Source of the DNA: Pseudomonas graminis
GTDB lineage: Bacteria > Pseudomonadota > Gammaproteobacteria > Pseudomonadales > Pseudomonadaceae
Reading direction: 5' to 3'
NCBI RefSeq assembly: GCF_001705435.1
Contig: NZ_MDEN01000060.1
Span: 186,001 to 250,000 of the forward strand
Length of the DNA: 64,000 nt
In this document: positions 1-64,000 of the stretch, piece after piece
Numbering within the stretch: position 1 is the stretch's first letter
How the letters are laid out: the number at the start of each line of letters is the position of its first letter
Position numbers and translations under genes: made by a program
Notes under the pieces: model-generated
Database searches by the model: none
What the model saw: only the letters and a program-made list of their open reading frames with translations
Told to the model about the DNA's origin: nothing

Positions 1-1
1 C

Positions 2-1231
2 GACCTGGCGATGTTTCCGGTTTACTACGACTTTTTGGAGTCCATCGGGAAGGAGAGATCCGATCTTGCGATGGAACTTCTCATTGACCACGAAGAGGTC
101 ATGGCTCCCTTTCTCATCGCACTGATGAGTGGCCTCTGGGCCAGTACGACGCCGAACCATCTTGAGGCAGTCGTGAAGCGTTGGATTGAAGCCGGAAAGC
201 ACCTGACCAGTATCGCCAAGTCATTGTATAAGGCGGGGGTTCCACGGCTAGAGGTGCTGACGGAGGTTGCCGGTCGCGCTGCTGCGCTCGATGACAAGAG
301 AGCCATGACCCAGGTTATGGGCGTGGCAGCGAGCCTTTATGCCGAAGGTGAGATGGGCGCCAAGTCTATCTTCATGCACACCCTGCGAGAGCTTGTTAAG
401 CGCGATGACGCCAGTTGGGCTAGCGAAATCTGGTTCAGCCGGGACTTCAAAGCGCTGCTTAGCACAATGGAGCAGAGTGAACGCGCTGAGGTGCTAGCCT
501 CTTTGACCGCGCTGCCAGAGCTGGACTATCAGGCTGAGGACATACTCTACGAAATTGGGAAGCACGATCTCCAAGCCCTTATCGACTTTTTGATTGGCCG
601 CCTGAAACACGCTCGAATGCTAGCCAAGCGAAAGCGTGAGACCAATGACAGCAGTCAAGATAGGTTTGAAGCCATTCCCTTCCAGCTCACCAAGCTGGAC
701 GAGCTGCTTGCGCAGGCGCCAGCGGCACTTCTGACGGCTATTCGAGTCGACTTCGACTTGGAAGATCGTTACATGTTCAGCTACCGCGGAGCGCGAACTG
801 TCAAATCGGTATTCCCGGAGTTTACGACCACGCTGGAAGAGCCGATTCTGAAGTACGTCAAGACGAGTAATGATGACGACATTGAGTTTGTCATTGGAAT
901 CCTGCGCGTCTATGAAGGCTCGCCCGCAATCTTGGATGTTTGCAAGGAGATCATCAAAGCAGTGCCTGAACACTCTAGGACTTGGAATGAAATTGCTGCC
1001 GCGATCGAGTCCACGGGCGTCGTTAGCGGCGAGTACGGCATGGTCGAAGCATATAACAGCAAACTGCAGCAGGTGTCTTGCTGGATGAGCGACGAGAACG
1101 AGCAAGTCCGGAGTTTTTCCAGGTGGCTTACAGAAGGCCTCCAGAGTCTGATTGAAAAGGAAAGTCAGCGCGCAGATCGAAGCTTAGAGCTTCGCAAATA
1201 CCAATACGGCAGCGACCCAAAAGAGGACTGA
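2..1231 (+). CDS. Unrecognised protein, C-terminal part (partial)
   Basis: The frame is already open at the first bases of the window (three codons precede the first ATG at 11), so this is probably the C-terminal part of a longer protein that starts outside. The 406 visible residues are leucine- and alanine-rich, predicted largely helical, with no signal peptide or membrane segment, as in HEAT/TPR-like repeat regions of large defence ATPases. I recognise no catalytic motif. It ends 197 bases before hamA on the same strand and shares its lower GC content, so it may be another accessory defence gene. Function unknown. Confidence 0.6.
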   Translation, partial: DLAMFPVYYDFLESIGKERSDLAMELLIDHEEVMAPFLIALMSGLWASTTPNHLEAVVKRWIEAGKHLTSIAKSLYKAGVPRLEVLTEVAGRAAALDDKRAMTQVMGVAASLYAEGEMGAKSIFMHTLRELVKRDDASWASEIWFSRDFKALLSTMEQSERAEVLASLTALPELDYQAEDILYEIGKHDLQALIDFLIGRLKHARMLAKRKRETNDSSQDRFEAIPFQLTKLDELLAQAPAALLTAIRVDFDLEDRYMFSYRGARTVKSVFPEFTTTLEEPILKYVKTSNDDDIEFVIGILRVYEGSPAILDVCKEIIKAVPEHSRTWNEIAAAIESTGVVSGEYGMVEAYNSKLQQVSCWMSDENEQVRSFSRWLTEGLQSLIEKESQRADRSLELRKYQYGSDPKED

Positions 1232-1428
1232 GAGTGGCTCAAGGCAGCTGAAAAACCTGCCGATCTAGTGATAAGGCAGTGAATGTGCCAGAGGCGGCGA
1301 CTCGAATGATCTCAAACTGGTTTTAAGTGTTTGTGCGCTAGCGAGTCCGTGGACTAAGGAAGCGCGGGCGGTTACATTTGCTGCTAATACCCGTCTGAAG
1401 GCAGCCGGGTAGCTGCCATGGAGGCCAC

Positions 1429-2379
1429 TTGTCAACCATCACTCCGATCGATCTCGAATCTGCTCTTACAGGAGATCCAGAAGCGCTTGAGGTTCACCTT
1501 GAGCTCGTAGAACGTGACGTGCTCATTGACGGACATTTAGTCAAGATTCACTGCCACTGCCTTTCGGTGGATGGTAACGGCCGTGTTCAACCACGTCGGT
1601 TAGCAGAGTTCATGCGGAACGCCGTTGCTGATTATGCGATCCCGCGCTCGAAGCTCGCTGAGGCGAAAGCGCGAGACCTTAGGTTCAACAGCACCGAGGC
1701 AGTCACCGAGCTCGTTGAGCGGGCCAAGCGCTCGTTTACTGATTTGACGAACACCGGCGAAGGTGGAGAGATGCTGCTGTTTCTGCTGGCGGAGCGTTTC
1801 CTCAAGCTGCCACAGATTCTCTGCAAGATGGATCTCAAGACGGATAATCGTATGCACTATCACGGCGCGGATGGAGTGTATGCGGGTGTGACACCAGAAG
1901 GTATCTTGAAACTCTACTGGGGCGAATCGAAAGTTTATGGGGATGCGAGTTCTGCGATTCGCGACTGTTTCAATTCCCTCGCCCCCTTCCTGATCGAGGC
2001 CGAACACGAAGAGGCGGAACGGGAAAGTGATCTGATACTCCTGAGTGACAAGGCTGACCTAAGTAATCCAGCACTCACCGATGCGCTCAAAAAGTATTTT
2101 GATAAGTCGTCGGTTATGTCTAAACGGGTCCAGTATTGCGGTGTCGCCCTTGTGGGCTTCGACGTACCGTTCTATCCCAAAGGAGATGCGAAAGGGGTTG
2201 CGGAAGAGATCGTTAAGGCATCCCGCGCGGAACTGACTAATTGGAGTAAAAGCATCGGGAATCGGCTTAAGCTTGAGAAGCTTGAGCAGATGGAAATTGA
2301 GGTGCTCTGCGTACCTCTGCCGTCGGCCGAAGGTTTCCGCGCCGCATTCCTCAAGGCGATGGGGATTAAGGACGAATGA
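1429..2379 (+). CDS. hamA: Hachiman defence nuclease HamA (DUF1837)
   Basis: A 316-residue DUF1837 protein, the nuclease subunit of the Hachiman anti-phage system. The pattern expected of the HamA nuclease fold is visible: GEGGEM at residues 110-115 (Glu114), Asp148 in HGADGVY and Glu166/Lys168 in GESK. In known systems HamA sits on the helicase HamB and is released to degrade DNA when HamB senses damaged or phage DNA. The start is TTG, chosen because a strong GGAGG lies just upstream at 1420-1424. The stop overlaps the hamB start (ATGA at 2376-2379). The gene looks intact, but its partner is truncated, so normal control of the nuclease is doubtful. Confidence 0.88.
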   Translation: MSTITPIDLESALTGDPEALEVHLELVERDVLIDGHLVKIHCHCLSVDGNGRVQPRRLAEFMRNAVADYAIPRSKLAEAKARDLRFNSTEAVTELVERAKRSFTDLTNTGEGGEMLLFLLAERFLKLPQILCKMDLKTDNRMHYHGADGVYAGVTPEGILKLYWGESKVYGDASSAIRDCFNSLAPFLIEAEHEEAERESDLILLSDKADLSNPALTDALKKYFDKSSVMSKRVQYCGVALVGFDVPFYPKGDAKGVAEEIVKASRAELTNWSKSIGNRLKLEKLEQMEIEVLCVPLPSAEGFRAAFLKAMGIKDE

Positions 2380-2972
2380 GCCTCGCCAACCTCCAATCGT
2401 GGCTTCTCCAAGAAGGTATTCGGGAAGATCTCGATGCGGTCACTCGATTCACCGTGCGCAACGAACTCGATAATTTGGCGTTCGACCTTTCCACATCGAC
2501 AGCTTCGGTTATTGATTGGCCCAGGTTGTTACTCGCTGGTAGCATTTTGGCGCGATCCGATCAAAGGGGCGATCAAGAAGCAGCGCTCCGAATTGCAACT
2601 GCTGCAATTTCATTGACGGACGATCAGGGACTCAAAGACGCAGGTGCGGTACTTTTGGGCAAGCTCTCAAACTTCCGGGCTATGGCATTAGCCACTGATC
2701 GGGGCTTGGTGGAATCCGGCCTTGAAGGACGGTTGGGTGTTGCTTTGCGCCTCGAAGCTCAGCGTCGTGAAATGGACCGTTCCATCCTTGTGCAATCTAG
2801 CGGCGCCTGGCTACAAGTAAATGACTTTCAGCAACGCTTTTGGATCAATGCGGCCGGTGACCGCTGGCTTTCAGCATCAGCACCTACTGCCTCTGGCAAG
2901 ACGTTTCTTGTACTTCAGTGGCTGATCGACCAAGTGATTACGGGCGAGACTCGGGTACCGTCACCCCCGTAG
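2376..2972 (+). pseudogene. hamB: Truncated Hachiman helicase HamB (N-terminal fragment)
   Basis: This is the start of a superfamily 2 helicase, translationally coupled to hamA. It has a Q-motif-like FQQRFW near residue 151 and a Walker A motif APTASGKT at residues 169-176, followed by LVLQWLIDQVITGETR. HamB proteins normally run to many hundreds of residues with further helicase motifs. Here the frame stops after 198 residues, with no Walker B/DExH motif, arginine finger or C-terminal half. The last codons (VPSPP) appear to be read-through into the 3' end of a converging gene. The fragment cannot work as a helicase. The break lies next to an integrase module. Confidence 0.85.
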
Positions 2973-3231
2973 ACTCAAGCGCTTGCAAAGCCGTAAGCAA
3001 CTCTGCGGCGCTTGATCCTAGGTGACTGACTAACGAAACAATCAATACGTCTCCCTCTCTCGCAAACCTGAGTAGCTCAACAAAGCCAGGTCGCTCAAGT
3101 GCCGCAACAGATGCCATCGATGTCATGTCTGCAAACCATTGGACAGCATGATGAGAGTCCCCGATAACCTCAAATTGAGGCATGGCTTCTTCGCCGTCCG
3201 TACCAACAAAGAAATAGGCAAGCGTCTTCAT
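2938..3231 (-). pseudogene. Degenerate serine-recombinase N-terminal fragment
   Basis: A 97-residue product resembling the N-terminal catalytic domain of resolvase/invertase-type serine recombinases: a first strand MKTLAYFFVG, then ERPGFVELLRFAREGDVLIVSLVSHLG (split here: ERPGFVELL, AREGDVLIVS, HLGSSAAELLTAL), and LESTGVTV. The usual GYxRVSTxxQ segment with the catalytic serine reads YFFVGTDGEE, so the nucleophile is gone. The frame ends where family members continue into the FRSL segment and DNA-binding domain. Its ATG overlaps the TGA of the AlpA gene upstream (ATGA), indicating coupling. It converges on hamB, and both genes end in the same few bases. Some Pseudomonas elements carry similar short proteins, so a retained non-catalytic role is possible. 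Confidence 0.55.
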
Positions 3232-3473
3232 AGCACCCCTCCTATTGCCTGAACACTGCACGAGGAAGCGCCAGCAATGCGATCCTCGACCCACCTCTCG
3301 ACTGCGAGGGAGTCCCAGCCCACAGCCCTTGGGCCCAGCTGAATTGATCTTGGGAAACGGGCTTGATTCATGAGGTTGTATATGTGAGCCCGCTTGAATC
3401 CAGTGCGGAACTCCACGTCTGGGAGTCGCAAAATACGGCGGCTCGGTGATGACTCGTTTGTAGAGATACTCAT
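3228..3473 (-). CDS. AlpA-family regulator (excisionase-like)
   Basis: An 81-residue DNA-binding protein of the AlpA/phage regulatory family. The MerR-like winged helix is recognisable in ILRLPDVEFRTGFKRAHIYN followed by LGPRAVGWDSLAVERWVEDR. AlpA proteins activate integrase or excision functions of P4-like integrative elements. The start at 3473 is supported by AAGGAG six bases upstream; the longer frame further up has no such site. It lies in the same orientation as the integrase, with one gene between them, and is coupled to the recombinase fragment downstream. Confidence 0.85.
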   Translation of the reverse strand: MSISTNESSPSRRILRLPDVEFRTGFKRAHIYNLMNQARFPRSIQLGPRAVGWDSLAVERWVEDRIAGASSCSVQAIGGVL

Positions 3474-3565
3474 TGCTTGCTCCTTGGCGCTAATTGGCCG
3501 TGTTTGGAAGCTGCAATGTAGTGAGAGGACCGGGCTCCAAGATCCAATTGAGGTAAGGCAAAACC

Positions 3566-4213
3566 TCATTTGGTAGGATCAGGCACGATGGAAATAGCTG
3601 CCATGTCGAAAAACTTCTTAATAGTCCCCTTTGAAGGTAGCGCAACCCTTGCTAGTGGCGCTGCTGTACTCAGCACTTCGTAAGCAGCATAAGGCTTTCC
3701 GACATTCAAACCTGCAAGGTGTGCCAGTACCGCGATTATGGCGCTAACGCTCGCCTTTTCTTTGGTGTTCAGATCGTAAGTCTCAGGGATCACACCATTT
3801 ATGATTTCCGCCAGCGCAGCGATATCGGATGGTCTGAATGCCAGATCACCACTTTTCACATCTACGAGCGCGTGCCATACCCGAGTCACCTCCTCAAAGC
3901 TGTCATCGTCTCGAAAAACAGGGCCGGCTAGCGTGAGAGAAACCGGGACACCGGCCTGAGCTAATCGGACAGGTTGGATGTCGAGGATTTTTTGGACGCC
4001 GGCCTCCCAAACGGATTCAGGTTCATCGCCAGGCTCCCCGGAAACCTGTGTTAACCCTTGCGCTCCTATGAGCCTACTGTATGCAGTGCAGTGTCCTTGC
4101 TCACACTGACTTAGTAGGTCCTCTTCTGTCATGGGGAGCTTTGTCATTGCCCTGAGGTTTTCCAGAGCTTGGGTTACGGTGAGAAATGATAGATGTGCGT
4201 GATCTGGGCGCAT
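3566..4213 (-). CDS. Unknown protein of the integrative element
   Basis: A 215-residue soluble protein without signal peptide or transmembrane segment. I recognise no family. It starts at ATG 4213 with a GAGAG-type ribosome binding site; an upstream TTG at 4228 is less likely. It lies 40 bases downstream of the integrase gene and upstream of alpA, all on the minus strand, so it probably belongs to the same mobile module. The C-terminal half is helix-rich and alanine-rich. No function is assigned. Confidence 0.65.
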   Translation of the reverse strand: MRPDHAHLSFLTVTQALENLRAMTKLPMTEEDLLSQCEQGHCTAYSRLIGAQGLTQVSGEPGDEPESVWEAGVQKILDIQPVRLAQAGVPVSLTLAGPVFRDDDSFEEVTRVWHALVDVKSGDLAFRPSDIAALAEIINGVIPETYDLNTKEKASVSAIIAVLAHLAGLNVGKPYAAYEVLSTAAPLARVALPSKGTIKKFFDMAAISIVPDPTK

Positions 4214-4253
4214 GGCGTCTCTCGTCAATTAAGTTGGGGATTGGAGGATCGCT

Positions 4254-5489
4254 TCAATTAGCAAAGGCTTGATGTTCGGCAGTCGGCATCGTTGAGGCGT
4301 AATTAGCCCAGTCCTGCATGAGACCACGCCGCTTTTCAAGAAAGTCAGTCCGAGAGTATGCCCCCTCGGTTTGATTGCGCTCGTCATGCGCCAGCGCCAT
4401 CTCACAGACCTCCCGAGAATGACCCGTGTTTTCCGCAGCCCAATCCCGGAATGTTGATCGAAACCCATGACGGGTAATGTCAGCGTGCTTCATTCGATGC
4501 AAAAGTGTACGCACAGCATTGGCATGCATGACACCGCTCTTGCCTCTCCCAGGAAAAAGGAATGAGCTGCCCTCAATTCGCGGGATTTTGGCGAGCATCT
4601 TCATGACCTGCTCGGAGAGTGGGATTGCAAATGCCTTCCGCGCCTTCATGCGTTCAGCCGACAGCAACCAGATCTTAGAATCAAAATCGAACTCCTCCCA
4701 ACATGCAAACCGGATCATGTGAGCCCGCGCACCAGTCAATATCATTAGCTGAGCAGCAAACGATGGGAGGGTGTCATCCTTCCGGAGATTCGCCATCAAC
4801 GCGGGCAGCTCCGACCACTTCATAGCGGCAAAATGCTGGCGCTGCCGGGCCGTTTTCTTCGCATCTCTGGAGAGGAGATGCTCCAAGTTCCCCCGCCAAC
4901 GCGCTGGATTCTCCCCCGCTCGCAAGCCGCGCGCTTTTGCAGCATCGAGCACCTGCTCGATTTGCCCCCGAACCTCGTCCCCCGTGCGAGTTTTTTCACC
5001 CCATATAGGATTCAAAATCTTTTGCAGATGGCCCACCTCGACCGCCTCAGCAGGAAGGTCACCGATCAATGGAAACGCATATTTCTCCATTTTTCGTACC
5101 CACCCCTTTCGCCACTTCTCTGAGTGATTTCCGCTATGCGCTTGGTGGTAATCAAGAGCAAGGCTTTTGAACGAATGACGCTTGGCCTCAGCAGCCCGCG
5201 CTACAGCTCTGATAGTTTCGCGTGCGACCTCTCGCTCCGATAGCGGGTCTGCGCCTGTATTCAATACTCGGCGTGCCTCAAGAGCATTTGCACGAGCATC
5301 AGGCAGGCCGATGTCTGGATAAGACCCCAGCCCCATATCACGGGACTTGCCGTTCCACTTGTAGCGAAAGATCCAGCTTCCCTTGCCATCAACGTTGTAC
5401 TTGAAATACAGGTTTCCTCCGTCACCGGCGTAGCCTCGTTTACCGGATTTCAACAACCCGGCGATTCCCTTGACTGTCAGCTTAACCAT
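4254..5489 (-). CDS. int: P4-type tyrosine integrase
   Basis: A 411-residue site-specific recombinase of the P4/CP4-57 type: N-terminal arm-binding DUF4102 domain (residues 1-85, including NLYFKYNVDGKGSWIFRYKW), SAM-like core-binding domain (about 105-195) and C-terminal catalytic domain. All catalytic residues are present: Arg255 in TGAR, Lys284, His341 and Arg344 in HGFR, His368 and Tyr378. The enzyme is likely active. Its reading direction puts the element body on its left, where alpA and hamA/hamB lie, and an attachment site would be expected in the 5490-5808 gap. Such integrases often use tRNA 3' ends, but no tRNA is visible there. Confidence 0.93.
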   Translation of the reverse strand: MVKLTVKGIAGLLKSGKRGYAGDGGNLYFKYNVDGKGSWIFRYKWNGKSRDMGLGSYPDIGLPDARANALEARRVLNTGADPLSEREVARETIRAVARAAEAKRHSFKSLALDYHQAHSGNHSEKWRKGWVRKMEKYAFPLIGDLPAEAVEVGHLQKILNPIWGEKTRTGDEVRGQIEQVLDAAKARGLRAGENPARWRGNLEHLLSRDAKKTARQRQHFAAMKWSELPALMANLRKDDTLPSFAAQLMILTGARAHMIRFACWEEFDFDSKIWLLSAERMKARKAFAIPLSEQVMKMLAKIPRIEGSSFLFPGRGKSGVMHANAVRTLLHRMKHADITRHGFRSTFRDWAAENTGHSREVCEMALAHDERNQTEGAYSRTDFLEKRRGLMQDWANYASTMPTAEHQAFAN

Positions 5490-5808
5490 ATATCCACCAG
5501 AGGCTCAGCCCATACTCGGGCCCATACCAAGAACGGTAGATGATGTTGGCGGGCACTGGCAAGCAATAGACGTAAATAAGCACCAAAGCCTCTATTTACA
5601 GGCATGTTATGCGGCGCCTCCAGATGATTGCAGACTTTGATGGACGCTAGAAAAGCCGCCCACAAGCCGGCTTTTTAACTTCCCATGAATACGTCGAACC
5701 GCTAATCCACGCGGCGCCTCCGCGCGCGCGTCAATCGGCAATCAATGGAATGAGCGCTTTGATCAACGAAGCAGACAACCGCCTCCGCTTTACTACAGGA
5801 AGTTCATC
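5490..5808. other. Intergenic gap between integrase and Thoeris operon
   Basis: No convincing gene. It contains an inverted repeat GTAAATA (5572-5578) / TATTTAC (5593-5599), an 11-base direct repeat GCGGCGCCTCC (5611-5621 and 5711-5721), a terminator-like hairpin at 5651-5676, and a CG-rich run around 5717-5731. The integrase promoter, arm sites and one end of the element are expected here, but no tRNA end was found. A ThsB ribosome binding site (ACAGGAAG) ends the gap. Confidence 0.5.
5651..5676. terminator. Terminator-like hairpin upstream of Thoeris
   Basis: AAAAGCCG at 5651-5658 pairs with CGGCTTTT at 5668-5675, followed by another T. The A/T-flanked GC stem could work on either strand. 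It may insulate the Thoeris operon from the left, or be the remaining terminator of a gene that once stood at the integration point. Confidence 0.55.
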
Positions 5809-6318
5809 ATGAGTTATCGCAACAAGACTTACATCGCCTTCGCCAGTGAAGACATCAAGCATTACTGGCTGATGAAAGCCTGGAAACAGAACGAGAGAAT
5901 CGACTTCGACTTTTTCAATGCCCATGACTTGTTCGAAGCACGGGACAGCAGTTCGCCCGAGACCATCAAACGCCGACTGCGCGAGCGCCTCAACAACACC
6001 AAACAAGTCATCTTTCTGGGCAGCGAAGATGGCCGTCGCAAAGGCGGCGACGGGGATTCTTTTCTTGCTTATGAAATCGAGGTGGTTCTCGAACTCGATC
6101 TTCCTATTGTCATCGCCAATCTCTGCCAGAGCAGAAACATCGTCATGGATAACATTCCCCAGCCGCTGATCGATCAAAAACACTTCAACGTTTCGGTGTC
6201 TTTCCAGCCCAAAATCATTCAGTACGCGCTGGACAACTACGTCGAAGGCTACGCGAAGAGCGAGATGCAGGGTCCCCATCGGTATGTCGGGAGAATCTAC
6301 AACGAGCTGGGCATGTGA
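5809..6318 (+). CDS. thsB: Thoeris TIR-like signal-producing protein ThsB
   Basis: A 169-residue TIR-like protein of the ThsB family (PF08937). The first strand and alpha region KTYIAFASEDIKHYW, the FDFFNAHD segment and SFLAYEIEVVLELDLPIVIA are typical; Glu89 in YEIE is the likely catalytic glutamate. On infection ThsB proteins convert NAD into a nucleotide signal; type II systems paired with a membrane-macro ThsA are reported to make histidine-ADP-ribose. The start has the site ACAGGAAG. The stop TGA overlaps the thsA ATG by one base. ThsB first, ThsA second, then a HIT gene: one tightly packed operon. Confidence 0.88.
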   Translation: MSYRNKTYIAFASEDIKHYWLMKAWKQNERIDFDFFNAHDLFEARDSSSPETIKRRLRERLNNTKQVIFLGSEDGRRKGGDGDSFLAYEIEVVLELDLPIVIANLCQSRNIVMDNIPQPLIDQKHFNVSVSFQPKIIQYALDNYVEGYAKSEMQGPHRYVGRIYNELGM

Positions 6319-7169
6319 TGGCCATTCTTCAGGATATGCGGACGTGGCGCTTCTGGCGCCACTTTCTGGTGGCGTTGTTCGCCTGCGTCGGCGGACTGTC
6401 GACGATCATGCAGACCTTCAACGTCATTTACCCCGGTAGCCACGCAATGGAAGGCTTCGGCATCCTGATAGCGATCATCGTGGCGTCTGTTTCCGTTGCG
6501 CTTTTCAAAGCATGGCCGCGCCCGATTGCCGAGGAATACAACGCGCCGAAAACGCGGATCACCATCGTGCCCGGCGACCTTCTTAAGGAAGACGGCCATC
6601 TGGTGATCGGCACCAATGACACCTTCGACACGGAAACGCCGAACATCATTGCCACCTCCAGTCTGCAGGGCCAGGCATTGCAGGTGCTCTACGGCGGCGA
6701 CCTGAAAGAACTTGATCGTCATCTGGACGACGCCCTGGTCAACACGCCCTGCGTCGGCACACTCAACAAGCCAGGGAAGCACGTGCAATACGGCGTCGGC
6801 ACCATCGCCACGCTCAAGCACGCGCACCGGCTGATCTTCTTCCTGGCCTACTGCGAAATGGACGCCCAGAACGTCGCGCGCTCCACGCCAGACAAAGTGT
6901 GGAAAGGCTTGCTCGCGCTGTGGGCCGAAGTGTCCCGACGCGGCAACGGCGGGACGATCTCTATCCCGGTGATCGGCGGCGGACAGGCGCGACTGTCCAG
7001 CGTGCTGCCCGCCCAGGACGCCATCCGCTTCACCCTGCTGTCATTCATGTTCGCCTCCCGCAACTCGAAGGTCTGCGACGAACTGCGCATCGTCGTGCGC
7101 CCCGACGACTATCGAAAACTTGATCGTCTGGAGCTGCAGTCCTTCCTCTCGTCATTGAGGTCATCATGA
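6318..7169 (+). CDS. thsA: Type II Thoeris effector ThsA (two TM helices plus macro domain)
   Basis: A 283-residue effector. Two hydrophobic helices (about residues 10-30 and 45-65) precede a macro-like domain of the DUF6430/ThsA type: TRITIVPGDLLKEDGHLVIG, a glycine-rich HVQYGVGTIATL and ISIPVIGGGQARL. In type II Thoeris this membrane protein binds the ThsB-made signal through its macro domain and kills the infected cell, presumably by membrane damage. ATG 6318 is chosen because it overlaps the thsB stop as TGATG; a GTG three bases earlier is possible. The stop overlaps the next start (ATGA at 7166-7169). Confidence 0.87.
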   Translation: MAILQDMRTWRFWRHFLVALFACVGGLSTIMQTFNVIYPGSHAMEGFGILIAIIVASVSVALFKAWPRPIAEEYNAPKTRITIVPGDLLKEDGHLVIGTNDTFDTETPNIIATSSLQGQALQVLYGGDLKELDRHLDDALVNTPCVGTLNKPGKHVQYGVGTIATLKHAHRLIFFLAYCEMDAQNVARSTPDKVWKGLLALWAEVSRRGNGGTISIPVIGGGQARLSSVLPAQDAIRFTLLSFMFASRNSKVCDELRIVVRPDDYRKLDRLELQSFLSSLRSS

Positions 7170-7606
7170 GCGCGAACACCAGCCTGGACATGCCGGACAA
7201 CTCCGACTGTGCGTTCTGCGCGTACCTGAAAGGCAAACGGCCCTACACCATCCTCTCCTGCACAACGCACACCGCGACTTTCGTGACCCGCGAACAACGG
7301 GGTCATCCGCACGTGCTGGTGCTGCCCCAACGCCACGTGCCTTCGTTGCTGGAAATGACCGACGAGGAAGTGGCGGCGGTGGCGGTTGAAGTGCGCAATG
7401 CGGCGAGGCTGATTGAAAAGGCGTATGGGAAAGCCGGGATTGCGGTCTGGCAGAACAACGGCGTGCCGGCGGGACAGGCGATCGGGCATGTGCACTTTCA
7501 TGTGGCGGGGACGCTGGAGGGCGGGGGGACGGAGTTTGGGGAGGTGCAGGAGATCTCGGTGATGGAGACGGATGAGATTGCGCGGCGGTTGCTGGAGGCG
7601 AGATAG
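7166..7606 (+). CDS. HIT-family nucleotide hydrolase, third gene of the Thoeris operon
   Basis: A 146-residue HIT (histidine triad) protein. Zinc-type cysteines lie at 15 and 18 (CAFC), the substrate loop at GHPHVLVLP (47-55), and the triad HVHFHV at 108-113, with His110 as likely nucleophile. HIT enzymes cleave phosphoramidates and dinucleotide polyphosphates such as AMP-NH2 or ApppA. The start overlaps the thsA stop (ATGA), so it is made together with ThsA and ThsB. Inference: it may remove or trim the ADP-ribose-type Thoeris signal and so set the alarm threshold. A housekeeping HIT gene caught next to the operon is the alternative. The last 100 bases are extremely G-rich. Confidence 0.9.
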   Translation: MSANTSLDMPDNSDCAFCAYLKGKRPYTILSCTTHTATFVTREQRGHPHVLVLPQRHVPSLLEMTDEEVAAVAVEVRNAARLIEKAYGKAGIAVWQNNGVPAGQAIGHVHFHVAGTLEGGGTEFGEVQEISVMETDEIARRLLEAR

Positions 7607-7765
7607 GCCATCGCCGCAGCGTCGGCCACTTTCATTGCCGCGCACTTTTGAACACGCCCCAGAACAGCGATTTTGCGTTCCACGCGTCGTGGATCAAACC
7701 AAGGAAAATGAAGGGCTATGGATCTTTCAGTGTTGCGTGGGCCCGGTTCGGATCTGTTGGCCTGT

Positions 7766-7788
7766 TTGGGCAGCAGCCTGCTGCCCAA
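7766..7788. repeat. Palindrome, 11-base arms
   Basis: TTGGGCAGCAG (7766-7776) is followed by one base and its exact reverse complement CTGCTGCCCAA (7778-7788). It lies 160 bases after the HIT stop. It is not followed by a T run, so it is a poor intrinsic terminator; an operator or RNA-stabilising hairpin is possible. Confidence 0.7.
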
Positions 7789-7993
7789 TTGTCTTGGGCT
7801 TACTTAGAAACCCCGCGCAGGGGCGTCAACGGCTCCATGCTAGGGGAGTGCGAACTCGAAAACCATGAAGCAGTCTCACAGCCACCTTCTCACCTCTCAT
7901 TCGGTGGAGTACACGTGCTGTTTGCGCGAGAAAAATCGGTTATCTCGCGCCACCTGAAAAGCATCTTTGACAGCAGCGAGTTGCAACGTCAGG

Positions 7994-8020
7994 CAGTTGT
8001 TGCAAAAAAGGCAACAACTG
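7994..8020. repeat. Hairpin with A-rich loop
   Basis: CAGTTGTTGC (7994-8003) and GCAACAACTG (8011-8020) are perfect reverse complements with loop AAAAAAG. It lies 130 bases beyond the stop of the converging paralogue at 8154. No T tract follows. Role unknown. Confidence 0.7.
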
Positions 8021-8153
8021 TCGCTGACTGCTGGTGATTCTGAAGATTTTGAAGTCGGCTGGGTTGGATACAGGCGACTACCGTAGCACTTCTTGACCCG
8101 CGAAGCGTTGCGACAGACGATCCAGTAGAGGCTTGAGGATGCATATCTCCCAA

Positions 8154-8513
8154 TCAGAATCCGAAAAGTTTTTTTCTTCGGGTTTTGATTTCGCCGTCGA
8201 GCAATGCGCATACGGTGGTCAGGAATACATACAAATCGCCTTCGAAGTAGTCTTCGGCGAAGGAAGTATCTTGACCAAATGGAGGGTCGACGTACTCCAA
8301 CCCTTCGGGCGTCATATGCCTTCGGATATAGACTTTTATTTGCCTTTTGAACAAGATCGCATGCAGCAAATCCAGAAAGCCGTCGCCGATGTATTCGCTG
8401 ACTATCTGGGGCAGCGTGAGGGGTTCGAATTCTGTCTTTTCCTCCTCGGTTAGAAACTCGCCTACGGCATCGCCGACAGAAAACATGAATCCAGATAGGT
8501 ATGTGTATCGCAT
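8154..8513 (-). CDS. Unknown protein, tandem paralogue 1
   Basis: A 119-residue acidic-aromatic protein, about half identical to the product of the next gene upstream (8554-8919). Both share GEFL-x3-EK, a KRQI-x2-YIRR-x-MT segment and the strongly conserved PPFGQ-x-TSFAEDYFEGDLY (residues 77-95), and end in a basic tail. No signal peptide. AAGG lies six bases before the ATG. Tandem small paralogues of this size often turn out to be immunity proteins of polymorphic toxins, but no toxin gene is visible beside them. Family not recognised. Confidence 0.75.
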   Translation of the reverse strand: MRYTYLSGFMFSVGDAVGEFLTEEEKTEFEPLTLPQIVSEYIGDGFLDLLHAILFKRQIKVYIRRHMTPEGLEYVDPPFGQDTSFAEDYFEGDLYVFLTTVCALLDGEIKTRRKKLFGF

Positions 8514-8553
8514 ATTCAGCCTTGGATAAATAAATAGCCTGTCAACGGCACGA

Positions 8554-8919
8554 TTAGAGCCGAAGGAGCCTTCCTCGCCTCACCTTGATTTCGGCATCCA
8601 GCAAGACCAAGACGCTAGACAGGAAATCGTAAAGATCACCTTCAAAATAGTCTTCTGCGAAGGACGTTTCCTGGCCGAACGGAGGGTACACATACGCCAA
8701 CCCGTCATCGGTCATGTATCGTCTAATGTAGGACCTAATCTGCCGCTTCAGAATTACGGCGTGGACAAGCTCCACGATCCCGCCTTTACCAAAAGATTTT
8801 CTTACGATCTCTGGAAGATTAAGCGGTTGGAACGCTGCCTTTTCTTCAGCTAATAAAAATTCGCCAACGCCTTCGCCGACCTCGTACATAAAGCTGTGCA
8901 GATGCATGTAGCTACTCAT
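8554..8919 (-). CDS. Unknown protein, tandem paralogue 2
   Basis: A 121-residue paralogue of the downstream gene, with the same PPFGQ-x-TSFAEDYFEGDLY core. ATG 8919 is chosen over 8931 because GAGG lies at the right distance. Forty bases separate the two paralogues, and 36 bases separate this gene from the nuclease gene upstream; all three share the minus strand and probably one transcript. The pair has diverged most at the N terminus (SSYMHLHSFMYEVG against RYTYLSGFMFSVG), as expected for an old duplication under selection. No function assigned. Confidence 0.75.
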   Translation of the reverse strand: MSSYMHLHSFMYEVGEGVGEFLLAEEKAAFQPLNLPEIVRKSFGKGGIVELVHAVILKRQIRSYIRRYMTDDGLAYVYPPFGQETSFAEDYFEGDLYDFLSSVLVLLDAEIKVRRGRLLRL

Positions 8920-8955
8920 GAGCCGCCTCATAAGACCGATTCAGCAGCAACCCAG

Positions 8956-10068
8956 TTAACGGGACTCACCACTGCCCAGGCCGCCCTCATCACACCTTTG
9001 AAAAAAGGTTTTCAATCGCTCTACCGTCCATCGCCACTTCGGGGTACTAGGACGGCATATGGTGTTCTGGTTACCAAAAAATCCAACCTCGCGCACGGCT
9101 TGCGAAAGCGGGACCGTCTGCAACCATTCAACGCCAACGAAGTATTCGCACCGTTCCAGGTCATCGAAAAATTCAACGTGATAACTGCCGCGTGTCGCCG
9201 CTTCCAGTACCGGGACATCAACGCCGTCCCTCATGACTGTAAACGCGCTGGCCGGAGCCGCGGCGGCGATGACCCGGCATACACCGACGTAACCTTGCTG
9301 CGGAACGTTTATCCAAATGCGGTCGCCTGGTGCAAGTACGCGCAAGGTTTTGCTGTACCAACTTCCGCCGCCACCAGAGATGAATCCGAATTCGATAGCG
9401 TCATCCCACGAGCGCGCCGTTGATACCCCGTAGGAGCAATAAAACTCACCATTCCACGGTTCGTTTTGAGACTCGCCCGTTGATGCTGCATTGACCTGAG
9501 TCTGCGCAGGATCGAGCAGCCACGACCGACTGAGCAGTTGACGCTCGCCAGCCTGAAAGATCTGGAAGCACAGGACGTTGATCGGGATGTCTCGCTCGCT
9601 TAGATAGGAAACGATGCGCTCGCTGCTTGCATCCAGTTCTGTGGCGACAATGATCAACTGATGGCTGTTGTTCAGATCGCCTTCACCCAGCATGCGCCCA
9701 AATCGCTGACGGAAGTCATCGCCCAAGCTGCGTCCCGGCCGGAAACGTTTGTAGATCAATTCGATTTCGTCGCTGCGTAACTTTTCAATCCAGACGGCGT
9801 AATCAAGCGCCTGTGCAACGACCTCACGAGGAGTACGATCCCGTTTGAGCTCAATCAGCACTAGCGCACCGTCCGGAGCAACTGCAAGCAGGTCGATTCT
9901 TCCGCCCATGCCGGTACTTTCTTGCCGTCCGATGAGCATCCACTCGTCCGAGAGGATGTCCGGCGCACTCACGATCATCTCTTCGAGAAACTGCTCGCTT
10001 GGCAACCTACTCGGTATGAGTTTGGCGGGCGCAGCATCTACGGTCCAAATATCCGTTTTGATGGGCAA
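8956..10068 (-). CDS. NucS/DUF91-like nuclease fused to an EVE-like domain
   Basis: A 370-residue protein in two parts. Residues 20-190 match the NucS/DUF91-type PD-(D/E)xK nuclease fold: Glu30, GGRIDL with Asp59, and LIELKRD with Glu73 and Lys75, then Gln86. Residues 220-300 (FGFISGGGGSWYS, APGDRIWINVP, GYVGVCRVI) resemble an EVE/PUA-like domain, a fold that binds modified bases. Together this suggests an enzyme that cuts DNA or RNA carrying modified nucleotides, as in type IV restriction; that is inference. The start is TTG 10068 with AAGGA seven bases upstream; no internal ATG is suitable. Confidence 0.75.
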   Translation of the reverse strand: MPIKTDIWTVDAAPAKLIPSRLPSEQFLEEMIVSAPDILSDEWMLIGRQESTGMGGRIDLLAVAPDGALVLIELKRDRTPREVVAQALDYAVWIEKLRSDEIELIYKRFRPGRSLGDDFRQRFGRMLGEGDLNNSHQLIIVATELDASSERIVSYLSERDIPINVLCFQIFQAGERQLLSRSWLLDPAQTQVNAASTGESQNEPWNGEFYCSYGVSTARSWDDAIEFGFISGGGGSWYSKTLRVLAPGDRIWINVPQQGYVGVCRVIAAAAPASAFTVMRDGVDVPVLEAATRGSYHVEFFDDLERCEYFVGVEWLQTVPLSQAVREVGFFGNQNTICRPSTPKWRWTVERLKTFFQRCDEGGLGSGESR

Positions 10069-10124
10069 AGTCAGATCCTTCTGTATTGAAAAAAAACGCT
10101 TGAGCTACTTCGTTGAGGAACTAC

Positions 10125-10172
10125 CGAGGGTACCGGCGATTGGCCTTATTTCGCCAATACATGTTTGAAAAA
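10125..10172 (-). repeat. Echo of the lysR 3' end (direct repeat, left copy)
   Basis: Matches 12213-12260 at 35 of 48 positions without gaps, in the same orientation. The right copy is the end of the lysR gene at 12234. The stop codons fall at the same aligned position (TAA at 10148-10146, TGA at 12236-12234) and the decoded ends are similar: FKHVLAK-stop here, LRHVLAG-stop there. This looks like a decayed copy of a lysR terminus. The two copies bracket the DraG and DUF6933-like genes. The gap 10069-10328 holds nothing else that I can recognise. Confidence 0.55.
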
Positions 10173-10328
10173 ACAGTCCCCTGCCGAGCGTATGATACCG
10201 AGGCACAGCATTCGGAATCCGCTAGCCAGGCAAAAGAATGTGAGGCTTGTAGAGCGCTCACATTTGGTCAGCAGGCCGCTGACCAAATTGATTGCCTTGC
10301 CGTAGCTGACCCGTTCAATTGGCACCAC

Positions 10329-11384
10329 TCAACCCCCCGGATACCGCTCCCAAATCTCGTCATCAAACTCCCCGCCATAAACCGTAAACACCCTCGGCAC
10401 CCGCTCTATATCCTCCGCCACCGCCTCAATCACCCCACGCAACTCAAGCGGCGCAAGCCAGCGATCCGGGATCGCTTCAACGCCGTGCTGAATACCCAGC
10501 AAATGCCCGGCAATCAGCCCGGTGCTGTCACTGTCCCCGCTGTGGTTCACGGCATTGATCACGCCGTCTTCAAACGATGTCGCAGTCAGTGCGCACCAGA
10601 TGCCAATGGCCAAGGCTTCCTCCGCGATCCATCCGCCGCCCAGTTCGTCGATCCGCTCGGGGGCTGGGCGGTGGCCTTCGTAGCTAAAGAAGAGCACGCG
10701 CTCGACGATCGCTCGGGTTTCCTCCATTCCAGGTTTGTCCCCGTGCTCGGCCAGGCTTTTGGCAATGGCGTCATCCAGACTGTCCTGGCGGTCGACGATG
10801 CGCTGGAGAATGTCGGCGAAAAGACCGCCCGCCATGTAGCCCGTCGGGTGACCGTGGGTCAGACGGCCGGAGTCAGCGGCGACGTCGAAGGCGTTGCGGA
10901 AGAATGCGCACGGCGCAACGCGCATGACGGCGCCGCAGCCTTTGCTGTCGTTTTGGGCGAAGGAGCCAAATTCCGTACTGGCCTTCAATGCGCTGAGACA
11001 GGTGAGGCCCGGCGCGCGGCGGGACCACAACTCGCGCTCCTTCACCAGCCAGCCATCCAGGCTGACGCTTGTGATGGCAGGCGAGTAGTCCTGAGTCATC
11101 AACCAGCGCAGCAAAGCGTGGTGAATGACGCCGGGTATGTGGCAAATACCGCGGGAGATACCGCGCACATGGGCGCGCAGCAGGCCTTCAGCGGTGAAGA
11201 GCATCATTTGCGTGTCGTCGGTGATGGCGCCCACGCGGCCGTAAGCCGGGGCGAAATCGACGATGCCACGCGCACCGAATGTCGCGTGGATGTCGTTCCA
11301 TTTGAGAAATTCAACCGGCGCACCCAGCGCATCGCCCACCGCGCCGCCGAGCAGGCAGCCTTTGATCCGTTCAAGTCTGTTCAT
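10329..11384 (-). CDS. ADP-ribosylglycohydrolase family protein (DraG type)
   Basis: A 351-residue all-alpha ADP-ribosylhydrolase. Metal-binding motifs are complete: GDALG at 17-21, TDDTQM at 55-60 and HSGDSDSTG at 281-289. The family removes ADP-ribose from arginine or other acceptors on proteins, nucleic acids or small molecules, using two magnesium ions. The ATG has AAGGA seven bases upstream. It lies close to a Thoeris system that works through an ADP-ribose-type signal, which makes a protective or signal-clearing role conceivable, but these genes are also common as orphans. The substrate cannot be deduced from sequence. Confidence 0.9.
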   Translation of the reverse strand: MNRLERIKGCLLGGAVGDALGAPVEFLKWNDIHATFGARGIVDFAPAYGRVGAITDDTQMMLFTAEGLLRAHVRGISRGICHIPGVIHHALLRWLMTQDYSPAITSVSLDGWLVKERELWSRRAPGLTCLSALKASTEFGSFAQNDSKGCGAVMRVAPCAFFRNAFDVAADSGRLTHGHPTGYMAGGLFADILQRIVDRQDSLDDAIAKSLAEHGDKPGMEETRAIVERVLFFSYEGHRPAPERIDELGGGWIAEEALAIGIWCALTATSFEDGVINAVNHSGDSDSTGLIAGHLLGIQHGVEAIPDRWLAPLELRGVIEAVAEDIERVPRVFTVYGGEFDDEIWERYPGG

Positions 11385-11491
11385 CTGTGCTTCCTTACAC
11401 TGGCTGCATCATGGTTTTGAGCGATTCGAGCGTTCTTTCAAATGGCTCAACATAGGCTCTTCTTGCACGCGAAGGCCTGATCTTCTATGTG

Positions 11492-12187
11492 TTAATCCTC
11501 AAATTCAGGCCCAGGATCGTGCTCACGTCGACGTGACCTCCAGCTCTTATACCCCTCCGAAATCTCCACCTCGGTCATCACCATTCCGAACCTCGGAAAA
11601 GCCTGCTTCAGCTCCAGCTCAGCCGGAATGAAGTAATCCCCGCCCCTGATTGTTCGAAACATCCCGTTGGGCACCTCACCGAAAGCGATGAGATCCGGCG
11701 ACTCAACTGGCAGCCCTTCTCCTTCGTAGGCATCGTATGCAGCCATGTAGAGCACATCATTGATATGCGCCTGAACGCTTCGGTCGCTACGCTTGAAAAA
11801 ATGTACGGGTTGGAGGCTTTCTTCCCACACGTCGACGTGTCGCTGGAGCTCAGCCTGAGGCGGAATTTGCCCGCGAACATTACCCGCCAACACAAGCATT
11901 TCAAGAAGGTATCGAGCGTTGAACTGCTGCAGAAAACCCTGCACGTCGTTGGGTTTCAGACCCACAAACATCATCGCGTAGCGCGTGTCGACTTTCATGG
12001 CGAGCAGGACATGGGTCCTGCCGAATTTGGTGACGTGCAGTTGCCAGCGATCCACTCGCTCGTGGGCTGCGCTGTCCGCTTCCAGCGATTGGGCAGCGGC
12101 GGCGGGCTGCACAGCGCTGATGATTTTGCCCTTCACTTTCTTGGAGAAGAAATCAGCGGCGTGCTGGGTGCAATCAAAAATCAGCAT
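11492..12187 (-). CDS. DUF6933-like protein
   Basis: A 231-residue protein. The N terminus (MLIFDCTQHAADFF, then WQLHVTKFGRTHVLLAM, TRYAMMFVGLKPND) resembles DUF6933 proteins, which begin with a CTQK-type strand and carry a WHxN-like core; I am only moderately sure. The C-terminal 100 residues are acidic, with a helix and a tail rich in Arg and Glu. ATG 12187 starts at the conserved MLIFDCTQ; a longer frame from 12250 overlaps the end of lysR and is less likely. No signal peptide. Function unknown. It lies between the two copies of the lysR-end repeat, with the DraG gene. Confidence 0.65.
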   Translation of the reverse strand: MLIFDCTQHAADFFSKKVKGKIISAVQPAAAAQSLEADSAAHERVDRWQLHVTKFGRTHVLLAMKVDTRYAMMFVGLKPNDVQGFLQQFNARYLLEMLVLAGNVRGQIPPQAELQRHVDVWEESLQPVHFFKRSDRSVQAHINDVLYMAAYDAYEGEGLPVESPDLIAFGEVPNGMFRTIRGGDYFIPAELELKQAFPRFGMVMTEVEISEGYKSWRSRRREHDPGPEFED

Positions 12188-12233
12188 GTCATAGGGTCCG
12201 TTCGGCGATGGTCGAGGATACCGGCGATCAACC

Positions 12234-13115
12234 TCACCCCGCCAACACATGCCGCAAAAACAACGCCCCCGCCACCGACAACCCTTCCCGCGACCTCACG
12301 CAAACGTTGAGTTCGCGACTGGCCCATTCCTCTTCCAGCTGAACCACTTTCGCACCGTCCATGCGGTAAATCCCTACGCTGCCCTCGGGCATGACGCCGA
12401 TGCCGACGCCTGCCTGAACCATCAGGCTCAAAGCGTCATAGCTGGCGACCTCCATGCGGATTCTCAGGGAGCGGCCGAGGTCATTGGCGGCTTTGATCAG
12501 CTGGAAATTCAGGTGGGTGCCGCTGCGCAGGGCGACGTATTCGTGGTCGAGGGTGTCGCTGAAACGAACAGATTCGCGGCCTGCCAGCGGGTGGTCGTTG
12601 GGCACGATCAATACGAGGCGATCAGTGCGGAACGGGAAGACCTCGATGTCGGCGCCATGGGGCAAGCGCGTGAATATGCCGATCTCGGCGCGGTTTTCGG
12701 CGACGGCTTTGGTGATCGCCAGGCTTTGTTGTTCTTCGAGGACGATGTTGATGAGCGGGTACAGCGCCATGAACGACTTGATCAAGCCGGGCATGAATTG
12801 GGTGATCGCGGAGATGTTCGCCAGCACGTGCACCGAGCCGCGCGTGCCGTTGGAGTAGTCGCGCATCTGCAGGACGATGTCGTTAAGGTTGTTCAGTGCG
12901 CTGCGGGCCATGAACAACAGCGACAGGCCGGCGTCGGTCGGCGTGATGCCTTTATTGGTGCGGGTGAGCAGTCGCGAGTCGAGCAGCTCTTCCAGTTCGC
13001 TGAGCCGCTTGCTGACGGCCGCCGCCGCGATGTGTTCGCGCTTGGCAGCGGCAGCGATGGTGCCTTCTTCGACGACGCTGACGAAGAGGCGCAGCGAGAC
13101 AGGGTCGAGTTTCAT
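12234..13115 (-). CDS. LysR-family regulator (next to maleate isomerase)
   Basis: A 293-residue LysR regulator: helix-turn-helix in residues 2-60 (LRLFVSVVEEGTIAAAAKRE, AAVSKRLSELEELL) and a periplasmic-binding-like effector domain (about 90-290). The start at 13115 opens directly with the conserved MKLDPVSLRLF; longer frames upstream are not protein-like. It lies 58 bases downstream of the maleate-isomerase gene on the same strand and probably controls that gene. Its 3' end is the right copy of the direct repeat described at 10125. Confidence 0.9.
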   Translation of the reverse strand: MKLDPVSLRLFVSVVEEGTIAAAAKREHIAAAAVSKRLSELEELLDSRLLTRTNKGITPTDAGLSLLFMARSALNNLNDIVLQMRDYSNGTRGSVHVLANISAITQFMPGLIKSFMALYPLINIVLEEQQSLAITKAVAENRAEIGIFTRLPHGADIEVFPFRTDRLVLIVPNDHPLAGRESVRFSDTLDHEYVALRSGTHLNFQLIKAANDLGRSLRIRMEVASYDALSLMVQAGVGIGVMPEGSVGIYRMDGAKVVQLEEEWASRELNVCVRSREGLSVAGALFLRHVLAG

Positions 13116-13173
13116 GTGGGGTACCGGGCGTGCTGGCCTGAGTGGCCGCCATAGTACCCCGTCAGGCATCGCC

Positions 13174-13926
13174 TCAGAACGCGCCGGATAACAGATGGCC
13201 GGCGTTGGGAACCTGCGCTGTAAGGCCGAGGGTTTTAAGCATCTGGTAGACGGTCGCCACGGACGCGGACAGCACCGGCTTATCCAGCCGATCCTGTACG
13301 ATCTGGATGGCGGGCAGCGACGGCATCTGCACGCAGCACGACAGCACGACGCCATCGGCTTGCCCGATGTTGAGCCGGTCGGCGTGGGAAACCAGATCCA
13401 TCGGGTCGAGGCGACCGACTTGCAGGTTGTCGGAGACTTCCAGGCTGATGGCGTCCACCACCTCGATTCCGGCCGCTTCGATGTAGTCGATGACCTGTTG
13501 GGTGAGTGGCTTCATGTAGGGCGTGATGATCGACACTTTCTTGTAGTTGAGCATCTGCAGGCTGTCGATCAGCGCGCCGGCCGAGCTGAGCACCGGTGCG
13601 TCGGAGGCGTTGGTGGCGACGGTTTTGCTCAAGCGCTCCTGGGAGACTTTATGGTAGCCGGCGCCTTGGCACATGATTGCCACCAGGCAGGCATACGCCA
13701 TGACATCGACCCGCGCATCGCTCAACTCAAGGGCGCAGCGGTCGCTGTCGATGTCCATCTTCTTCAGTTCTTCGGGGCTGACTTTCATCATGCGCATGCG
13801 GGAAGAATGGAAGGTGAAGCGCTCGTCAGGAAACAGGGCGTACCGCGACGTGAGCATTGCCGGGATCTCGGTTTCCATGGTGGTGTTGGAGCTGGGGACG
13901 ATCTGGCCAATCCGGAAATTTCTCAC
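13174..13926 (-). CDS. Maleate isomerase-like protein (Asp/Glu racemase family)
   Basis: A 250-residue enzyme of the maleate isomerase/arylmalonate decarboxylase group, very like NicE/MaiA: RIGQIVPSSNTTMETEIPAM at the N terminus, FTFHSSRMRM, a first catalytic cysteine in AYACLVAIM and a second in VVLSCCVQMP. The family turns maleate into fumarate, the last step of nicotinate or gentisate-type breakdown. The start is GTG 13926 with GGAG eight bases upstream. Other nic genes are not visible, so the upstream pathway here is unknown. A transporter gene lies upstream and a LysR gene downstream, all on one strand. Confidence 0.85.
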   Translation of the reverse strand: MRNFRIGQIVPSSNTTMETEIPAMLTSRYALFPDERFTFHSSRMRMMKVSPEELKKMDIDSDRCALELSDARVDVMAYACLVAIMCQGAGYHKVSQERLSKTVATNASDAPVLSSAGALIDSLQMLNYKKVSIITPYMKPLTQQVIDYIEAAGIEVVDAISLEVSDNLQVGRLDPMDLVSHADRLNIGQADGVVLSCCVQMPSLPAIQIVQDRLDKPVLSASVATVYQMLKTLGLTAQVPNAGHLLSGAF

Positions 13927-14013
13927 AAGGTCTTCTCCATTTCGCCGGCGGCGAGGTCATGTGCGACCGATGCTAGGAGTGACCGTGAGCGGCGTATATC
14001 AGGCAATGACGAG

Positions 14014-14040
14014 CCTGCCATCGCGGCTGGCGATGGCAGG
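14014..14040. repeat. Hairpin between transporter and isomerase genes
   Basis: CCTGCCATCGC (14014-14024) and GCGATGGCAGG (14030-14040) are perfect reverse complements with a five-base loop. It starts 14 bases after the transporter stop on the minus strand. No T run follows, so it may be an RNA-stabilising stem or leaky terminator. Confidence 0.7.
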
Positions 14041-14053
14041 CCCTGATTCTCGT

Positions 14054-15439
14054 CTACGCGTGAGAAAGCACCTCGCCCCGCGCAGGCGCTTCGGCTTTGT
14101 GATTGCCCAGCATCGCCCGTGGGATCGACAGAATCAGTCCGGCGCTGATGAACAAGCAGGCGCCCAGCACGTAGGTGCCGTTGTTGATGTTGCCGGTGAG
14201 GTTCTCGGCGACGGCGGTGATCATCGAACCGGTGAAGCCTGACAGGTTGCCGATGGCGTTGATCATGCCGATCCCCGCAGCGGCCGCGACGCCGGACAGC
14301 ACGGTGCCCGGGAGGGTCCAGTAGATCGGCATCAGGCTCAGCACGCCGGACGCGGACACGCTGAGGAAGATGATCGACAGCACCACGTTGCTGGCGAAGT
14401 AGGCGCTGAGGATCAAGCCGATGCCGCCGATGATCGCCGGAATCGCTGCGTGCCACCGGCGCTCGCCGGTCTTGTTGGAGTGCCGCGCGTTGAGGGTCAT
14501 GGCGATCACGGCGATGCCATAGGGAATGGCCGTCAGCAGGCCAATGTCCATCGGGTTGGAGACGCCGGCGCTTTTGATGATTGATGGCATCCAGAACGCC
14601 AGCCCGTAGAACCCGGTGTTGAACGTCAGCAGGATCAGCACCAGCAGCCACACGCGTCCGTTGAAAAACACCTCGCGCAAATTCGTCGCCTTGCCTTTGC
14701 TGTCATTCTCCAGATTGGCCTTGAGCATGGCCTTTTCCTGAGGCGACAGCCATTTGGCCGCGTCGATGTTATTGGCCATGAACGCCAGCACCACGAATGC
14801 CATCACCACCGAAGGCAGGCCTTCGATGATCAGCAGCCACTGCCAGCCGGCCATGCCGTTGACGCCCTGCATTCGGGTCATCAACCAGCCGGAAATCACA
14901 CCGCCCAGCGTCAGACTGATGGGCATCGCCATGAGGAAACCTGCCATCACCCGGCTTTGCCGACGGGTAGGAAACCAGTAGTTGAGGTAAAGGATGACGC
15001 CGGGAAAGAAGCCTGCCTCACAGATGCCGAGCAAAAAGCGCAGCACGTAGAACATGGTTTCCGACTCGATGTGGAAAAACTTCGCCAGCGGCACGGTAAA
15101 CGCGACGGCCATGGACACGATGGCCCACGTGAGCATGATCCGGGCGATCCAGAACCTTGCGCCGAAGCGATGCAGCAACAGGTTGCTCGGGACTTCGAAG
15201 AGGAAATAGCCCCAGAAGAACATGCTCGCGCCGAGGGCATAGATGGTGTTGCTGAATTGCAGGTCGTTGAGCATGTCCAGCTTGGCGAAGCCGATGTTCA
15301 CGCGATCGAGATACGCCGCCATGTAACACAGGAGCAGGACGGGAAGGATGCGAAGGATGACTTTGCGGTAGGTGCGGTCTTCAAAGCTGGCGTGCCCGGG
15401 ACCCGAGGACTCGGGCAGGCGCTGGGAAACGGTTTCCAT
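14054..15439 (-). CDS. MFS transporter, anion:cation symporter family
   Basis: A 461-residue, 12-helix MFS permease of the ACS family. Typical are YLDRVNIGFAKL in the first loop, the long helix pairs, and RFLLGICEAGFFPGVILYLN in helices 4-5. Members carry organic or sugar acids such as tartrate, glucarate, phthalate or nicotinate. The ATG at 15439 is preceded by GGAGGT six bases upstream. A GATAAC-N5-GTTATC inverted repeat at 15555-15571, also found in front of xylX, suggests control by the LysR gene at 15574 and hence uptake of a pentonate-like acid. The maleate-isomerase gene follows after 127 bases. Confidence 0.9.
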   Translation of the reverse strand: METVSQRLPESSGPGHASFEDRTYRKVILRILPVLLLCYMAAYLDRVNIGFAKLDMLNDLQFSNTIYALGASMFFWGYFLFEVPSNLLLHRFGARFWIARIMLTWAIVSMAVAFTVPLAKFFHIESETMFYVLRFLLGICEAGFFPGVILYLNYWFPTRRQSRVMAGFLMAMPISLTLGGVISGWLMTRMQGVNGMAGWQWLLIIEGLPSVVMAFVVLAFMANNIDAAKWLSPQEKAMLKANLENDSKGKATNLREVFFNGRVWLLVLILLTFNTGFYGLAFWMPSIIKSAGVSNPMDIGLLTAIPYGIAVIAMTLNARHSNKTGERRWHAAIPAIIGGIGLILSAYFASNVVLSIIFLSVSASGVLSLMPIYWTLPGTVLSGVAAAAGIGMINAIGNLSGFTGSMITAVAENLTGNINNGTYVLGACLFISAGLILSIPRAMLGNHKAEAPARGEVLSHA

Positions 15440-15554
15440 GGTGGGACCTCCAGGCACTCGAGGGCGCCTGTATTGTTGTTATGTGAGGGTCGAAACACGG
15501 GCCGATGTTACTGACAACGGCATTGATTAGGATAATGACTTGTTTCCATTGATT

Positions 15555-15571
15555 GATAACGCCGCGTTATC
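15555..15571. promoter_or_regulatory. Putative LysR box upstream of the transporter
   Basis: Perfect inverted repeat GATAAC-gccgc-GTTATC (a T-N11-A type box), three bases beyond the lysR stop and about 115 bases before the transporter ATG. The arms and spacer length match the box at 16534-16552. Confidence 0.65.
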
Positions 15572-15573
15572 GC

Positions 15574-16515
15574 CTATTGATGGGCCAGCCGCGCATTTGC
15601 CAGCAGGATCTCGGCAAACTCCGATGCAGCTCCGAGTAACGGCTCACCACGGCGGGTGAGAATTCCATAATCCTGGGGCGCCAGTTTCAGCGGCGTATTC
15701 AGCACTTTCAGCAAGCCGGAATCCAGATGCGGCTGCGCCATCGAGGCGGGCAACATGGCGATCATCGGCCCTGCCTGCAGCACCTGGAGAAAGGTCTGCA
15801 TGGAGATGGTGTCGATGGTGTTCTTTGGGGTGGGGATGCCGGCTTTGGCGAAGGCCTGCTCCATCCGTGCGCGAATGGGCGTGCCCAGCGGATACAGAAT
15901 CCATGGCCAGTTTCCGAGCGCTTGCAGCGGCGTCTGCGGCAATTCGATCAGCGGGTGACGACTGTTGACGACCATGCAGAATGGCTCCGGCGCCAGCGCC
16001 TGAAAGTCATACACCTGCTGTTGGTTTTCGTTGGTGTAGCGCGCCACCGCGAGATCAAGCTTCTTGTCGTCGAGCATTTCCATTAAATGGTCGCTGGTCT
16101 GCTCAACCACCTCGATCGACAGCAGCGGCCAGCGCGCTTTCAACTGCACGATGGCTTCCGGCAGCACCACCGCGGTCGCCGCGAAGATCGCCCCCACCTT
16201 CAGGAAACCATGCCCGCCCTCGCGCAGACTGCTGATCTGATCAACGAACTTGCTCGCGTCGTTCAGGGCGATCTGCGCATAGCGCACCACGTGTTCACCG
16301 AGGGCGGTCGGCGGCATGTTCCGCGGCAGACGCTCGAACACATCAAAACCCAGCAGCCGCTCGATCTCGCGCAGCATTTTGCTCACCGCCGGTTGGCTGA
16401 GGTTCATGTGTTGCGCCGCCGCGTGCATGTTGCGAGTGCGCGCGAGGGTTTCGATGAGCACCAGATGCTTGAACTTGAGCCAGTTACAGACCGTGGAAAA
16501 TGAAATGTCCGACAT
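15574..16515 (-). CDS. LysR-family regulator of pentonate catabolism (GbpR-like)
   Basis: A 313-residue LysR protein: helix-turn-helix near residues 14-75 (KFKHLVLIETLARTRNMHAA, NLSQPAVSKMLREIERLLG) and an effector domain from about 105. It resembles the GbpR type found next to sugar-acid genes. It is divergent from xylX with 121 bases between the start codons. That gap contains the CGATAAC-N5-GTTATCG box, and a second copy follows its own stop, so it probably controls xylX-xylD, itself and the transporter. ATG 16515 has GAGG at a usable distance. Confidence 0.9.
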   Translation of the reverse strand: MSDISFSTVCNWLKFKHLVLIETLARTRNMHAAAQHMNLSQPAVSKMLREIERLLGFDVFERLPRNMPPTALGEHVVRYAQIALNDASKFVDQISSLREGGHGFLKVGAIFAATAVVLPEAIVQLKARWPLLSIEVVEQTSDHLMEMLDDKKLDLAVARYTNENQQQVYDFQALAPEPFCMVVNSRHPLIELPQTPLQALGNWPWILYPLGTPIRARMEQAFAKAGIPTPKNTIDTISMQTFLQVLQAGPMIAMLPASMAQPHLDSGLLKVLNTPLKLAPQDYGILTRRGEPLLGAASEFAEILLANARLAHQ

Positions 16516-16533
16516 GAGCGCGGCCTCAATAAG

Positions 16534-16552
16534 CGATAACCCAATGTTATCG
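16534..16552. promoter_or_regulatory. Putative LysR box between lysR and xylX
   Basis: CGATAACCCAATGTTATCG is a perfect 7-base inverted repeat with a 5-base spacer and a T-N11-A core. It lies 19 bases before the lysR ATG and 85 bases before the xylX ATG, where LysR regulators bind to control a divergent target and themselves. Confidence 0.75.
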
Positions 16553-16636
16553 ATTCTTGAGCAGATGTCATTGGAGTTTATCGACGGCGCTGATTAGGGT
16601 CGTTGATAAATCATAAAAAGCGTTGAGGACTTCACC

Positions 16637-17812
16637 ATGCCGATTCAGCTCACTCCCGAAAACACCCTCCCCGCCGACGGCCTGAATGGCACGCTGATCG
16701 GCCGCGCCTGGGTGCCCGGTAAAGTTGGCGGCCCGTCGCCCGTGGTGGTGCGCAGCGACGGGGTGTTCGATCTTTCGTCGAGCTTCGCCACGTTGAGCGA
16801 CTTGCTGGAGGTCGACTCGCCATTGGCCGCCGTTCGCGAAGCCCAGGGTACGCGCGTCGCCAGTCTCGAAGAATTGCTGGCGAATTCGACCGCAACGCCC
16901 GATCCGAACAAACCACACTTGCTGGCACCGGCGGACCTGCAAGTGATCAAGGCCGCCGGCGTCACCTTCGCGGCGAGCATGATCGAACGGGTGATCGAGG
17001 AACAAGCGGCGGGCGACCCGGCCAAGGCGGAGAGCGTGCGCGCCATCGTGCAGAACGCGATTGGCGACAACCTGCGCAACATCAAACCGGGCTCCGAACA
17101 AGCCCGCACACTCAAGGCGCTGCTGATCGAGCAAGGCATGTGGTCGCAGTACCTTGAAGTCGGCATCGGCCCGGACGCCGAGATTTTCACCAAAGCGCCG
17201 GTGCTGGCGGCAGTGGGCAGCGGCAGCCAGGTGGGCATTCATCCGAAATCCGAGTGGAATAACCCCGAGCCGGAAGTGGTGCTGGCGGTGAACAGCCGCG
17301 GGCACATCCACGGCGCGACCTTGGGTAACGACGTCAATCTGCGTGACTTCGAAGGCCGCAGCGCGCTGCTGCTGAGCAAGGCAAAGGACAATAACGCCTC
17401 GTGCTCCATCGGCCCGTTCATTCGGCTGTTCGACGAAACCTTCTCCCTGGACGACGTGCGCAACTGCGTGGTCGATCTGCAGGTAAAAGGCGATGACGGC
17501 TACGTGATGAAAGGCTCAAGCTCGATGTCGCAGATCAGCCGCGATCCGGCCGACATTGCTGGACAGGCGCTCAACGCCAACCATCAATACCCGGACGGCT
17601 TCCTGCTGTTTCTCGGTACCCTCTTCGCCCCGACCGCCGACCGTGACCATGCCGGCGGTGGTTTCACCCACAAGTTGGGCGATCAGGTCAGTATCAGCAG
17701 CAGCCTGCTCGGCGGGCTGCACAATGAGGTGACCCACAGCAGTGACGCGGCGCCGTGGAGGTTCGGCGTCGGCGCGTTGATACGCAATCTTGCCGTGCGC
17801 GGTTTGTTGTAA
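16637..17812 (+). CDS. xylX: 2-keto-3-deoxy-pentonate dehydratase (XylX-like, FAH family)
   Basis: A 391-residue fumarylacetoacetate-hydrolase-family protein close to Caulobacter XylX over its length: LLAPADLQVIKAAGVTFA, WSQYLEVGIGPDAEIFTK, NNPEPEVVL, LGNDVNLRDFEGRSALLLSK and a C-terminal WRFGVGALIRNLAVRGLL. XylX removes water from 2-keto-3-deoxy-xylonate to give alpha-ketoglutarate semialdehyde in the Weimberg pathway. The metal ligands of the family fall in the PEPE and GNDVNLRD segments. The gene is followed after 47 bases by the matching aldonate dehydratase. Whether xylonate or arabonate is the natural substrate is open. Confidence 0.88.
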   Translation: MPIQLTPENTLPADGLNGTLIGRAWVPGKVGGPSPVVVRSDGVFDLSSSFATLSDLLEVDSPLAAVREAQGTRVASLEELLANSTATPDPNKPHLLAPADLQVIKAAGVTFAASMIERVIEEQAAGDPAKAESVRAIVQNAIGDNLRNIKPGSEQARTLKALLIEQGMWSQYLEVGIGPDAEIFTKAPVLAAVGSGSQVGIHPKSEWNNPEPEVVLAVNSRGHIHGATLGNDVNLRDFEGRSALLLSKAKDNNASCSIGPFIRLFDETFSLDDVRNCVVDLQVKGDDGYVMKGSSSMSQISRDPADIAGQALNANHQYPDGFLLFLGTLFAPTADRDHAGGGFTHKLGDQVSISSSLLGGLHNEVTHSSDAAPWRFGVGALIRNLAVRGLL

Positions 17813-17859
17813 CGCTGAACACCTACGCAGCACACCTAATTCCAAGAGAGACCCGAACC

Positions 17860-19644
17860 ATGTCCGACACGCCGAAACGCCCCCTTCGCAGCCAGCAATG
17901 GTTCGATGATCCGGAACACGCTGACATGACGGCGCTGTACGTCGAGCGCTACATGAACTACGGCCTGACCCGCGAGGAGCTGCAATCGGGCCGACCGATC
18001 ATCGGCATCGCCCAGACGGGTTCTGATCTGGCGCCCTGCAACCGTCATCACCTTGAGCTCGCCCAGCGGGTCAAAGCCGGCATCCGCGATGCGGGCGGCA
18101 TTCCGATGGAGTTTCCGGTGCACCCGATGGCCGAGCAGACGCGCCGGCCGACCGCGGCCCTGGACCGAAACCTGGCGTACCTCGGGCTGGTGGAAATTCT
18201 TCACGGCTACCCGCTGGATGGTGTGGTTCTGACCACCGGTTGCGACAAAACCACGCCGGCCTGCCTGATGGCAGCGGCGACCACCGACCTGCCGGCCATC
18301 GTGTTGTCCGGCGGGCCGATGCTCGACGGTCGTCACAAGGGCGAATTGATCGGTTCCGGCACGGTGCTGTGGCACGCGCGGAATTTAATGGCGGCCGGCG
18401 AGATTAATTACGAAGGCTTCATGGAAATGACCACCGCCGCGTCGCCGTCGGTCGGCCACTGCAACACCATGGGCACGGCGCTTTCGATGAACGCGCTGGC
18501 CGAAGCACTGGGCATGTCGCTGCCCGGCTGCGCGAGCATTCCGGCGGCGTACCGCGAGCGCGGGCAGATGGCGTACATGACCGGCAAGCGCATCTGCGAT
18601 CTGGTCCGCGAAGACGTGCGCCCATCGCAGATCATGACCCGCGAAGCTTTTGAAAACGCGATCGCGGTCGCTTCGGCGTTGGGTGCTTCGAGCAACTGCC
18701 CGCCGCACCTGATCGCCATCGCCCGGCATATGGGCGTCGAGTTGAGCCTCGACGACTGGCAGCGCATCGGCGAAGACGTGCCGTTGCTGGTCAATTGCAT
18801 GCCGGCCGGGAAGTATCTGGGCGAAGGCTTCCACCGCGCAGGCGGCGTGCCGGCGGTGATGCACGAGCTACAGAAGGCCGGCAAGCTGCATGAAGACTGC
18901 GGCACGGTCTCCGGCAAAACCATCGGTGACATCGTGCGCAACGCCGTCGCCCACGACACCGACGTGATTCGTCCGTACGAAGCCCCGCTCAAACACCGCG
19001 CGGGCTTTATCGTGTTGAGCGGCAATTTTTTCGACAGCGCGATCATGAAGATGTCGGTGGTGGGCGAGGCCTTCCGTAAAACGTATCTGTCCGAGCCGGG
19101 CGCCGAGAACAGCTTCGAGGCGCGGGCCATTGTGTTCGAGGGCCCGGAGGACTACCACGCGCGGATCAACGATCCTTCGCTGGAAATCGACGAGCGCTGC
19201 ATTCTGGTGATCCGTGGCGCTGGCACGGTCGGTTATCCCGGCAGCGCCGAGGTGGTGAACATGGCGCCGCCGTCTGCGCTGATCAAACAAGGCATCGATT
19301 CGCTGCCGTGCCTGGGCGATGGCCGGCAGAGCGGCACCTCGGCCAGCCCTTCGATCCTGAATATGTCGCCAGAAGCAGCGGTGGGCGGTGGCCTGGCGCT
19401 GCTGAAAACCAACGACCGGCTGCGCGTGGATTTGAATAACCGCAGCGTCAACGTGCTGGTCAGCGACGAGGAAATGGCCGCACGCCGCGCGCTGTTCGAG
19501 CCGAAGATGCCGGCCTCGCAAACCCCGTGGCAGGAGCTGTATCGGCAGTTGGTGGGGCAATTATCCACCGGCGGATGCCTGGAGCCGGCGACGTTGCATT
19601 TGCGGGTGATTGCACGCAGCGGCGAGCCGCGGCATTCGCATTGA
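17860..19644 (+). CDS. xylD: Aldonate dehydratase (XylD/AraC-like, IlvD/Edd family)
   Basis: A 594-residue dehydratase of the IlvD/Edd family, the same length as Caulobacter D-xylonate dehydratase. Iron-sulfur cysteines are visible in TTGCDKTTPACLM, GHCNTMGTALSMN and EDCGTVSGKTIGD. It converts xylonate or L-arabonate to the 2-keto-3-deoxy acid, the substrate of the neighbouring XylX-like enzyme. ATG 17860 follows AAGAGAG; a longer upstream frame overlaps xylX and is not protein-like. The remaining Weimberg step, semialdehyde dehydrogenase, is not in the window. Confidence 0.9.
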   Translation: MSDTPKRPLRSQQWFDDPEHADMTALYVERYMNYGLTREELQSGRPIIGIAQTGSDLAPCNRHHLELAQRVKAGIRDAGGIPMEFPVHPMAEQTRRPTAALDRNLAYLGLVEILHGYPLDGVVLTTGCDKTTPACLMAAATTDLPAIVLSGGPMLDGRHKGELIGSGTVLWHARNLMAAGEINYEGFMEMTTAASPSVGHCNTMGTALSMNALAEALGMSLPGCASIPAAYRERGQMAYMTGKRICDLVREDVRPSQIMTREAFENAIAVASALGASSNCPPHLIAIARHMGVELSLDDWQRIGEDVPLLVNCMPAGKYLGEGFHRAGGVPAVMHELQKAGKLHEDCGTVSGKTIGDIVRNAVAHDTDVIRPYEAPLKHRAGFIVLSGNFFDSAIMKMSVVGEAFRKTYLSEPGAENSFEARAIVFEGPEDYHARINDPSLEIDERCILVIRGAGTVGYPGSAEVVNMAPPSALIKQGIDSLPCLGDGRQSGTSASPSILNMSPEAAVGGGLALLKTNDRLRVDLNNRSVNVLVSDEEMAARRALFEPKMPASQTPWQELYRQLVGQLSTGGCLEPATLHLRVIARSGEPRHSH

Positions 19645-19660
19645 GCAGCCGCGCGCGTCT

Positions 19661-19794
19661 TGTAGGAGCGTGGCTTGTCCCGCGATCGGCGACGAAGTCG
19701 TCGCAAAACCTGTCATCTCGGTGTGGAAGGTTTCCCGAGGTAGTCAATTTACGGCTGCTTTGCAGCCGATCGCGGGACAAGCCACGCTCCTACA
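19661..19794. repeat. REP-type inverted repeat pair (BIME), 30-base perfect arms
   Basis: TGTAGGAGCGTGGCTTGTCC and the next ten bases (19661-19690) recur as an exact reverse complement at 19765-19794. Each arm carries the GTAGGAGC...GCGAT signature of Pseudomonas REP elements. Inside are two small hairpins, GCGAC-GAAGTC-GTCGC near 19689 and CGGCTGC-TTT-GCAGCCG at 19752-19768. It separates xylD from the converging lysR gene. Confidence 0.85.
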
Positions 19795-19847
19795 GGGACA
19801 TCATTGTGCCGAGAGTTGCGCCATGGACGCAGAGGGTTGGACAGCAC

Positions 19848-20753
19848 TCACAACAACGCCGGCAACCCCTTTTCCATGCCGGCAAGGCGGTTTTTCAACA
19901 GCGAGTGCAGCTGTTGCACCGCCGGGGAAAACTGTTTGCGGTGCGGGCAGACCAGGTTGAGCGGGGTTGGCTCGCCCGGGTAATCCGGCAGCAACAGTTC
20001 CAGCCGCCCGGCGCGCACGTCCTCGCAGACATCCAGCCACGACTTGTACGCCACACCCTGCCCCGCCACCACCCAGCGTCTCACCAGATCAGCGTCATCG
20101 GTGAGCAACGGGCCTGACACCGAGAACACCCGGCCACCGAGCCGCCATTTGTCGTACACCCGCCCCGCCAGGGTGAACAGCAAGCACTCATGGCGCAGCA
20201 AGTCGTCGGAGACCACGGGTCGGCCCTTGCGCGCCAGATACTCGGGCGATGCCACCAGCACTCGGCGATTCCACGGCGCCAGCGCCAACGCGATGTAGTT
20301 AGCGTCTTCGATCACGCCGTAGCGAATCGCAACGTCCACCGGATCGCGAAACAGATCGGCCACTTGATCGGAGATAAACAGGCGCAGATTCAGCGCGGGG
20401 TGCTGACTGCGAAAATCCGTCAGCCAGGGCAGCAGCATGTTTCGCCCCAGATCCGAAGGCGCCGCCACTTGCAGCGTACCTTGCAGCTCAGCGCTTTCCC
20501 GCTGCAGCTTTTCCCGGCCATCCCGTAAGGCATCGAGCACCGTCTGGGCGGTCGGCAGGTACTGCTCGCCTTCAGCGGTGAGGCGCAGGCTGCGCGTCGA
20601 ACGGGCAAACAGGCGGATATCCAGCTCTCGTTCGAGGCGCTTGATGGCCGCGGCGACTTGCCCCGGCAACAGATCCACCTCCCGCGCAGCATTGGAAAAG
20701 CTACCCAGCGCGGCGGTGCGGACGAAGAGGGTCAGGTCGTCGATGCGGATCAT
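19848..20753 (-). CDS. LysR-family regulator
   Basis: A 301-residue LysR protein, helix-turn-helix in residues 3-60 (IDDLTLFVRTAALGSFSNAA, QVAAAIKRLERELDIRLF) and effector domain 90-290 with the RYGVIEDANYIA and GQGVAYKS elements of the CrgA/DsdC-like subgroup. ATG 20753 has GGAG six bases upstream. It is divergent from the oxidoreductase gene at 20870, with 116 bases between the starts, a common layout for LysR regulators of quinone- or alkenal-reducing enzymes. No clear binding palindrome stands out in the gap. Confidence 0.9.
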   Translation of the reverse strand: MIRIDDLTLFVRTAALGSFSNAAREVDLLPGQVAAAIKRLERELDIRLFARSTRSLRLTAEGEQYLPTAQTVLDALRDGREKLQRESAELQGTLQVAAPSDLGRNMLLPWLTDFRSQHPALNLRLFISDQVADLFRDPVDVAIRYGVIEDANYIALALAPWNRRVLVASPEYLARKGRPVVSDDLLRHECLLFTLAGRVYDKWRLGGRVFSVSGPLLTDDADLVRRWVVAGQGVAYKSWLDVCEDVRAGRLELLLPDYPGEPTPLNLVCPHRKQFSPAVQQLHSLLKNRLAGMEKGLPALL

Positions 20754-20869
20754 TTTCACTCCAGCCGTGAAAGTGTTGCCGGATTCTGCGGGTTTTTCTG
20801 CCCAACGAACAAGAACAAGATGGGTCCAACGTTTCAGCCACCTTTTGTCCACTGACTAGAGAGATCGCC

Positions 20870-21877
20870 ATGAAAGCCATCGCCTTCACCCAGCACGGTC
20901 TGCCCATTGAAGACCCCAACGCGCTGCTGGACATGGACCTGCCCAAGCCAACGCCCGGCCCTCGGGATTTGCTGGTCGAAGTCAAAGCGATTTCGGTGAA
21001 CCCGGTCGACACCAAAATCCGCGCTGGCTCTGCCGTCACCGAACCCAAAGTGGTTGGCTGGGACGCCGTCGGCGTCGTTCGCGAAACGGGAAGGGACGTC
21101 ACGCTGTTCAAAGCCGGGGACGAAGTGTTCTACGCCGGCTCCATCGCCCGTCCGGGCAGCTACAGCGAATTCCACCTCGTCGACGAGCGCATCGTCGGGC
21201 ACAAACCCAAGAGCCTCGACAACGCCCACGCCGCCGCGCTGCCGCTGACCTCGATCACCGCCTGGGAATTGCTCTTTGACCGTCTGGGCGTTAAAGAAGG
21301 CGGCGGCGAAGGTGACAGCCTGTTGATCATCGGTGCCGGTGGTGGCGTCGGGTCAATTCTGGTGCAACTGGCCCGCCAACTGACCAAACTGACCGTGATC
21401 GGTACAGCGTCCCGTCCGGAAACCCGCGAATGGGTCGAAAGCCTGGGCGCCCACCACGTCATCGATCACAGCCAGCCGCTGGTCGAGCAACTGAATCAGA
21501 TCGGCGTCGGTCAGGTGAGCCATGTCGCCAGCCTGACCCACACTGATTCGTACTTCACGCAGCTGATTGAGGCGTTGAAACCACAGGGCCAGTTGGCGCT
21601 GATCGATGACCCGAAATCCCTCGACGTCGTCCCGATGAAACGCAAGGCCCTGTCGCTGCACTGGGAACTGATGTTCACCCGCTCGCTCTACGAAACCCCG
21701 GACATGATCGCCCAGCATGAGCTGCTCAATCGCGTCGCCGACCTGATTGACCAGGGCGTGCTGAAGACCACCCTCGGTGAGCACTTCGGCGCGATCAACG
21801 CCGAAAACCTGCGCCGCGCCCACGCCGTGATCGAGAGCGGCAAGGCCAAGGGCAAGATCGTTCTCGAAGGTTTCTAA
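20870..21877 (+). CDS. Zinc-type alcohol dehydrogenase/quinone oxidoreductase family protein
   Basis: A 335-residue medium-chain dehydrogenase/reductase of the subgroup named zinc-binding alcohol dehydrogenase (TIGR02817 type): GroES-like domain (1-130, with ISVNPVDTKIRAG and GWDAVGVV) and Rossmann domain with LLIIGAGGGVGSILVQLARQ near residue 150. The structural-zinc cysteines of true alcohol dehydrogenases are absent, so it is more likely an NADPH-dependent quinone or enone reductase. AGAGAG precedes the ATG. The divergent LysR gene is its likely regulator. Confidence 0.88.
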   Translation: MKAIAFTQHGLPIEDPNALLDMDLPKPTPGPRDLLVEVKAISVNPVDTKIRAGSAVTEPKVVGWDAVGVVRETGRDVTLFKAGDEVFYAGSIARPGSYSEFHLVDERIVGHKPKSLDNAHAAALPLTSITAWELLFDRLGVKEGGGEGDSLLIIGAGGGVGSILVQLARQLTKLTVIGTASRPETREWVESLGAHHVIDHSQPLVEQLNQIGVGQVSHVASLTHTDSYFTQLIEALKPQGQLALIDDPKSLDVVPMKRKALSLHWELMFTRSLYETPDMIAQHELLNRVADLIDQGVLKTTLGEHFGAINAENLRRAHAVIESGKAKGKIVLEGF

Positions 21878-21925
21878 CCCTGTCCATTTTTTGAAGGGCC
21901 TGCTGCGGCAGGCCGGGAGCCGTTT

Positions 21926-23116
21926 GTGTCCATGAAGCAGAACATGATGTTGTCAGCGCTGGCCCTGTCAGTCGCTTTGATCAGCCAGACCGGCATCGCA
22001 GCCACGACCGCCACCGCACTACCCGCCAATGCACCGGCGGAGAAAACCATCGGTCAGCTTGAGCAGGTGTTCACCTTTCACGACGCCATGCCCACCGGCG
22101 TGACCGTGACGGAAACCGGGCGCATCTTCGTCAACTACCCGCACTGGGGCGACGACGTGCCGTTTACCGTAGGCGAAATCCGTGACGGCAAGGGCGTCGC
22201 CTACCCCGATGCAGCCATCAACAAAGAAGACCCAAAAGACCCGGCCAAAGGGCTGATCAGCGTGCAGAGCGTGGTCGCCGACGGTCAGGGCCGCGTCTGG
22301 CTGCTGGACACTGCCGCCCCGAATTTCGCCGCGCCTAAAGCCGGCGGCGCCAAGCTGGTGGCGGTTGATCTGGCCAGTAACAAGGTGGTCAAAACCCTGG
22401 TCTTCCCGGCCAACGTCATCCTGCCGAGCACCTACGTCAACGACATGCGTTTTGATTTCCGCGCTGGCAAGGAAGGCACGGTTTACGTGACAGATTCGTC
22501 GGTCTCCGGGCCCGGCGCGATCATCGTCATGGACATCGCCAGCGGCAAGGCGACCCGTCGTTTGAGCGGCGCGAAATCCACGTCGGCCGACCCTGACTTC
22601 AAGCCGGTGGTCGAAGGCCAGGCCGCCCTGGTCACCAAAGGTCCGGATGGCAAGCCGAAAACCATGGCCGTTGCGTCTGATGGCATCGCGCTGTCCCCTG
22701 ACGGCAAGACGCTGTATTTCAGCGCGCTTTCCAGCCGCCACCTGTATGCGGTGCCCACCACCATGCTGCGTGATGCCAACGTCAGCGAGGCTCAACTGAA
22801 CGGAGCGGTCAAAGACCTCGGCGAAAAAGGCGCGTCCGACGGCCTGGAAGCAGACGCCAACGGCGCGGTCTACGCCGGCGACTACGAGCACAACGGCATC
22901 CGCAAACGCCTGGCGGACGGCAGCTGGCAGACCATCGTTCACGACCCTCGCGTGCTGTGGCCGGACACGTTGTCGGTGGGGCCGGACGGGTATCTGTATT
23001 TCACCGCCAACCAGCTGCAGCGCCAGGCCGGTTTCCACGATGGCAAGGACCTGCGCGAAAAGCCCTACAGCCTGCTTCGGGTGAAGATCGACGCCGCGCC
23101 TGCGCCGACGCGCTGA
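21926..23116 (+). CDS. Secreted royal-jelly/yellow-family protein
   Basis: A 396-residue protein with a signal peptide (MKQNMMLSALALSVALISQT, cut near IAA-TT) and a six-bladed beta-propeller of the major royal jelly/yellow family: TGRIFVNYPHWGDD, DGQGRVWLLDTA, YVNDMRFDF, VYVTDSS, GIALSPDGKTLYFSALSS and PDTLSVGPDGYLYFTANQ. Bacterial members are periplasmic or secreted and of mostly unknown activity, sometimes labelled gluconolactonase-like. The start is GTG 21926 by GGGAG spacing, or ATG 21932. It follows the oxidoreductase by 48 bases and may share its transcript. Confidence 0.85.
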   Translation: MSMKQNMMLSALALSVALISQTGIAATTATALPANAPAEKTIGQLEQVFTFHDAMPTGVTVTETGRIFVNYPHWGDDVPFTVGEIRDGKGVAYPDAAINKEDPKDPAKGLISVQSVVADGQGRVWLLDTAAPNFAAPKAGGAKLVAVDLASNKVVKTLVFPANVILPSTYVNDMRFDFRAGKEGTVYVTDSSVSGPGAIIVMDIASGKATRRLSGAKSTSADPDFKPVVEGQAALVTKGPDGKPKTMAVASDGIALSPDGKTLYFSALSSRHLYAVPTTMLRDANVSEAQLNGAVKDLGEKGASDGLEADANGAVYAGDYEHNGIRKRLADGSWQTIVHDPRVLWPDTLSVGPDGYLYFTANQLQRQAGFHDGKDLREKPYSLLRVKIDAAPAPTR

Positions 23117-23153
23117 TCGTGCAGGCATAGTCAGTCGCGCGAAAGCGCAGATC

Positions 23154-23247
23154 CTGTAGGAGTGAGCTTGCTCGCGAAGACGGTATTTCAGCCGCAGAAG
23201 ATTGAGCCGATGTGCGGCCCCCTTCGCGAGCAAGCTCGACTCCCACA
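23154..23247. repeat. REP-type inverted repeat pair
   Basis: CTGTAGGAGTGAGCTTGCTC at 23154-23173 continues GCGAAG, and 23222-23247 holds the inverted partner with one substitution and one extra base. A third partial copy (TTGTGGGAGTGATGCA) starts at 23290. It fills the gap 23117-23400 before xseB, where no gene is visible. Confidence 0.8.
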
Positions 23248-23400
23248 CGTCCATCATCTGCGGCCAACATCCGCGAGGCTGATGCAATTCTTGTGGGAGT
23301 GATGCACTGCAAGCCGTCACCTGCGTATCCCTTCTCATTTGCCCCGATGCGTGCGCTCTGCTAGTGTCGCGCCGGTTTAACGTCTACCGGGATAGCCGCC

Positions 23401-23643
23401 ATGGCCCGCAAGAAAGCTGCACTGGATTTCGAACAGTCCCTCACGGATTTGCAAACGCTCGTCGAGCGTCTGGAGAACGGTGAGCTGTCGCTGGAAGACT
23501 CACTGACCGCCTTCGAACAAGGCATCCGCCTGACACGCGAGTGCCAGAGCGCACTGGCCCAGGCCGAGCAGAAGGTGCAGGTCTTGCTGGAGCGCGACGG
23601 CGAACTGGCCGAAGAGCCGTTCGACGCGGAACAGCCGGAATGA
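23401..23643 (+). CDS. xseB: Exodeoxyribonuclease VII small subunit
   Basis: The 80-residue small subunit of exonuclease VII. The family helix pattern is clear: [40 protein letters not shown]. Several copies bind the large subunit XseA, giving an enzyme that trims single-stranded DNA to acid-soluble oligonucleotides. Its TGA overlaps the ispA ATG (ATGA at 23640-23643), the usual arrangement in Pseudomonas ahead of ispA and dxs. Confidence 0.96.
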
Positions 23644-24527
23644 TCGCGGCGTATCAGGCACTCAGCCAGGCTCGCGTAAATGCGGCGCTGGAGACGCTGT
23701 TCGATGCGCCCGCTCCTGAATTGACCCGCCTTTACGCCGCCATGCGCTACAGCGTCACCAATGGCGGCAAGCGCGTGCGCCCGCTGCTGGTCTACGCCGC
23801 CTGCGAAGCCTTGGGCGGCAACGCCGAGCACGCCAACGGCGCAGCCTGCGCCGTCGAATTGATCCACGCGTATTCGCTGGTGCACGACGACCTGCCGGCC
23901 ATGGACGACGACGATTTGCGTCGCGGCCTGCCCACGACCCACAAAGCCTTCGACGAAGCCTGCGCGATTCTCGCCGGCGATGGTCTGCAGACCCTGGCTT
24001 TCAGCGTACTGAGCGATAACGCACTGACCCCACAGAACGCCGAGACCCGGCTGAAGATGGTCGCCACCCTCGCCCGTGCATCCGGCCCTGCCGGCATGGT
24101 CGGCGGACAGGCCATTGATCTCGGCTCTGTCGGACTCAAGCTCGACCAGACGGCGCTGGAATTCATGCACCGGCACAAGACCGGCGCACTGATCGAAGCC
24201 AGCGTCAGGCTCGGCGCCTTGGCCAGCGGCAACGCAACCCAGGTCCAGCTCGATTCGCTGCAGATTTACGCCCGCGCCATCGGCCTGGCCTTTCAGGTGC
24301 AGGACGACATTCTCGACGTCGAGAGCGATACCGCCACGCTGGGCAAACGCCAGGGCGCCGATATCGCCCGGGACAAGCCGACCTACCCCGCGCTGCTGGG
24401 CCTGGAAGAAGCCAAACATTACGCACTTGAGTTGCGCGACCAGGCCCTCGTGGCCCTGCGACCGTACGACGCATCGGCCGAACCCTTGCGAGCCTTGGCG
24501 CGTTATATCGTCGAACGCCGCAACTGA
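23640..24527 (+). CDS. ispA: Farnesyl diphosphate synthase (polyprenyl synthetase)
   Basis: A 295-residue trans-prenyltransferase. First aspartate-rich motif [10 protein letters not shown] (near residue 84), second motif DDILD (near 223), GGKRVRP and the KTGAL segment are all present. It condenses isopentenyl and dimethylallyl diphosphates into geranyl and farnesyl diphosphates for quinones and undecaprenyl carriers. The start is fixed by the ATGA overlap with xseB; the longer frame upstream is a shadow of xseB. dxs, the first enzyme of the precursor pathway, follows after 158 bases. Confidence 0.96.
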
Positions 24528-24685
24528 GCGCAGGTCATAAAACTTACCGGGTGTCGGCAGCCTTGCTGCCGCTGCCTGATTTCGCCGGCAATCGTTGCCC
24601 CTGAACATCCCGTTGCTGCACATCGTGCGCAGCCGGCAATGCATCAGGTAAACTGCCGCCTCTTTTACTTATAACGATTCGCCTG

Positions 24686-26575
24686 ATGCCCACGACGTTC
24701 AAAGAGATTCCCCGCGAGCGCCCGTCCACGCCCCTGCTTGACAAGGCAGTGACGCCGGACGGCCTGCGCCGCTTAGGTGAAGCAGAGCTTGAAGCCCTGG
24801 CTGACGAACTGCGCCTGGAGCTGCTCTACACCGTCGGCCAGACCGGCGGCCATTTCGGCGCCGGCCTCGGCGTCATCGAACTGACCGTGGCCTTGCACTA
24901 CGTCTTCGATACCCCCGACGACCGGCTGGTCTGGGACGTCGGTCACCAAGCGTACCCGCACAAAATCCTCACGGGTCGTCGCGAACACATGTCGACCCTG
25001 CGCCAGAAAGGCGGAGTGGCGGCATTCCCGCGTCGCAGCGAGAGTGAATACGACACCTTTGGCGTCGGTCACTCCAGCACCTCCATCAGCGCCGCGCTGG
25101 GCATGGCGATCGCCTCCCGGCTGCAAGGCAGTGAGCGCAAGTCCATTGCCGTGATCGGCGACGGCGCACTGACCGCCGGCATGGCCTTCGAAGCGCTGAA
25201 CCACGCCCCCGAAGTCAGCGCCGACATGCTGGTGATCCTCAACGACAACGACATGTCGATCTCGCGCAACGTTGGCGGGCTGTCGAATTATCTGGCGAAA
25301 ATCCTCTCAAGCCGCACTTACACGAGCATGCGCGAAGGCAGCAAGAAAGTACTGTCGCGTCTGCCCGGCGCGTGGGAAATCGCCCGTCGTACCGAGGAAT
25401 ATGCCAAAGGCATGCTGGTCCCCGGCACGTTGTTCGAAGAGCTCGGCTGGAACTACATCGGTCCGATCGACGGACACGACTTGCCTATCCTGATCGCCAC
25501 CCTGCGCAACATGCGTGACCTCAAGGGTCCGCAGTTCCTGCACGTGGTCACCAAGAAAGGCAAAGGCTTCGCGCCGGCCGAGGTCGATCCAATCGGCTAT
25601 CACGCGATCACCAAGCTTGACCCGCTGAACGCACCTGTCGTGCCCAAAAAAGCCGGCGGCCCCAAGTATTCCGGCGTGTTCGGCCAGTGGCTGTGCGACA
25701 TGGCCGAAGCGGATGAGCGTCTGGTCGGTATCACGCCTGCCATGAAAGAAGGTTCGGATCTGGTCGCGTTCAGCGAACGTTTCCCGGAGCGCTATTTCGA
25801 CGTCGCCATCGCCGAGCAGCACGCGGTGACGCTGGCAGCGGGCATGGCCTGCGAAGGCGCCAAGCCGGTAGTGGCGATTTACTCTACGTTCCTGCAGCGC
25901 GGTTACGACCAGCTGATTCATGACGTCGCCGTGCAGAATCTGGACGTGCTGTTCGCCATCGATCGCGCTGGGCTGGTGGGCGAAGACGGCCCGACCCACG
26001 CCGGCAGTTTCGATCTGTCGTACCTGCGTTGCATCCCCGGCATGCTGGTCATGACGCCGAGCGATGAAAACGAGCTGCGCAAGATGCTCACCACCGGCCA
26101 CCTGTTCAAAGGCCCCGCAGCCGTGCGTTACCCGCGCGGCAACGGTCCCAATGCCGTGATCGAGAGCCGTCTCGAACCGCTGGAAATCGGCAAGGGTGTG
26201 GTTCGCCGTCAAGGCAGCAAAGTCGCCATGCTGGTGTTCGGCGTGCAGTTGACCGAAGCGCTAATCGTGGCGGAGAAGCTTGATGCGACCGTGGTCGACA
26301 TGCGCTTCGTCAAACCGCTGGACGAGTCACTGGTGCGCGAAATGGCCGGCAGCCACGACCTGCTCGTGACGATCGAAGAAAACGCCATCATGGGTGGCGC
26401 GGGCGCGGCGGTCAGCGAGTTCCTGGCGCGGGAGAACATTCTCAAGTCGGTCCTGCACCTGGGCCTGCCGGATGTGTACGTCGAGCACGCCAAACCAGCG
26501 CAGATGCTGGCTGAGTGCGGGCTGGATGTCGCTGGCATCGAAGCGTCGATCAACCAGCGCCTGTTGAAGATGTAG
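24686..26575 (+). CDS. dxs: 1-deoxy-D-xylulose-5-phosphate synthase
   Basis: A 629-residue thiamine-diphosphate enzyme of normal length. The ThDP motif [15 protein letters not shown] is followed by the Asn-containing LNDNDMSIS, and the transketolase pyrimidine domain has [14 protein letters not shown]. It joins pyruvate and glyceraldehyde 3-phosphate, the first committed step of the MEP isoprenoid pathway, and its product also feeds thiamine and pyridoxal synthesis. The TCACG-poor leader 24528-24685 holds a small GGCAGC-CTT-GCTGCC hairpin (24556-24570) without a T run. Confidence 0.98.
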
Positions 26576-26641
26576 CCTCTCGCAAGCGTGACCGAGGTGC
26601 AGTCCACCCCGGTCATGCCTGCAAGTTATGCGATCAATCAA

Positions 26642-28525
26642 ATGACCCTTTCCCGTCTTGCCCTCGCCTTCTCCCTGATCCCCGCCACGCAGGTCTTTGC
26701 CGATCAGCCTGATCGCGAACGCGCCCTGAAGCTGGACAGTGTGCTGATCAGCAGCAATCGTCAGGTCGAACAGCGGGACGCCAGCAGTGCGGCGAACACC
26801 GTGTTCACTCGCGCTGACATCGAGCGGCTGCAACCGAGTAGCGTCACTGACCTGCTGAGTCGTGTCCCCGGTGTGCAAGTGGCGCCCAGCGGCGGCCGGG
26901 GCAGTTTGCCGGGGATTTTCATTCGCGGGACCAAGGCTGCGCAGAGTCTGGTGTTGGTCGATGGCCAGCGCATTGCCAATGCCACGTCGGCGGACAGCAA
27001 CCTGCAATACCTCGACGTCGAGCAGATCGAGCGCGTGGAAGTGCTGCGCGGTTCACGTTCGGTCATCTACGGCGCGGACGCCATTGGCGGGGTGATTCAG
27101 ATATTCACCCGACGAGGCGCCGAGCAAGGGCTGCAAGCTCGGCTGCATACGGGTTTCGGCAATCGCGGCACGCAGCAGCAGAGCCTCGGTCTGTCGGGCG
27201 GCGACCAGCAAACGCGTTTCAACCTCAGTACCAGTTTGGATGAAACGGCAGGCATCAACCGTACCGGCCCGTCCTTCGCCAGCGATGACGACCACGACGC
27301 CTACCGCAATAAATCCCTGAGCCTGAACCTCAGCCACTGGCTCAACGACGACGTGGAAGTGGGTCTCAACGCGCTGGATAACCGGGGCAAGACCGAGTTC
27401 GACAACCCGTTCGGTCTGTTCGACCCGGTCACGCTCAACACCGTGGGTCAGCAGCAATACAGCAAGTTTGAGCTGAGCAGCCTCGGCACTTACGTCGACG
27501 CCCGCATCAACCAGACCTGGAAAACCCGTCTGGAACTGGGCCATAGCGAGAACCGCGAGAAGACGCTGGATAAGCTGAGCGACGATCACTACGTGTTCAA
27601 CACCTACCGCGACTCGGTCAATTGGCAGAACGACCTGACGCTGGACGAGCGCAACAGCCTGACGCTGGGGGGCGACTGGTACGAGGACCGTGTCAACAGC
27701 AGCACGGCGTTCGAAGAGGACAGCCGCTGGAACCGCGCGGTGTTCGTTCAGCACCGTTTCAAAAGCGAGCATTTCTCCACCGAGCTGGGGCTGCGCCATG
27801 ATCAGAATGAGCAGTTCGGCAGCCAGAACACCTGGAGCGGCACGCTCACCGTTCCGCTCAATGACGCCAACGACGTGCTGCTTTCCTACAGCGAAGGCTT
27901 CCGCGCGCCGACATTCAATGACCTGTATTACCCGGATTTCAGCAACGCGAATCTCAAGCCCGAGCACTCCAAAAGCTACGAGCTGCAATGGCGCAGTCGT
28001 CTGAGCGAAACCGCCCGTCTTGAGGCTTCGCTCTATCGCACCGACCTGCAGGACGCGATCGCCCTCGACAGCGACTTTCGCCCCCAGAACATCGGCTCGG
28101 CACGGATCAATGGTTTCGAAGGGTCACTTGAGCAGCAACTGTTCGGCTGGACCGGCAAGCTTGGGGCGTCGGTCATCGACCCGCGTGACCGAGACACTGG
28201 GCACACGCTCAACCGTCGCGCTCGCCGCACCCTGAATCTCGATATTGATCGGCAGTTTGATCGGCTCGGCGTCGGCGCCAGCTGGCAGGCCGTCAGTGAC
28301 AGCTACAACGACGAGGCCAACACCCAGCATGTCGGAGGTTATTCGTTGTTCGGTTTGCGCAGCAGTTGGAAGGCCAGCGACGACGTGAAGCTGGAGTTCA
28401 AGCTGGATAACGCCTTGGACAAACGTTACAGTCGCACGCTGTACAGCTTCGATGGCAGCAATTACGGCTATCGCGAAGAGGGCCGGACGTGGATGTTTGG
28501 CGTGACCTGGACGCCGACGCTGTAA
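26642..28525 (+). CDS. btuB: TonB-dependent cobalamin receptor BtuB
   Basis: A 627-residue outer-membrane receptor. Signal peptide MTLSRLALAFSLIPATQVFA, plug domain with LDSVLISSN (TonB-box region), RLQPSSVTDLLSRVPGV, GIFIRGTKAAQSLVLVDGQR and VEVLRGSRSVIYGADAIGG, then a 22-strand barrel ending in the aromatic MFGVTWTPTL. It imports vitamin B12 with TonB energy. ATG 26642 is chosen because the signal peptide begins there; the longer frame from GTG 26588 is less likely. It starts only 66 bases after dxs, and I see no cobalamin riboswitch in that space. btuF converges on it 17 bases downstream. Confidence 0.9.
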   Translation: MTLSRLALAFSLIPATQVFADQPDRERALKLDSVLISSNRQVEQRDASSAANTVFTRADIERLQPSSVTDLLSRVPGVQVAPSGGRGSLPGIFIRGTKAAQSLVLVDGQRIANATSADSNLQYLDVEQIERVEVLRGSRSVIYGADAIGGVIQIFTRRGAEQGLQARLHTGFGNRGTQQQSLGLSGGDQQTRFNLSTSLDETAGINRTGPSFASDDDHDAYRNKSLSLNLSHWLNDDVEVGLNALDNRGKTEFDNPFGLFDPVTLNTVGQQQYSKFELSSLGTYVDARINQTWKTRLELGHSENREKTLDKLSDDHYVFNTYRDSVNWQNDLTLDERNSLTLGGDWYEDRVNSSTAFEEDSRWNRAVFVQHRFKSEHFSTELGLRHDQNEQFGSQNTWSGTLTVPLNDANDVLLSYSEGFRAPTFNDLYYPDFSNANLKPEHSKSYELQWRSRLSETARLEASLYRTDLQDAIALDSDFRPQNIGSARINGFEGSLEQQLFGWTGKLGASVIDPRDRDTGHTLNRRARRTLNLDIDRQFDRLGVGASWQAVSDSYNDEANTQHVGGYSLFGLRSSWKASDDVKLEFKLDNALDKRYSRTLYSFDGSNYGYREEGRTWMFGVTWTPTL

Positions 28526-28542
28526 ATGTATAGCCGCCTGAT

Positions 28543-29340
28543 TTAGCGATCTGGCGCGATCACGCTGCACACTTTCGCCACCGCGCCCACCATTTGCCCG
28601 CTGGCTCGTTCGAGGCCTTTGTCGGGCACGGCAAGCAGGCGGCCGGCTTTCACCGCCTTCAACTGCGACCAAGTCTTCCATCCTGGCAACAACACGGCAT
28701 CACTGGCCAGAATCACGTCCGGGTCGCGCTGCAGCACTGACTCGAGACTGACCTGAGGCGCAGGCAGTTTGAGGTCATCAAAGACGCTGCGTGCGCCGCA
28801 CACGGTCAGTGCATCGCTGATGATCTGCCCCCCGCCTACCGTATAGAGCGGCTGATCCCACACTTGGTAAAAGACTTTCAAAGGGGCATCGCGTCGATAC
28901 CGCTCACGCAACGCGGCCAATCGCTCACGGAAGTCCTTCGCTGCCTGTCGTCCACGGTCAGCGCGGCCAAGGCGCTCACCCATCTGTTCGATCTGATCAG
29001 CCAGCTCGTTCAGCGTGTGAGGCTCAGCGGTGTAGGTGGGAATGTTGAGGCGCTTCAACTGATCGCGCTGGGCCGCGCTGACGCTGCCGGGCCATAGCAG
29101 CAAAAGATCGGGCTGCAAACTGAGCAGGCGCTCGATGTCGAGCTGCCCGTATCGGCCCACCGAAGGCAGGCCCGCGACCTTCTCCGGGCGCGGGCCGCCA
29201 TCGAGCACGCCGACCAACAGATCGGCAGCATCCAGTTCGATAACGATTTCGGTAAGAGAGGGTGCGAGGCTGACGACCCGCTGTGCAGCGCCGGCCTGAA
29301 AAGCGATCAGCAACAGCAGGCAGGCACTCAGTGGGCGCAT
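28543..29340 (-). CDS. btuF: Periplasmic cobalamin-binding protein BtuF
   Basis: A 265-residue class III solute-binding protein with signal peptide (LSACLLLLIAFQAGAA). The BtuF/FecB pattern RVVSLAPSLTEIVIELDAAD, VGVLDGG, LPSVGRYGQLDIERLLSLQPDLLLLW and the VYQVWDQPLYTVGGG segment fit a cobalamin binder. It hands B12 to an inner-membrane ABC importer, whose genes are not in the window. The ATG at 29340 is used; TTG 29343 is the frame limit. Its neighbour btuB supports the cobalamin assignment. Confidence 0.88.
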   Translation of the reverse strand: MRPLSACLLLLIAFQAGAAQRVVSLAPSLTEIVIELDAADLLVGVLDGGPRPEKVAGLPSVGRYGQLDIERLLSLQPDLLLLWPGSVSAAQRDQLKRLNIPTYTAEPHTLNELADQIEQMGERLGRADRGRQAAKDFRERLAALRERYRRDAPLKVFYQVWDQPLYTVGGGQIISDALTVCGARSVFDDLKLPAPQVSLESVLQRDPDVILASDAVLLPGWKTWSQLKAVKAGRLLAVPDKGLERASGQMVGAVAKVCSVIAPDR

Positions 29341-29386
29341 CAAGCGCGTCGAGCCTGCGCAAGACCACGGCGCAGGCTGCCGCGTG

Positions 29387-30004
29387 TCATGCCGGGTCGA
29401 CTTCGCTCTGATGCTCGTTGCCCATCATATGACCCAGCTTGCCGGCCTTGGTCGCCAGATAGAGCTTGTTGTGCGGGTTGTGGCCGGTGTGCAGCGGCAC
29501 GCGCTCGGCGACGGTGATGCCCATGTCGGTCAGCGCTTTGACCTTGCGCGGATTATTGGTCATCAAACGCAGAGACTTGATGCCCAGGTGCTCAAGCATC
29601 GGCAGGCAAATGCCGTAATCGCGCTGGTCAGCGGCGAAGCCCAGGCGCTCGTTGGCTTCAACGGTGTCGGCACCGCCGTCCTGCAATTCATACGCGCGGA
29701 TCTTGTTCATCAAACCAATGCCGCGGCCTTCCTGGCGCAGGTACAACAGCACGCCACGGCCTTCGGCGGCGATGGCGCGCAACGCCGCGTCAAGCTGGGA
29801 ACCGCAATCGCAGCGCTGACTGAACAGCGCATCACCCGTCAGGCATTCGGAATGCACACGGCCGAGCACCGGGGCGCCATCGGATACATCGCCCAAGGTC
29901 AGCACGACATGCTCGCGACCGTTTTCCTGCTCGAGAAAGCCATTCATCTTGAAAGTGGCAAAGGGGGTAGGCAGCTTGGAAGCCGCGACAAATACGACGG
30001 GCAC
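29387..30004 (-). CDS. ribA: GTP cyclohydrolase II
   Basis: A 205-residue GTP cyclohydrolase II, opening the riboflavin pathway. Zinc cysteines are in [20 protein letters not shown] (C-x10-C-x-C) and the catalytic RQEGRGIGL loop follows. The start is GTG 30004 ([11 protein letters not shown]), with AGGAG seven bases upstream; the longer frame from 30046 is rejected. It stands apart from the other riboflavin genes at 32920-36511, and it is needed because the cyclohydrolase half of RibBA here has lost its zinc site. Confidence 0.95.
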
Positions 30005-30110
30005 CGGGTGCTCCTGATCAGTATGAGGGCTGGAAATTCGCAACATTGTAACAGCAGGTTCCGACAGACGCTTAGGCTGAATTGTGAGCCAATCAGATCA
30101 ACTCGTTTGA

Positions 30111-30902
30111 TCAGTGGCTCTCGCCAGCGCGGGACTGAGCATCGCCTGAATCGAATGGATACGCATGCTTCCAGCGCGCGAAGATCGGCCGCAGCTTGCC
30201 GCTGCGCACCAGATCGCTCATCCGCACGTCAAACAGATCCCGCAGCGCATGGCCTCGGGGAGTATCCGCGAAGCCGAGATACAGAGGAATGGCAGTGAGG
30301 TAGGTCAGTCGATAGCGCTGCGGGTCGCTGGTTTGCGCGAGGATGAAGTCCATCTCCGGCTTGGCATCGATGTACAGATCCGCGCGCCCATATTCAAGCA
30401 TCGGCACAATGTGGTCACGCCGGGCGACTTCGTTGAAGTGCATCACGTTGGGCAGATAGTGCTGATACTCGTAGCCGCGGACCCAGGCCAGACGATATTT
30501 GCCCAGCGTCTGTAGCGAAGGGGGCGGCTTTGACGCCAGACCCAGAGTGTAGATTTCGTCTGTGTCGTAGTGCCACTTTGAATAAAGCGCGCCCTCGACC
30601 TCACCCTTGTAGGCGGCAATCCAGGCATCGGCCTCGCCGCGCTGCACCAGCCCGACCGCGCGGGTGTAGGGCTCGATGCGCTGCTCGACCTTGACGCCAG
30701 CCGGCTCGAAGATCTCCCGCATCAGGTCCCAACCCAGCCCCGTGCCGTCGGTTTCGGTGTAGCGAATCCAGTGCTCGCTCACCAGCAGGATGTCGGAGGG
30801 TTTGTCAAACATCGGTGCAATGGTTGCAGCGCCGGCAGTCGCCCACACACTCGTCATCATCAACGCCAGACTCAGCAGCCATACCCCGCCTGAACGCCTC
30901 AT
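30111..30902 (-). CDS. Periplasmic amino-acid-binding-like protein
   Basis: A 263-residue SBP_bac_3-type protein with a signal peptide (VWLLSLALMMTSVWATAGAA). Family signs: YTETDGTGLGWDLMREIFEPAG, TRAVGLVQRGEADAWIAAY and ADTPRGHALRDLFDVRMSDL. No ABC permease genes adjoin it, so it is either a stand-alone binding protein or a sensor partner. ATG 30902 starts the signal peptide; the longer frame overlaps pgpA. It lies 11 bases after pgpA and may be read from the thiL-pgpA transcript. Confidence 0.82.
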   Translation of the reverse strand: MRRSGGVWLLSLALMMTSVWATAGAATIAPMFDKPSDILLVSEHWIRYTETDGTGLGWDLMREIFEPAGVKVEQRIEPYTRAVGLVQRGEADAWIAAYKGEVEGALYSKWHYDTDEIYTLGLASKPPPSLQTLGKYRLAWVRGYEYQHYLPNVMHFNEVARRDHIVPMLEYGRADLYIDAKPEMDFILAQTSDPQRYRLTYLTAIPLYLGFADTPRGHALRDLFDVRMSDLVRSGKLRPIFARWKHAYPFDSGDAQSRAGESH

Positions 30903-30913
30903 GAGCGCAGCCC

Positions 30914-31423
30914 CTACATCACGGCCCACAACCAGACCAGCCCTTGCATCGCCAGCCATGCGAACACACCGGCCAGCACATCATCGAGCATGATGCCGAC
31001 GCCCCCGTGCACGTGCTTGTCGATCCAGTGGATGGGCCAGGGCTTGAGGATGTCGAAAAAGCGGAACACCAGGAAACCCACCAGCAGCCAGACCCAGCCT
31101 TCGGGCACCAGCCACAGGGTGATCCACATGCCGACCATCTCGTCCCAGACGATGCCTTCGTGGTCGTGGACGCGCAGATCGTCGGCCACCTTGCCGCACA
31201 GCCAGAAGCCGAACAGCATGGTCAGGCCGAGCATCAGCCAATAGCCCCAGTCCGGCAGCATTTGCCACAACGGGATGAACGGTACGGCGACCATCGAGCC
31301 CCAGGTGCCGGGCGCTTTGGGGAGTGTGCCTGAGCCGAAACCGAAGGCCAGGAAATGCCACGGATTGGTCCATACCGACGGGGGAACGTTTTCCGCCGGG
31401 ACCTGATTAGGATGATCTGTCAC
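30914..31423 (-). CDS. pgpA: Phosphatidylglycerophosphatase A
   Basis: A 169-residue inner-membrane phosphatase. Family motifs GFGSGTLPKAPGTWGS at the N terminus, VHDHEGIVWDEMVGMWITL in the middle and FDILKPWPIHWIDKHVHGG, GIMLDDVLAG toward the end, with three to four membrane helices. It removes phosphate from phosphatidylglycerol phosphate. The start is GTG 31423, overlapping the thiL stop (GTGA), with AGGAGAC upstream. Confidence 0.95.
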   Translation of the reverse strand: MTDHPNQVPAENVPPSVWTNPWHFLAFGFGSGTLPKAPGTWGSMVAVPFIPLWQMLPDWGYWLMLGLTMLFGFWLCGKVADDLRVHDHEGIVWDEMVGMWITLWLVPEGWVWLLVGFLVFRFFDILKPWPIHWIDKHVHGGVGIMLDDVLAGVFAWLAMQGLVWLWAVM

Positions 31424-32385
31424 CGTGTCTCCTGAAAATGTTGATAGCCCCGAGTCAACGGGGTGACGTCCTGCCCAAGTGCGTCAACCAGCGCCACGCC
31501 GTGGCCTTCGACCACTCGACCCAGAACGAAAACAGGCAAGTCGGCAGCCTGCAGTTCAGCCAGCCATGATGGCGGCAACGTGAAAGCCAGTCTGTAGTCA
31601 TCGCCCCCACTGAGCGCGGCATTCAACGCCGCGTCAGGCCCGAAAAACGTCAGCAGCGCGTCAGACATCGGCACTTTCTCGCGCTCCACCAGCAAACGCA
31701 CGCCCGATGCCGCTGCGATGTGTCCACAGTCGGCGAGCAGTCCGTCGGAGATGTCCAGCGCCGCGCTGGCCCGGCCGCGTAACGCAATGCCCAACTCGAA
31801 CTGCGGCTGCGGCGACCAGTAACGCGCCAGCAAGGCCTGAGTGGTAGACGCCTCGGTGCTGCGCTGGTTCAACACCAACGGCAGCGCCCCGGCCGCGTCG
31901 CCCAGCGGACCGCCCACGCACAACAAATCGCCAGGCCGCGCGCCGCTTCGGGTCAAGGCCTGCCCGGTCGGGACTGTGCCGAAGACGGTGAGGGTCAGGC
32001 TCAAGGGACCGCGCGTCGTGTCGCCACCGATCAGGCGCAGGCCGCAGCTCTGGGCCATGGTATTCAAACCACGGGCGAACGCTTCCAGCCAGTCGGCGGA
32101 AACCTGCGGCAGGGTCAGGGCAAGGGTGAATGCGAGGGGACTGGCGCCCATGGCGGCCAGGTCGCTGGCCGACACGCCGAGTGCGCGCTGGCCAAGCAGG
32201 AAAGGATCGCAGCCGTCGGGGAAATGCACCCCGGCGACCAGCGTGTCAGTGGAGATGGCGAGTTGCTCGCCAGCGGCCACCGACAACAGGGCGCAGTCGT
32301 CGCCGATCCCCAAGGCAACGCCTTCGCCGGGCTGCGCGCAGGGCGCAGCGGCAAAGTAATTGCGGATCAGCTCGAACTCGCCCAT
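31420..32385 (-). CDS. thiL: Thiamine-monophosphate kinase
   Basis: A 321-residue ATP-dependent kinase that makes thiamine diphosphate. Typical are GEFELIRNYF at the start, GIGDDCALL, STDTLVAGVHF, the QRALGVSASDLAAMGA block, GGDTTRGP and LDISDGLLADCGH. It lies 37 bases downstream of nusB on the same strand and is coupled to pgpA, the common proteobacterial nusB-thiL-pgpA order. Confidence 0.96.
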   Translation of the reverse strand: MGEFELIRNYFAAAPCAQPGEGVALGIGDDCALLSVAAGEQLAISTDTLVAGVHFPDGCDPFLLGQRALGVSASDLAAMGASPLAFTLALTLPQVSADWLEAFARGLNTMAQSCGLRLIGGDTTRGPLSLTLTVFGTVPTGQALTRSGARPGDLLCVGGPLGDAAGALPLVLNQRSTEASTTQALLARYWSPQPQFELGIALRGRASAALDISDGLLADCGHIAAASGVRLLVEREKVPMSDALLTFFGPDAALNAALSGGDDYRLAFTLPPSWLAELQAADLPVFVLGRVVEGHGVALVDALGQDVTPLTRGYQHFQETR

Positions 32386-32422
32386 GGCGGAGACGCTCAG
32401 GTTCTGGAGAAACCCAGAAGCC

Positions 32423-32923
32423 TCAGCGCTTGTGCGCCTTCACTTCGACTTCGCGCAGACGCGGAGCCAGCTTGTCGAGCACGCCGTTGACGAACTTGTG
32501 GCCGTCGGTCGAACCGTAGACTTTCGCCAGCTCGATGCCTTCGTTGATGACCACACGGTACGGCACGTCGATGCGCTCCAGCAGCTCCCAGGTCGACAGA
32601 CGCAGGACAGCGAGTTCAACAGGGTCCAGCTCTTCGATGGTCAGGTCCAGACAAGGCGCCAGCGCCGCGTCGATCTTGTCCTGATTGGCCGGGACACCGT
32701 GAAGGATGTCGTGGAAATAGCTCGCATCGACGGAGGTGAAGTCGTTGTCGACGCGGAATTGGGCTTCGATTTCGTTCAACGACTGGCCAGCCATGTGGCG
32801 CTGGTAAAGGGCTTGCATCGCCATCTGGCGAGCTGCGCGGCGCTTTTCGCTTTTGGAGGGCTTGCCGGCGTCTGCCGCACGTGGATCACGCGGGTTGAAC
32901 TGATCGCTTTCGTCGTTAATCAC
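32423..32923 (-). CDS. nusB: Transcription antitermination factor NusB
   Basis: A 166-residue NusB, which binds boxA RNA with S10 during rRNA antitermination. The core [56 protein letters not shown] and [14 protein letters not shown] are all conserved; about 20 extra residues precede it. The start is GTG 32923, overlapping the ribH stop (GTGA). Confidence 0.96.
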
Positions 32924-33396
32924 TTGGCCTCCAACTGCGCCAACAGGCTGACCATCTCAATGGCGGACAGCGCAGCTTCGGCGCCTTTATTACCGGCCTT
33001 GGTGCCGGAACGCTCGATCGCCTGCTCGATGGAATCAACAGTCAGGACGCCGAAGGCGACCGGCACGCCGAACTCCATGGACACCTGGGACAGGCCCTTG
33101 GTGCATTCGCCAGCAACGTATTCGAAGTGCGGGGTGCCGCCACGAATGACGGCGCCGAGCGCGATGATGGCAGCAAATTCGCTGCGTTGAGCGACCTTCT
33201 GCACAACCAGCGGGATTTCGAACGCGCCCGGTGCGCGGATGATGGTGATGTCGCTTTCGCTCACGCCATGGCGAACCAGGGCATCAACGGCACCGCTGAC
33301 GAGGCTTTCGACGACGAAGCTGTTGAAGCGGCCAACCACCAGGGCATAGCGACCTTGGGGGGCGATGAAGGTACCTTCGATGGTCTTCAGGGTCAT
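32920..33396 (-). CDS. ribH: 6,7-dimethyl-8-ribityllumazine synthase
   Basis: A 158-residue lumazine synthase: [35 protein letters not shown]-like [28 protein letters not shown] with the catalytic His, and [20 protein letters not shown]. It condenses the RibBA butanone phosphate with the RibD product. The gene sits between ribBA and nusB in one minus-strand cluster. Confidence 0.97.
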
Positions 33397-33430
33397 TCGG
33401 CTGAGTCTCGTGTTCTCGTATTAAAGAGCA

Positions 33431-33459
33431 TGAAAGCGCGCATAGGGCGCGCGCTTTCA
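33431..33459. repeat. Hairpin between ribBA and ribH
   Basis: TGAAAGCGCGC (33431-33441) and GCGCGCTTTCA (33449-33459) are perfect reverse complements with a 7-base loop. On the minus strand the stem is followed by TGCTCTTTAATA, a weak T tract, so it may act as a leaky terminator or stabilising stem between ribBA and ribH. Confidence 0.6.
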
Positions 33460-33544
33460 GGGATTTTAGGCCACGAATCGGGCGACTGCCGGGACAAAAA
33501 CCACCAACGGCTGAATGCTGTCGGGGCCTGTCACCTGCCGGCCT

Positions 33545-34636
33545 TTATTCGGAGGGCACGTATTCTACAACTTCCAGATCGAAACCGGATATCGCATTGA
33601 ACTTCATTGGTGAACTCATCAAGCGCATTTTGCGCACGCCGAGGTCACGAAGGATCTGCGAACCGGCACCGACGGTGCTGTAAGTGGTCGGCGTCTTGAT
33701 CGGTGTGCCGCCGGCGGTTTCACGCACATGGGCCAGAACCGTGTCGCCATCGAGCGGGTGACCGAGCAGCAGCACCACGCCGCTGCCAGCCTCGGCCACA
33801 GTCTTCATGGCAGCGCGCAGGCTCCAGCGGCCGGGCTGTCTGACCATCAACAGGTCGCGCAGCGGGTCCATGTTGTGCACGCGAACCAACGTGGCTTCTT
33901 CTGCGCAGATCTTGCCCAGCGTCAGCGCCAGGTGGACATCGCCTTCAACGGAATCGCGGTAGGTCACCAGATTGAAATGGCCCAGTTCGCTGTCGAGGGG
34001 CTGTTCGGCAATCCGCTGAACGGTACGTTCGTGGATCATCCGGTAATGGATCAGGTCGGCGATGGTGCCGATCTTGATGTTGTGCTCGGCTGCGAAAGCT
34101 TCCAGCTCCGTGCGACGGGACATGGTGCCGTCGTCGTTCATGACTTCACAGATCACGCCGGTCGGCTCAAAACCGGCCATCCGCGCCAGATCGCAGGCTG
34201 CTTCGGTATGGCCTGCGCGGGACAGTGTGCCGCCGGCCTGGGCCATCAACGGGAAGATGTGGCCAGGGCTGACGATGTCTTCGGCTCTGGCCTCTTTGGC
34301 CGCAGCCGCCTGAACGGTGCGCGCGCGGTCGGCGGCGGAGATCCCGGTGGTGACGCCTTCGGCGGCTTCGATGGACACGGTGAACTTGGTGCCGAAGCCC
34401 GAGCCATTGCGCGGCGCCATCAACGGCAGTTTCAGGGTTTCGCAGCGCTCGCGGGTCATCGGCATGCAGATCAGGCCACGGGCATAACGCGCCATGAAGT
34501 TGATGTGCTCGGCCTTGACGCACTCGGAGGCCATGATCAGATCGCCTTCGTTCTCGCGGTCTTCGTCATCCATGAGGATGACCATCTTGCCTTGGCGAAT
34601 GTCTTCAACCAGTTCTTCGATGCTGTTGAGCGCCAC
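33545..34636 (-). CDS. ribBA: DHBP synthase with degenerate GTP cyclohydrolase II half (RibBA/RibBX type)
   Basis: A 363-residue two-domain protein. Residues 1-200 are an intact 3,4-dihydroxy-2-butanone-4-phosphate synthase ([37 protein letters not shown]). Residues 205-363 have the cyclohydrolase II fold, but the zinc segment is replaced by [13 protein letters not shown] with no cysteines, and the RQEGRG loop is missing. The second half is therefore probably inactive as a cyclohydrolase and may be regulatory, as described for RibBX proteins. The start is GTG 34636 with GGGGG upstream. Confidence 0.93.
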
Positions 34637-34653
34637 GCGGCACCCCCTTCGAT

Positions 34654-35325
34654 TCAGGATTTGAGGTAGCCGTTGGCGGCCAGAAAGCTTTCAGAAATGT
34701 TGCCGCCCTGGGCCGGCGTCGGGTCGGCCGCTTTGTCACCGAGCAGCAAACGCTCGAGGTAACGCGCCAGCAGGTCGACTTCCAGATTGATCTTACGGCC
34801 CGCGCGGTAGTCGCCCATGATGGTTTCGGCGAGGGTGTGCGGGACGATGGTCAGCTCGAACTCGGCGCCATTGACTGCGTTAACGGTCAGGCTGGTGCCG
34901 TCGACGGTGATCGAGCCTTTGTGGGAGATGTACTTGGCCAGCTCGCGGGGGGCGCGCAGGCGGAACTGGATCGCACGGGCGTTTTCTTCCCGGGACAGCA
35001 CTTCGCCGACGCCGTCGACGTGGCCGCTGACCAGATGGCCGCCCAGGCGCGTGGTCGGGGTCAGGGCTTTTTCCAGATTGACCCTGCTGCCGGTTTTCAG
35101 ATCGACGAACGCAGTGACGTTCAAGGTTTCGCGGCTGACGTCGGCCCAGAAGCCGTCGCCTGGCAATTCAACGGCGGTCAGGCAGACCCCGTTGACCGCG
35201 ATGCTGTCGCCCAGCTTGACGTCGGAGAGGTCTAGCTTGCCGGTCTCTACGTAGACGCGGACGTCGCCGCCTTTCGGAGTGATGGCGCGGATGCTGCCGA
35301 TGGATTCGATGATGCCGGTAAACAT
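34654..35325 (-). CDS. ribE: Riboflavin synthase alpha subunit
   Basis: A 223-residue enzyme of two repeated lumazine-binding domains, beginning with the standard [12 protein letters not shown] and containing [14 protein letters not shown] in the first repeat and [13 protein letters not shown] in the second. It dismutates two lumazines into riboflavin and pyrimidinedione. ATG 35325 has GGAG upstream; the longer frame is rejected. Confidence 0.97.
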
Positions 35326-35371
35326 GGGTGCTCCTGGAAAACAGGGCCAGCGCTGAACGCGAAAGCCGGAA

Positions 35372-36511
35372 TTATACGCCGGGGTGCGACGCGGGTATCG
35401 CAATGACTCGCCAGTCATTGCCGACTGCACGCATTTCAACAATCTTGAGCTCGAGCGCTTCGCTCATCTGCGCCAGCGGCAGGTCCAGCAACGGCCGCGC
35501 CGACGAGCCCATGAACTTGCCCGCCACGAAGATCTGGTATTCATCCACCAGACCGAGCCGGGTAAACGCGCCAGCGAGCTTGGGCCCGGCCTCGACCAGC
35601 ACGTCGTTGACGCCACGGGCGGCCAGTTCGACCAACAGTTTGCGCAGATCGACGTGCCCGCCACTGCTTGGCAGCGCCAGCATGTCGTGGCCTTCGTCGT
35701 GGTAACGCTCGCGGGCCGAGGCAGCCGCGCAGGTCACCACCAGCGCACTGCCCGCTTTAAAGAAAGGCGCATCGAGGGGCACCCGCAAGCGCCCGTCGAT
35801 CAACACGCGCAACGGCGGTCGGGTCGCGGCCAATGCGGTGAGCTCGGCGTTCAGGCCCAACTCGTCAGGCCGCACGGTGAGTCGTGCGTTATCGGCCAGC
35901 ACGGTATCGGCGCCGGTCAGCACCACACTCGACTGCGCTCGCAGGCGCTGCACAGCCGAGCGCGCTTCGGGGCCGGTGATCCACTGGCTTTCACCGCTGG
36001 CCATGGCCGTGCGTCCGTCGAGGCTCATCGCCAGCTTGACCCGCACGTAGGGCAGGCCGTGTTCCATGCGTTTGAGAAACCCTTTGTTCAACGCCCGCGC
36101 TTCGCTTTCGAGCACGCCGCTCTGCACCGCAATACCCGCGATCATCAGGCGCAACAGGCCACGGCCGGCGACGTCGGGATTGGGGTCTTGCATCGCAGCA
36201 ACCACGCGCGCCACACCGGCGTTGACCAGCGCGTCGGCGCACGGCGGGGTGCGCCCATGATGACTGCAGGGTTCGAGGGTGACGTAAGCGGTCGCGTCCT
36301 TTGCCTTGTCGCCCGTCTGGCGCAGGGCATGCACCTCGGCGTGGGGTTCGCCGGCGCGCACGTGCCAGCCTTCGCCGACGATGGCGCCATCACGCACGAT
36401 CACGCAGCCGACACGCGGGTTGGGGTGCGTCGAGTAGACGCCCTTGCGCGCCAGTTCCAGCGCCCGCGCCATATAGGCTGCGTCGAGCACGCTTTGCTCT
36501 GTGGAGGTCAT
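35372..36511 (-). CDS. ribD: Bifunctional deaminase/reductase RibD
   Basis: A 379-residue riboflavin enzyme. The N-terminal cytidine-deaminase-like domain has zinc ligands in HAEVHAL and PCSHHGRTPPC; the C-terminal reductase has KLAMSLDGRTA, SQWITG and VLVEAGPKLAGAF. It deaminates the pyrimidine and reduces the ribose side chain. ATG 36511 has AAAGAG five bases upstream; GTG 36517, which would overlap the nrdR stop, is possible but has worse spacing. Confidence 0.96.
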   Translation of the reverse strand: MTSTEQSVLDAAYMARALELARKGVYSTHPNPRVGCVIVRDGAIVGEGWHVRAGEPHAEVHALRQTGDKAKDATAYVTLEPCSHHGRTPPCADALVNAGVARVVAAMQDPNPDVAGRGLLRLMIAGIAVQSGVLESEARALNKGFLKRMEHGLPYVRVKLAMSLDGRTAMASGESQWITGPEARSAVQRLRAQSSVVLTGADTVLADNARLTVRPDELGLNAELTALAATRPPLRVLIDGRLRVPLDAPFFKAGSALVVTCAAASARERYHDEGHDMLALPSSGGHVDLRKLLVELAARGVNDVLVEAGPKLAGAFTRLGLVDEYQIFVAGKFMGSSARPLLDLPLAQMSEALELKIVEMRAVGNDWRVIAIPASHPGV

Positions 36512-36513
36512 GC

Positions 36514-36978
36514 TCACTCTTTAACCGGCTCGCGAGCCAGTCGGTCGATTTCTTCGCGGAATTCGTTGAGGTCCTGAAACCGCCGATAAACAGAAGCAAA
36601 GCGGATGTAGGCCACTTCATCGAGCTTTTGCAATTCGCCCATCACCAGCTCACCGACGATCAGCGATTTGACCTCGCGCTCGCCGGTCGCGCGCAGCTTG
36701 CTTTTGATGTGTGCCAGGGCCGCTTCCAGACGTTCGACACTGACCGGGCGCTTTTCCAGCGCGCGCTGCATGCCGGCGCGCAGCTTCTCTTCGTCGAAGG
36801 GCTGACGGCTGCCGTCCTGCTTGATCAGCCGGGGCAGAACCAGTTCAGCGGTTTCGAATGTGGTGAAGCGTTCTTCGCAGGCGACGCATTCACGGCGGCG
36901 GCGAACCTGATCGCCTTCAGCAACAAGGCGCGAGTCAATGACTTTGGTGTCGTTGGCACCGCAAAAGGGACAGTGCAT
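36514..36978 (-). CDS. nrdR: Transcriptional repressor NrdR
   Basis: The 154-residue repressor of ribonucleotide reductase genes. Zinc ribbon MHCPFCG and [12 protein letters not shown] (Cys3, 6, 31, 34), then an ATP-cone domain ([20 protein letters not shown]). It senses dATP/ATP. The start at 36978 is the universal MHCPFCG; the frame upstream is not part of it. It leads the minus-strand riboflavin cluster. Confidence 0.97.
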
Positions 36979-37152
36979 GGTGGCAGGCAACAAAAAAAGG
37001 GAGGGCCATGGTAGCGCATCTCGCTGGCAAGACAAGTGCGAGGCTTTGAGGTATATAGACGCGCATTCAGTGCGGTGAAACCGGCCGCACTCAGCGATAC
37101 TGCGCTATCCCGTGCGTATCCCGCCCGCATTCTGCTTTTTCTGGAGCTGTTC

Positions 37153-37605
37153 ATGACGCTACGTACGCTTGCTGTAATCAGCCTTGTGGGCCTGCTCGCT
37201 GCCTGCAGCACGGCCGAGGCGCCGAAACCTGCCGCCCCCGCCAAGCCTGCCCCCAACGCCATTACGCTGCCGGAAGGGCAAGGTCCGCTGCAGCCCTTCC
37301 AGCGCGAACTGAGCGGCCAGTTGCTGGGCGTGCCGGCCGGCGCAGAGGTCGAACTGGCGTTGCTGGTCATTGACGATCGCAACCGCCCGCAAAAGCTGCT
37401 GACCAGCACCAAACTGGTGGGAAACAACCAGTCGCTGCCGTTCCAGTTGCGCTTCAATCCGGAAGCCTTCCCGTTGGGCGCGCGCGTGGAACTGCGTGGT
37501 CGCGCCAGCAAGTCGGGTCAGTTGATTCTGCATCTGCCGTCCGTGCTGATCACTCAACCCACCACTCAGGCGCTGGGTCAGTTGCAATTCGCTCCCGCGC
37601 CGTGA
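37153..37605 (+). CDS. YbaY-family lipoprotein
   Basis: A 150-residue lipoprotein: signal peptide with lipobox LLAACS (Cys at residue 18), a proline/alanine linker and one YbaY/type III secretion pilotin-like beta domain (GQLLGVPAGAEVELALLVID, PFQLRFNPEAF, ARVELRGRAS). Family members sit in the envelope with no proven role. ATG 37153 has GGAG seven bases upstream. Its TGA overlaps the next GTG (GTGA), so the methyltransferase gene is coupled to it. Confidence 0.88.
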   Translation: MTLRTLAVISLVGLLAACSTAEAPKPAAPAKPAPNAITLPEGQGPLQPFQRELSGQLLGVPAGAEVELALLVIDDRNRPQKLLTSTKLVGNNQSLPFQLRFNPEAFPLGARVELRGRASKSGQLILHLPSVLITQPTTQALGQLQFAPAP

Positions 37606-38258
37606 CCGCTCCGCTTCACCTGCAAGCCGCATTGAGCGAGCTGCTGGGCGATGCGCAACTGGTGGCCGAAGCGCTACCGGGCACGGACCTGAGGTTGTGG
37701 CTGATCGACGCGAACAATATGGATCGCGCGTTCAGCCCCGAAGAAACCCGGCGCATTCTTGAAGACCCGCCCTACTGGAGTTTCTGTTGGGCCAGTGGCC
37801 TGGCGCTGGCGCGCTTTATTGCCGAGCAGCCGCAGTGGGTCGCGGGCAAGCGGGTGCTGGATTTCGGCGCAGGCTCGGGCGTCGCAGGCATTGCGGCGAT
37901 GAAAGCCGGCGCCCTTGAAGTGGTTGCGTGCGATCTCGATCCGCAGGCCATCGAGGCCTGCCGGGCCAACGCCGAGCTGAACGGCGTGACGCTTGAGTAT
38001 TCGGGCGACTTCTTCGCCGAGGAAGATCGCTTCGACCTGATCCTGGTGGCGGACGTGCTGTACGACCGCGCCAACCTTCCGCTGCTGGATCAGTTTCTCA
38101 GTCGGGGGAAACAAGCGTTGGTGGCTGATTCCCGGGTGCGGGATTTCCAGCATCCTCTGTATCGGCGGCTGGGCATTCTTGAGGCGCTGACGCTGCCCGA
38201 TCTGGCCGAACCGTGGGAGTTTCGCAGGGTGAGTCTTTACCATGCGGTCAGGTCATGA
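37602..38258 (+). CDS. Class I SAM-dependent methyltransferase (ETFB-KMT/PrmA-like)
   Basis: A 218-residue methyltransferase. The SAM motif VLDFGAGSGVAGIAAMKAGA, acidic loop VVACDLDPQAIEACRANAELNG and DLILVADVLYD place it in the nicotinamide N-methyltransferase-like/protein-lysine group with PPYWSFCWASGLALARF upstream of the core. The target is probably a protein lysine, but is not known. GTG start by overlap with the lipoprotein stop. Confidence 0.88.
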   Translation: MTAPLHLQAALSELLGDAQLVAEALPGTDLRLWLIDANNMDRAFSPEETRRILEDPPYWSFCWASGLALARFIAEQPQWVAGKRVLDFGAGSGVAGIAAMKAGALEVVACDLDPQAIEACRANAELNGVTLEYSGDFFAEEDRFDLILVADVLYDRANLPLLDQFLSRGKQALVADSRVRDFQHPLYRRLGILEALTLPDLAEPWEFRRVSLYHAVRS

Positions 38259-38361
38259 CTCGCTTAGCGCCTGCAATTTAGCGACAGGCATCAACCGCGC
38301 TTCCGACAATCCCCCCAGCCCTTTATAGTTCGCGCCATCAAGCCTTCTTTCGAGACCCGCG

Positions 38362-39234
38362 ATGAGCCAGGACACGCCGTACATCTTCGATGCCACCACC
38401 GCCACTTTCGATCAGATGGTCATCGAGAATTCCTTTCACAAACCCGTGCTGGTGGATTTCTGGGCCGAGTGGTGTGCGCCGTGCAAGGTGCTGATGCCGC
38501 TGCTGCAGCAGATTGCCGAGAGTTATCAGGGCGAATTGCTGCTGGCCAAGGTCGACTGCGACGCTGAACAGGACATCGTGGCGCGCTTCGGCATTCGCAG
38601 CCTGCCTACTGTGGTGCTGTTCAAGGACGGCCAACCGGTGGATGGGTTCTCCGGCGCCCAGCCTGAATCGCAAATCCGCGCGCTGCTTGAGCCCCATGTG
38701 CAGATGCCGCCGCCAGCCGCCGCCGACCCGCTGAAAACCGCGCAGGCGATGTTTGCCGAGAGCCATTTTGCCGAAGCCGAAGCGGTCCTGCAGACCATCC
38801 TCGCCGAGGACAACACCAACGCTGCGGCGCTGATTCTGTACGCGCGTTGCCTGGCCGAACGCGGCGAGCTGACGGAAGCCCGCACGGTGCTGGACGCGGT
38901 GAAAGGCGATGAGCACAAAGCCGCGCTGGCCGGAGCGAAGGCGCAATTGACGTTTCTGGCCGAAGCCGCCGCGTTGCCTGACGCCGCCGAGCTGAAATCG
39001 CGCCTGGCGCAGAACCCGCAGGACGATGAAGCCGCGCACCAGTTGGCGATCCAGCAATTGTCCCGTCAGCAATACGAAGCCGCGTTGGAGGGACTGCTCA
39101 AGCTGTTCGTCCGCAACCGCAGCTACAACGAAGGCCAGCCGCACAAGACGCTGCTGCAGGTGTTCGACTTGCTGGGTAATGATCACCCGCTGGTGACTAC
39201 CTATCGTCGTCGGTTGTTTGCGGCGCTTTACTAG
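38362..39234 (+). CDS. ybbN: Thioredoxin-fold co-chaperone YbbN (CnoX)
   Basis: A 290-residue protein: thioredoxin domain (1-105) with an intact WCAPC site at 37-41 and FGIRSLPTVVLFKDG, then TPR-like helices to the end (ADPLKTAQAMFAESHFAEAE, EALEGLLKLFVRNRSYNE). The family guards proteins against oxidation and passes them to GroEL and DnaK. E. coli YbbN lacks the CxxC pair, whereas this one has it, so redox activity is likely. Confidence 0.92.
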   Translation: MSQDTPYIFDATTATFDQMVIENSFHKPVLVDFWAEWCAPCKVLMPLLQQIAESYQGELLLAKVDCDAEQDIVARFGIRSLPTVVLFKDGQPVDGFSGAQPESQIRALLEPHVQMPPPAAADPLKTAQAMFAESHFAEAEAVLQTILAEDNTNAAALILYARCLAERGELTEARTVLDAVKGDEHKAALAGAKAQLTFLAEAAALPDAAELKSRLAQNPQDDEAAHQLAIQQLSRQQYEAALEGLLKLFVRNRSYNEGQPHKTLLQVFDLLGNDHPLVTTYRRRLFAALY

Positions 39235-39322
39235 CCTTCCCGGCTGAAGCTCGTCCTACATTGACGGGCCGAGCCAGTCCCATAGATCTACGCGGTCCTA
39301 TGGGGATCCTGCAGGCTGTGTA

Positions 39323-39676
39323 TCACTCAACCCAGTGATACACCGGCGTGTCGCCCTGGCTTTCCACTTTCACGTTGGCGCTGTGACGCATGCGCACCAT
39401 CAGGCGTTTGCCCGCAGCGGTGCTGCCCGACAGACCTTCCAGCTGACCGAGCAGATCCGGCCCGTTCAGGTGACCTGCCTTGCGCAACAGCGCCTGAGCG
39501 ATATCCCAGACAGCATCGTTGCGACTGGCGACAGGCTTGACGGGCGTATCAGTGGGCGCAGACGCTTCCCGCACCTGCGTGCCCAACTGAACACCCAGCC
39601 GAGCCCAATCGGCGTCGTCCATTTCCACAGTCAGATCCACCGGCAGATCGCCGACGGTTCCACGGATTCGCAGCAT
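39323..39676 (-). CDS. Conserved hypothetical protein
   Basis: A 117-residue protein starting MLRIRGTVGDLPVDLTVEMD. The N-terminal beta part is followed by a basic/helical segment (NDAVWDIAQALLRKAGHLNG) and a second beta part (KRLMVRMRHSANVKVES). No signal peptide. The ATG at 39676 has AGAGGA upstream; the frame further up is not protein-like. I recall similar short proteins in this place in other Pseudomonas genomes but know no function. Confidence 0.75.
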   Translation of the reverse strand: MLRIRGTVGDLPVDLTVEMDDADWARLGVQLGTQVREASAPTDTPVKPVASRNDAVWDIAQALLRKAGHLNGPDLLGQLEGLSGSTAAGKRLMVRMRHSANVKVESQGDTPVYHWVE

Positions 39677-39808
39677 GGGGTGTGTCCTCTGATAGGGCGG
39701 ACCGGCATGGTCCCACAGGAATTGGCGACCTGCACGTGATCCCTGAACCCTCCGCGACGCACCTCCATAAGCGCTGCCTGAAAAAGTTAAGAAACGGCGC
39801 CACACATT

Positions 39809-39821
39809 GTTATAAGATTAC
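39809..39821 (+). promoter_or_regulatory. Putative Zur box
   Basis: GTTATAAGATTAC fits the zinc-uptake-regulator core GTTATANNATAAC at all but one fixed position, 38 bases before the ATG of the DUF2796 gene. The flanking bases extend a looser TGTTAT...ATAACA symmetry over 39808-39827. The operon behind it belongs to a type known to be induced by zinc shortage. Confidence 0.55.
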
Positions 39822-39858
39822 ATAACACATTTCAGACTCGCTTCCGGAGCTTTCCCCC

Positions 39859-40437
39859 ATGCGTCGTTTGCTACTCGCCCTGCCCTTCGCCCTGCTGCCC
39901 CTCGCCGTCGCCTTCGCGGCCGATGAACATGACCATGATCATGAGCACGGCAGTCTCGGCGCGCACGTCCACGGTGTCGCGCGGCTGGATATGGCGCTGG
40001 ACGGCCGCACGCTGGAACTGGAACTCGACACCCCGGCCATGAATATCGTCGGCTTCGAGCACCCGGCAACCACCGACGCAGACAAAATGACCCTGGCCCT
40101 GGCCAAGGAAACCCTGCTCAAGCCCCACGCGCTGTTCAGTCTTCCGGAAGCGGCCGGCTGCACCGCCACCAGACAACGTGTGGAAAGCACGCTGTTCGGC
40201 GACAAGGATGACGACGATCACGACCACGCCGATGGCGACGCCGCCGAACACGAGCACAGCGAAATTCACGGCCACTATCAATTCACCTGCAGCGCGCCAA
40301 ATGTGTTCAACAAGCTCGATCTGACCCAACTGTTCAAAAGCTTCCCGGCCACCCAGACCATTCAGGTGCAGTTGGTGACACCGAAACGCCAGATGGGCGC
40401 CGAAGTGCGTCCGAGCAATCCGGCGATCAAGTTTTAA
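39859..40437 (+). CDS. Periplasmic zinc-binding protein, DUF2796
   Basis: A 192-residue secreted protein: signal peptide MRRLLLALPFALLPLAVAFA, then two histidine/aspartate clusters (EHDHDHEHG at 24-32 and DDDHDHADGDAAEHEH near 120-135) and GAHVHGVARLDMALDG. It corresponds to the first gene of the P. aeruginosa PA4063-PA4066 operon, switched on by zinc starvation. Likely a periplasmic zinc carrier for the transporter encoded next. A putative Zur box lies upstream. Confidence 0.9.
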   Translation: MRRLLLALPFALLPLAVAFAADEHDHDHEHGSLGAHVHGVARLDMALDGRTLELELDTPAMNIVGFEHPATTDADKMTLALAKETLLKPHALFSLPEAAGCTATRQRVESTLFGDKDDDDHDHADGDAAEHEHSEIHGHYQFTCSAPNVFNKLDLTQLFKSFPATQTIQVQLVTPKRQMGAEVRPSNPAIKF

Positions 40438-40500
40438 CCAACGCCGCTCCATCAGCGACCGGGCTTCCCGGTCGATCACTTTTCAGACGCACGTGTGGCC

Positions 40501-41211
40501 ATGACTCAAGCGCTCATTGAATTGTCCGAACTCGGCTTCAGCTGGCCGGGGCATCCGCAACTGCTGGACATTCCGGCGTTTCGCCTCGATGCCGGCGAAA
40601 CCCTGTTCCTCAAAGGCCCCAGCGGCAGCGGTAAAACCACGCTGCTGGGTCTACTGGGCGGTGTGCAGCGCCCGAGTCGCGGCAGCGTTCGCCTGCTCGG
40701 TCAAGAGCTGACACAGCTCTCGGCCGGAGCGCGGGACCGCTTTCGTGTCGATCACACGGGCTACATTTTCCAGCAGTTCAACCTGCTGCCGTTTTTGTCA
40801 GTGCGCGAGAACGTCGAGCTGCCCTGCCGCTTTTCCACATTACGCACCCAGCGGGCGACCCAGCGCCACGGCAGCGTCGACAAAGCGGCTGAAACCCTGC
40901 TCGCTCACCTCGGCTTGAAAGACCCTGAAATGCTGGGCCGCCGCGCCGACTCGCTGTCCATCGGTCAGCAGCAGCGCGTCGCTGCCGCACGCGCCCTGAT
41001 CGGCCAGCCGGAACTGGTCATCGCCGACGAGCCCACCTCGGCGCTGGATGCCGACGCCCGCGAGGCCTTCATTCAGCTGCTGTTCGCCGAATGCCGCGAG
41101 GCCGGTGCCAGCCTGTTGTTCGTCAGCCATGATCAGAGCCTGGCGCCGCTGTTCGACCGCAACCTGTCGCTGGCCGAACTCAATCGCGCCGCCGTCGCCG
41201 CAGAGGTTTGA
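40501..41211 (+). CDS. ABC transporter ATPase of the zinc-regulated operon
   Basis: A 236-residue LolD/MacB-type ATPase: Walker A GPSGSGKTT, Q loop FQQFNLLPFLSVRENVELP, signature LSIGQQQRVAAARAL, Walker B LVIADEPTSALD and the switch His in LLFVSHDQS. It powers the FtsX-like permease encoded 2 bases downstream. ATG 40501 is used; GTG 40495 is also possible. Zinc-linked function follows from the operon context (PA4064-like). Confidence 0.92.
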   Translation: MTQALIELSELGFSWPGHPQLLDIPAFRLDAGETLFLKGPSGSGKTTLLGLLGGVQRPSRGSVRLLGQELTQLSAGARDRFRVDHTGYIFQQFNLLPFLSVRENVELPCRFSTLRTQRATQRHGSVDKAAETLLAHLGLKDPEMLGRRADSLSIGQQQRVAAARALIGQPELVIADEPTSALDADAREAFIQLLFAECREAGASLLFVSHDQSLAPLFDRNLSLAELNRAAVAAEV

Positions 41212-41212
41212 G

Positions 41213-42478
41213 ATGTATCTTCTTCGTCTGGCATTGGCCAGCCTCGCCAACCGCCGCTTCACTGCCTTCCTCACCGCGTTCGCCATTGCCCTCTCCGTCT
41301 GCCTGCTGCTGGCGGTCGAACGGGTGCGCACCGAAGCGCGCGCGAGTTTCGCCAGCACCATCAGCGGCACGGATCTGATCGTCGGCGCGCGCTCGGGCTC
41401 GGTCAACCTGCTGCTCTACTCGGTATTCCGCATCGGCAACGCCACCAACAACATTCGCTGGGACAGCTTCGAGCACTTCGCCAACAGCAAGCAGGTGAAG
41501 TGGGCGATCCCGATTTCCCTGGGTGACAGCCATCGCGGCTATCGGGTGATGGGCACCAATGAATCGTATTTCGAGCACTACCAGTACGGTCGTCAGCAGC
41601 ATCTCGAAATGGCCGACGGCCGGCCGTTTGCCACCGACCCGTTTGAAGTGGTGCTCGGCGCGGAAGTGGCGGACGCGCTGCATTACAAGCTCGGCGACAA
41701 GCTGGTGCTGGCCCACGGCGTCGCGACGGTGAGTCTGGTCAAGCATGACGACAAGCCGTTCACCGTGGTCGGCATTCTCAAACGCACCGGCACGCCGGTG
41801 GACCGCACGCTGCATATCAGCCTGGGCGGCATGGAGGCCATTCACATCGACTGGCACAACGGCGTGCCGGCACAAGGCGCCGGTCGGATCAGTGCCGATC
41901 AGGCACGCAATATGGACCTCACGCCCACGGCCATCACTGCCTTCATGCTCGGGCTTAACAGCAAGATCGCGACCTTTGCCGTGCAGCGCGAGATCAACGA
42001 GTTCCGCGGCGAACCGATGCTGGCGATTCTGCCGGGGGTGGCGCTGCAGGAGCTGTGGAGCCTGATGGGCACCGCTGAAAAAGCGCTGTTCGTGATCTCG
42101 TTGTTCGTTGTCTTGACCGGGCTGATCGGCATGCTGACGGCGATTCTCACCAGCCTCAACGAGCGGCGTCGCGAGATGGCGATTCTGCGCTCGGTGGGGG
42201 CACGGCCTTGGCACATCGCCAGTCTGCTGGTGCTGGAAGCCTTCGCCCTGGCGCTGGGGGGCTCGGTCTGCGGCCTGGCACTGCTTTACATCGGCATCGC
42301 CTCCGCGCAGGGTTACGTGCAGGCCAATTACGGTTTGTATTTGCCGCTGTCGCTGCCCAGCACGTACGAGTGGACGCTGCTGACAGGCATTCTCGGCGCT
42401 GCCGTGTTAATGGGCACCGTGCCCGCGTGGCGAGCCTATCGCCAGTCGCTGGCAGACGGGTTGTCGATTCGTTTATGA
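41213..42478 (+). CDS. FtsX-like ABC permease of the zinc-regulated operon
   Basis: A 421-residue MacB/FtsX-type permease: one N-terminal helix (ALASLANRRFTAFLTAFAIA), a large periplasmic MacB-like domain (residues 45-275) and three C-terminal helices with the RREMAILRSVGARPWHI coupling segment. The family moves or mechanically signals across the envelope rather than importing solutes, so direct zinc import is uncertain. Starts two bases after the ATPase stop (PA4065-like). Confidence 0.92.
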   Translation: MYLLRLALASLANRRFTAFLTAFAIALSVCLLLAVERVRTEARASFASTISGTDLIVGARSGSVNLLLYSVFRIGNATNNIRWDSFEHFANSKQVKWAIPISLGDSHRGYRVMGTNESYFEHYQYGRQQHLEMADGRPFATDPFEVVLGAEVADALHYKLGDKLVLAHGVATVSLVKHDDKPFTVVGILKRTGTPVDRTLHISLGGMEAIHIDWHNGVPAQGAGRISADQARNMDLTPTAITAFMLGLNSKIATFAVQREINEFRGEPMLAILPGVALQELWSLMGTAEKALFVISLFVVLTGLIGMLTAILTSLNERRREMAILRSVGARPWHIASLLVLEAFALALGGSVCGLALLYIGIASAQGYVQANYGLYLPLSLPSTYEWTLLTGILGAAVLMGTVPAWRAYRQSLADGLSIRL

Positions 42479-42488
42479 GGTCGTTGTG

Positions 42489-43010
42489 ATGCGGATGGGT
42501 TGGATGCTGATAATGCTCGTCGTGACGCCGTTGTGGGCGCAGGACCTGCGCGTGCTGACGTGGCAGGAAATGATCCCGCCTGACGCACCGCCGGTGAAGC
42601 TGATCACCGCGCCCATTCACAACCTGTCGAGCATGGCGGACACCCTGTCAGTCGAGTCGGCGCCCGCCGCCCATCAACTGGCGCCCCATGCGCCGGTGGT
42701 CAAATCGCTCGATGGCCAGCGAGTGCGGCTGCCGGGGTATATCGTGCCGCTGGAAGTCAGCGAGGAAGGCCGGGTGACAGAGTTTCTGTTGGTGCCCTAC
42801 TTCGGCGCCTGCATTCACGTGCCCCCACCGCCGCCGAATCAGATCGTCCACGTGACGAGCGAACTGGGCGTGAAGGTGGACGAGCTGTACCAACCCTACT
42901 GGATCGAAGGTCCGATGCAGGTCAAATCCTCGACCAGCGAATTGGCCGACGCGGGTTACCAGATGGAAGCGGACAAGATTCTGGTGTACGAAATGCCGGA
43001 TGAGCAGTGA
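42489..43010 (+). CDS. Secreted DUF3299 protein
   Basis: A 173-residue protein with signal peptide (GWMLIMLVVTPLWAQ) and the DUF3299 core: RVRLPGYIVPLEVSEEGRVT, FLLVPYFGACIHVPPPPPNQ and YQPYWIEGPMQV. The single Cys in GACIH with neighbouring His suggests a metal site. It is the fourth gene of the PA4063-PA4066-type operon. ATG 42489 has GAGG nine bases upstream. Confidence 0.9.
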   Translation: MRMGWMLIMLVVTPLWAQDLRVLTWQEMIPPDAPPVKLITAPIHNLSSMADTLSVESAPAAHQLAPHAPVVKSLDGQRVRLPGYIVPLEVSEEGRVTEFLLVPYFGACIHVPPPPPNQIVHVTSELGVKVDELYQPYWIEGPMQVKSSTSELADAGYQMEADKILVYEMPDEQ

Positions 43011-43046
43011 GTGGCCGTTAACAGGCACACCCTAATCGAGTTTTCA

Positions 43047-43060
43047 TTGAGCCAGGTCAA
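43047..43060 (+). promoter_or_regulatory. Putative ANR/FNR box before oprG
   Basis: TTGAGCCAGGTCAA matches TTGAT-N4-ATCAA at 8 of 10 defined positions. It lies 63 bases before the oprG ATG. OprG of P. aeruginosa is known to rise in low oxygen under ANR. Confidence 0.4.
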
Positions 43061-43123
43061 AAGCCGCGACCTAGACGCTTCGTAACATACGGCATACCTT
43101 TTTTATGCCCTTACGGAGCCCCC

Positions 43124-43810
43124 ATGCACAAGTACCTGCTCAGCGCGCCCCTGCTCGCGCTTGCACTCGGTGTCCCACTCGCCGCTCACGCCCACCAGGC
43201 CGGTGACTTCATCATTCGCGCCGGTGCTGCCACAACGGCGCCCAATGAAGAGAGCGGCAACCTCAAGCTGGACGGCACCAAAGTCCCGGGGACCAAAGCG
43301 ACACTGGACAGCGACACCCAACTGGGCCTGGCCTTCGCCTACATGCTCACCGACCACGTGGGCCTTGAGTTGCTGGCGGCAACGCCTTTCCAGCACACCG
43401 TTGCGGTCAAGGGCCTGGGCCCGGGTCTGGATGGCAAGCTGGCGGACGTGAAGCAGCTGCCGCCGACCCTGTCGCTGCAGTACTACCCGATGGATGCGAC
43501 GTCGAAATTCCAGCCCTATGCCGGTGTCGGCGTGAACTACACCTGGTTCTACGATGAAAACCTGAGCAGCGAACGCAAAGGCCAGGGCATGAATAACCTG
43601 CACATCAAGAATTCGTGGGGCTGGGCCGGTCAGATCGGCGCGGACTACATGCTGACGGACAAGATCATGCTCAACGCCGCCGTCTGGTACGTGGACATCG
43701 ACACCCAAGCGACGCTGGACGGCCCGTCGGCGCTGGGCGTCGGCCGGACCAAAGTGAACGTGGACGTCGATCCGTGGGTGTACATGGTTGGCGTGGGCTA
43801 CAAGTTCTAA
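43124..43810 (+). CDS. oprG: OmpW-family outer membrane protein OprG
   Basis: A 228-residue eight-stranded barrel with signal peptide (HKYLLSAPLLALALGVPLAAHA). Family segments: GDFIIRAGAATTAPNE, TQLGLAFAYMLTDHVGLELLAATPF, LPPTLSLQYYP, FQPYAGVGVNYTWFYDE and a terminal YMVGVGYKF. OprG/OmpW passes small hydrophobic or amphipathic molecules through a lateral gate. ACGGAG precedes the ATG. As in P. aeruginosa, it lies between the zinc operon and the epimerase. Confidence 0.93.
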   Translation: MHKYLLSAPLLALALGVPLAAHAHQAGDFIIRAGAATTAPNEESGNLKLDGTKVPGTKATLDSDTQLGLAFAYMLTDHVGLELLAATPFQHTVAVKGLGPGLDGKLADVKQLPPTLSLQYYPMDATSKFQPYAGVGVNYTWFYDENLSSERKGQGMNNLHIKNSWGWAGQIGADYMLTDKIMLNAAVWYVDIDTQATLDGPSALGVGRTKVNVDVDPWVYMVGVGYKF

Positions 43811-43836
43811 GCGCTTGCGCCCCAACGAACAGGCAT

Positions 43837-43865
43837 AAAAAAGGCACCTCATCGGTGCCTTTTTG
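43837..43865. terminator. Bidirectional terminator after oprG
   Basis: AAAAAAGGCACC (43837-43848) pairs with GGTGCCTTTTT (43854-43864); loop TCATC. It serves oprG on the plus strand and the epimerase gene converging from the right. Confidence 0.92.
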
Positions 43866-43876
43866 CTGCGCGGGTT

Positions 43877-44806
43877 TCAGCGCCCCAGCAGTCGCGCCAG
43901 CCCGACCTTCAGCGGCGTGGGCTCTGGCACTTTGAAGCGCTCAAGCAGACGCTGATTGCTCGCCCGGGAATGCTTGATGTCACCCGAACGCGCCGGCAGG
44001 TAGCTTACCGCTGGCAGGTTCCCCACCACCTCGGCAAGGGCGGCCAGCAGCTCATTCAGCGAAGTCGTCGCGTTCAGGCCGACATTGACCGCGCCCTCTG
44101 CCACCGTCGGCATTTCGATTCCCTGTACCACAAGGTCAACCAGGTCCTCGACGTAGAAGAAGTCGCGGGTCTGCTCGCCATCACCGAAAACGGCAATCGG
44201 CAGGCCGTTTACCGCACGCTCCGCGAAGATGCTGATCACGCCGGAGTACGGCGATGAAGGGTCCTGGCGCGGGCCGAAGATGTTGAAGAAGCGGAACACG
44301 ACAGGCTCGAAACCATGCTGACGGCGATAGAAATCGAAGTAGTGCTCACCGGCCAGTTTGTCTGACGCGTAGGGAGTCAGCGGTGCTTTCGGGGTGTCTT
44401 CGGTGATGGGCTCGCCTTCACCGTTGTTGCCGTACACCGCAGCGCTGGAAGCAAACACCACGCGTTTGATACCGGCCTGGCGCATCGCTTCGCAGACATT
44501 CAGCGTGCCGATGAAATTGCTCTGGTGCGTCTTCACCGGATCATCCACCGAGGCCTGCACCGACGCGACGGCAGCCAGGTGCGCCACGGCCTGGCAACCT
44601 ACCGCCGCTCGGGCCACCAGCGCGGCATCGGCCACATCACCTTCGATCAGCTCGACACGCGGGTTGTCCAGCGGCAGGTTGCTGCGCTTGCCGGTGGACA
44701 GGTCGTCGAGAATGCGCACGGCATAGCCTTTGGCGAGCAGCGCGTCCGTCAGGTGCGAACCGATGAAACCGGCGCCGCCGGTGATGAGGACAGGAGCATC
44801 AGACAT
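43877..44806 (-). CDS. NAD-dependent epimerase/dehydratase (UDP-glucose 4-epimerase-like)
   Basis: A 309-residue extended short-chain dehydrogenase: nucleotide motif LITGGAGFIGSHLTDALL, FASSAAVYGNN with the catalytic Ser, PYASDKLAGEHY with Tyr-x3-Lys, and FRFFNIFGPRQDPSSPYSGV. It probably interconverts UDP-hexoses for surface polysaccharide. ATG 44806 overlaps the end of the gene upstream by 8 bases. Order oprG-epimerase-reductase matches PA4067-PA4069. Confidence 0.9.
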   Translation of the reverse strand: MSDAPVLITGGAGFIGSHLTDALLAKGYAVRILDDLSTGKRSNLPLDNPRVELIEGDVADAALVARAAVGCQAVAHLAAVASVQASVDDPVKTHQSNFIGTLNVCEAMRQAGIKRVVFASSAAVYGNNGEGEPITEDTPKAPLTPYASDKLAGEHYFDFYRRQHGFEPVVFRFFNIFGPRQDPSSPYSGVISIFAERAVNGLPIAVFGDGEQTRDFFYVEDLVDLVVQGIEMPTVAEGAVNVGLNATTSLNELLAALAEVVGNLPAVSYLPARSGDIKHSRASNQRLLERFKVPEPTPLKVGLARLLGR

Positions 44807-45683
44807 GGCGGTAATAGCGGTCCAGTAGGTTGGGCAGGCCGGCACGCCAGGCGCGTGGCTTGATACCGAAAGTGTGGAGAATTTTCTTGCAGGCGAGCAC
44901 GGCGTTCTGCGGCTCCTCGCTGGCGTCCGGACGTGCGGCGTGGGCCTGCGCGGTAGGTACCTCGATCGCCAGCGGGCGCAGCAGACGGGCTTCGGTCAAC
45001 ACGGCCTGACCGAACGCCAGTGGCGTGGTCGCTTCGTGGCCGGCGTAGTGATAAGTACCCCACAGCGGCGCGGCGCAATCGAGCTGTTTGAGCACCGAAA
45101 TGATCACCCTCGCGGCATCGTCGACCGGCGTCGGATTGCCACGACGGTCGTCTGCCAGCAGCAATTCACCAGGGGATTCGGCGCGGCTGAGAAAGCGCCC
45201 CAGTACACCTTCGGCGCTGTCGTCGAGCAGCCAGCCAAAACGCAGCAGCACATGCTGCGGACAGGTTGCCCGCACGCTTTGCTCGATGCGCCACAGGGCC
45301 TGCCCACGGGAACCCAGCGGCACGGGCTCGTCTTTTTCGCTGTAAGCCGTCGCCCGCGAACCGTCGAAAACGCGGTAGCTGGAGGGCTGAACAAGGACGA
45401 TGTTGTGGTGCTGGCACAGTTCAGCGAGACGCTCCACAGAGCGTTCCTGATTATCCAGCCTGTCAGCGCTTACCCGATCCGCCTGAAACCAGTCGAAGTA
45501 GTAAGCGAGATTGATCAAGGCATCCGGGCGGGTGTCATCGAGCAGTTGCGTCAGGCTTGCCGCATCCCAACCGTCTTGCGGTGGGCGCGGCGCGAGGAAT
45601 CCAATGTTCTCCTCGGCACCTAGACGAATCAACGCCTGCCCGAGGGCATTCCCGCCGCCCAATAGCATAAGGCGCATTCGCAT
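44799..45683 (-). CDS. RmlD-like sugar-nucleotide reductase family protein
   Basis: A 294-residue protein of the RmlD/dTDP-4-dehydrorhamnose-reductase-like group. Rossmann start MLLGGGNALGQALIRLGAEE; the segment DALINLAYYFDWFQADR and RFGWLLDD, VLGRFLSRAESPGELLLADD, NPTPVDDAARVI follow RmlD. The usual Tyr-x3-Lys is not obvious, so activity as a reductase is uncertain. The start is ATG 45683 (or 45677). It is coupled to the epimerase and divergent from lhr, 191 bases away. Confidence 0.82.
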   Translation of the reverse strand: MRMRLMLLGGGNALGQALIRLGAEENIGFLAPRPPQDGWDAASLTQLLDDTRPDALINLAYYFDWFQADRVSADRLDNQERSVERLAELCQHHNIVLVQPSSYRVFDGSRATAYSEKDEPVPLGSRGQALWRIEQSVRATCPQHVLLRFGWLLDDSAEGVLGRFLSRAESPGELLLADDRRGNPTPVDDAARVIISVLKQLDCAAPLWGTYHYAGHEATTPLAFGQAVLTEARLLRPLAIEVPTAQAHAARPDASEEPQNAVLACKKILHTFGIKPRAWRAGLPNLLDRYYRHV

Positions 45684-45874
45684 AGAGTCAGCAGGCTCAG
45701 TCTTCAGGTCGATTAAAAATAGGTGAAAAACGTCCGCAAACATAACACGTCGACGGGCAAGTCCCAACAGCCTCGGGCGCGCGGGACTGCGTGAAGCTGT
45801 TGAGGCGCGCCGCCGATCACTTGGCCCGGTATCTGCCTCTTGCATCTGCCTGCCTGCGCCCGCATTAATTAGCG

Positions 45875-48800
45875 ATGAACCTTCCCCAGACACCCGACCC
45901 GGTGCTCGACGCCTTTCATCCGGCGGTCAGCGCGTGGTTTCGCTCGACATTCCCGGCCATTACCGCGGCCCAGGCCCAGGCGTGGCCGCTGATCAAACGC
46001 CGCGAGTCCACGCTGATTGCCGCGCCCACCGGTTCCGGGAAAACCCTGACCGCGTTTCTGGCGGTCATTGATGATCTGGTGCATCAGGGGCTGGAGCGGG
46101 GTGGCGAGCTGCCGAACGAGACTTTCGTGGTGTACGTTTCGCCCCTGAAAGCGCTGTCCAACGACATTCAGATCAATCTGCAAAACCCGTTGGCGGGCAT
46201 CACCGATCAGCTGATTCAGCAAGGTCTGCCCGGGCTGCGCATCACCACTGCCGTGCGCACCGGCGACACGCCGCAGAAAGAACGCACCGCGATGCGTAAA
46301 ACCGCGCCGAACATTTTGGTGACGACGCCGGAGTCGCTCTACGTGCTGCTGGGGTCCGACTCCGGTCGGCGCATGCTCGCGAGCACGCAGACCGTCATCG
46401 TCGATGAGATTCACGCGATCGCGGCCGGCAAGCGCGGCAGTCATCTCGCCCTGACACTGGAGCGTTTACAGGCGCTGTGTGCGAAACCGCTGCTGCGTAT
46501 CGGCCTGTCAGCAACGCAAAAACCTATCGAGCGGGTGTCGCGCTTTCTGGTGGGCAGCGACCCGGTCAGCCGGCCGTGCGCCATCGTCGACATCGGCCAC
46601 GCGCGCCCCCGGGATCTGGCTATCGAAGTGCCGCCTGTGGCCCTGAGCGCCGTGATGTCCAGCGACGTCTGGCAACTGGTCTACGACCGGCTCGCGGTGC
46701 TGGCGCGTGAACATCGCACCACGCTGATTTTCGTCAACACCCGGCGCCTGGCCGAGCGCATGGCGCGGCATTTGAGCGAGCGACTGGGCAACGAGGCCGT
46801 TGCCGCCCACCACGGCAGCATGGCCAAGGAACAGCGGCTCGACGCCGAGCAGCGCCTCAAGCGCGGTGATCTGCAAGTGCTGATTGCCACCGCTTCGCTG
46901 GAGTTGGGGATTGATATCGGTGACGTCGATCTGGTCTGCCAGATCAGCTCGCCCCGCTCCATCGCGTCCTTTTTGCAGCGCGTCGGCCGCTCCGGTCACC
47001 ACGTTGGCGGCACACCCAAGGGGCGGCTGTTCGCGGTTTCCCGGGACGATCTGATCGAGTGCGCGGCGCTGCTGGATTGTGTGCGTCGCGGCGAGCTCGA
47101 CACGCTGGTCATTCCCAAGGCGCCGCTGGATGTGCTGGCGCAGCAGATCATCGCCGAGGTCAGTTGTCAGGAATGGCAGGAGCAGGACCTGCTGGCGCTG
47201 TTCCGCAAGGCTTCGCCCTACGCCTACGTCGATGAAGGCCATTATCAGGCGCTGCTGAGCATGCTCGCCGAAGGCTACAGCGGGCGTCAAGGCGTGCGCG
47301 CGGCGTACCTGCATCGCGACGCGCTGACCCGCACGTTGCGTGGCCGGCGCGGCAGCAAACTCACGGCGGTCACCAGTGGCGGCACGATTCCGGACAACGC
47401 CGATTACAGCGTGGTCTTGGAACCCCAGGCGCTGAACATCGGTACCGTCAACGAAGACTTCGCCGTGGAGAGCGCCGCGGGGGACATCTTCCAGCTGGGC
47501 AACACGTCCTACCGGATTCTGCGGATCGAGTCCGGCCGCGTGCGGGTCGAGGACGCCCACGGCATGCCGCCGAATATTCCGTTCTGGATGGGCGAGGCCC
47601 CGGGGCGCAGCGATGAGTTGTCGTTCGCCGTCGCCCGCTTGCAGGCCGACATCGACGAGCAGCTCAGCGCCCACCCCGGCAATCTTCAGGCCTGCACGGA
47701 CTGGCTGGTAAAAAGCCTGGGCCTGGACCTCGCCAGCGCCGAGCAGATCATTGAATACCTCGCCCGCGCGCACTCGGCCCTGGGCGCGCTGCCGTCACAG
47801 GACACGCTGGTCATCGAGCGCTTTTTCGATCAGTCCGGCGGCACGCAACTGGTGATTCATTCCCCGTTCGGCAGCCGGGTCAATCGCGCGTGGGGGCTAG
47901 CGCTGCGCAAGCGCTTCTGCCGCACCTTCAACTTCGAGCTGCAAGCCGCCGCCAGCGAGGACGCCATCGTGCTGTCGCTGTCCACGGCGCACAGCTTTGC
48001 GCTTGACGAAGTCTGGCGTTATCTCAACGCCGCCACCGCCGAGCATTTACTGATTCAGGCGGTGCTGGATGCGCCGCTGTTCGGCGTGCGCTGGCGCTGG
48101 AACGCCGGGGTCGCATTGGCCCTGCCGCGTTACACCGGCGGACGAAAAGTGGCGCCTCAGTTGCAACGGATCAAGAGCGATGACCTGATCGCCACGGTGT
48201 TTCCGGACCAGATCGCCTGCCTGGAAAATCTGGTGGGCGAGCGGGAAGTGCCGGAGCATCCGCTGATCGAGCAGACCCTGGACGACTGCCTGCACGAAGC
48301 CATGGACGCCGAAAGCTGGCTGAAACTGCTGCGGCGCATGGAGAACGGCGAAGTGCGCCTGGTCAGTCGCGATCTGCCTGCGCCCTCGCCGCTGGCGGCG
48401 GAAATCCTCAACGCCAAGCCGTATGCGTTTCTCGACAACGCGCCGCTGGAAGAACGTCGCACCCAGGCGGTTCTCAATCGGCGCTGGAGCGACCCGGAAT
48501 CCACCGACGATCTCGGCGCGCTGGATGTCGATGCGATCAAAGCGGTGGCCGATGAAGCCTGGCCGCAGCCGCAAAACGTGGATGAGATGCACGAGGCGCT
48601 CATGAGCCTGGGGTGCATCACCGGCGTGGAGGCCCGCGAGCACAGCGACTGGATGAAATGGCTGGAGAGCCTGGCCCGCTCGGGTCGTGGCACGCGCTTG
48701 CAGGTCACCCCGGAACAGGCGCTGTGGATTCCTCTGGAGCGGCTGACGTGTTTGCAGGCGATCTACCCCGCCGCTGAAATGCACCCGCCATTGGCGGCAT

Positions 48801-50188
48801 TGGCCGGGTTCGATGAAGCGTGGACCGAAGACGAAGCGCGCGTCGAAATCGTGCGGGCGCGGCTGGGCGGTTTCGGCCCGCTTACGGTCGCTGACATTGC
48901 CGAGCCACTGGCGCTGACGCAGAACGAAGTCGCCCAGGCACTCGCGCAGCTGGAGAACGAAGGTTACGTGCTGCGCGGTCAGTTCAACCCTGACGCCGGC
49001 AAGGAAGAATGGTGCGAGCGGCATCTGCTGTCGCGAATCCACCGTTACACGGTCAAACGCCTGCGCCGGGAAATCGAGCCGGTGTCGCTGCAGGATTTCA
49101 CCCGATTCCTGTTCGACTGGCAGCATCTGTCTGCCACGACCCAAAGCCAGGGCAAAGCCGCGCTGCCGGAAGTCGTCGCGCAACTGGAAGGTTTCTCGTC
49201 GGCGGCGGGCGCCTGGGACAGTGATCTTCTTCCGGCACGCCTGAAGGACTATTCATCGATCTGGCTGGATGACTTGTGTCGGTCCGGCAAGGTGGTGTGG
49301 ATGCGTCTGACCAGTCGCAACAAGGTTGGCAGCGCTGCGTTGCGCAGTACGCCGATTGTGCTGCTGCCGCGACCGCAGGTCCGCCTGTGGACCGGGCTGA
49401 CCGAACAGCCGGCGCCGACTGAATTATCCCTGCGCGCGCAGAAGGTTCATGAAGTGTTGTCGAGCCAGGGCGCGATGTTTTTCGATGAGCTGACCGGCGA
49501 AGCGCACTTGTTGCGGGCCGAGCTGGAAACGGCACTGCAGGAATTGGTCGGTGCCGGGTTGGTCAATGCCGACAGCTTCGCCGGGCTGCGAGCGCTGATC
49601 ACGCCGGCGAGCAAACGCAGCAGCCACACCAGTCGACGCAATCGCGGCGCGTTCATTGGCGGCATGGACGATGCCGGGCGCTGGGCGTTGTTGCGTCGCG
49701 CGCCGGCGAAAGAAGAAGGCGCGTCACAACGGATCGACAGTGACACGCTGGAGCATGTCGCCGTGACCTTGCTGCGCCGATACGGCGTGGTGTTCTGGCG
49801 CCTGTTGGAGCGCGAGGCGGACTGGCTGCCGACCTGGCGCGAGCTGCTGCGCACGTTCCACAGGCTTGAGGCACGCGGAGAGATTCGCGGCGGGCGCTTC
49901 GTTTCAGGCCTGGCCGGTGAGCAATTCGCATTGCCCGAAGCCATCCCGCTGTTGCGCGAAGTCCGCAACCGCCCATTGGACGGCAGCTTGATTGCCGTCA
50001 GCGGCGTCGACCCGCTCAACCTCGCCGGGACGCTGCTGCCCGGCGCGAAGGTCCCGGCGATAGTGGGCAACAAGCTGGTTTACCGCGACGGCATTCCCAT
50101 CGCCGCCATCATCGCCGGCAAGCCGCAGTACTGGGGCGAGGTGGATGAGGCGCTGATGTTGCAGGTGCGCGATCGGCTGTTCCGGTAG
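45875..50188 (+). CDS. lhr: Large ATP-dependent helicase Lhr
   Basis: A 1437-residue Lhr, a DNA-repair helicase of 3'-5' polarity. Walker A APTGSGKT at residues 50-57, Walker B/DExH VDEIHAIAAGKRGSHLAL near 175, RIGLSATQKP, and motifs IV-VI (FVNTRRLAERMARHL, ASLELGIDIGDVDLVCQ, SFLQRVGRSGH), then the Lhr core winged-helix region and the long C-terminal domain typical of the ~1400-residue form. Induced by mitomycin in studied bacteria. It stands alone, divergent from the RmlD-like gene. Confidence 0.96.
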   Translation: MNLPQTPDPVLDAFHPAVSAWFRSTFPAITAAQAQAWPLIKRRESTLIAAPTGSGKTLTAFLAVIDDLVHQGLERGGELPNETFVVYVSPLKALSNDIQINLQNPLAGITDQLIQQGLPGLRITTAVRTGDTPQKERTAMRKTAPNILVTTPESLYVLLGSDSGRRMLASTQTVIVDEIHAIAAGKRGSHLALTLERLQALCAKPLLRIGLSATQKPIERVSRFLVGSDPVSRPCAIVDIGHARPRDLAIEVPPVALSAVMSSDVWQLVYDRLAVLAREHRTTLIFVNTRRLAERMARHLSERLGNEAVAAHHGSMAKEQRLDAEQRLKRGDLQVLIATASLELGIDIGDVDLVCQISSPRSIASFLQRVGRSGHHVGGTPKGRLFAVSRDDLIECAALLDCVRRGELDTLVIPKAPLDVLAQQIIAEVSCQEWQEQDLLALFRKASPYAYVDEGHYQALLSMLAEGYSGRQGVRAAYLHRDALTRTLRGRRGSKLTAVTSGGTIPDNADYSVVLEPQALNIGTVNEDFAVESAAGDIFQLGNTSYRILRIESGRVRVEDAHGMPPNIPFWMGEAPGRSDELSFAVARLQADIDEQLSAHPGNLQACTDWLVKSLGLDLASAEQIIEYLARAHSALGALPSQDTLVIERFFDQSGGTQLVIHSPFGSRVNRAWGLALRKRFCRTFNFELQAAASEDAIVLSLSTAHSFALDEVWRYLNAATAEHLLIQAVLDAPLFGVRWRWNAGVALALPRYTGGRKVAPQLQRIKSDDLIATVFPDQIACLENLVGEREVPEHPLIEQTLDDCLHEAMDAESWLKLLRRMENGEVRLVSRDLPAPSPLAAEILNAKPYAFLDNAPLEERRTQAVLNRRWSDPESTDDLGALDVDAIKAVADEAWPQPQNVDEMHEALMSLGCITGVEAREHSDWMKWLESLARSGRGTRLQVTPEQALWIPLERLTCLQAIYPAAEMHPPLAALAGFDEAWTEDEARVEIVRARLGGFGPLTVADIAEPLALTQNEVAQALAQLENEGYVLRGQFNPDAGKEEWCERHLLSRIHRYTVKRLRREIEPVSLQDFTRFLFDWQHLSATTQSQGKAALPEVVAQLEGFSSAAGAWDSDLLPARLKDYSSIWLDDLCRSGKVVWMRLTSRNKVGSAALRSTPIVLLPRPQVRLWTGLTEQPAPTELSLRAQKVHEVLSSQGAMFFDELTGEAHLLRAELETALQELVGAGLVNADSFAGLRALITPASKRSSHTSRRNRGAFIGGMDDAGRWALLRRAPAKEEGASQRIDSDTLEHVAVTLLRRYGVVFWRLLEREADWLPTWRELLRTFHRLEARGEIRGGRFVSGLAGEQFALPEAIPLLREVRNRPLDGSLIAVSGVDPLNLAGTLLPGAKVPAIVGNKLVYRDGIPIAAIIAGKPQYWGEVDEALMLQVRDRLFR

Positions 50189-50191
50189 ATC

Positions 50192-52345
50192 TCAAGCCGG
50201 GCTTTCGGACCCGTCCTTGTTCACTACCGAGGTCTTGCCGGGCAGCGCTTGTTGCTCGGCGCCCTCTTCCCCCTCAGGTGCCTGACGATTGTGCGGGCTC
50301 ATTACCAGTTGTGGATAAGTTTGCGCGAAGCGCACATCAGCTGACTTATCCACAAGTCGCTTGAGCCGATCATTGAATGCACGGCTCACCGCGTACTGCC
50401 CGCCCGATGACGTACGGAACTGCGCCGTGATGACAATGCCGTTCATGTCCATTCGATCCAGCCCGAACACCTCCAGCGGCCCCTGCAGTTTGCTCGCCAG
50501 CAGCAAATCATCGCTGATCGACTGGCCCGCTTCACGAATCAGCGAAGTTGCCGCGTCCACGTCGGTGTCGTAGGTGAACTGGAACGAGAAGAAGGCGTAA
50601 GCGAACTGCCGCGACTGGTTGGTGACCGCCTTGATCTGCCCGAACGGCACCGAATGCACGAAGCCCTTGCCGTCGCGAAGACGCAACGTACGGATCGTCA
50701 GGCTCTCGACCGTGCCGGCATGGCCTGAATCCAGCACCACCCAGTCGCCGATGGAGATGGTGTCCTCGATGATGATAAACAGGCCGGTAATAACGTCCTG
50801 CACCAACTGCTGCGAACCGAAGCCGATCGCCAGACCGACAACCCCCGCACCGGCCAGCAGTGGCGCGACGTTGATGCCCAGATTGGCCATGGTCGTGATG
50901 GTGCAGATCACCACGAGGATGATCTTCATCGCGTTGCGCAGCAGCGGCAGGATGGTCTTCACCCGCGTGCTCGGCTGACGCGCGGAACGTCCATTGGCCG
51001 CAGGCTTCAGGGCTTCCTGAATGGCCGTGTCCATTACCACCCACAGCAACCAGGTCACTAGCAGAATCAGGCCGATGCTGCTGAGGGAATCGCTGATCAC
51101 TTTGCCCAGTGCATTGCGTTGGGCAAATTCGAACAGCGAGAAACCCCAGATCCGGCCCAGCAACTCGATGAAGCCGATCGCCAGCGCAATACGCATGACC
51201 GCGTGCAACAGGCTCAGCAGACGCTCCTTGTAAACGCTGTCGGTCCGCGTCTCGGTGGGCTTGAACACGTGCTGGAACAAGGTGCTCAGAAATACCGCGC
51301 CAATCAACAGGACTGTCGTCAGCAACGCGCAACGCAGGGCTTCCTGACTGCCTTCGCCGGCACCGATCAGATTCACCGCCGATACCAGAATCATCAGCAG
51401 GATCGGCAAGTGCCACAGGCTGGAGAAGATCTTCAGCGTCTGCTGCACCGCGGGGCGCGACAGTCGGGCGGCCAGCGGACGGTTGCGGATCAGATGCGCG
51501 ATCGGCCGGCGCATGCGGATGACGACCATGCCAAACATGACCGACGCCATCAGCCCGGTGAACGCCGCGATGCTGGTGGTCACGTTGCCACCGAACAGCC
51601 GGGCAATCTGCGGGCTGGTCAACGCGTCGCTCAACGCCGCGAGAAAGCCGATGATGAACAGCGGATGCGGCGCGTAGTGACGAATGATGCGCACCGCTGG
51701 CCGTTTATGGCCCGAGTTGAACAGCACAATCAGGGACAACAGCACCGAGGTGGAGAAAATCCCGCTGCTGGTCGAGTACGCCAGACACAGCGCCAGCGCG
51801 CGTCCGACCGATGTCGGCATGAAGTGGCTGACGTACAGGGTCAGCGGAAGGCAGATGAGCGCCGGCACCATATAAGGAAGCATATAACCCAGCACCCCGA
51901 CCACGCGATCACGGCGAATCAAAAACCGGTGCCGCGATAGCCGGGTGACGAGGAACGCGCCGATGCGATTGAGCAGCAGGAACGCCCCCGCCCACACCAG
52001 GGACAGCATCACGAAATCGCCGGCGATCCGCCACGCTGAGCGCGACTGCGGCTTGTTGACCAGCGCGTCGATCTCGTCGGCGGCGCGGTCAGCGCGCAGA
52101 CGCCAGGAGTCGAGCAGGTGGCCATCCACATCGAGCTTGTCTTGCACGCTGTCGATGCTGGAACTGATGGCGCCGAGCAATCCGCCCTTGACCAGAATCT
52201 CCGCTTTGGCGGGATCCTCCGGTGCAGAATCGGCGGGTGCTGCAGCGGCAGCGGTTGTTGCGGCGGGGGCGTCAGCGGCTTGAACATTGACGCTGCAAAC
52301 GCTTAACAGCAGGCAAAGCAACAGAAAGGGTTTGAAATTCGGCAA
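50192..52345 (-). CDS. MscS-family mechanosensitive channel (YbiO-like)
   Basis: A 717-residue membrane protein: signal peptide PFLLLCLLLSVCSVNVQA, periplasmic domain, about ten helices and a C-terminal MscS domain (NLGINVAPLLAGAGVVGLAI, FGSQQLVQDVITGLFIIIED, VVLDSGHAGTVESLTIRTLRLRD split in family order). The size and layout resemble E. coli YbiO; it releases solutes on sudden osmotic down-shift. The start is uncertain: TTG 52345 directly before the signal peptide, with AAGGAG 11 bases away, is my choice; the frame is open to 52438. Confidence 0.9.
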   Translation of the reverse strand: MPNFKPFLLLCLLLSVCSVNVQAADAPAATTAAAAAPADSAPEDPAKAEILVKGGLLGAISSSIDSVQDKLDVDGHLLDSWRLRADRAADEIDALVNKPQSRSAWRIAGDFVMLSLVWAGAFLLLNRIGAFLVTRLSRHRFLIRRDRVVGVLGYMLPYMVPALICLPLTLYVSHFMPTSVGRALALCLAYSTSSGIFSTSVLLSLIVLFNSGHKRPAVRIIRHYAPHPLFIIGFLAALSDALTSPQIARLFGGNVTTSIAAFTGLMASVMFGMVVIRMRRPIAHLIRNRPLAARLSRPAVQQTLKIFSSLWHLPILLMILVSAVNLIGAGEGSQEALRCALLTTVLLIGAVFLSTLFQHVFKPTETRTDSVYKERLLSLLHAVMRIALAIGFIELLGRIWGFSLFEFAQRNALGKVISDSLSSIGLILLVTWLLWVVMDTAIQEALKPAANGRSARQPSTRVKTILPLLRNAMKIILVVICTITTMANLGINVAPLLAGAGVVGLAIGFGSQQLVQDVITGLFIIIEDTISIGDWVVLDSGHAGTVESLTIRTLRLRDGKGFVHSVPFGQIKAVTNQSRQFAYAFFSFQFTYDTDVDAATSLIREAGQSISDDLLLASKLQGPLEVFGLDRMDMNGIVITAQFRTSSGGQYAVSRAFNDRLKRLVDKSADVRFAQTYPQLVMSPHNRQAPEGEEGAEQQALPGKTSVVNKDGSESPA

Positions 52346-52562
52346 AACGCGAGTCACTCCTTCGATCAGGGAACCGTGGAAAAAACGGCCCTCTGACACT
52401 GATCGGATTTCACCCGGCAAGTTCGCTCCGACACGCAATCGTCATGTTGGCCGTTGACGGTCCTCTTACCGACAAATGTAACGAACCTTTACCGAGCCGC
52501 TTCGTCGTAGCCTTACGAGGGCGACTGTCTCCAGTGCGCCCGCTCCGCCGAGGATCAACTCC

Positions 52563-54917
52563 ATGTCGCTCATCCATCCCAAAGCCCATTTCCGCCCCTA
52601 CACCTCTGCCGCCGGCGGTTGGGGCTCGGCGAAGTCGGTGATGGAGATCCTCTGGCGTGAGCAGGCACCGATTCGTGCAGGCCTGCCGCTGATCAAGCAG
52701 AACAAGCCGGGCGGGTTTGCCTGTGTCAGCTGCGCATGGGCCAAGCCCGGCAAACCCCACAGCCTGGAGTTCTGCGAAAACGGCGCGAAGGCCACCGCGT
52801 GGGAGCTGACGTCGCGGAAGACCGACCCGGCCTTTTTCGCCCGGCACACCCTCACCGAGTTGCGCCAGTGGCCCGATTACGACCTTGAGCAACAGGGCCG
52901 CCTCACGCACCCCATGCGGTACAACGCTGGAACTGATCGTTACCAGGAAACCACGTGGGAGGAGGCCTACCGCGACATTGGCGCGCAGCTGAAAAGCATG
53001 ACGCCGGAGAGCGTGGTTTTTTATGCATCGGGGCGGGCCTCGCTGGAAACGTCGTTCATGTACCAACTGATCGCCCGTGCCTACGGCAACAACAATTTGC
53101 CCGACAGCTCGAACATGTGCCACGAGAGCACGTCGGTCGGCCTGCAGGAAAGTATCGGCGTACCGGTAGGAACAGTGACGCTGGATGACTTCGAGCACAC
53201 CGATTGCATCCTGTTTTTCGGCCAGAACGTGGGCAGCAACAGCCCGCGTATGCTGCATCAGCTGCGTGAAGCGCGGCAGCGTGACGTGCCGATCATCACG
53301 TTCAATCCGATCCGCGAGCGCGGCCTGGAACGCTTCGTCAATCCGCAGTCCCCGGTGGAAATGCTCGGGCCGAAATCGACGGTCATCAGCACTCAATATC
53401 ACCAGCTGGCAATCGGTGGCGACACGGCGGTGGTGCTGGGCATTGCCAAATCGCTGTTCGAAATGGACGAGGCGGCGTTGGCTAAGGGTCAGCCCGGAAT
53501 CATCGATCAGGCGTTTATCGCCCAGCACACCGAAGGATTCGCCGAGTTCTGCAACTGCGCGCTCGAAACGCCTTGGGACACCATCGAGCGTCAGGCAGGA
53601 TTGAGCCGCAGCGCGCTGGAGGCGGTGGCGACGGTGTATGCCAGACACGAGCGCGTGATGCTGGTTTACGGCATGGGCATCACCCAACACCGGCGCGGCG
53701 TGACTAACGTGCAGATGTTGGTGAACCTGCTCCTGCTGCGCGGCAACATCGGCAAGCGCGGCGCGGGCATCTGCCCGGTGCGCGGTCACTCCAACGTGCA
53801 GGGCCAGCGCACCGTCGGCATTACCGAAGACCCGAACAAGATTCCTGTGGATAAGATTGAGGCACTGTATGGCTTCGCGGTCCCCTCGAAAAAAGGGCTG
53901 AATACCGTTGAGACCTGCGAAGGACTTCTGGACGGGAGCGTGCGCGGATTCATCGGGCTCGGCGGGAATTTTCTGCGGGCGATCCCCGACACGTCCCGCA
54001 TGGAGCCGGCCTGGAATACCTTGGACCTGAACGTTCAGATCGCCACCAAGCTGAACCGTACTCATCTGGTGCCGGGCAAGAACGCGTGGATCCTGCCCTG
54101 CCTCGGGCGCATCGAAAAGGATGTGCAAAACGGCGTCGAGCAGGTTTATACCACCGAAGACAGCACCGGCTGCGTGCGGGCGTGGCAGGGTAATAGCGAA
54201 CCGGCCAGCGCTCACGCCCGGGCCGAAGTTGCCATTCTCGCTGACATTGCCAAGGCAACATTACCCGGTGCCACCCGGATCGATTGGGACACATGGCGCC
54301 GCGATTACGCGCTGATCCGTCAGGGCATCGCTCAGGTCTATCCCGAGATTTTCCACGACATGGAAACCCGCATGTGGGAAACCGGCGGCTTTCATCGCCC
54401 CATCGCGGCAGCGAAGCGTGAATGGAAAACCGAGAGTGGCCGCGCGATGTTCATCACGCCCGAATTGCTCGAAGAAAACGATGATGTGTACCCGAACCAC
54501 ACACGCCGCGACGTGTTGCAACTGATGACGTTGCGCAGCAATGACCAGTTCAACACCACGATTTACGGCTACGAAGATCGCTTCCGTGGCGTGAGCGGCA
54601 CCCGCGCGGTCATCTTCATGAACCGCAACGACGTCCTGCGAATGGGCTTCAAACCGGGAGACTGGGTCAACGTCACCACCGCCATCGAGCCTCAGGTCAC
54701 GCGTTCGGTAGGACCTCTGCAGATCATTGCCTATTACATCCCCGAGAACTGCTGCGCGGCGTACTACCCCGAGTGCAATCCACTCGTTCCGTTGTGGCAT
54801 CACGCTGAACGCAGCAAGGTGCCTGCGGCTAAATCCATCCCGGTAACGCTGGCCAAGGCTTCACCCAGTGCAGAGGATTTGAAACGCGCGCTGCCGGAGT
54901 CTGACCAGGTGCGCTGA
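52563..54917 (+). CDS. FdhF/YdeP-family molybdopterin oxidoreductase
   Basis: A 784-residue molybdopterin enzyme of the FdhF/YdeP subgroup. ACVSCAWAKPGKPH and FCENG near residues 52-75 are the family's N-terminal cysteine region; MCHESTSVGLQESIG (near 180), GMGITQHRRGVTNVQMLVNL, LRGNIGKRGAGICPVRGHSN and the C-terminal NRNDVLRMGFKPGDWVNV are cofactor-binding parts. The physiological substrate is unknown; in E. coli, YdeP is tied to acid resistance. A tetR gene follows 57 bases downstream. Confidence 0.92.
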   Translation: MSLIHPKAHFRPYTSAAGGWGSAKSVMEILWREQAPIRAGLPLIKQNKPGGFACVSCAWAKPGKPHSLEFCENGAKATAWELTSRKTDPAFFARHTLTELRQWPDYDLEQQGRLTHPMRYNAGTDRYQETTWEEAYRDIGAQLKSMTPESVVFYASGRASLETSFMYQLIARAYGNNNLPDSSNMCHESTSVGLQESIGVPVGTVTLDDFEHTDCILFFGQNVGSNSPRMLHQLREARQRDVPIITFNPIRERGLERFVNPQSPVEMLGPKSTVISTQYHQLAIGGDTAVVLGIAKSLFEMDEAALAKGQPGIIDQAFIAQHTEGFAEFCNCALETPWDTIERQAGLSRSALEAVATVYARHERVMLVYGMGITQHRRGVTNVQMLVNLLLLRGNIGKRGAGICPVRGHSNVQGQRTVGITEDPNKIPVDKIEALYGFAVPSKKGLNTVETCEGLLDGSVRGFIGLGGNFLRAIPDTSRMEPAWNTLDLNVQIATKLNRTHLVPGKNAWILPCLGRIEKDVQNGVEQVYTTEDSTGCVRAWQGNSEPASAHARAEVAILADIAKATLPGATRIDWDTWRRDYALIRQGIAQVYPEIFHDMETRMWETGGFHRPIAAAKREWKTESGRAMFITPELLEENDDVYPNHTRRDVLQLMTLRSNDQFNTTIYGYEDRFRGVSGTRAVIFMNRNDVLRMGFKPGDWVNVTTAIEPQVTRSVGPLQIIAYYIPENCCAAYYPECNPLVPLWHHAERSKVPAAKSIPVTLAKASPSAEDLKRALPESDQVR

Positions 54918-54948
54918 GCCTGTTCTTGAAGGAGCGGCTTGACGCGGG

Positions 54949-54962
54949 AGAACGGACGTTCT
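54949..54962. promoter_or_regulatory. Putative TetR operator
   Basis: AGAACG-GA-CGTTCT is a perfect 6-2-6 palindrome, 12 bases before the tetR ATG, at the place expected for autorepression. Confidence 0.55.
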
Positions 54963-54974
54963 ACCTTCCGCATC

Positions 54975-55553
54975 ATGAATACATCAACGGCCAATACCCG
55001 CGAGAAAATCCTCGCAACCGCCGAACAGCTTATTTACCAGAATGGCATTCAGGCCACCGGCATGGACCTTCTGGTAAAGACGTCGGGCGTCGCGAGGAAA
55101 AGCATCTATCGCTACTTCGCTACCAAAGACGAGGTCGCGGCTGCTGCGCTCAACGCACGTGACGTACGCTGGATGGACTGGTTTCGGACTGAATCAAGCA
55201 AGGCCGACACCCCTGAAGCGCGCGTTCTAAATATGTTTGATGTGCTCAAAGGCTGGTTCGAGTCCGAAGGCTTTCGCGGCTGCGCGTTTATCAATACCGC
55301 CGGCGAAGTTGGCGATCCACAGGACTCCATCCGTCTTATTGCCAAGCTGCACAAGCAGAAACTGCTGGATTACGCGCTGGAGCTCTGCGAGCAGCTCGGG
55401 ATTGCCGATCCGCACACTCTTGCCAGACAGCTGCTTATCCTCATGGAAGGCGCGATCACCGTCGCCCGCGTCATGGGCGACTACAGCGCTGCAGAGAGCG
55501 CCAAGGCAGTTGCCCAGTTGATGCTTGAACAGAGCTTGCGTTCCAGTTCCTAG
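54975..55553 (+). CDS. TetR-family regulator
   Basis: A 192-residue TetR protein. The helix-turn-helix domain is [40 protein letters not shown]; the C-terminal ligand domain (60-190) contains [15 protein letters not shown], typical of the AcrR-like group with ERAKEL-like regulators of reductases. ATG 54975 is chosen over 54939 because the latter frame covers the operator. It is probably co-transcribed with the DUF1348 gene 49 bases downstream. Confidence 0.9.
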
Positions 55554-55602
55554 CCACACACGTCCCACCCACCGCCGAATCATCACCGCCTGGAGGTCCA
55601 TC

Positions 55603-56082
55603 ATGTCGTCCAATGCCCAAACTCGCCCGCCACTTCCCCCTTTCACCCGAGAATCCGCCATTGAAAAGGTTCGCCTGGCTGAAGATGGCTGGAACAGCCG
55701 TGACGCTGAAAAGGTGTCGCTGGCCTACACACTCGACACCCAATGGCGCAACCGCGCCGATTTCGTCGAAAACCGTGAAGAGGCGAAAAATTTCCTGATC
55801 CGCAAATGGAACAAGGAGCTCGACTACCGCCTGATCAAAGAACTCTGGGCGTTCACCGACAACCGCATCGCGGTCCGTTACGCCTACGAATGGCACGACG
55901 ATTCAGGCAACTGGTTCCGCTCGTACGGCAACGAGAATTGGGAGTTCAATGAAGACGGCTTGATGGCGCGGCGTTTCGCCTGCATCAATGACATGCCGAT
56001 CAAAGAGGCAGAGCGCAAGTTTCACTGGCCGCTGGGACGCCGTCCTGACGATCATCCCGGGTTATCGGATCTGGGTTTGTAA
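55603..56082 (+). CDS. NTF2-like protein, DUF1348
   Basis: A 159-residue SnoaL/NTF2-fold protein of the DUF1348 family: [55 protein letters not shown] and [20 protein letters not shown]. The cone-shaped fold suits small-molecule binding or catalysis; no reaction is known for the family. TGGAGG lies seven bases before the ATG. The TetR gene upstream is its likely regulator. Confidence 0.9.
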
Positions 56083-56106
56083 CCCTCGAACGCGACCCAA
56101 AACAAA

Positions 56107-56138
56107 GCCCCCGACAGCTGAGCTGTGCGGGGGCTTTT
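56107..56138. terminator. Bidirectional terminator between DUF1348 gene and ssb
   Basis: GCCCCCG-ACAGCT (56107-56119) pairs with AGCTGT-g-CGGGGGC (56121-56134), flanked by A's on the left and TTTT on the right. It fits both converging genes. Confidence 0.88.
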
Positions 56139-56173
56139 GTTTGCTGCGTTATCGCGGCTGGATCACGCGGTGT

Positions 56174-56713
56174 TTAGAAAGGAATGTCGTCATCGAAGCT
56201 GTCGAAATCAGGCGCTGGCTGCGGCGCTTGTTGCGGCGCAGGGCGTGATTCACGCTGTGGCTGAGGAGCGGATTGCTGTGGGCGTGCCTGCTGCTGCGGA
56301 CGCGGTGCCGAGTTCTGGGAGTTCTGATAACCACCACCACCCTGGCCCTGTGGAGCGCCGTCGCCTTGAGGACGGCCACCGAGCAACTGCATGGTGCCTT
56401 GCATGTCGACGACGATTTCAGTCGTGTAACGCTTGATACCGTCTTTTTCCCATTCGCGGGTCTGCAGCTTGCCTTCGATGTAAACCTGCGAACCCTTGCG
56501 CAGGTACTCGCCGGCGATTTCGGCGACCTTGCCGAACATCGAAACACGGTGCCATTCGGTCTTCTCGACCTTCTGACCGGTTTGCTTGTCAGTCCACTGT
56601 TCGCTTGTTGCCAGACTCAGGTTGGTCACGGCATTACCGTTAGGCATGTAGCGGACTTCGGGATCCTGGCCGCATGTGCCGACCAATATGACTTTGTTAA
56701 CCCCACGGGCCAT
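56174..56713 (-). CDS. ssb: Single-stranded DNA-binding protein
   Basis: A 179-residue SSB: OB fold ([51 protein letters not shown]), a long Gln/Pro-rich linker and the acidic tip DSFDDDIPF that recruits repair partners. The gene lies nine bases downstream of an MFS gene and near uvrA, the normal Pseudomonas order. Confidence 0.97.
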
Positions 56714-56722
56714 AACGTTCTC

Positions 56723-58117
56723 CTAGGCTTCACACGTTTCCGACGCTGGATTGACCACTTCGTCGAAAGACGCCCGATCCAACAGTTCTTTGTCAAATTT
56801 GATATAGATGGCAGCCTCATCGGCGACCACTACTGCATCTGTTACTCCGCGTACGGCCAACACGCGATCGGCAAGGCCTGTGTCGCGTTGAGCCTCGGGC
56901 GACAACGGCAAGCGAAGGCTGGTTACGTAGGGAGGTTCGCGCATGGTAACAGCAAACGCCAGCCAGATGGCGGCGAGCCCGGCGCCGCCGAGGAACACAA
57001 CATCCAGTCCGCCGTGCTGGAAAAGCCACCCGCCGAGGATGCCCCCCGCCGCCGAACCCAGGAACTGACTGGTGGAGTAAATCCCCATCGCCGTGCCCTT
57101 CCCGCCCGCCGGAGACACTTTGCTGATCAGCGACGGCAGCGAAGCTTCGAGCAAATTGAATGCGGTGAAAAAGACCACAGTGCCGATGACCAGCGCCCGC
57201 AGCGTGTCTCCGAACTCCCAGAAGAATAGCTCAGTGAGCATCAGCACCAGCACGGCGCCGAGCAAGACCCGCTTCATCTGACGCTTCTTTTCGCCGTAGA
57301 TGATGAAAGGGATCATCGCGAAGAAAGAAATCAGCAGCGCTGTGAGATACACCCACCAGTGCTGCTCCTTGGGCAAGCCGGCTTTTTCGACCAGCGCCAG
57401 CGGCAATGCAACGAAACTGGACATCAGCATGGCGTGCAACGCGAAGATACCCAAGTCCAGACGCAACAGGTCGGGATGACGAAGCGTCGCGCCCAATGCC
57501 TGTCGTGCCAGACCGGATTCCCGGTGCTGCAGGGTCACCGTGGACTTAGGCACGACGAAGGCAACGATCGCCACGCCCACCAGCGCCATCGCGCCGGTCG
57601 CCAGAAAAAGTCCGGACAATCCGAATGCACTGGTCAGAATGGGGCCGACCACCATCGCAACGGCGAACGACACGCCAATCGTCATGCCGATCATCGCCAT
57701 GGCTTTGGTGCGATGCTGCTCGCGGGTCAGATCGGACAGCAACGCCATGACCGCCGCGGAGATAGCACCCGCGCCTTGTAGGATCCGACCGGCGATCACA
57801 CCCCAGATCGAGGTGGACTGGGCGGCCAGCACGCTGCCGAGCGCAAACACGATCAGCCCTAAATAGATGACGGGGCGACGGCCGATGCGATCGGAGATAA
57901 TGCCAAACGGAATCTGCAACACCGCCTGTGTCAGGCCATAAGCGCCGATCGCCAGACCGATGAGTGCCGGGCTCGCGCCGGCCAGGTCCATCCCGTAAGT
58001 GGCGAGTACGGGGAGCACCATGAACATGCCAAGCATACGGAAGGCGAACACCAGCGCCAGACCGCCCGCCGCGCGGGTTTCGCTGCCGCTCATGCGCTCG
58101 CTGTGAGAATCGTGCAT
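56723..58117 (-). CDS. MFS transporter next to ssb
   Basis: A 464-residue, 12-helix permease. DHA1-like features: GLTQAVLQIPFGIISDRIGR in loop 2-3 and GRILQGAGAISAAVMALLSD in helix 4; a C-terminal soluble extension of about 70 residues (LADRVLAVRGVTDAVVVADE) resembles a heavy-metal-associated or ACT-like fold. The substrate is unknown. The ATG has GAGG upstream. Conserved partner of ssb and uvrA in Pseudomonas. Confidence 0.92.
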   Translation of the reverse strand: MHDSHSERMSGSETRAAGGLALVFAFRMLGMFMVLPVLATYGMDLAGASPALIGLAIGAYGLTQAVLQIPFGIISDRIGRRPVIYLGLIVFALGSVLAAQSTSIWGVIAGRILQGAGAISAAVMALLSDLTREQHRTKAMAMIGMTIGVSFAVAMVVGPILTSAFGLSGLFLATGAMALVGVAIVAFVVPKSTVTLQHRESGLARQALGATLRHPDLLRLDLGIFALHAMLMSSFVALPLALVEKAGLPKEQHWWVYLTALLISFFAMIPFIIYGEKKRQMKRVLLGAVLVLMLTELFFWEFGDTLRALVIGTVVFFTAFNLLEASLPSLISKVSPAGGKGTAMGIYSTSQFLGSAAGGILGGWLFQHGGLDVVFLGGAGLAAIWLAFAVTMREPPYVTSLRLPLSPEAQRDTGLADRVLAVRGVTDAVVVADEAAIYIKFDKELLDRASFDEVVNPASETCEA

Positions 58118-58306
58118 GAAGAAACCTCGTATGAACCGGCGGCGATTCTACCAGTCCCATCGTTTAGAGCACATACGACGGTTTGCCGCGCATCGCAGGA
58201 ATATTCTTTTTTCCGCGTGAGGCGGCACGCCCTTCAATAGTGTGTATCCATCCAGTATTTCCCCGTATACTTCCACGTTTTACACGCCCGCCGTGCGAGG
58301 CCAGCT

Positions 58307-61141
58307 TTGGACAAGATCTTGATTCGTGGGGCTCGAACCCACAACCTGAAGAACATCGACCTGACCCTTCCACGCGACAAGCTGATCGTCATCACCGGAT
58401 TGTCCGGCTCAGGAAAATCGTCCCTGGCGTTCGATACGCTCTACGCCGAGGGCCAGCGCCGCTATGTTGAATCGCTGTCCGCCTACGCGCGTCAGTTTCT
58501 GTCGATGATGGAGAAGCCGGACGTCGACACGATTGAAGGCCTCTCCCCGGCCATTTCCATCGAGCAGAAGTCTACGTCCCACAACCCGCGCTCGACCGTG
58601 GGCACCATCACCGAAATCTACGACTACCTGCGCCTGCTCTATGCACGAGTGGGTCAGCCGCGCTGCCCGGATCACGACATTCCTCTGGAGGCGCAGACCG
58701 TCAGCCAGATGGTCGACCTGGTGCTGGCACAACCCGAAGGCGCGAAACTGATGCTGCTTGCTCCCGTGGTTCGGGAGCGTAAAGGCGAGCACCTGGCGGT
58801 TTTCGAAGAGCTGCGCGCTCAGGGTTTCGTACGTGCCCGGGTCAACGGCCGTCTGTGCGAGCTGGACGAGCTGCCGAAGCTCGACAAGCAGAAAAAGCAT
58901 TCGATCGACGTCGTGGTTGACCGCTTCAAGGTACGCTCAGACCTGCAACAGCGTTTGGCCGAATCCTTTGAAACCGCGCTGAAGCTGGCAGATGGCATTG
59001 CGCTGGTCGCGCCGATGGACGATGAGCCAGGCGAAGAGATCATTTTCTCCGCGCGCTTCGCCTGTCCGATCTGCGGTCATGCGATCAGTGAGCTGGAGCC
59101 AAAGCTGTTCTCGTTCAACAATCCTGCCGGCGCATGCCCAACCTGCGACGGCCTGGGCGTGAAGCAATTCTTTGACACCAAGCGGCTGGTCAATGGCGAA
59201 CTCACGCTGGCAGAAGGCGCGATCCGTGGCTGGGACAGGCGTAACGTCTACTACTTCCAGATGCTCGGCTCGCTGGCCAAGCATTACCGCTTCAGCCTCG
59301 AGGTGCCGTTCAAGGAGCTCCCTGCCGATCTGCAGAAGGTCTTGCTGGGCGGCAGTGGCAAGGACAGCGTCGACTTCCGTTACTTGAACGACCGTGGCGA
59401 CATCGTCAAACGTGCGCACCCGTTCGAAGGCATCGTTCCCAATCTGGAGCGCCGTTACCGGGAAACCGAATCGACCACAGTCCGCGAGGAGCTGGCGAAA
59501 TTTCTCAGCACCCAGCCCTGCCCCGAGTGCCGCGGCACGCGGTTGCGCCGTGAAGCGCGTCACGTGTGGGTCGGCGAGAAGACACTCCCCGCCGTGACCA
59601 ACATGCCTATTGGCGACGCTACCCATTATTTTGGCGAGTTGAAGCTGACAGGCCGCCGCGGTGAAATCGCTGACAAGATTCTCAAAGAGATTCGCGAGCG
59701 CCTGCAGTTCCTCGTTAATGTCGGGCTGGACTATCTGACACTGGACCGTAGCGCCGATACGCTCTCTGGCGGTGAGGCGCAGCGGATTCGTCTGGCCAGT
59801 CAGATCGGTGCCGGGCTGGTCGGCGTCATGTACATCCTCGATGAGCCTTCAATCGGCTTGCATCAGCGCGATAACGATCGTCTGCTGGAGACGTTGCGAC
59901 ACCTGCGAGACATCGGCAACACGGTGATCGTGGTTGAGCACGACGAGGACGCCATCCGACTGGCCGACTACGTAGTCGACATCGGTCCGGGCGCAGGCGT
60001 GCATGGCGGCAAGATCGTCGCGGAAGGCACGCCGCAGGAAGTGATGGATCATCCGGACTCGTTGACGGGTAAGTACCTGTCGGGCCGGGTGAAGATCGCT
60101 GTGCCTGCCAAGCGCACGCCGCGTAATAAAAAGCTGTCGCTCAAACTCAAAGGCGCGCGCGGCAACAACCTGCGCAACGTCGATCTGGAAATTCCAATCG
60201 GCCTGCTGACCTGCGTGACCGGTGTATCGGGCTCGGGCAAGTCGACGCTGATCAACAACACGCTGTTCCCTCTCAGCGCCACCGCACTCAATGGTGCAAC
60301 GACGCTTGAGGCTTCGGCACACGACAGCATGGACGGCCTGCAGCACCTGGATAAAGTCGTCGACATTGACCAGAGCCCAATCGGGCGTACACCACGGTCG
60401 AACCCTGCGACGTACACCGGGCTGTTTACACCCATCCGTGAGTTATTCGCGGGCGTGCCTGAATCAAGGTCACGGGGTTACGGGCCTGGCCGATTCTCCT
60501 TCAACGTGAAAGGGGGTCGCTGCGAAGCGTGTCAGGGCGACGGCCTGATCAAGGTCGAGATGCATTTCCTGCCTGACATCTACGTCCCTTGCGATGTGTG
60601 CAAGAGCAAGCGATACAACCGTGAGACGCTTGAGGTCAAGTACAAGGGCAAAAACGTCCACGAAGTACTGGAGATGACGATCGAAGAGGCGCGGACGTTC
60701 TTTGAAGCCGTACCTGCTCTCGCCCGGAAGTTGCAGACGCTGATGGATGTGGGTCTTTCCTATATCAAGCTGGGTCAGTCGGCGACCACGCTTTCCGGTG
60801 GCGAAGCCCAGCGTGTGAAGCTGTCTCGCGAGCTGTCCAAGCGTGACACCGGCAAGACCCTGTACATCCTCGATGAGCCCACCACGGGTCTGCATTTCGC
60901 GGATATCCAGCAATTGCTGGACGTCCTGCATCGCCTGCGAGATCACGGCAACACGGTCGTCGTGATCGAGCATAACCTGGACGTGATCAAGACCGCGGAC
61001 TGGCTGGTCGACCTGGGCCCGGAAGGCGGTTCGAAAGGCGGACAGATCATCGCTACCGGTACGCCCGAGCAGGTGGCGGAAATGAAACAGTCCTACACCG
61101 GCCACTATCTGAAGCCGCTCCTGGAGCGTGATCGCGCCTAA
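58307..61141 (+). CDS. uvrA: Excinuclease ABC subunit A
   Basis: A 944-residue damage-recognition ATPase of nucleotide excision repair. Two ABC modules: Walker [16 protein letters not shown] and [15 protein letters not shown]; signatures [12 protein letters not shown] and [12 protein letters not shown]; zinc modules [20 protein letters not shown] with CPTCDG, and CEACQGDG with [10 protein letters not shown]. The start is TTG 58307 ([19 protein letters not shown]) with GCGAGG upstream. It is divergent from the MFS gene; no clear LexA box is seen in the 189-base gap. Confidence 0.98.
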
Positions 61142-61156
61142 TCGCATGCTCCTAAT

Positions 61157-61194
61157 AAAAAGCCCCTGTCGCGATCTGCGGCAGGGGCTTTTTT
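61157..61194. terminator. Bidirectional terminator between uvrA and bfr
   Basis: AAAAAGCCCCTG (61157-61168) pairs with CAGGGGCTTTTTT (61182-61194), a strong GC stem with A/T flanks, located between the converging uvrA and bfr genes. Confidence 0.93.
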
Positions 61195-61213
61195 GTAGCG
61201 AGCTTTTCAGTCC

Positions 61214-61678
61214 TCAGAACTGCGACCGAAGGTAATTCTCGAGGCCGATGGATTTGATCAGGCCCAGCTGCTTTTCAAGCCAGTAGGTATGGTCTTCTTC
61301 CGTGTCGGCGAGCTGAATGCGGAGGATGTCACGGCTGACGTAATCCCTGTGCTGCTCACAGAGCGCAATACCTTTGCACAGCGCGGCTCGGACCTTGTAT
61401 TCCAGACGAAGATCGCTGGCGAGCATCTCGGGGACCGTAGTACCCACATCAAGGTCGTCCGGACGCATGCGTGGGGTGCCTTCGAGCATCAGAATCCGGC
61501 GCATCAACGCATCAGCGTGTTGAGCCTCTTCTTCCATCTCGTGATTGATACGTTCGTACAGCTTGCTGAAACCCCAATCTTCGTACATCCGCGAGTGGAC
61601 AAAATACTGGTCGCGCGCAGCCAGTTCTCCAGTCAGCAGGATATTGAGGTAATCAATTACATCCGGGTGGCCTTGCAT
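61214..61678 (-). CDS. bfr: Bacterioferritin-like ferritin lacking the haem methionine (FtnA type)
   Basis: A 154-residue iron-storage subunit. The ferroxidase ligands fit: Glu18, Glu51, His54, Glu94-type LRLEYK, Glu127 and His130 ([16 protein letters not shown]). At position 52, where haem-binding bacterioferritins have methionine, this one has alanine ([10 protein letters not shown]), so it belongs with the non-haem form (P. aeruginosa PA4235, called BfrA and later FtnA). ATG 61678 has GAGGAGA upstream. A 9-1-9 palindrome lies 35 bases further up. Confidence 0.93.
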
Positions 61679-61713
61679 CGCCGTCCATCTCCTCGTGAAA
61701 GGCGTTAGTTTGA

Positions 61714-61732
61714 ACCAACCAGACTGGTTGGT
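61714..61732. promoter_or_regulatory. Operator-like palindrome upstream of bfr
   Basis: ACCAACCAGACTGGTTGGT is a perfect 9-base inverted repeat around one base, 35 to 54 bases before the bfr ATG. It has the look of a TetR-type operator and does not resemble a Fur box. No regulator gene adjoins it. Confidence 0.6.
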
Positions 61733-61886
61733 CACCCTATGGGATGGCAAATAAAGTCAGAAATACTGCGAAATTCGGCCATTTGGTACCGAAAAGGGTG
61801 GGAAATGAGGAGGGTTCCGATTATCACTTAGAGTCACCCCATATTCGAGACAATCTGGTTACCAGGGGACGATTATCGCAGGCAAC

Positions 61887-61917
61887 AAAAAACCGGGCAC
61901 TGGGCCCGGTTCTTTGT
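61887..61917 (-). terminator. Terminator of the alpha ribosomal operon
   Basis: On the minus strand AACCGGGC (61912-61905 region) pairs with GCCCGGTT, followed by six or more T's (61892-61887). It lies 13 bases after the rplQ stop. Confidence 0.88.
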
Positions 61918-61930
61918 AATGACTGATGTC

Positions 61931-62317
61931 TTATTCAGCGGTTTCTACAGAACCACCGACAGGACGATCAACCAGTTCGACGTACGCCATTGGCGCGTTG
62001 TCGCCAGCGCGGAAGCCGCACTTGAGGATGCGCAGGTAGCCACCCTCACGAGTTGCATAACGCTTGCCCAGATCGTTGAACAGTTTGCCGACCATTTCTT
62101 TCGAACGGGTACGGTCAAATGCCAGACGACGGTTAGCAACGCTGTCAATCTTGGCCAAGGTGATCAGCGGCTCAGCAACGCGACGCAGTTCTTTGGCTTT
62201 CGGCAGGGTAGTTTTGATCAGCTCGTGCTCGAACAGCGACACCGCCATGTTCTGGAACATGGCCTTGCGGTGAGAGCTGGTACGGCTCAGGTGACGTCCA
62301 CTTTTACGATGACGCAT
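61931..62317 (-). CDS. rplQ: 50S ribosomal protein L17
   Basis: A 128-residue L17: [40 protein letters not shown] and [20 protein letters not shown] are the universal segments. It is the last gene of the alpha operon, 42 bases behind rpoA. In P. aeruginosa katA follows next; here the next gene is bfr. Confidence 0.98.
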
Positions 62318-62359
62318 GGTTCATTCCTTACCAAACACTACGTTCGGTGATTACGACGA

Positions 62360-63361
62360 TCAGGCAGTCGCCTTGTCGTCCTTCTTAAGACTTGCAGGCG
62401 GCCAGTTGTCGAGGCGCATGCCGAGGGAGAGACCACGAGAAGCCAGAACGTCCTTGATCTCGGTCAAGGATTTCTTGCCCAGGTTCGGAGTCTTCAACAG
62501 TTCTACTTCGGTGCGCTGAATCAGGTCGCCGATGTAGTAAATGTTCTCCGCCTTAAGGCAGTTGGCCGAACGTACGGTCAGTTCCAAATCGTCAACCGGA
62601 CGAAGCAGGATCGGATCGATCTCGTCTTCCTGTTCGACTACAACGGGTTCACTGTCACCTTTGAGGTCGACGAACGCAGCCAACTGCTGTTGCAGGATGG
62701 TTGCTGCACGACGGATAGCCTCTTCAGGATCCAGAGTACCGTTGGTTTCCAGATCAATAACCAGCTTGTCCAGGTTGGTACGTTGCTCGACACGGGCGTT
62801 TTCGACCACGTATGCAATGCGACGGACCGGGCTGAACGAAGAGTCGAGCTGCAAGCGACCAATGCTGCGGCTTTCGTCTTCATCGCTCTGACGCGAGTCT
62901 GCTGGTTCATAACCGCGACCACGAGCTACAACGAGCTTCATGTTCAGGGCGCCGTTAGACGCCAGGTTAGCGATTACGTGATCGGGGTTAACGATCTCGA
63001 CATCATGATCCAGCTGAATATCGGCAGCGGTAACCACCCCCGAACCCTTCTTCGACAAGGTCAGCGTAACTTCGTCTCGACCGTGCAGCTTGATAGCCAG
63101 ACCTTTAAGGTTCAACAGGATTTCAATGACATCTTCCTGTACACCTTCGATGGCGCTGTACTCATGGAGCACACCGTCAATCTCGGCCTCGACTACTGCA
63201 CAGCCGGGCATGGAGGACAACAGGATGCGGCGCAGCGCGTTGCCCAGGGTATGGCCGAAACCACGCTCGAGAGGCTCGAGGGTGATTTTGGCGCGGGTCG
63301 GACTGACAACCTGCACATCAATGTGGCGGGGTGTCAGGAACTCATTTACCGAAATCTGCAT
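62360..63361 (-). CDS. rpoA: RNA polymerase alpha subunit
   Basis: A 333-residue alpha subunit: N-terminal assembly domain ([40 protein letters not shown]) and C-terminal domain ([40 protein letters not shown]) that contacts UP elements and activators. Between rpsD and rplQ as in all Pseudomonas. Confidence 0.99.
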
Positions 63362-63383
63362 GGATGCACCTATTTTCTAGCCC

Positions 63384-64000
63384 TTACTTGGAGTAGAGCT
63401 CGACAATCAGGCTTTCGTTGATGTCGGCGGACAGATCACTGCGAGCTGGAACGCTTTTGAAGACGCCAGATTTTTTCTCAGTGTCTACTTCTACCCATTC
63501 TACGCGGCCACGTTGGGCACACAGATCGAGAGCCTGGACAATACGCAGTTGGTTCTTCGCTTTTTCACGAATTGCCACTACGTCACCAGCACGAACCTGG
63601 TAGGACGGAACGTTAACGGTTTTGCCGTTTACGCTGACCGACTTGTGCGATACCAGCTGACGCGATTCGGCACGAGTCGAACCAAAGCCCATGCGGTATA
63701 CAACGTTGTCCAGACGGCATTCGAGCAGTTGCAGCAGGTTCTCACCAGTTGCGCCTTTCTTGCCGGCAGCTTCTTTGTAGTAGCCGCTGAACTGACGCTC
63801 GAGAACGCCATAAATACGACGGACTTTCTGCTTTTCACGCAGTTGAGTGCCGTAGTCGGACTGGCGACCGCGGCGTTGGCCGTGGATACCAGGTGCTGCT
63901 TCGATGTTGCACTTCGATTCGATCGCGCGCACGCCGCTCTTCAGAAAGAGATCGGTGCCTTCGCGACGAGCGAGTTTGCATTTTGGACCAATGTAACGAG
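63384..64000 (-). CDS. rpsD: 30S ribosomal protein S4 (5' end cut by window edge)
   Basis: The S4 frame runs to the last bases of the window and reads [20 protein letters not shown] at the edge, so only the ATG and one base of the second codon are missing. Conserved: [20 protein letters not shown] and the S4 RNA-binding domain [39 protein letters not shown]. It nucleates the 16S 5' domain and represses the operon. It lies 22 bases before rpoA. Confidence 0.98.

Follow-up and report, generated by a model that had tools for sequence, protein, structure and literature searches.

The locus at positions 1429-2972 of the window (the 64,000 nucleotides of the Pseudomonas graminis draft genome that were analysed; G000:C57:186001-250000) is, judged from its sequence, the remnant of a type II Hachiman (hamABC) operon. 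It is very probably a decayed operon that is now idle and that is carried on an integrated island of about 10.5 kb. It looks like ordinary decay of a known defence system that forms cargo of the island, and the remnant is probably of recent age. The source assembly is a draft of 5.96 Mb in 66 contigs, with completeness rated at 100%. The features of the island are given below, from left to right, in window coordinates unless another record is named.

G000:C57:181158-181186, left of the window: left att-like repeat, with 27 of 29 bases as in the right copy
L101 9367-11448 (C57): 693-aa island cargo gene, with a stretch resembling a PD-(D/E)XK nuclease motif by eye
L101 11892-12821 (C57): PIN-domain cargo gene, overlapping the 804-aa gene
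L101 12818-15232, plus strand (3' part at window 2-1231): 804-aa island cargo gene upstream of hamA, with no assigned family
1429-2379, plus strand: hamA, complete, 316 aa, TTG start, D...GESK motif, GGAGG ribosome-binding site upstream
2376-2957, plus strand: 5' stub of hamB, residues 1-194 of about 866, with the N-terminal helical region and Walker A
2955-2957, no strand: junction, where hamB homology stops and antisense resolvase-like homology starts without a spacer
2958-2972, plus strand: end of the cut hamB frame, a tail without homology together with its stop
2938-3231, minus strand: resolvase-like gene (PF00239), 97 aa, truncated at about residue 93, with a serine-recombinase motif that is degenerate by eye
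3228-3569, minus strand: AlpA-family regulator (PF05930)
3566-4228, minus strand: protein without a significant Pfam match, next to the integrase, with a weakly similar partner in G376
4254-5489, minus strand: island tyrosine integrase, 411 aa; the G376 copy is 93% identical over residues 1-398
5650-5678, plus strand: right att-like repeat, 29 bp

HamA (1429-2376) was matched near full length by the PADLOC HamA2 model (PDLC00196; residues 1-314 of 315, E 1.2e-153) and by the Pfam HamA family (PF08878; E 3.9e-66). D148, E166 and K168 were invariant across 29 aligned HamAs. Because the HamA sequence had no match among PDB chains (phmmer, up to E 1), an AlphaFold model was built (mean pLDDT 78.5) and compared by fold. 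Three PDB matches were obtained below E 0.001 (8zue_A, 8vx9_A and 8vxy_A), all of them E. coli Hachiman entries; at TM-scores of 0.41-0.49 by query length, their rank is clear and the fit modest. The protein thus has both the DUF1837 fold and the D...GEXK motif that mark a Hachiman HamA. The intact HamA described in the first-pass annotation is therefore upheld by the near full-length PADLOC and Pfam matches and by the kept nuclease motif.

The hamB open reading frame (2376-2972, 198 aa) starts four bases inside the end of hamA, overlapping its stop, and was matched by the PADLOC HamB2 model over residues 1-193 of 865 (PDLC00200; E 3.9e-79). Alignment with the closest relatives places the break at residue 194 (window 2957), where homology ends; the last four residues of the frame, PSPP, are an antisense reading of the next gene. 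The frame ends given in the first-pass annotation agree to the base, and the truncation that it reported is real. No complete HamB helicase adjoining hamA, as found in Hachiman, is present here. When residues 195-866 of the HamB of a relative were searched against the genome, two weak matches only were obtained (best E 0.0016, 30% identity). By position, the N-terminal helices of the stub would correspond to the HamA-binding NAH region of the published HamB, as described in the part of PMC12278908 covered. A model of the stub had a mean pLDDT of 68; averaged by block, pLDDT was 61-90 for residues 1-120 and poor past about residue 130, and a fold search of it against PDB gave nothing below E 0.001; no structural conclusion was drawn from the stub for these reasons.

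The best PADLOC models, HamA2 and HamB2, place both proteins in the type II families. Type II Hachiman (HamA-HamB-HamC) is defined in the part of PMC8565338 covered, with a tested representative from Sphingopyxis witflariensis (NZ_NISJ01000011.1). The HamA of this representative (strain DSM 14551; L033) is 74% identical to that of the window, and the stub belongs to the same HamB2 family, but in the window hamB homology stops after residue 194 and no hamC was detected. The HamA fold and the D...GEXK motif are shared with type I (HamAB, E. coli ECOR31; PMC12278908, PDB 8vx9), from which the window locus differs in a HamA without a PDB sequence match and in the loss of the helicase.

A third gene is regularly present in the relatives. 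Plasmid records with a HamA match numbered 31, and in all five of those examined for a third gene, one annotated as DCL family or DUF3223 followed hamB; the third-gene products of two plasmid relatives were tested with PADLOC and were HamC2. Among genome loci with the end of hamB and more than 900 bases beyond (n=55), 53 had a hamC match no more than 1.5 kb past hamB. The match was partial in L052 (20 residues) and L054 (45 residues) and lay 1,358 bases on in L071; the two loci without one, L079 and L080, both have distant HamAs. The same query matched hamC in 4/4 intact relatives and gave no match in the genome of the window, so that the hamC (DUF3223) which in type II stands beside hamAB is missing here.

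At the junction two convergent genes, hamB and the resolvase-like gene, both break off at a single position, where they have a few bases in common at most. The resolvase-like fragment had a match in 93 of 398 genomes of the genus (its own included), the best being in G621, where the gene order is integrase, unknown, AlpA, a 109-aa gene that is the counterpart of the fragment, and a complete 195-aa resolvase, followed by further genes. The 195-aa resolvase had no full-length match in the genome of the window; outside the junction gene the matches were partial and weak (best E 2.4e-5, contig 62). The same junction gave 0 matches in viral contigs, and window 1000-6000 had no megablast match among plasmids. 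The resolvase-like fragment had no match in phages and weak matches in 53 plasmid records, none covering 80% of the query. A scan of 1100-3600 for promoters and terminators returned no terminators and a single promoter-like site, which is on the opposite strand; this is no more than in shuffled sequences. The short resolvase-like gene (window 2938-3231; L115 636-1779) has a catalytic motif that is degenerate by eye and adjoins the complete resolvase in G621; it is possibly a paralogue of the island recombinase that is inactive but conserved.

The island comprises the 693-aa gene, the PIN-domain gene, the 804-aa gene, hamA, the hamB stub and the integrase module. An empty site was found in G314: both flanks are 93% identical there, over 2,190 columns on the left and 2,253 on the right, and they meet at a single copy of the repeat; within the 10 kb of G314 examined, island sequence had no match. 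The tyrosine integrase, the direct repeats at both ends and the empty site of G314 together identify an integrative island. The 2.9-kb query was matched somewhere in 96 of the 194 genomes examined (its own included), in many through the repeat alone. Islands of the same genus in G376, G346 and G305 share a related integrase, the same att-like repeat and the left flank, and carry other cargo; that of G376 has a 1547-aa helicase-nuclease in place of the window cargo. The island of G621 has the same att-like repeat and a fuller integrase module, and its cargo also differs from that of the window. The 693-aa, PIN-domain and 804-aa genes had no PADLOC matches and are possible novel defence genes. 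Thoeris genes were noted at 5809-7606 by PADLOC (a TIR-like ThsB, a macro-domain ThsA and a HIT-family ThsC); they lie outside the island, since the right-flank match to G314 extends to about window 7901, a point near the end of the G314 piece compared.

The age of the break was assessed from protein change. The dN ratio of the hamB stub to hamA was 1.05-1.70 for the window against ten relatives, and the hamB/hamA ratio was 1.03-2.04 in six pairs without the window, two of which include L015, where hamB has a break at a point further downstream. At sites otherwise invariant among 11 sequences, changes found only in the window numbered three in hamA (0-12 for the others) and four in the stub (0-11 for the others). 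As the stub has no excess of protein change, the break in hamB is probably recent. An unrelaxed stub is no proof that hamA has been retained by selection, and the stub itself could be kept.

The dependence of HamA on HamB has been described for the type I system of E. coli. According to the passages of PMC12278908 covered, deletion of hamA or hamB, or mutation of the active site of either, abolishes defence; HamB constrains HamA; mutants of the HamA-HamB interface block function and leave cells viable; and HamA by itself is insoluble in vitro. The covered passages of the later PMC12799240, on protease-HamA fusions, do not touch on the case of HamA lacking HamB. The condition set in the first-pass annotation, that a surviving nuclease should be harmless only if HamA needs HamB for activity or is silent, is thus largely answered in print for type I, and by this dependence an orphan hamA is expected to be idle and tolerated. 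By analogy with type I, HamA without the HamB helicase could not be activated and the locus would give no Hachiman defence; the leftover nuclease would be tolerated and would be expected to decay. The dependence was measured in a distant type I system, not in type II.

The same state was found in relatives. From 71 hamA loci on genome contigs, nine without a complete hamA and four that end too early were removed, and 58 were scored. Full-length hamB, taken as a single tblastn stretch of more than 750 residues without a stop (a crude count), was present in 53 of the 58 loci; L065 was scored intact, though its hamB start may be damaged. The five loci with a broken hamB (L015, L022, L058, L071 and L072) all kept the HamA motif. 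Since the hamB breaks are of differing kinds, the state of intact hamA with broken hamB arose several times. Type II hamA was thus repeatedly met in intact form beside an incomplete hamB, which is what a need of HamA for HamB would lead one to expect. In L021, one of the four cut-off loci, the damage is the same as in L022; as the two loci are nearly identical, their shared break is uninformative on selection on hamA. A preferential sparing of hamA over hamB was considered and dropped, because hamB is 2.7 times longer and a search that starts from HamA is biased towards intact hamA genes. Four matches came from a HamB-led sample of 398 genomes, including the genome of the window, too few to compare breaks in hamA and hamB. 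L058 (10944-12311; Aurantiacibacter zhengii) has an intact hamA, a hamC match and a hamB frame of 460 aa without most of the helicase core, apparently shortened through in-frame deletions.

The simplest reading of the junction is a deletion in place: one event inside the island would have removed the 3' part of hamB, hamC and the resolvase genes that are present downstream in the relative. Joining of unrelated pieces at about 2957 by the assembler, in a strain that holds an intact hamABC, is highly improbable, even though the genome is a draft in 66 contigs and the join is known from one strain and from the assembly only. The remainder of hamB was not found elsewhere in the assembly, which makes a deletion likelier than a misassembly; nor was hamC found, in a genome rated 100% complete and with a hamC query that performed as it should in the control; and the two sides of the join belong to one coherent island, whose repeats match and whose empty site is seen in G314. 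The misassembly that the first-pass annotation had named as a possible refutation is accordingly disfavoured. Arrival of cargo that was already broken, through an illegitimate join that set hamA and a piece of hamB beside the integrase module, is a tentative alternative to which we assign a minor share of the probability. It would give the same junction, and G376, the closest relative by integrase, has different genes between the repeat and the integrase module. It fits as well because no related island with an intact hamABC beside this integrase was found, whereas a deletion in place takes one event only. The choice between deletion and broken arrival is less certain than the decay itself.

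Very unlikely, too, is that HamA and the stub are kept as a functional pair, in which the stub would keep HamA soluble and silent or would answer another trigger. The helical N-terminal region retained in the stub contributes to HamA binding in the published HamB (PMC12278908, in the part covered), neither HamA nor the stub has an excess of protein change, and a shortened HamB frame is seen also in L058. However, a recent break accounts for the same conservation, helicase mutants of HamB lose defence in the covered part of the same paper, the broken forms differ among relatives as they do in decay, and confidence in the stub model is low (mean pLDDT 68), with no PDB match below E 0.001. Of the two outcomes offered in the first-pass annotation, a recent break fits the stub without acceleration, and nothing supports a HamA kept for a new use. 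Its overall interpretation stands in the Hachiman assignment, the intact HamA, the truncated HamB and the neighbouring integrase module, where the resolvase-like fragment, the AlpA gene, the gene at 3566-4228 and the tyrosine integrase adjoin hamB; the other use finds no support. The additional loss of hamC, the cut in the resolvase-like gene at the same point, the 10.5-kb island and the type II class had gone unnoticed in it.

The start codon of hamA was compared among relatives. CUG starts are rare in bacteria. In the window, TTG at 1429 is the sole possible start: the stretch from the preceding in-frame stop to this codon has no ATG, GTG or TTG, and codon 30 is the first candidate after it. 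Alignment from residue 1 covered 51 hamA genes, those of 50 loci and that of the window; genes that do not align over their first residues were set aside. In these 51 the start column held CTG in 36 (the tested S. witflariensis hamA, L033, has CTG), TTG in 13, GTG in one and ATT in one. After removal of sequences at least 95% alike (n=38) the counts were CTG 25, TTG 11, GTG 1 and ATT 1, and none was ATG; hamB starts in the same set were ATG in 34 and GTG in three. Leucine codons in the start column were CTG or TTG in 36/36; at 26 other columns of conserved leucine the share of these two codons was 0.11-0.63. No usual in-frame start lay upstream in 20 of the 38 genes (12 with CTG and 8 with TTG), and in the CTG genes of L071, L043 and L041 the next usual start was codon 19, 31 and 46, respectively, within conserved sequence. 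Two of the three CTG hamA genes in the five plasmid records examined are annotated from CTG; that of Mameliella is annotated eight codons later.

Other counts, however, run contrary to a non-AUG start. An in-frame ATG, GTG or TTG was present upstream in 18 of the 38 genes, in some only two to four codons off, and of the 12 CTG genes without an upstream start a usual start was found at codon 8 in six and at codon 4 in one. In 62 hamA genes taken unfiltered and with the window excluded, the extrapolated start was ATG in eight, GTG in two and another codon in four. Seven of the eight ATG-start genes are 61-63% identical to the window hamA, the eighth being the distant L080 (no tree was built), and the Bartonella plasmid hamA also has an ATG start. 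No mention of a non-AUG hamA start was found in the PADLOC or Cell main texts, or in the entries of a literature look-up.

We give about an even chance to the proposal that a conserved CUG or UUG start in most type II hamA genes, next to hamB genes with AUG, keeps the nuclease scarce and rarely in excess of the helicase, and that this brake and the dependence on HamB together explain the survival of hamA after loss of hamB in the window and in the five other loci. The start codon could be a brake on nuclease synthesis, and in the window the TTG probably holds HamA synthesis low too. If true, this would be a simple and testable way for a cell to keep a suicide nuclease scarce.

By sequence, the PDB chain closest to type II HamB was 9wh1_B (E 2.5e-45), an 853-aa entry under the name 'DNA polymerase theta (Helicase domain only)'. 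It outmatches the other polymerase theta entries by a wide margin and is possibly a bacterial HamB-like protein.
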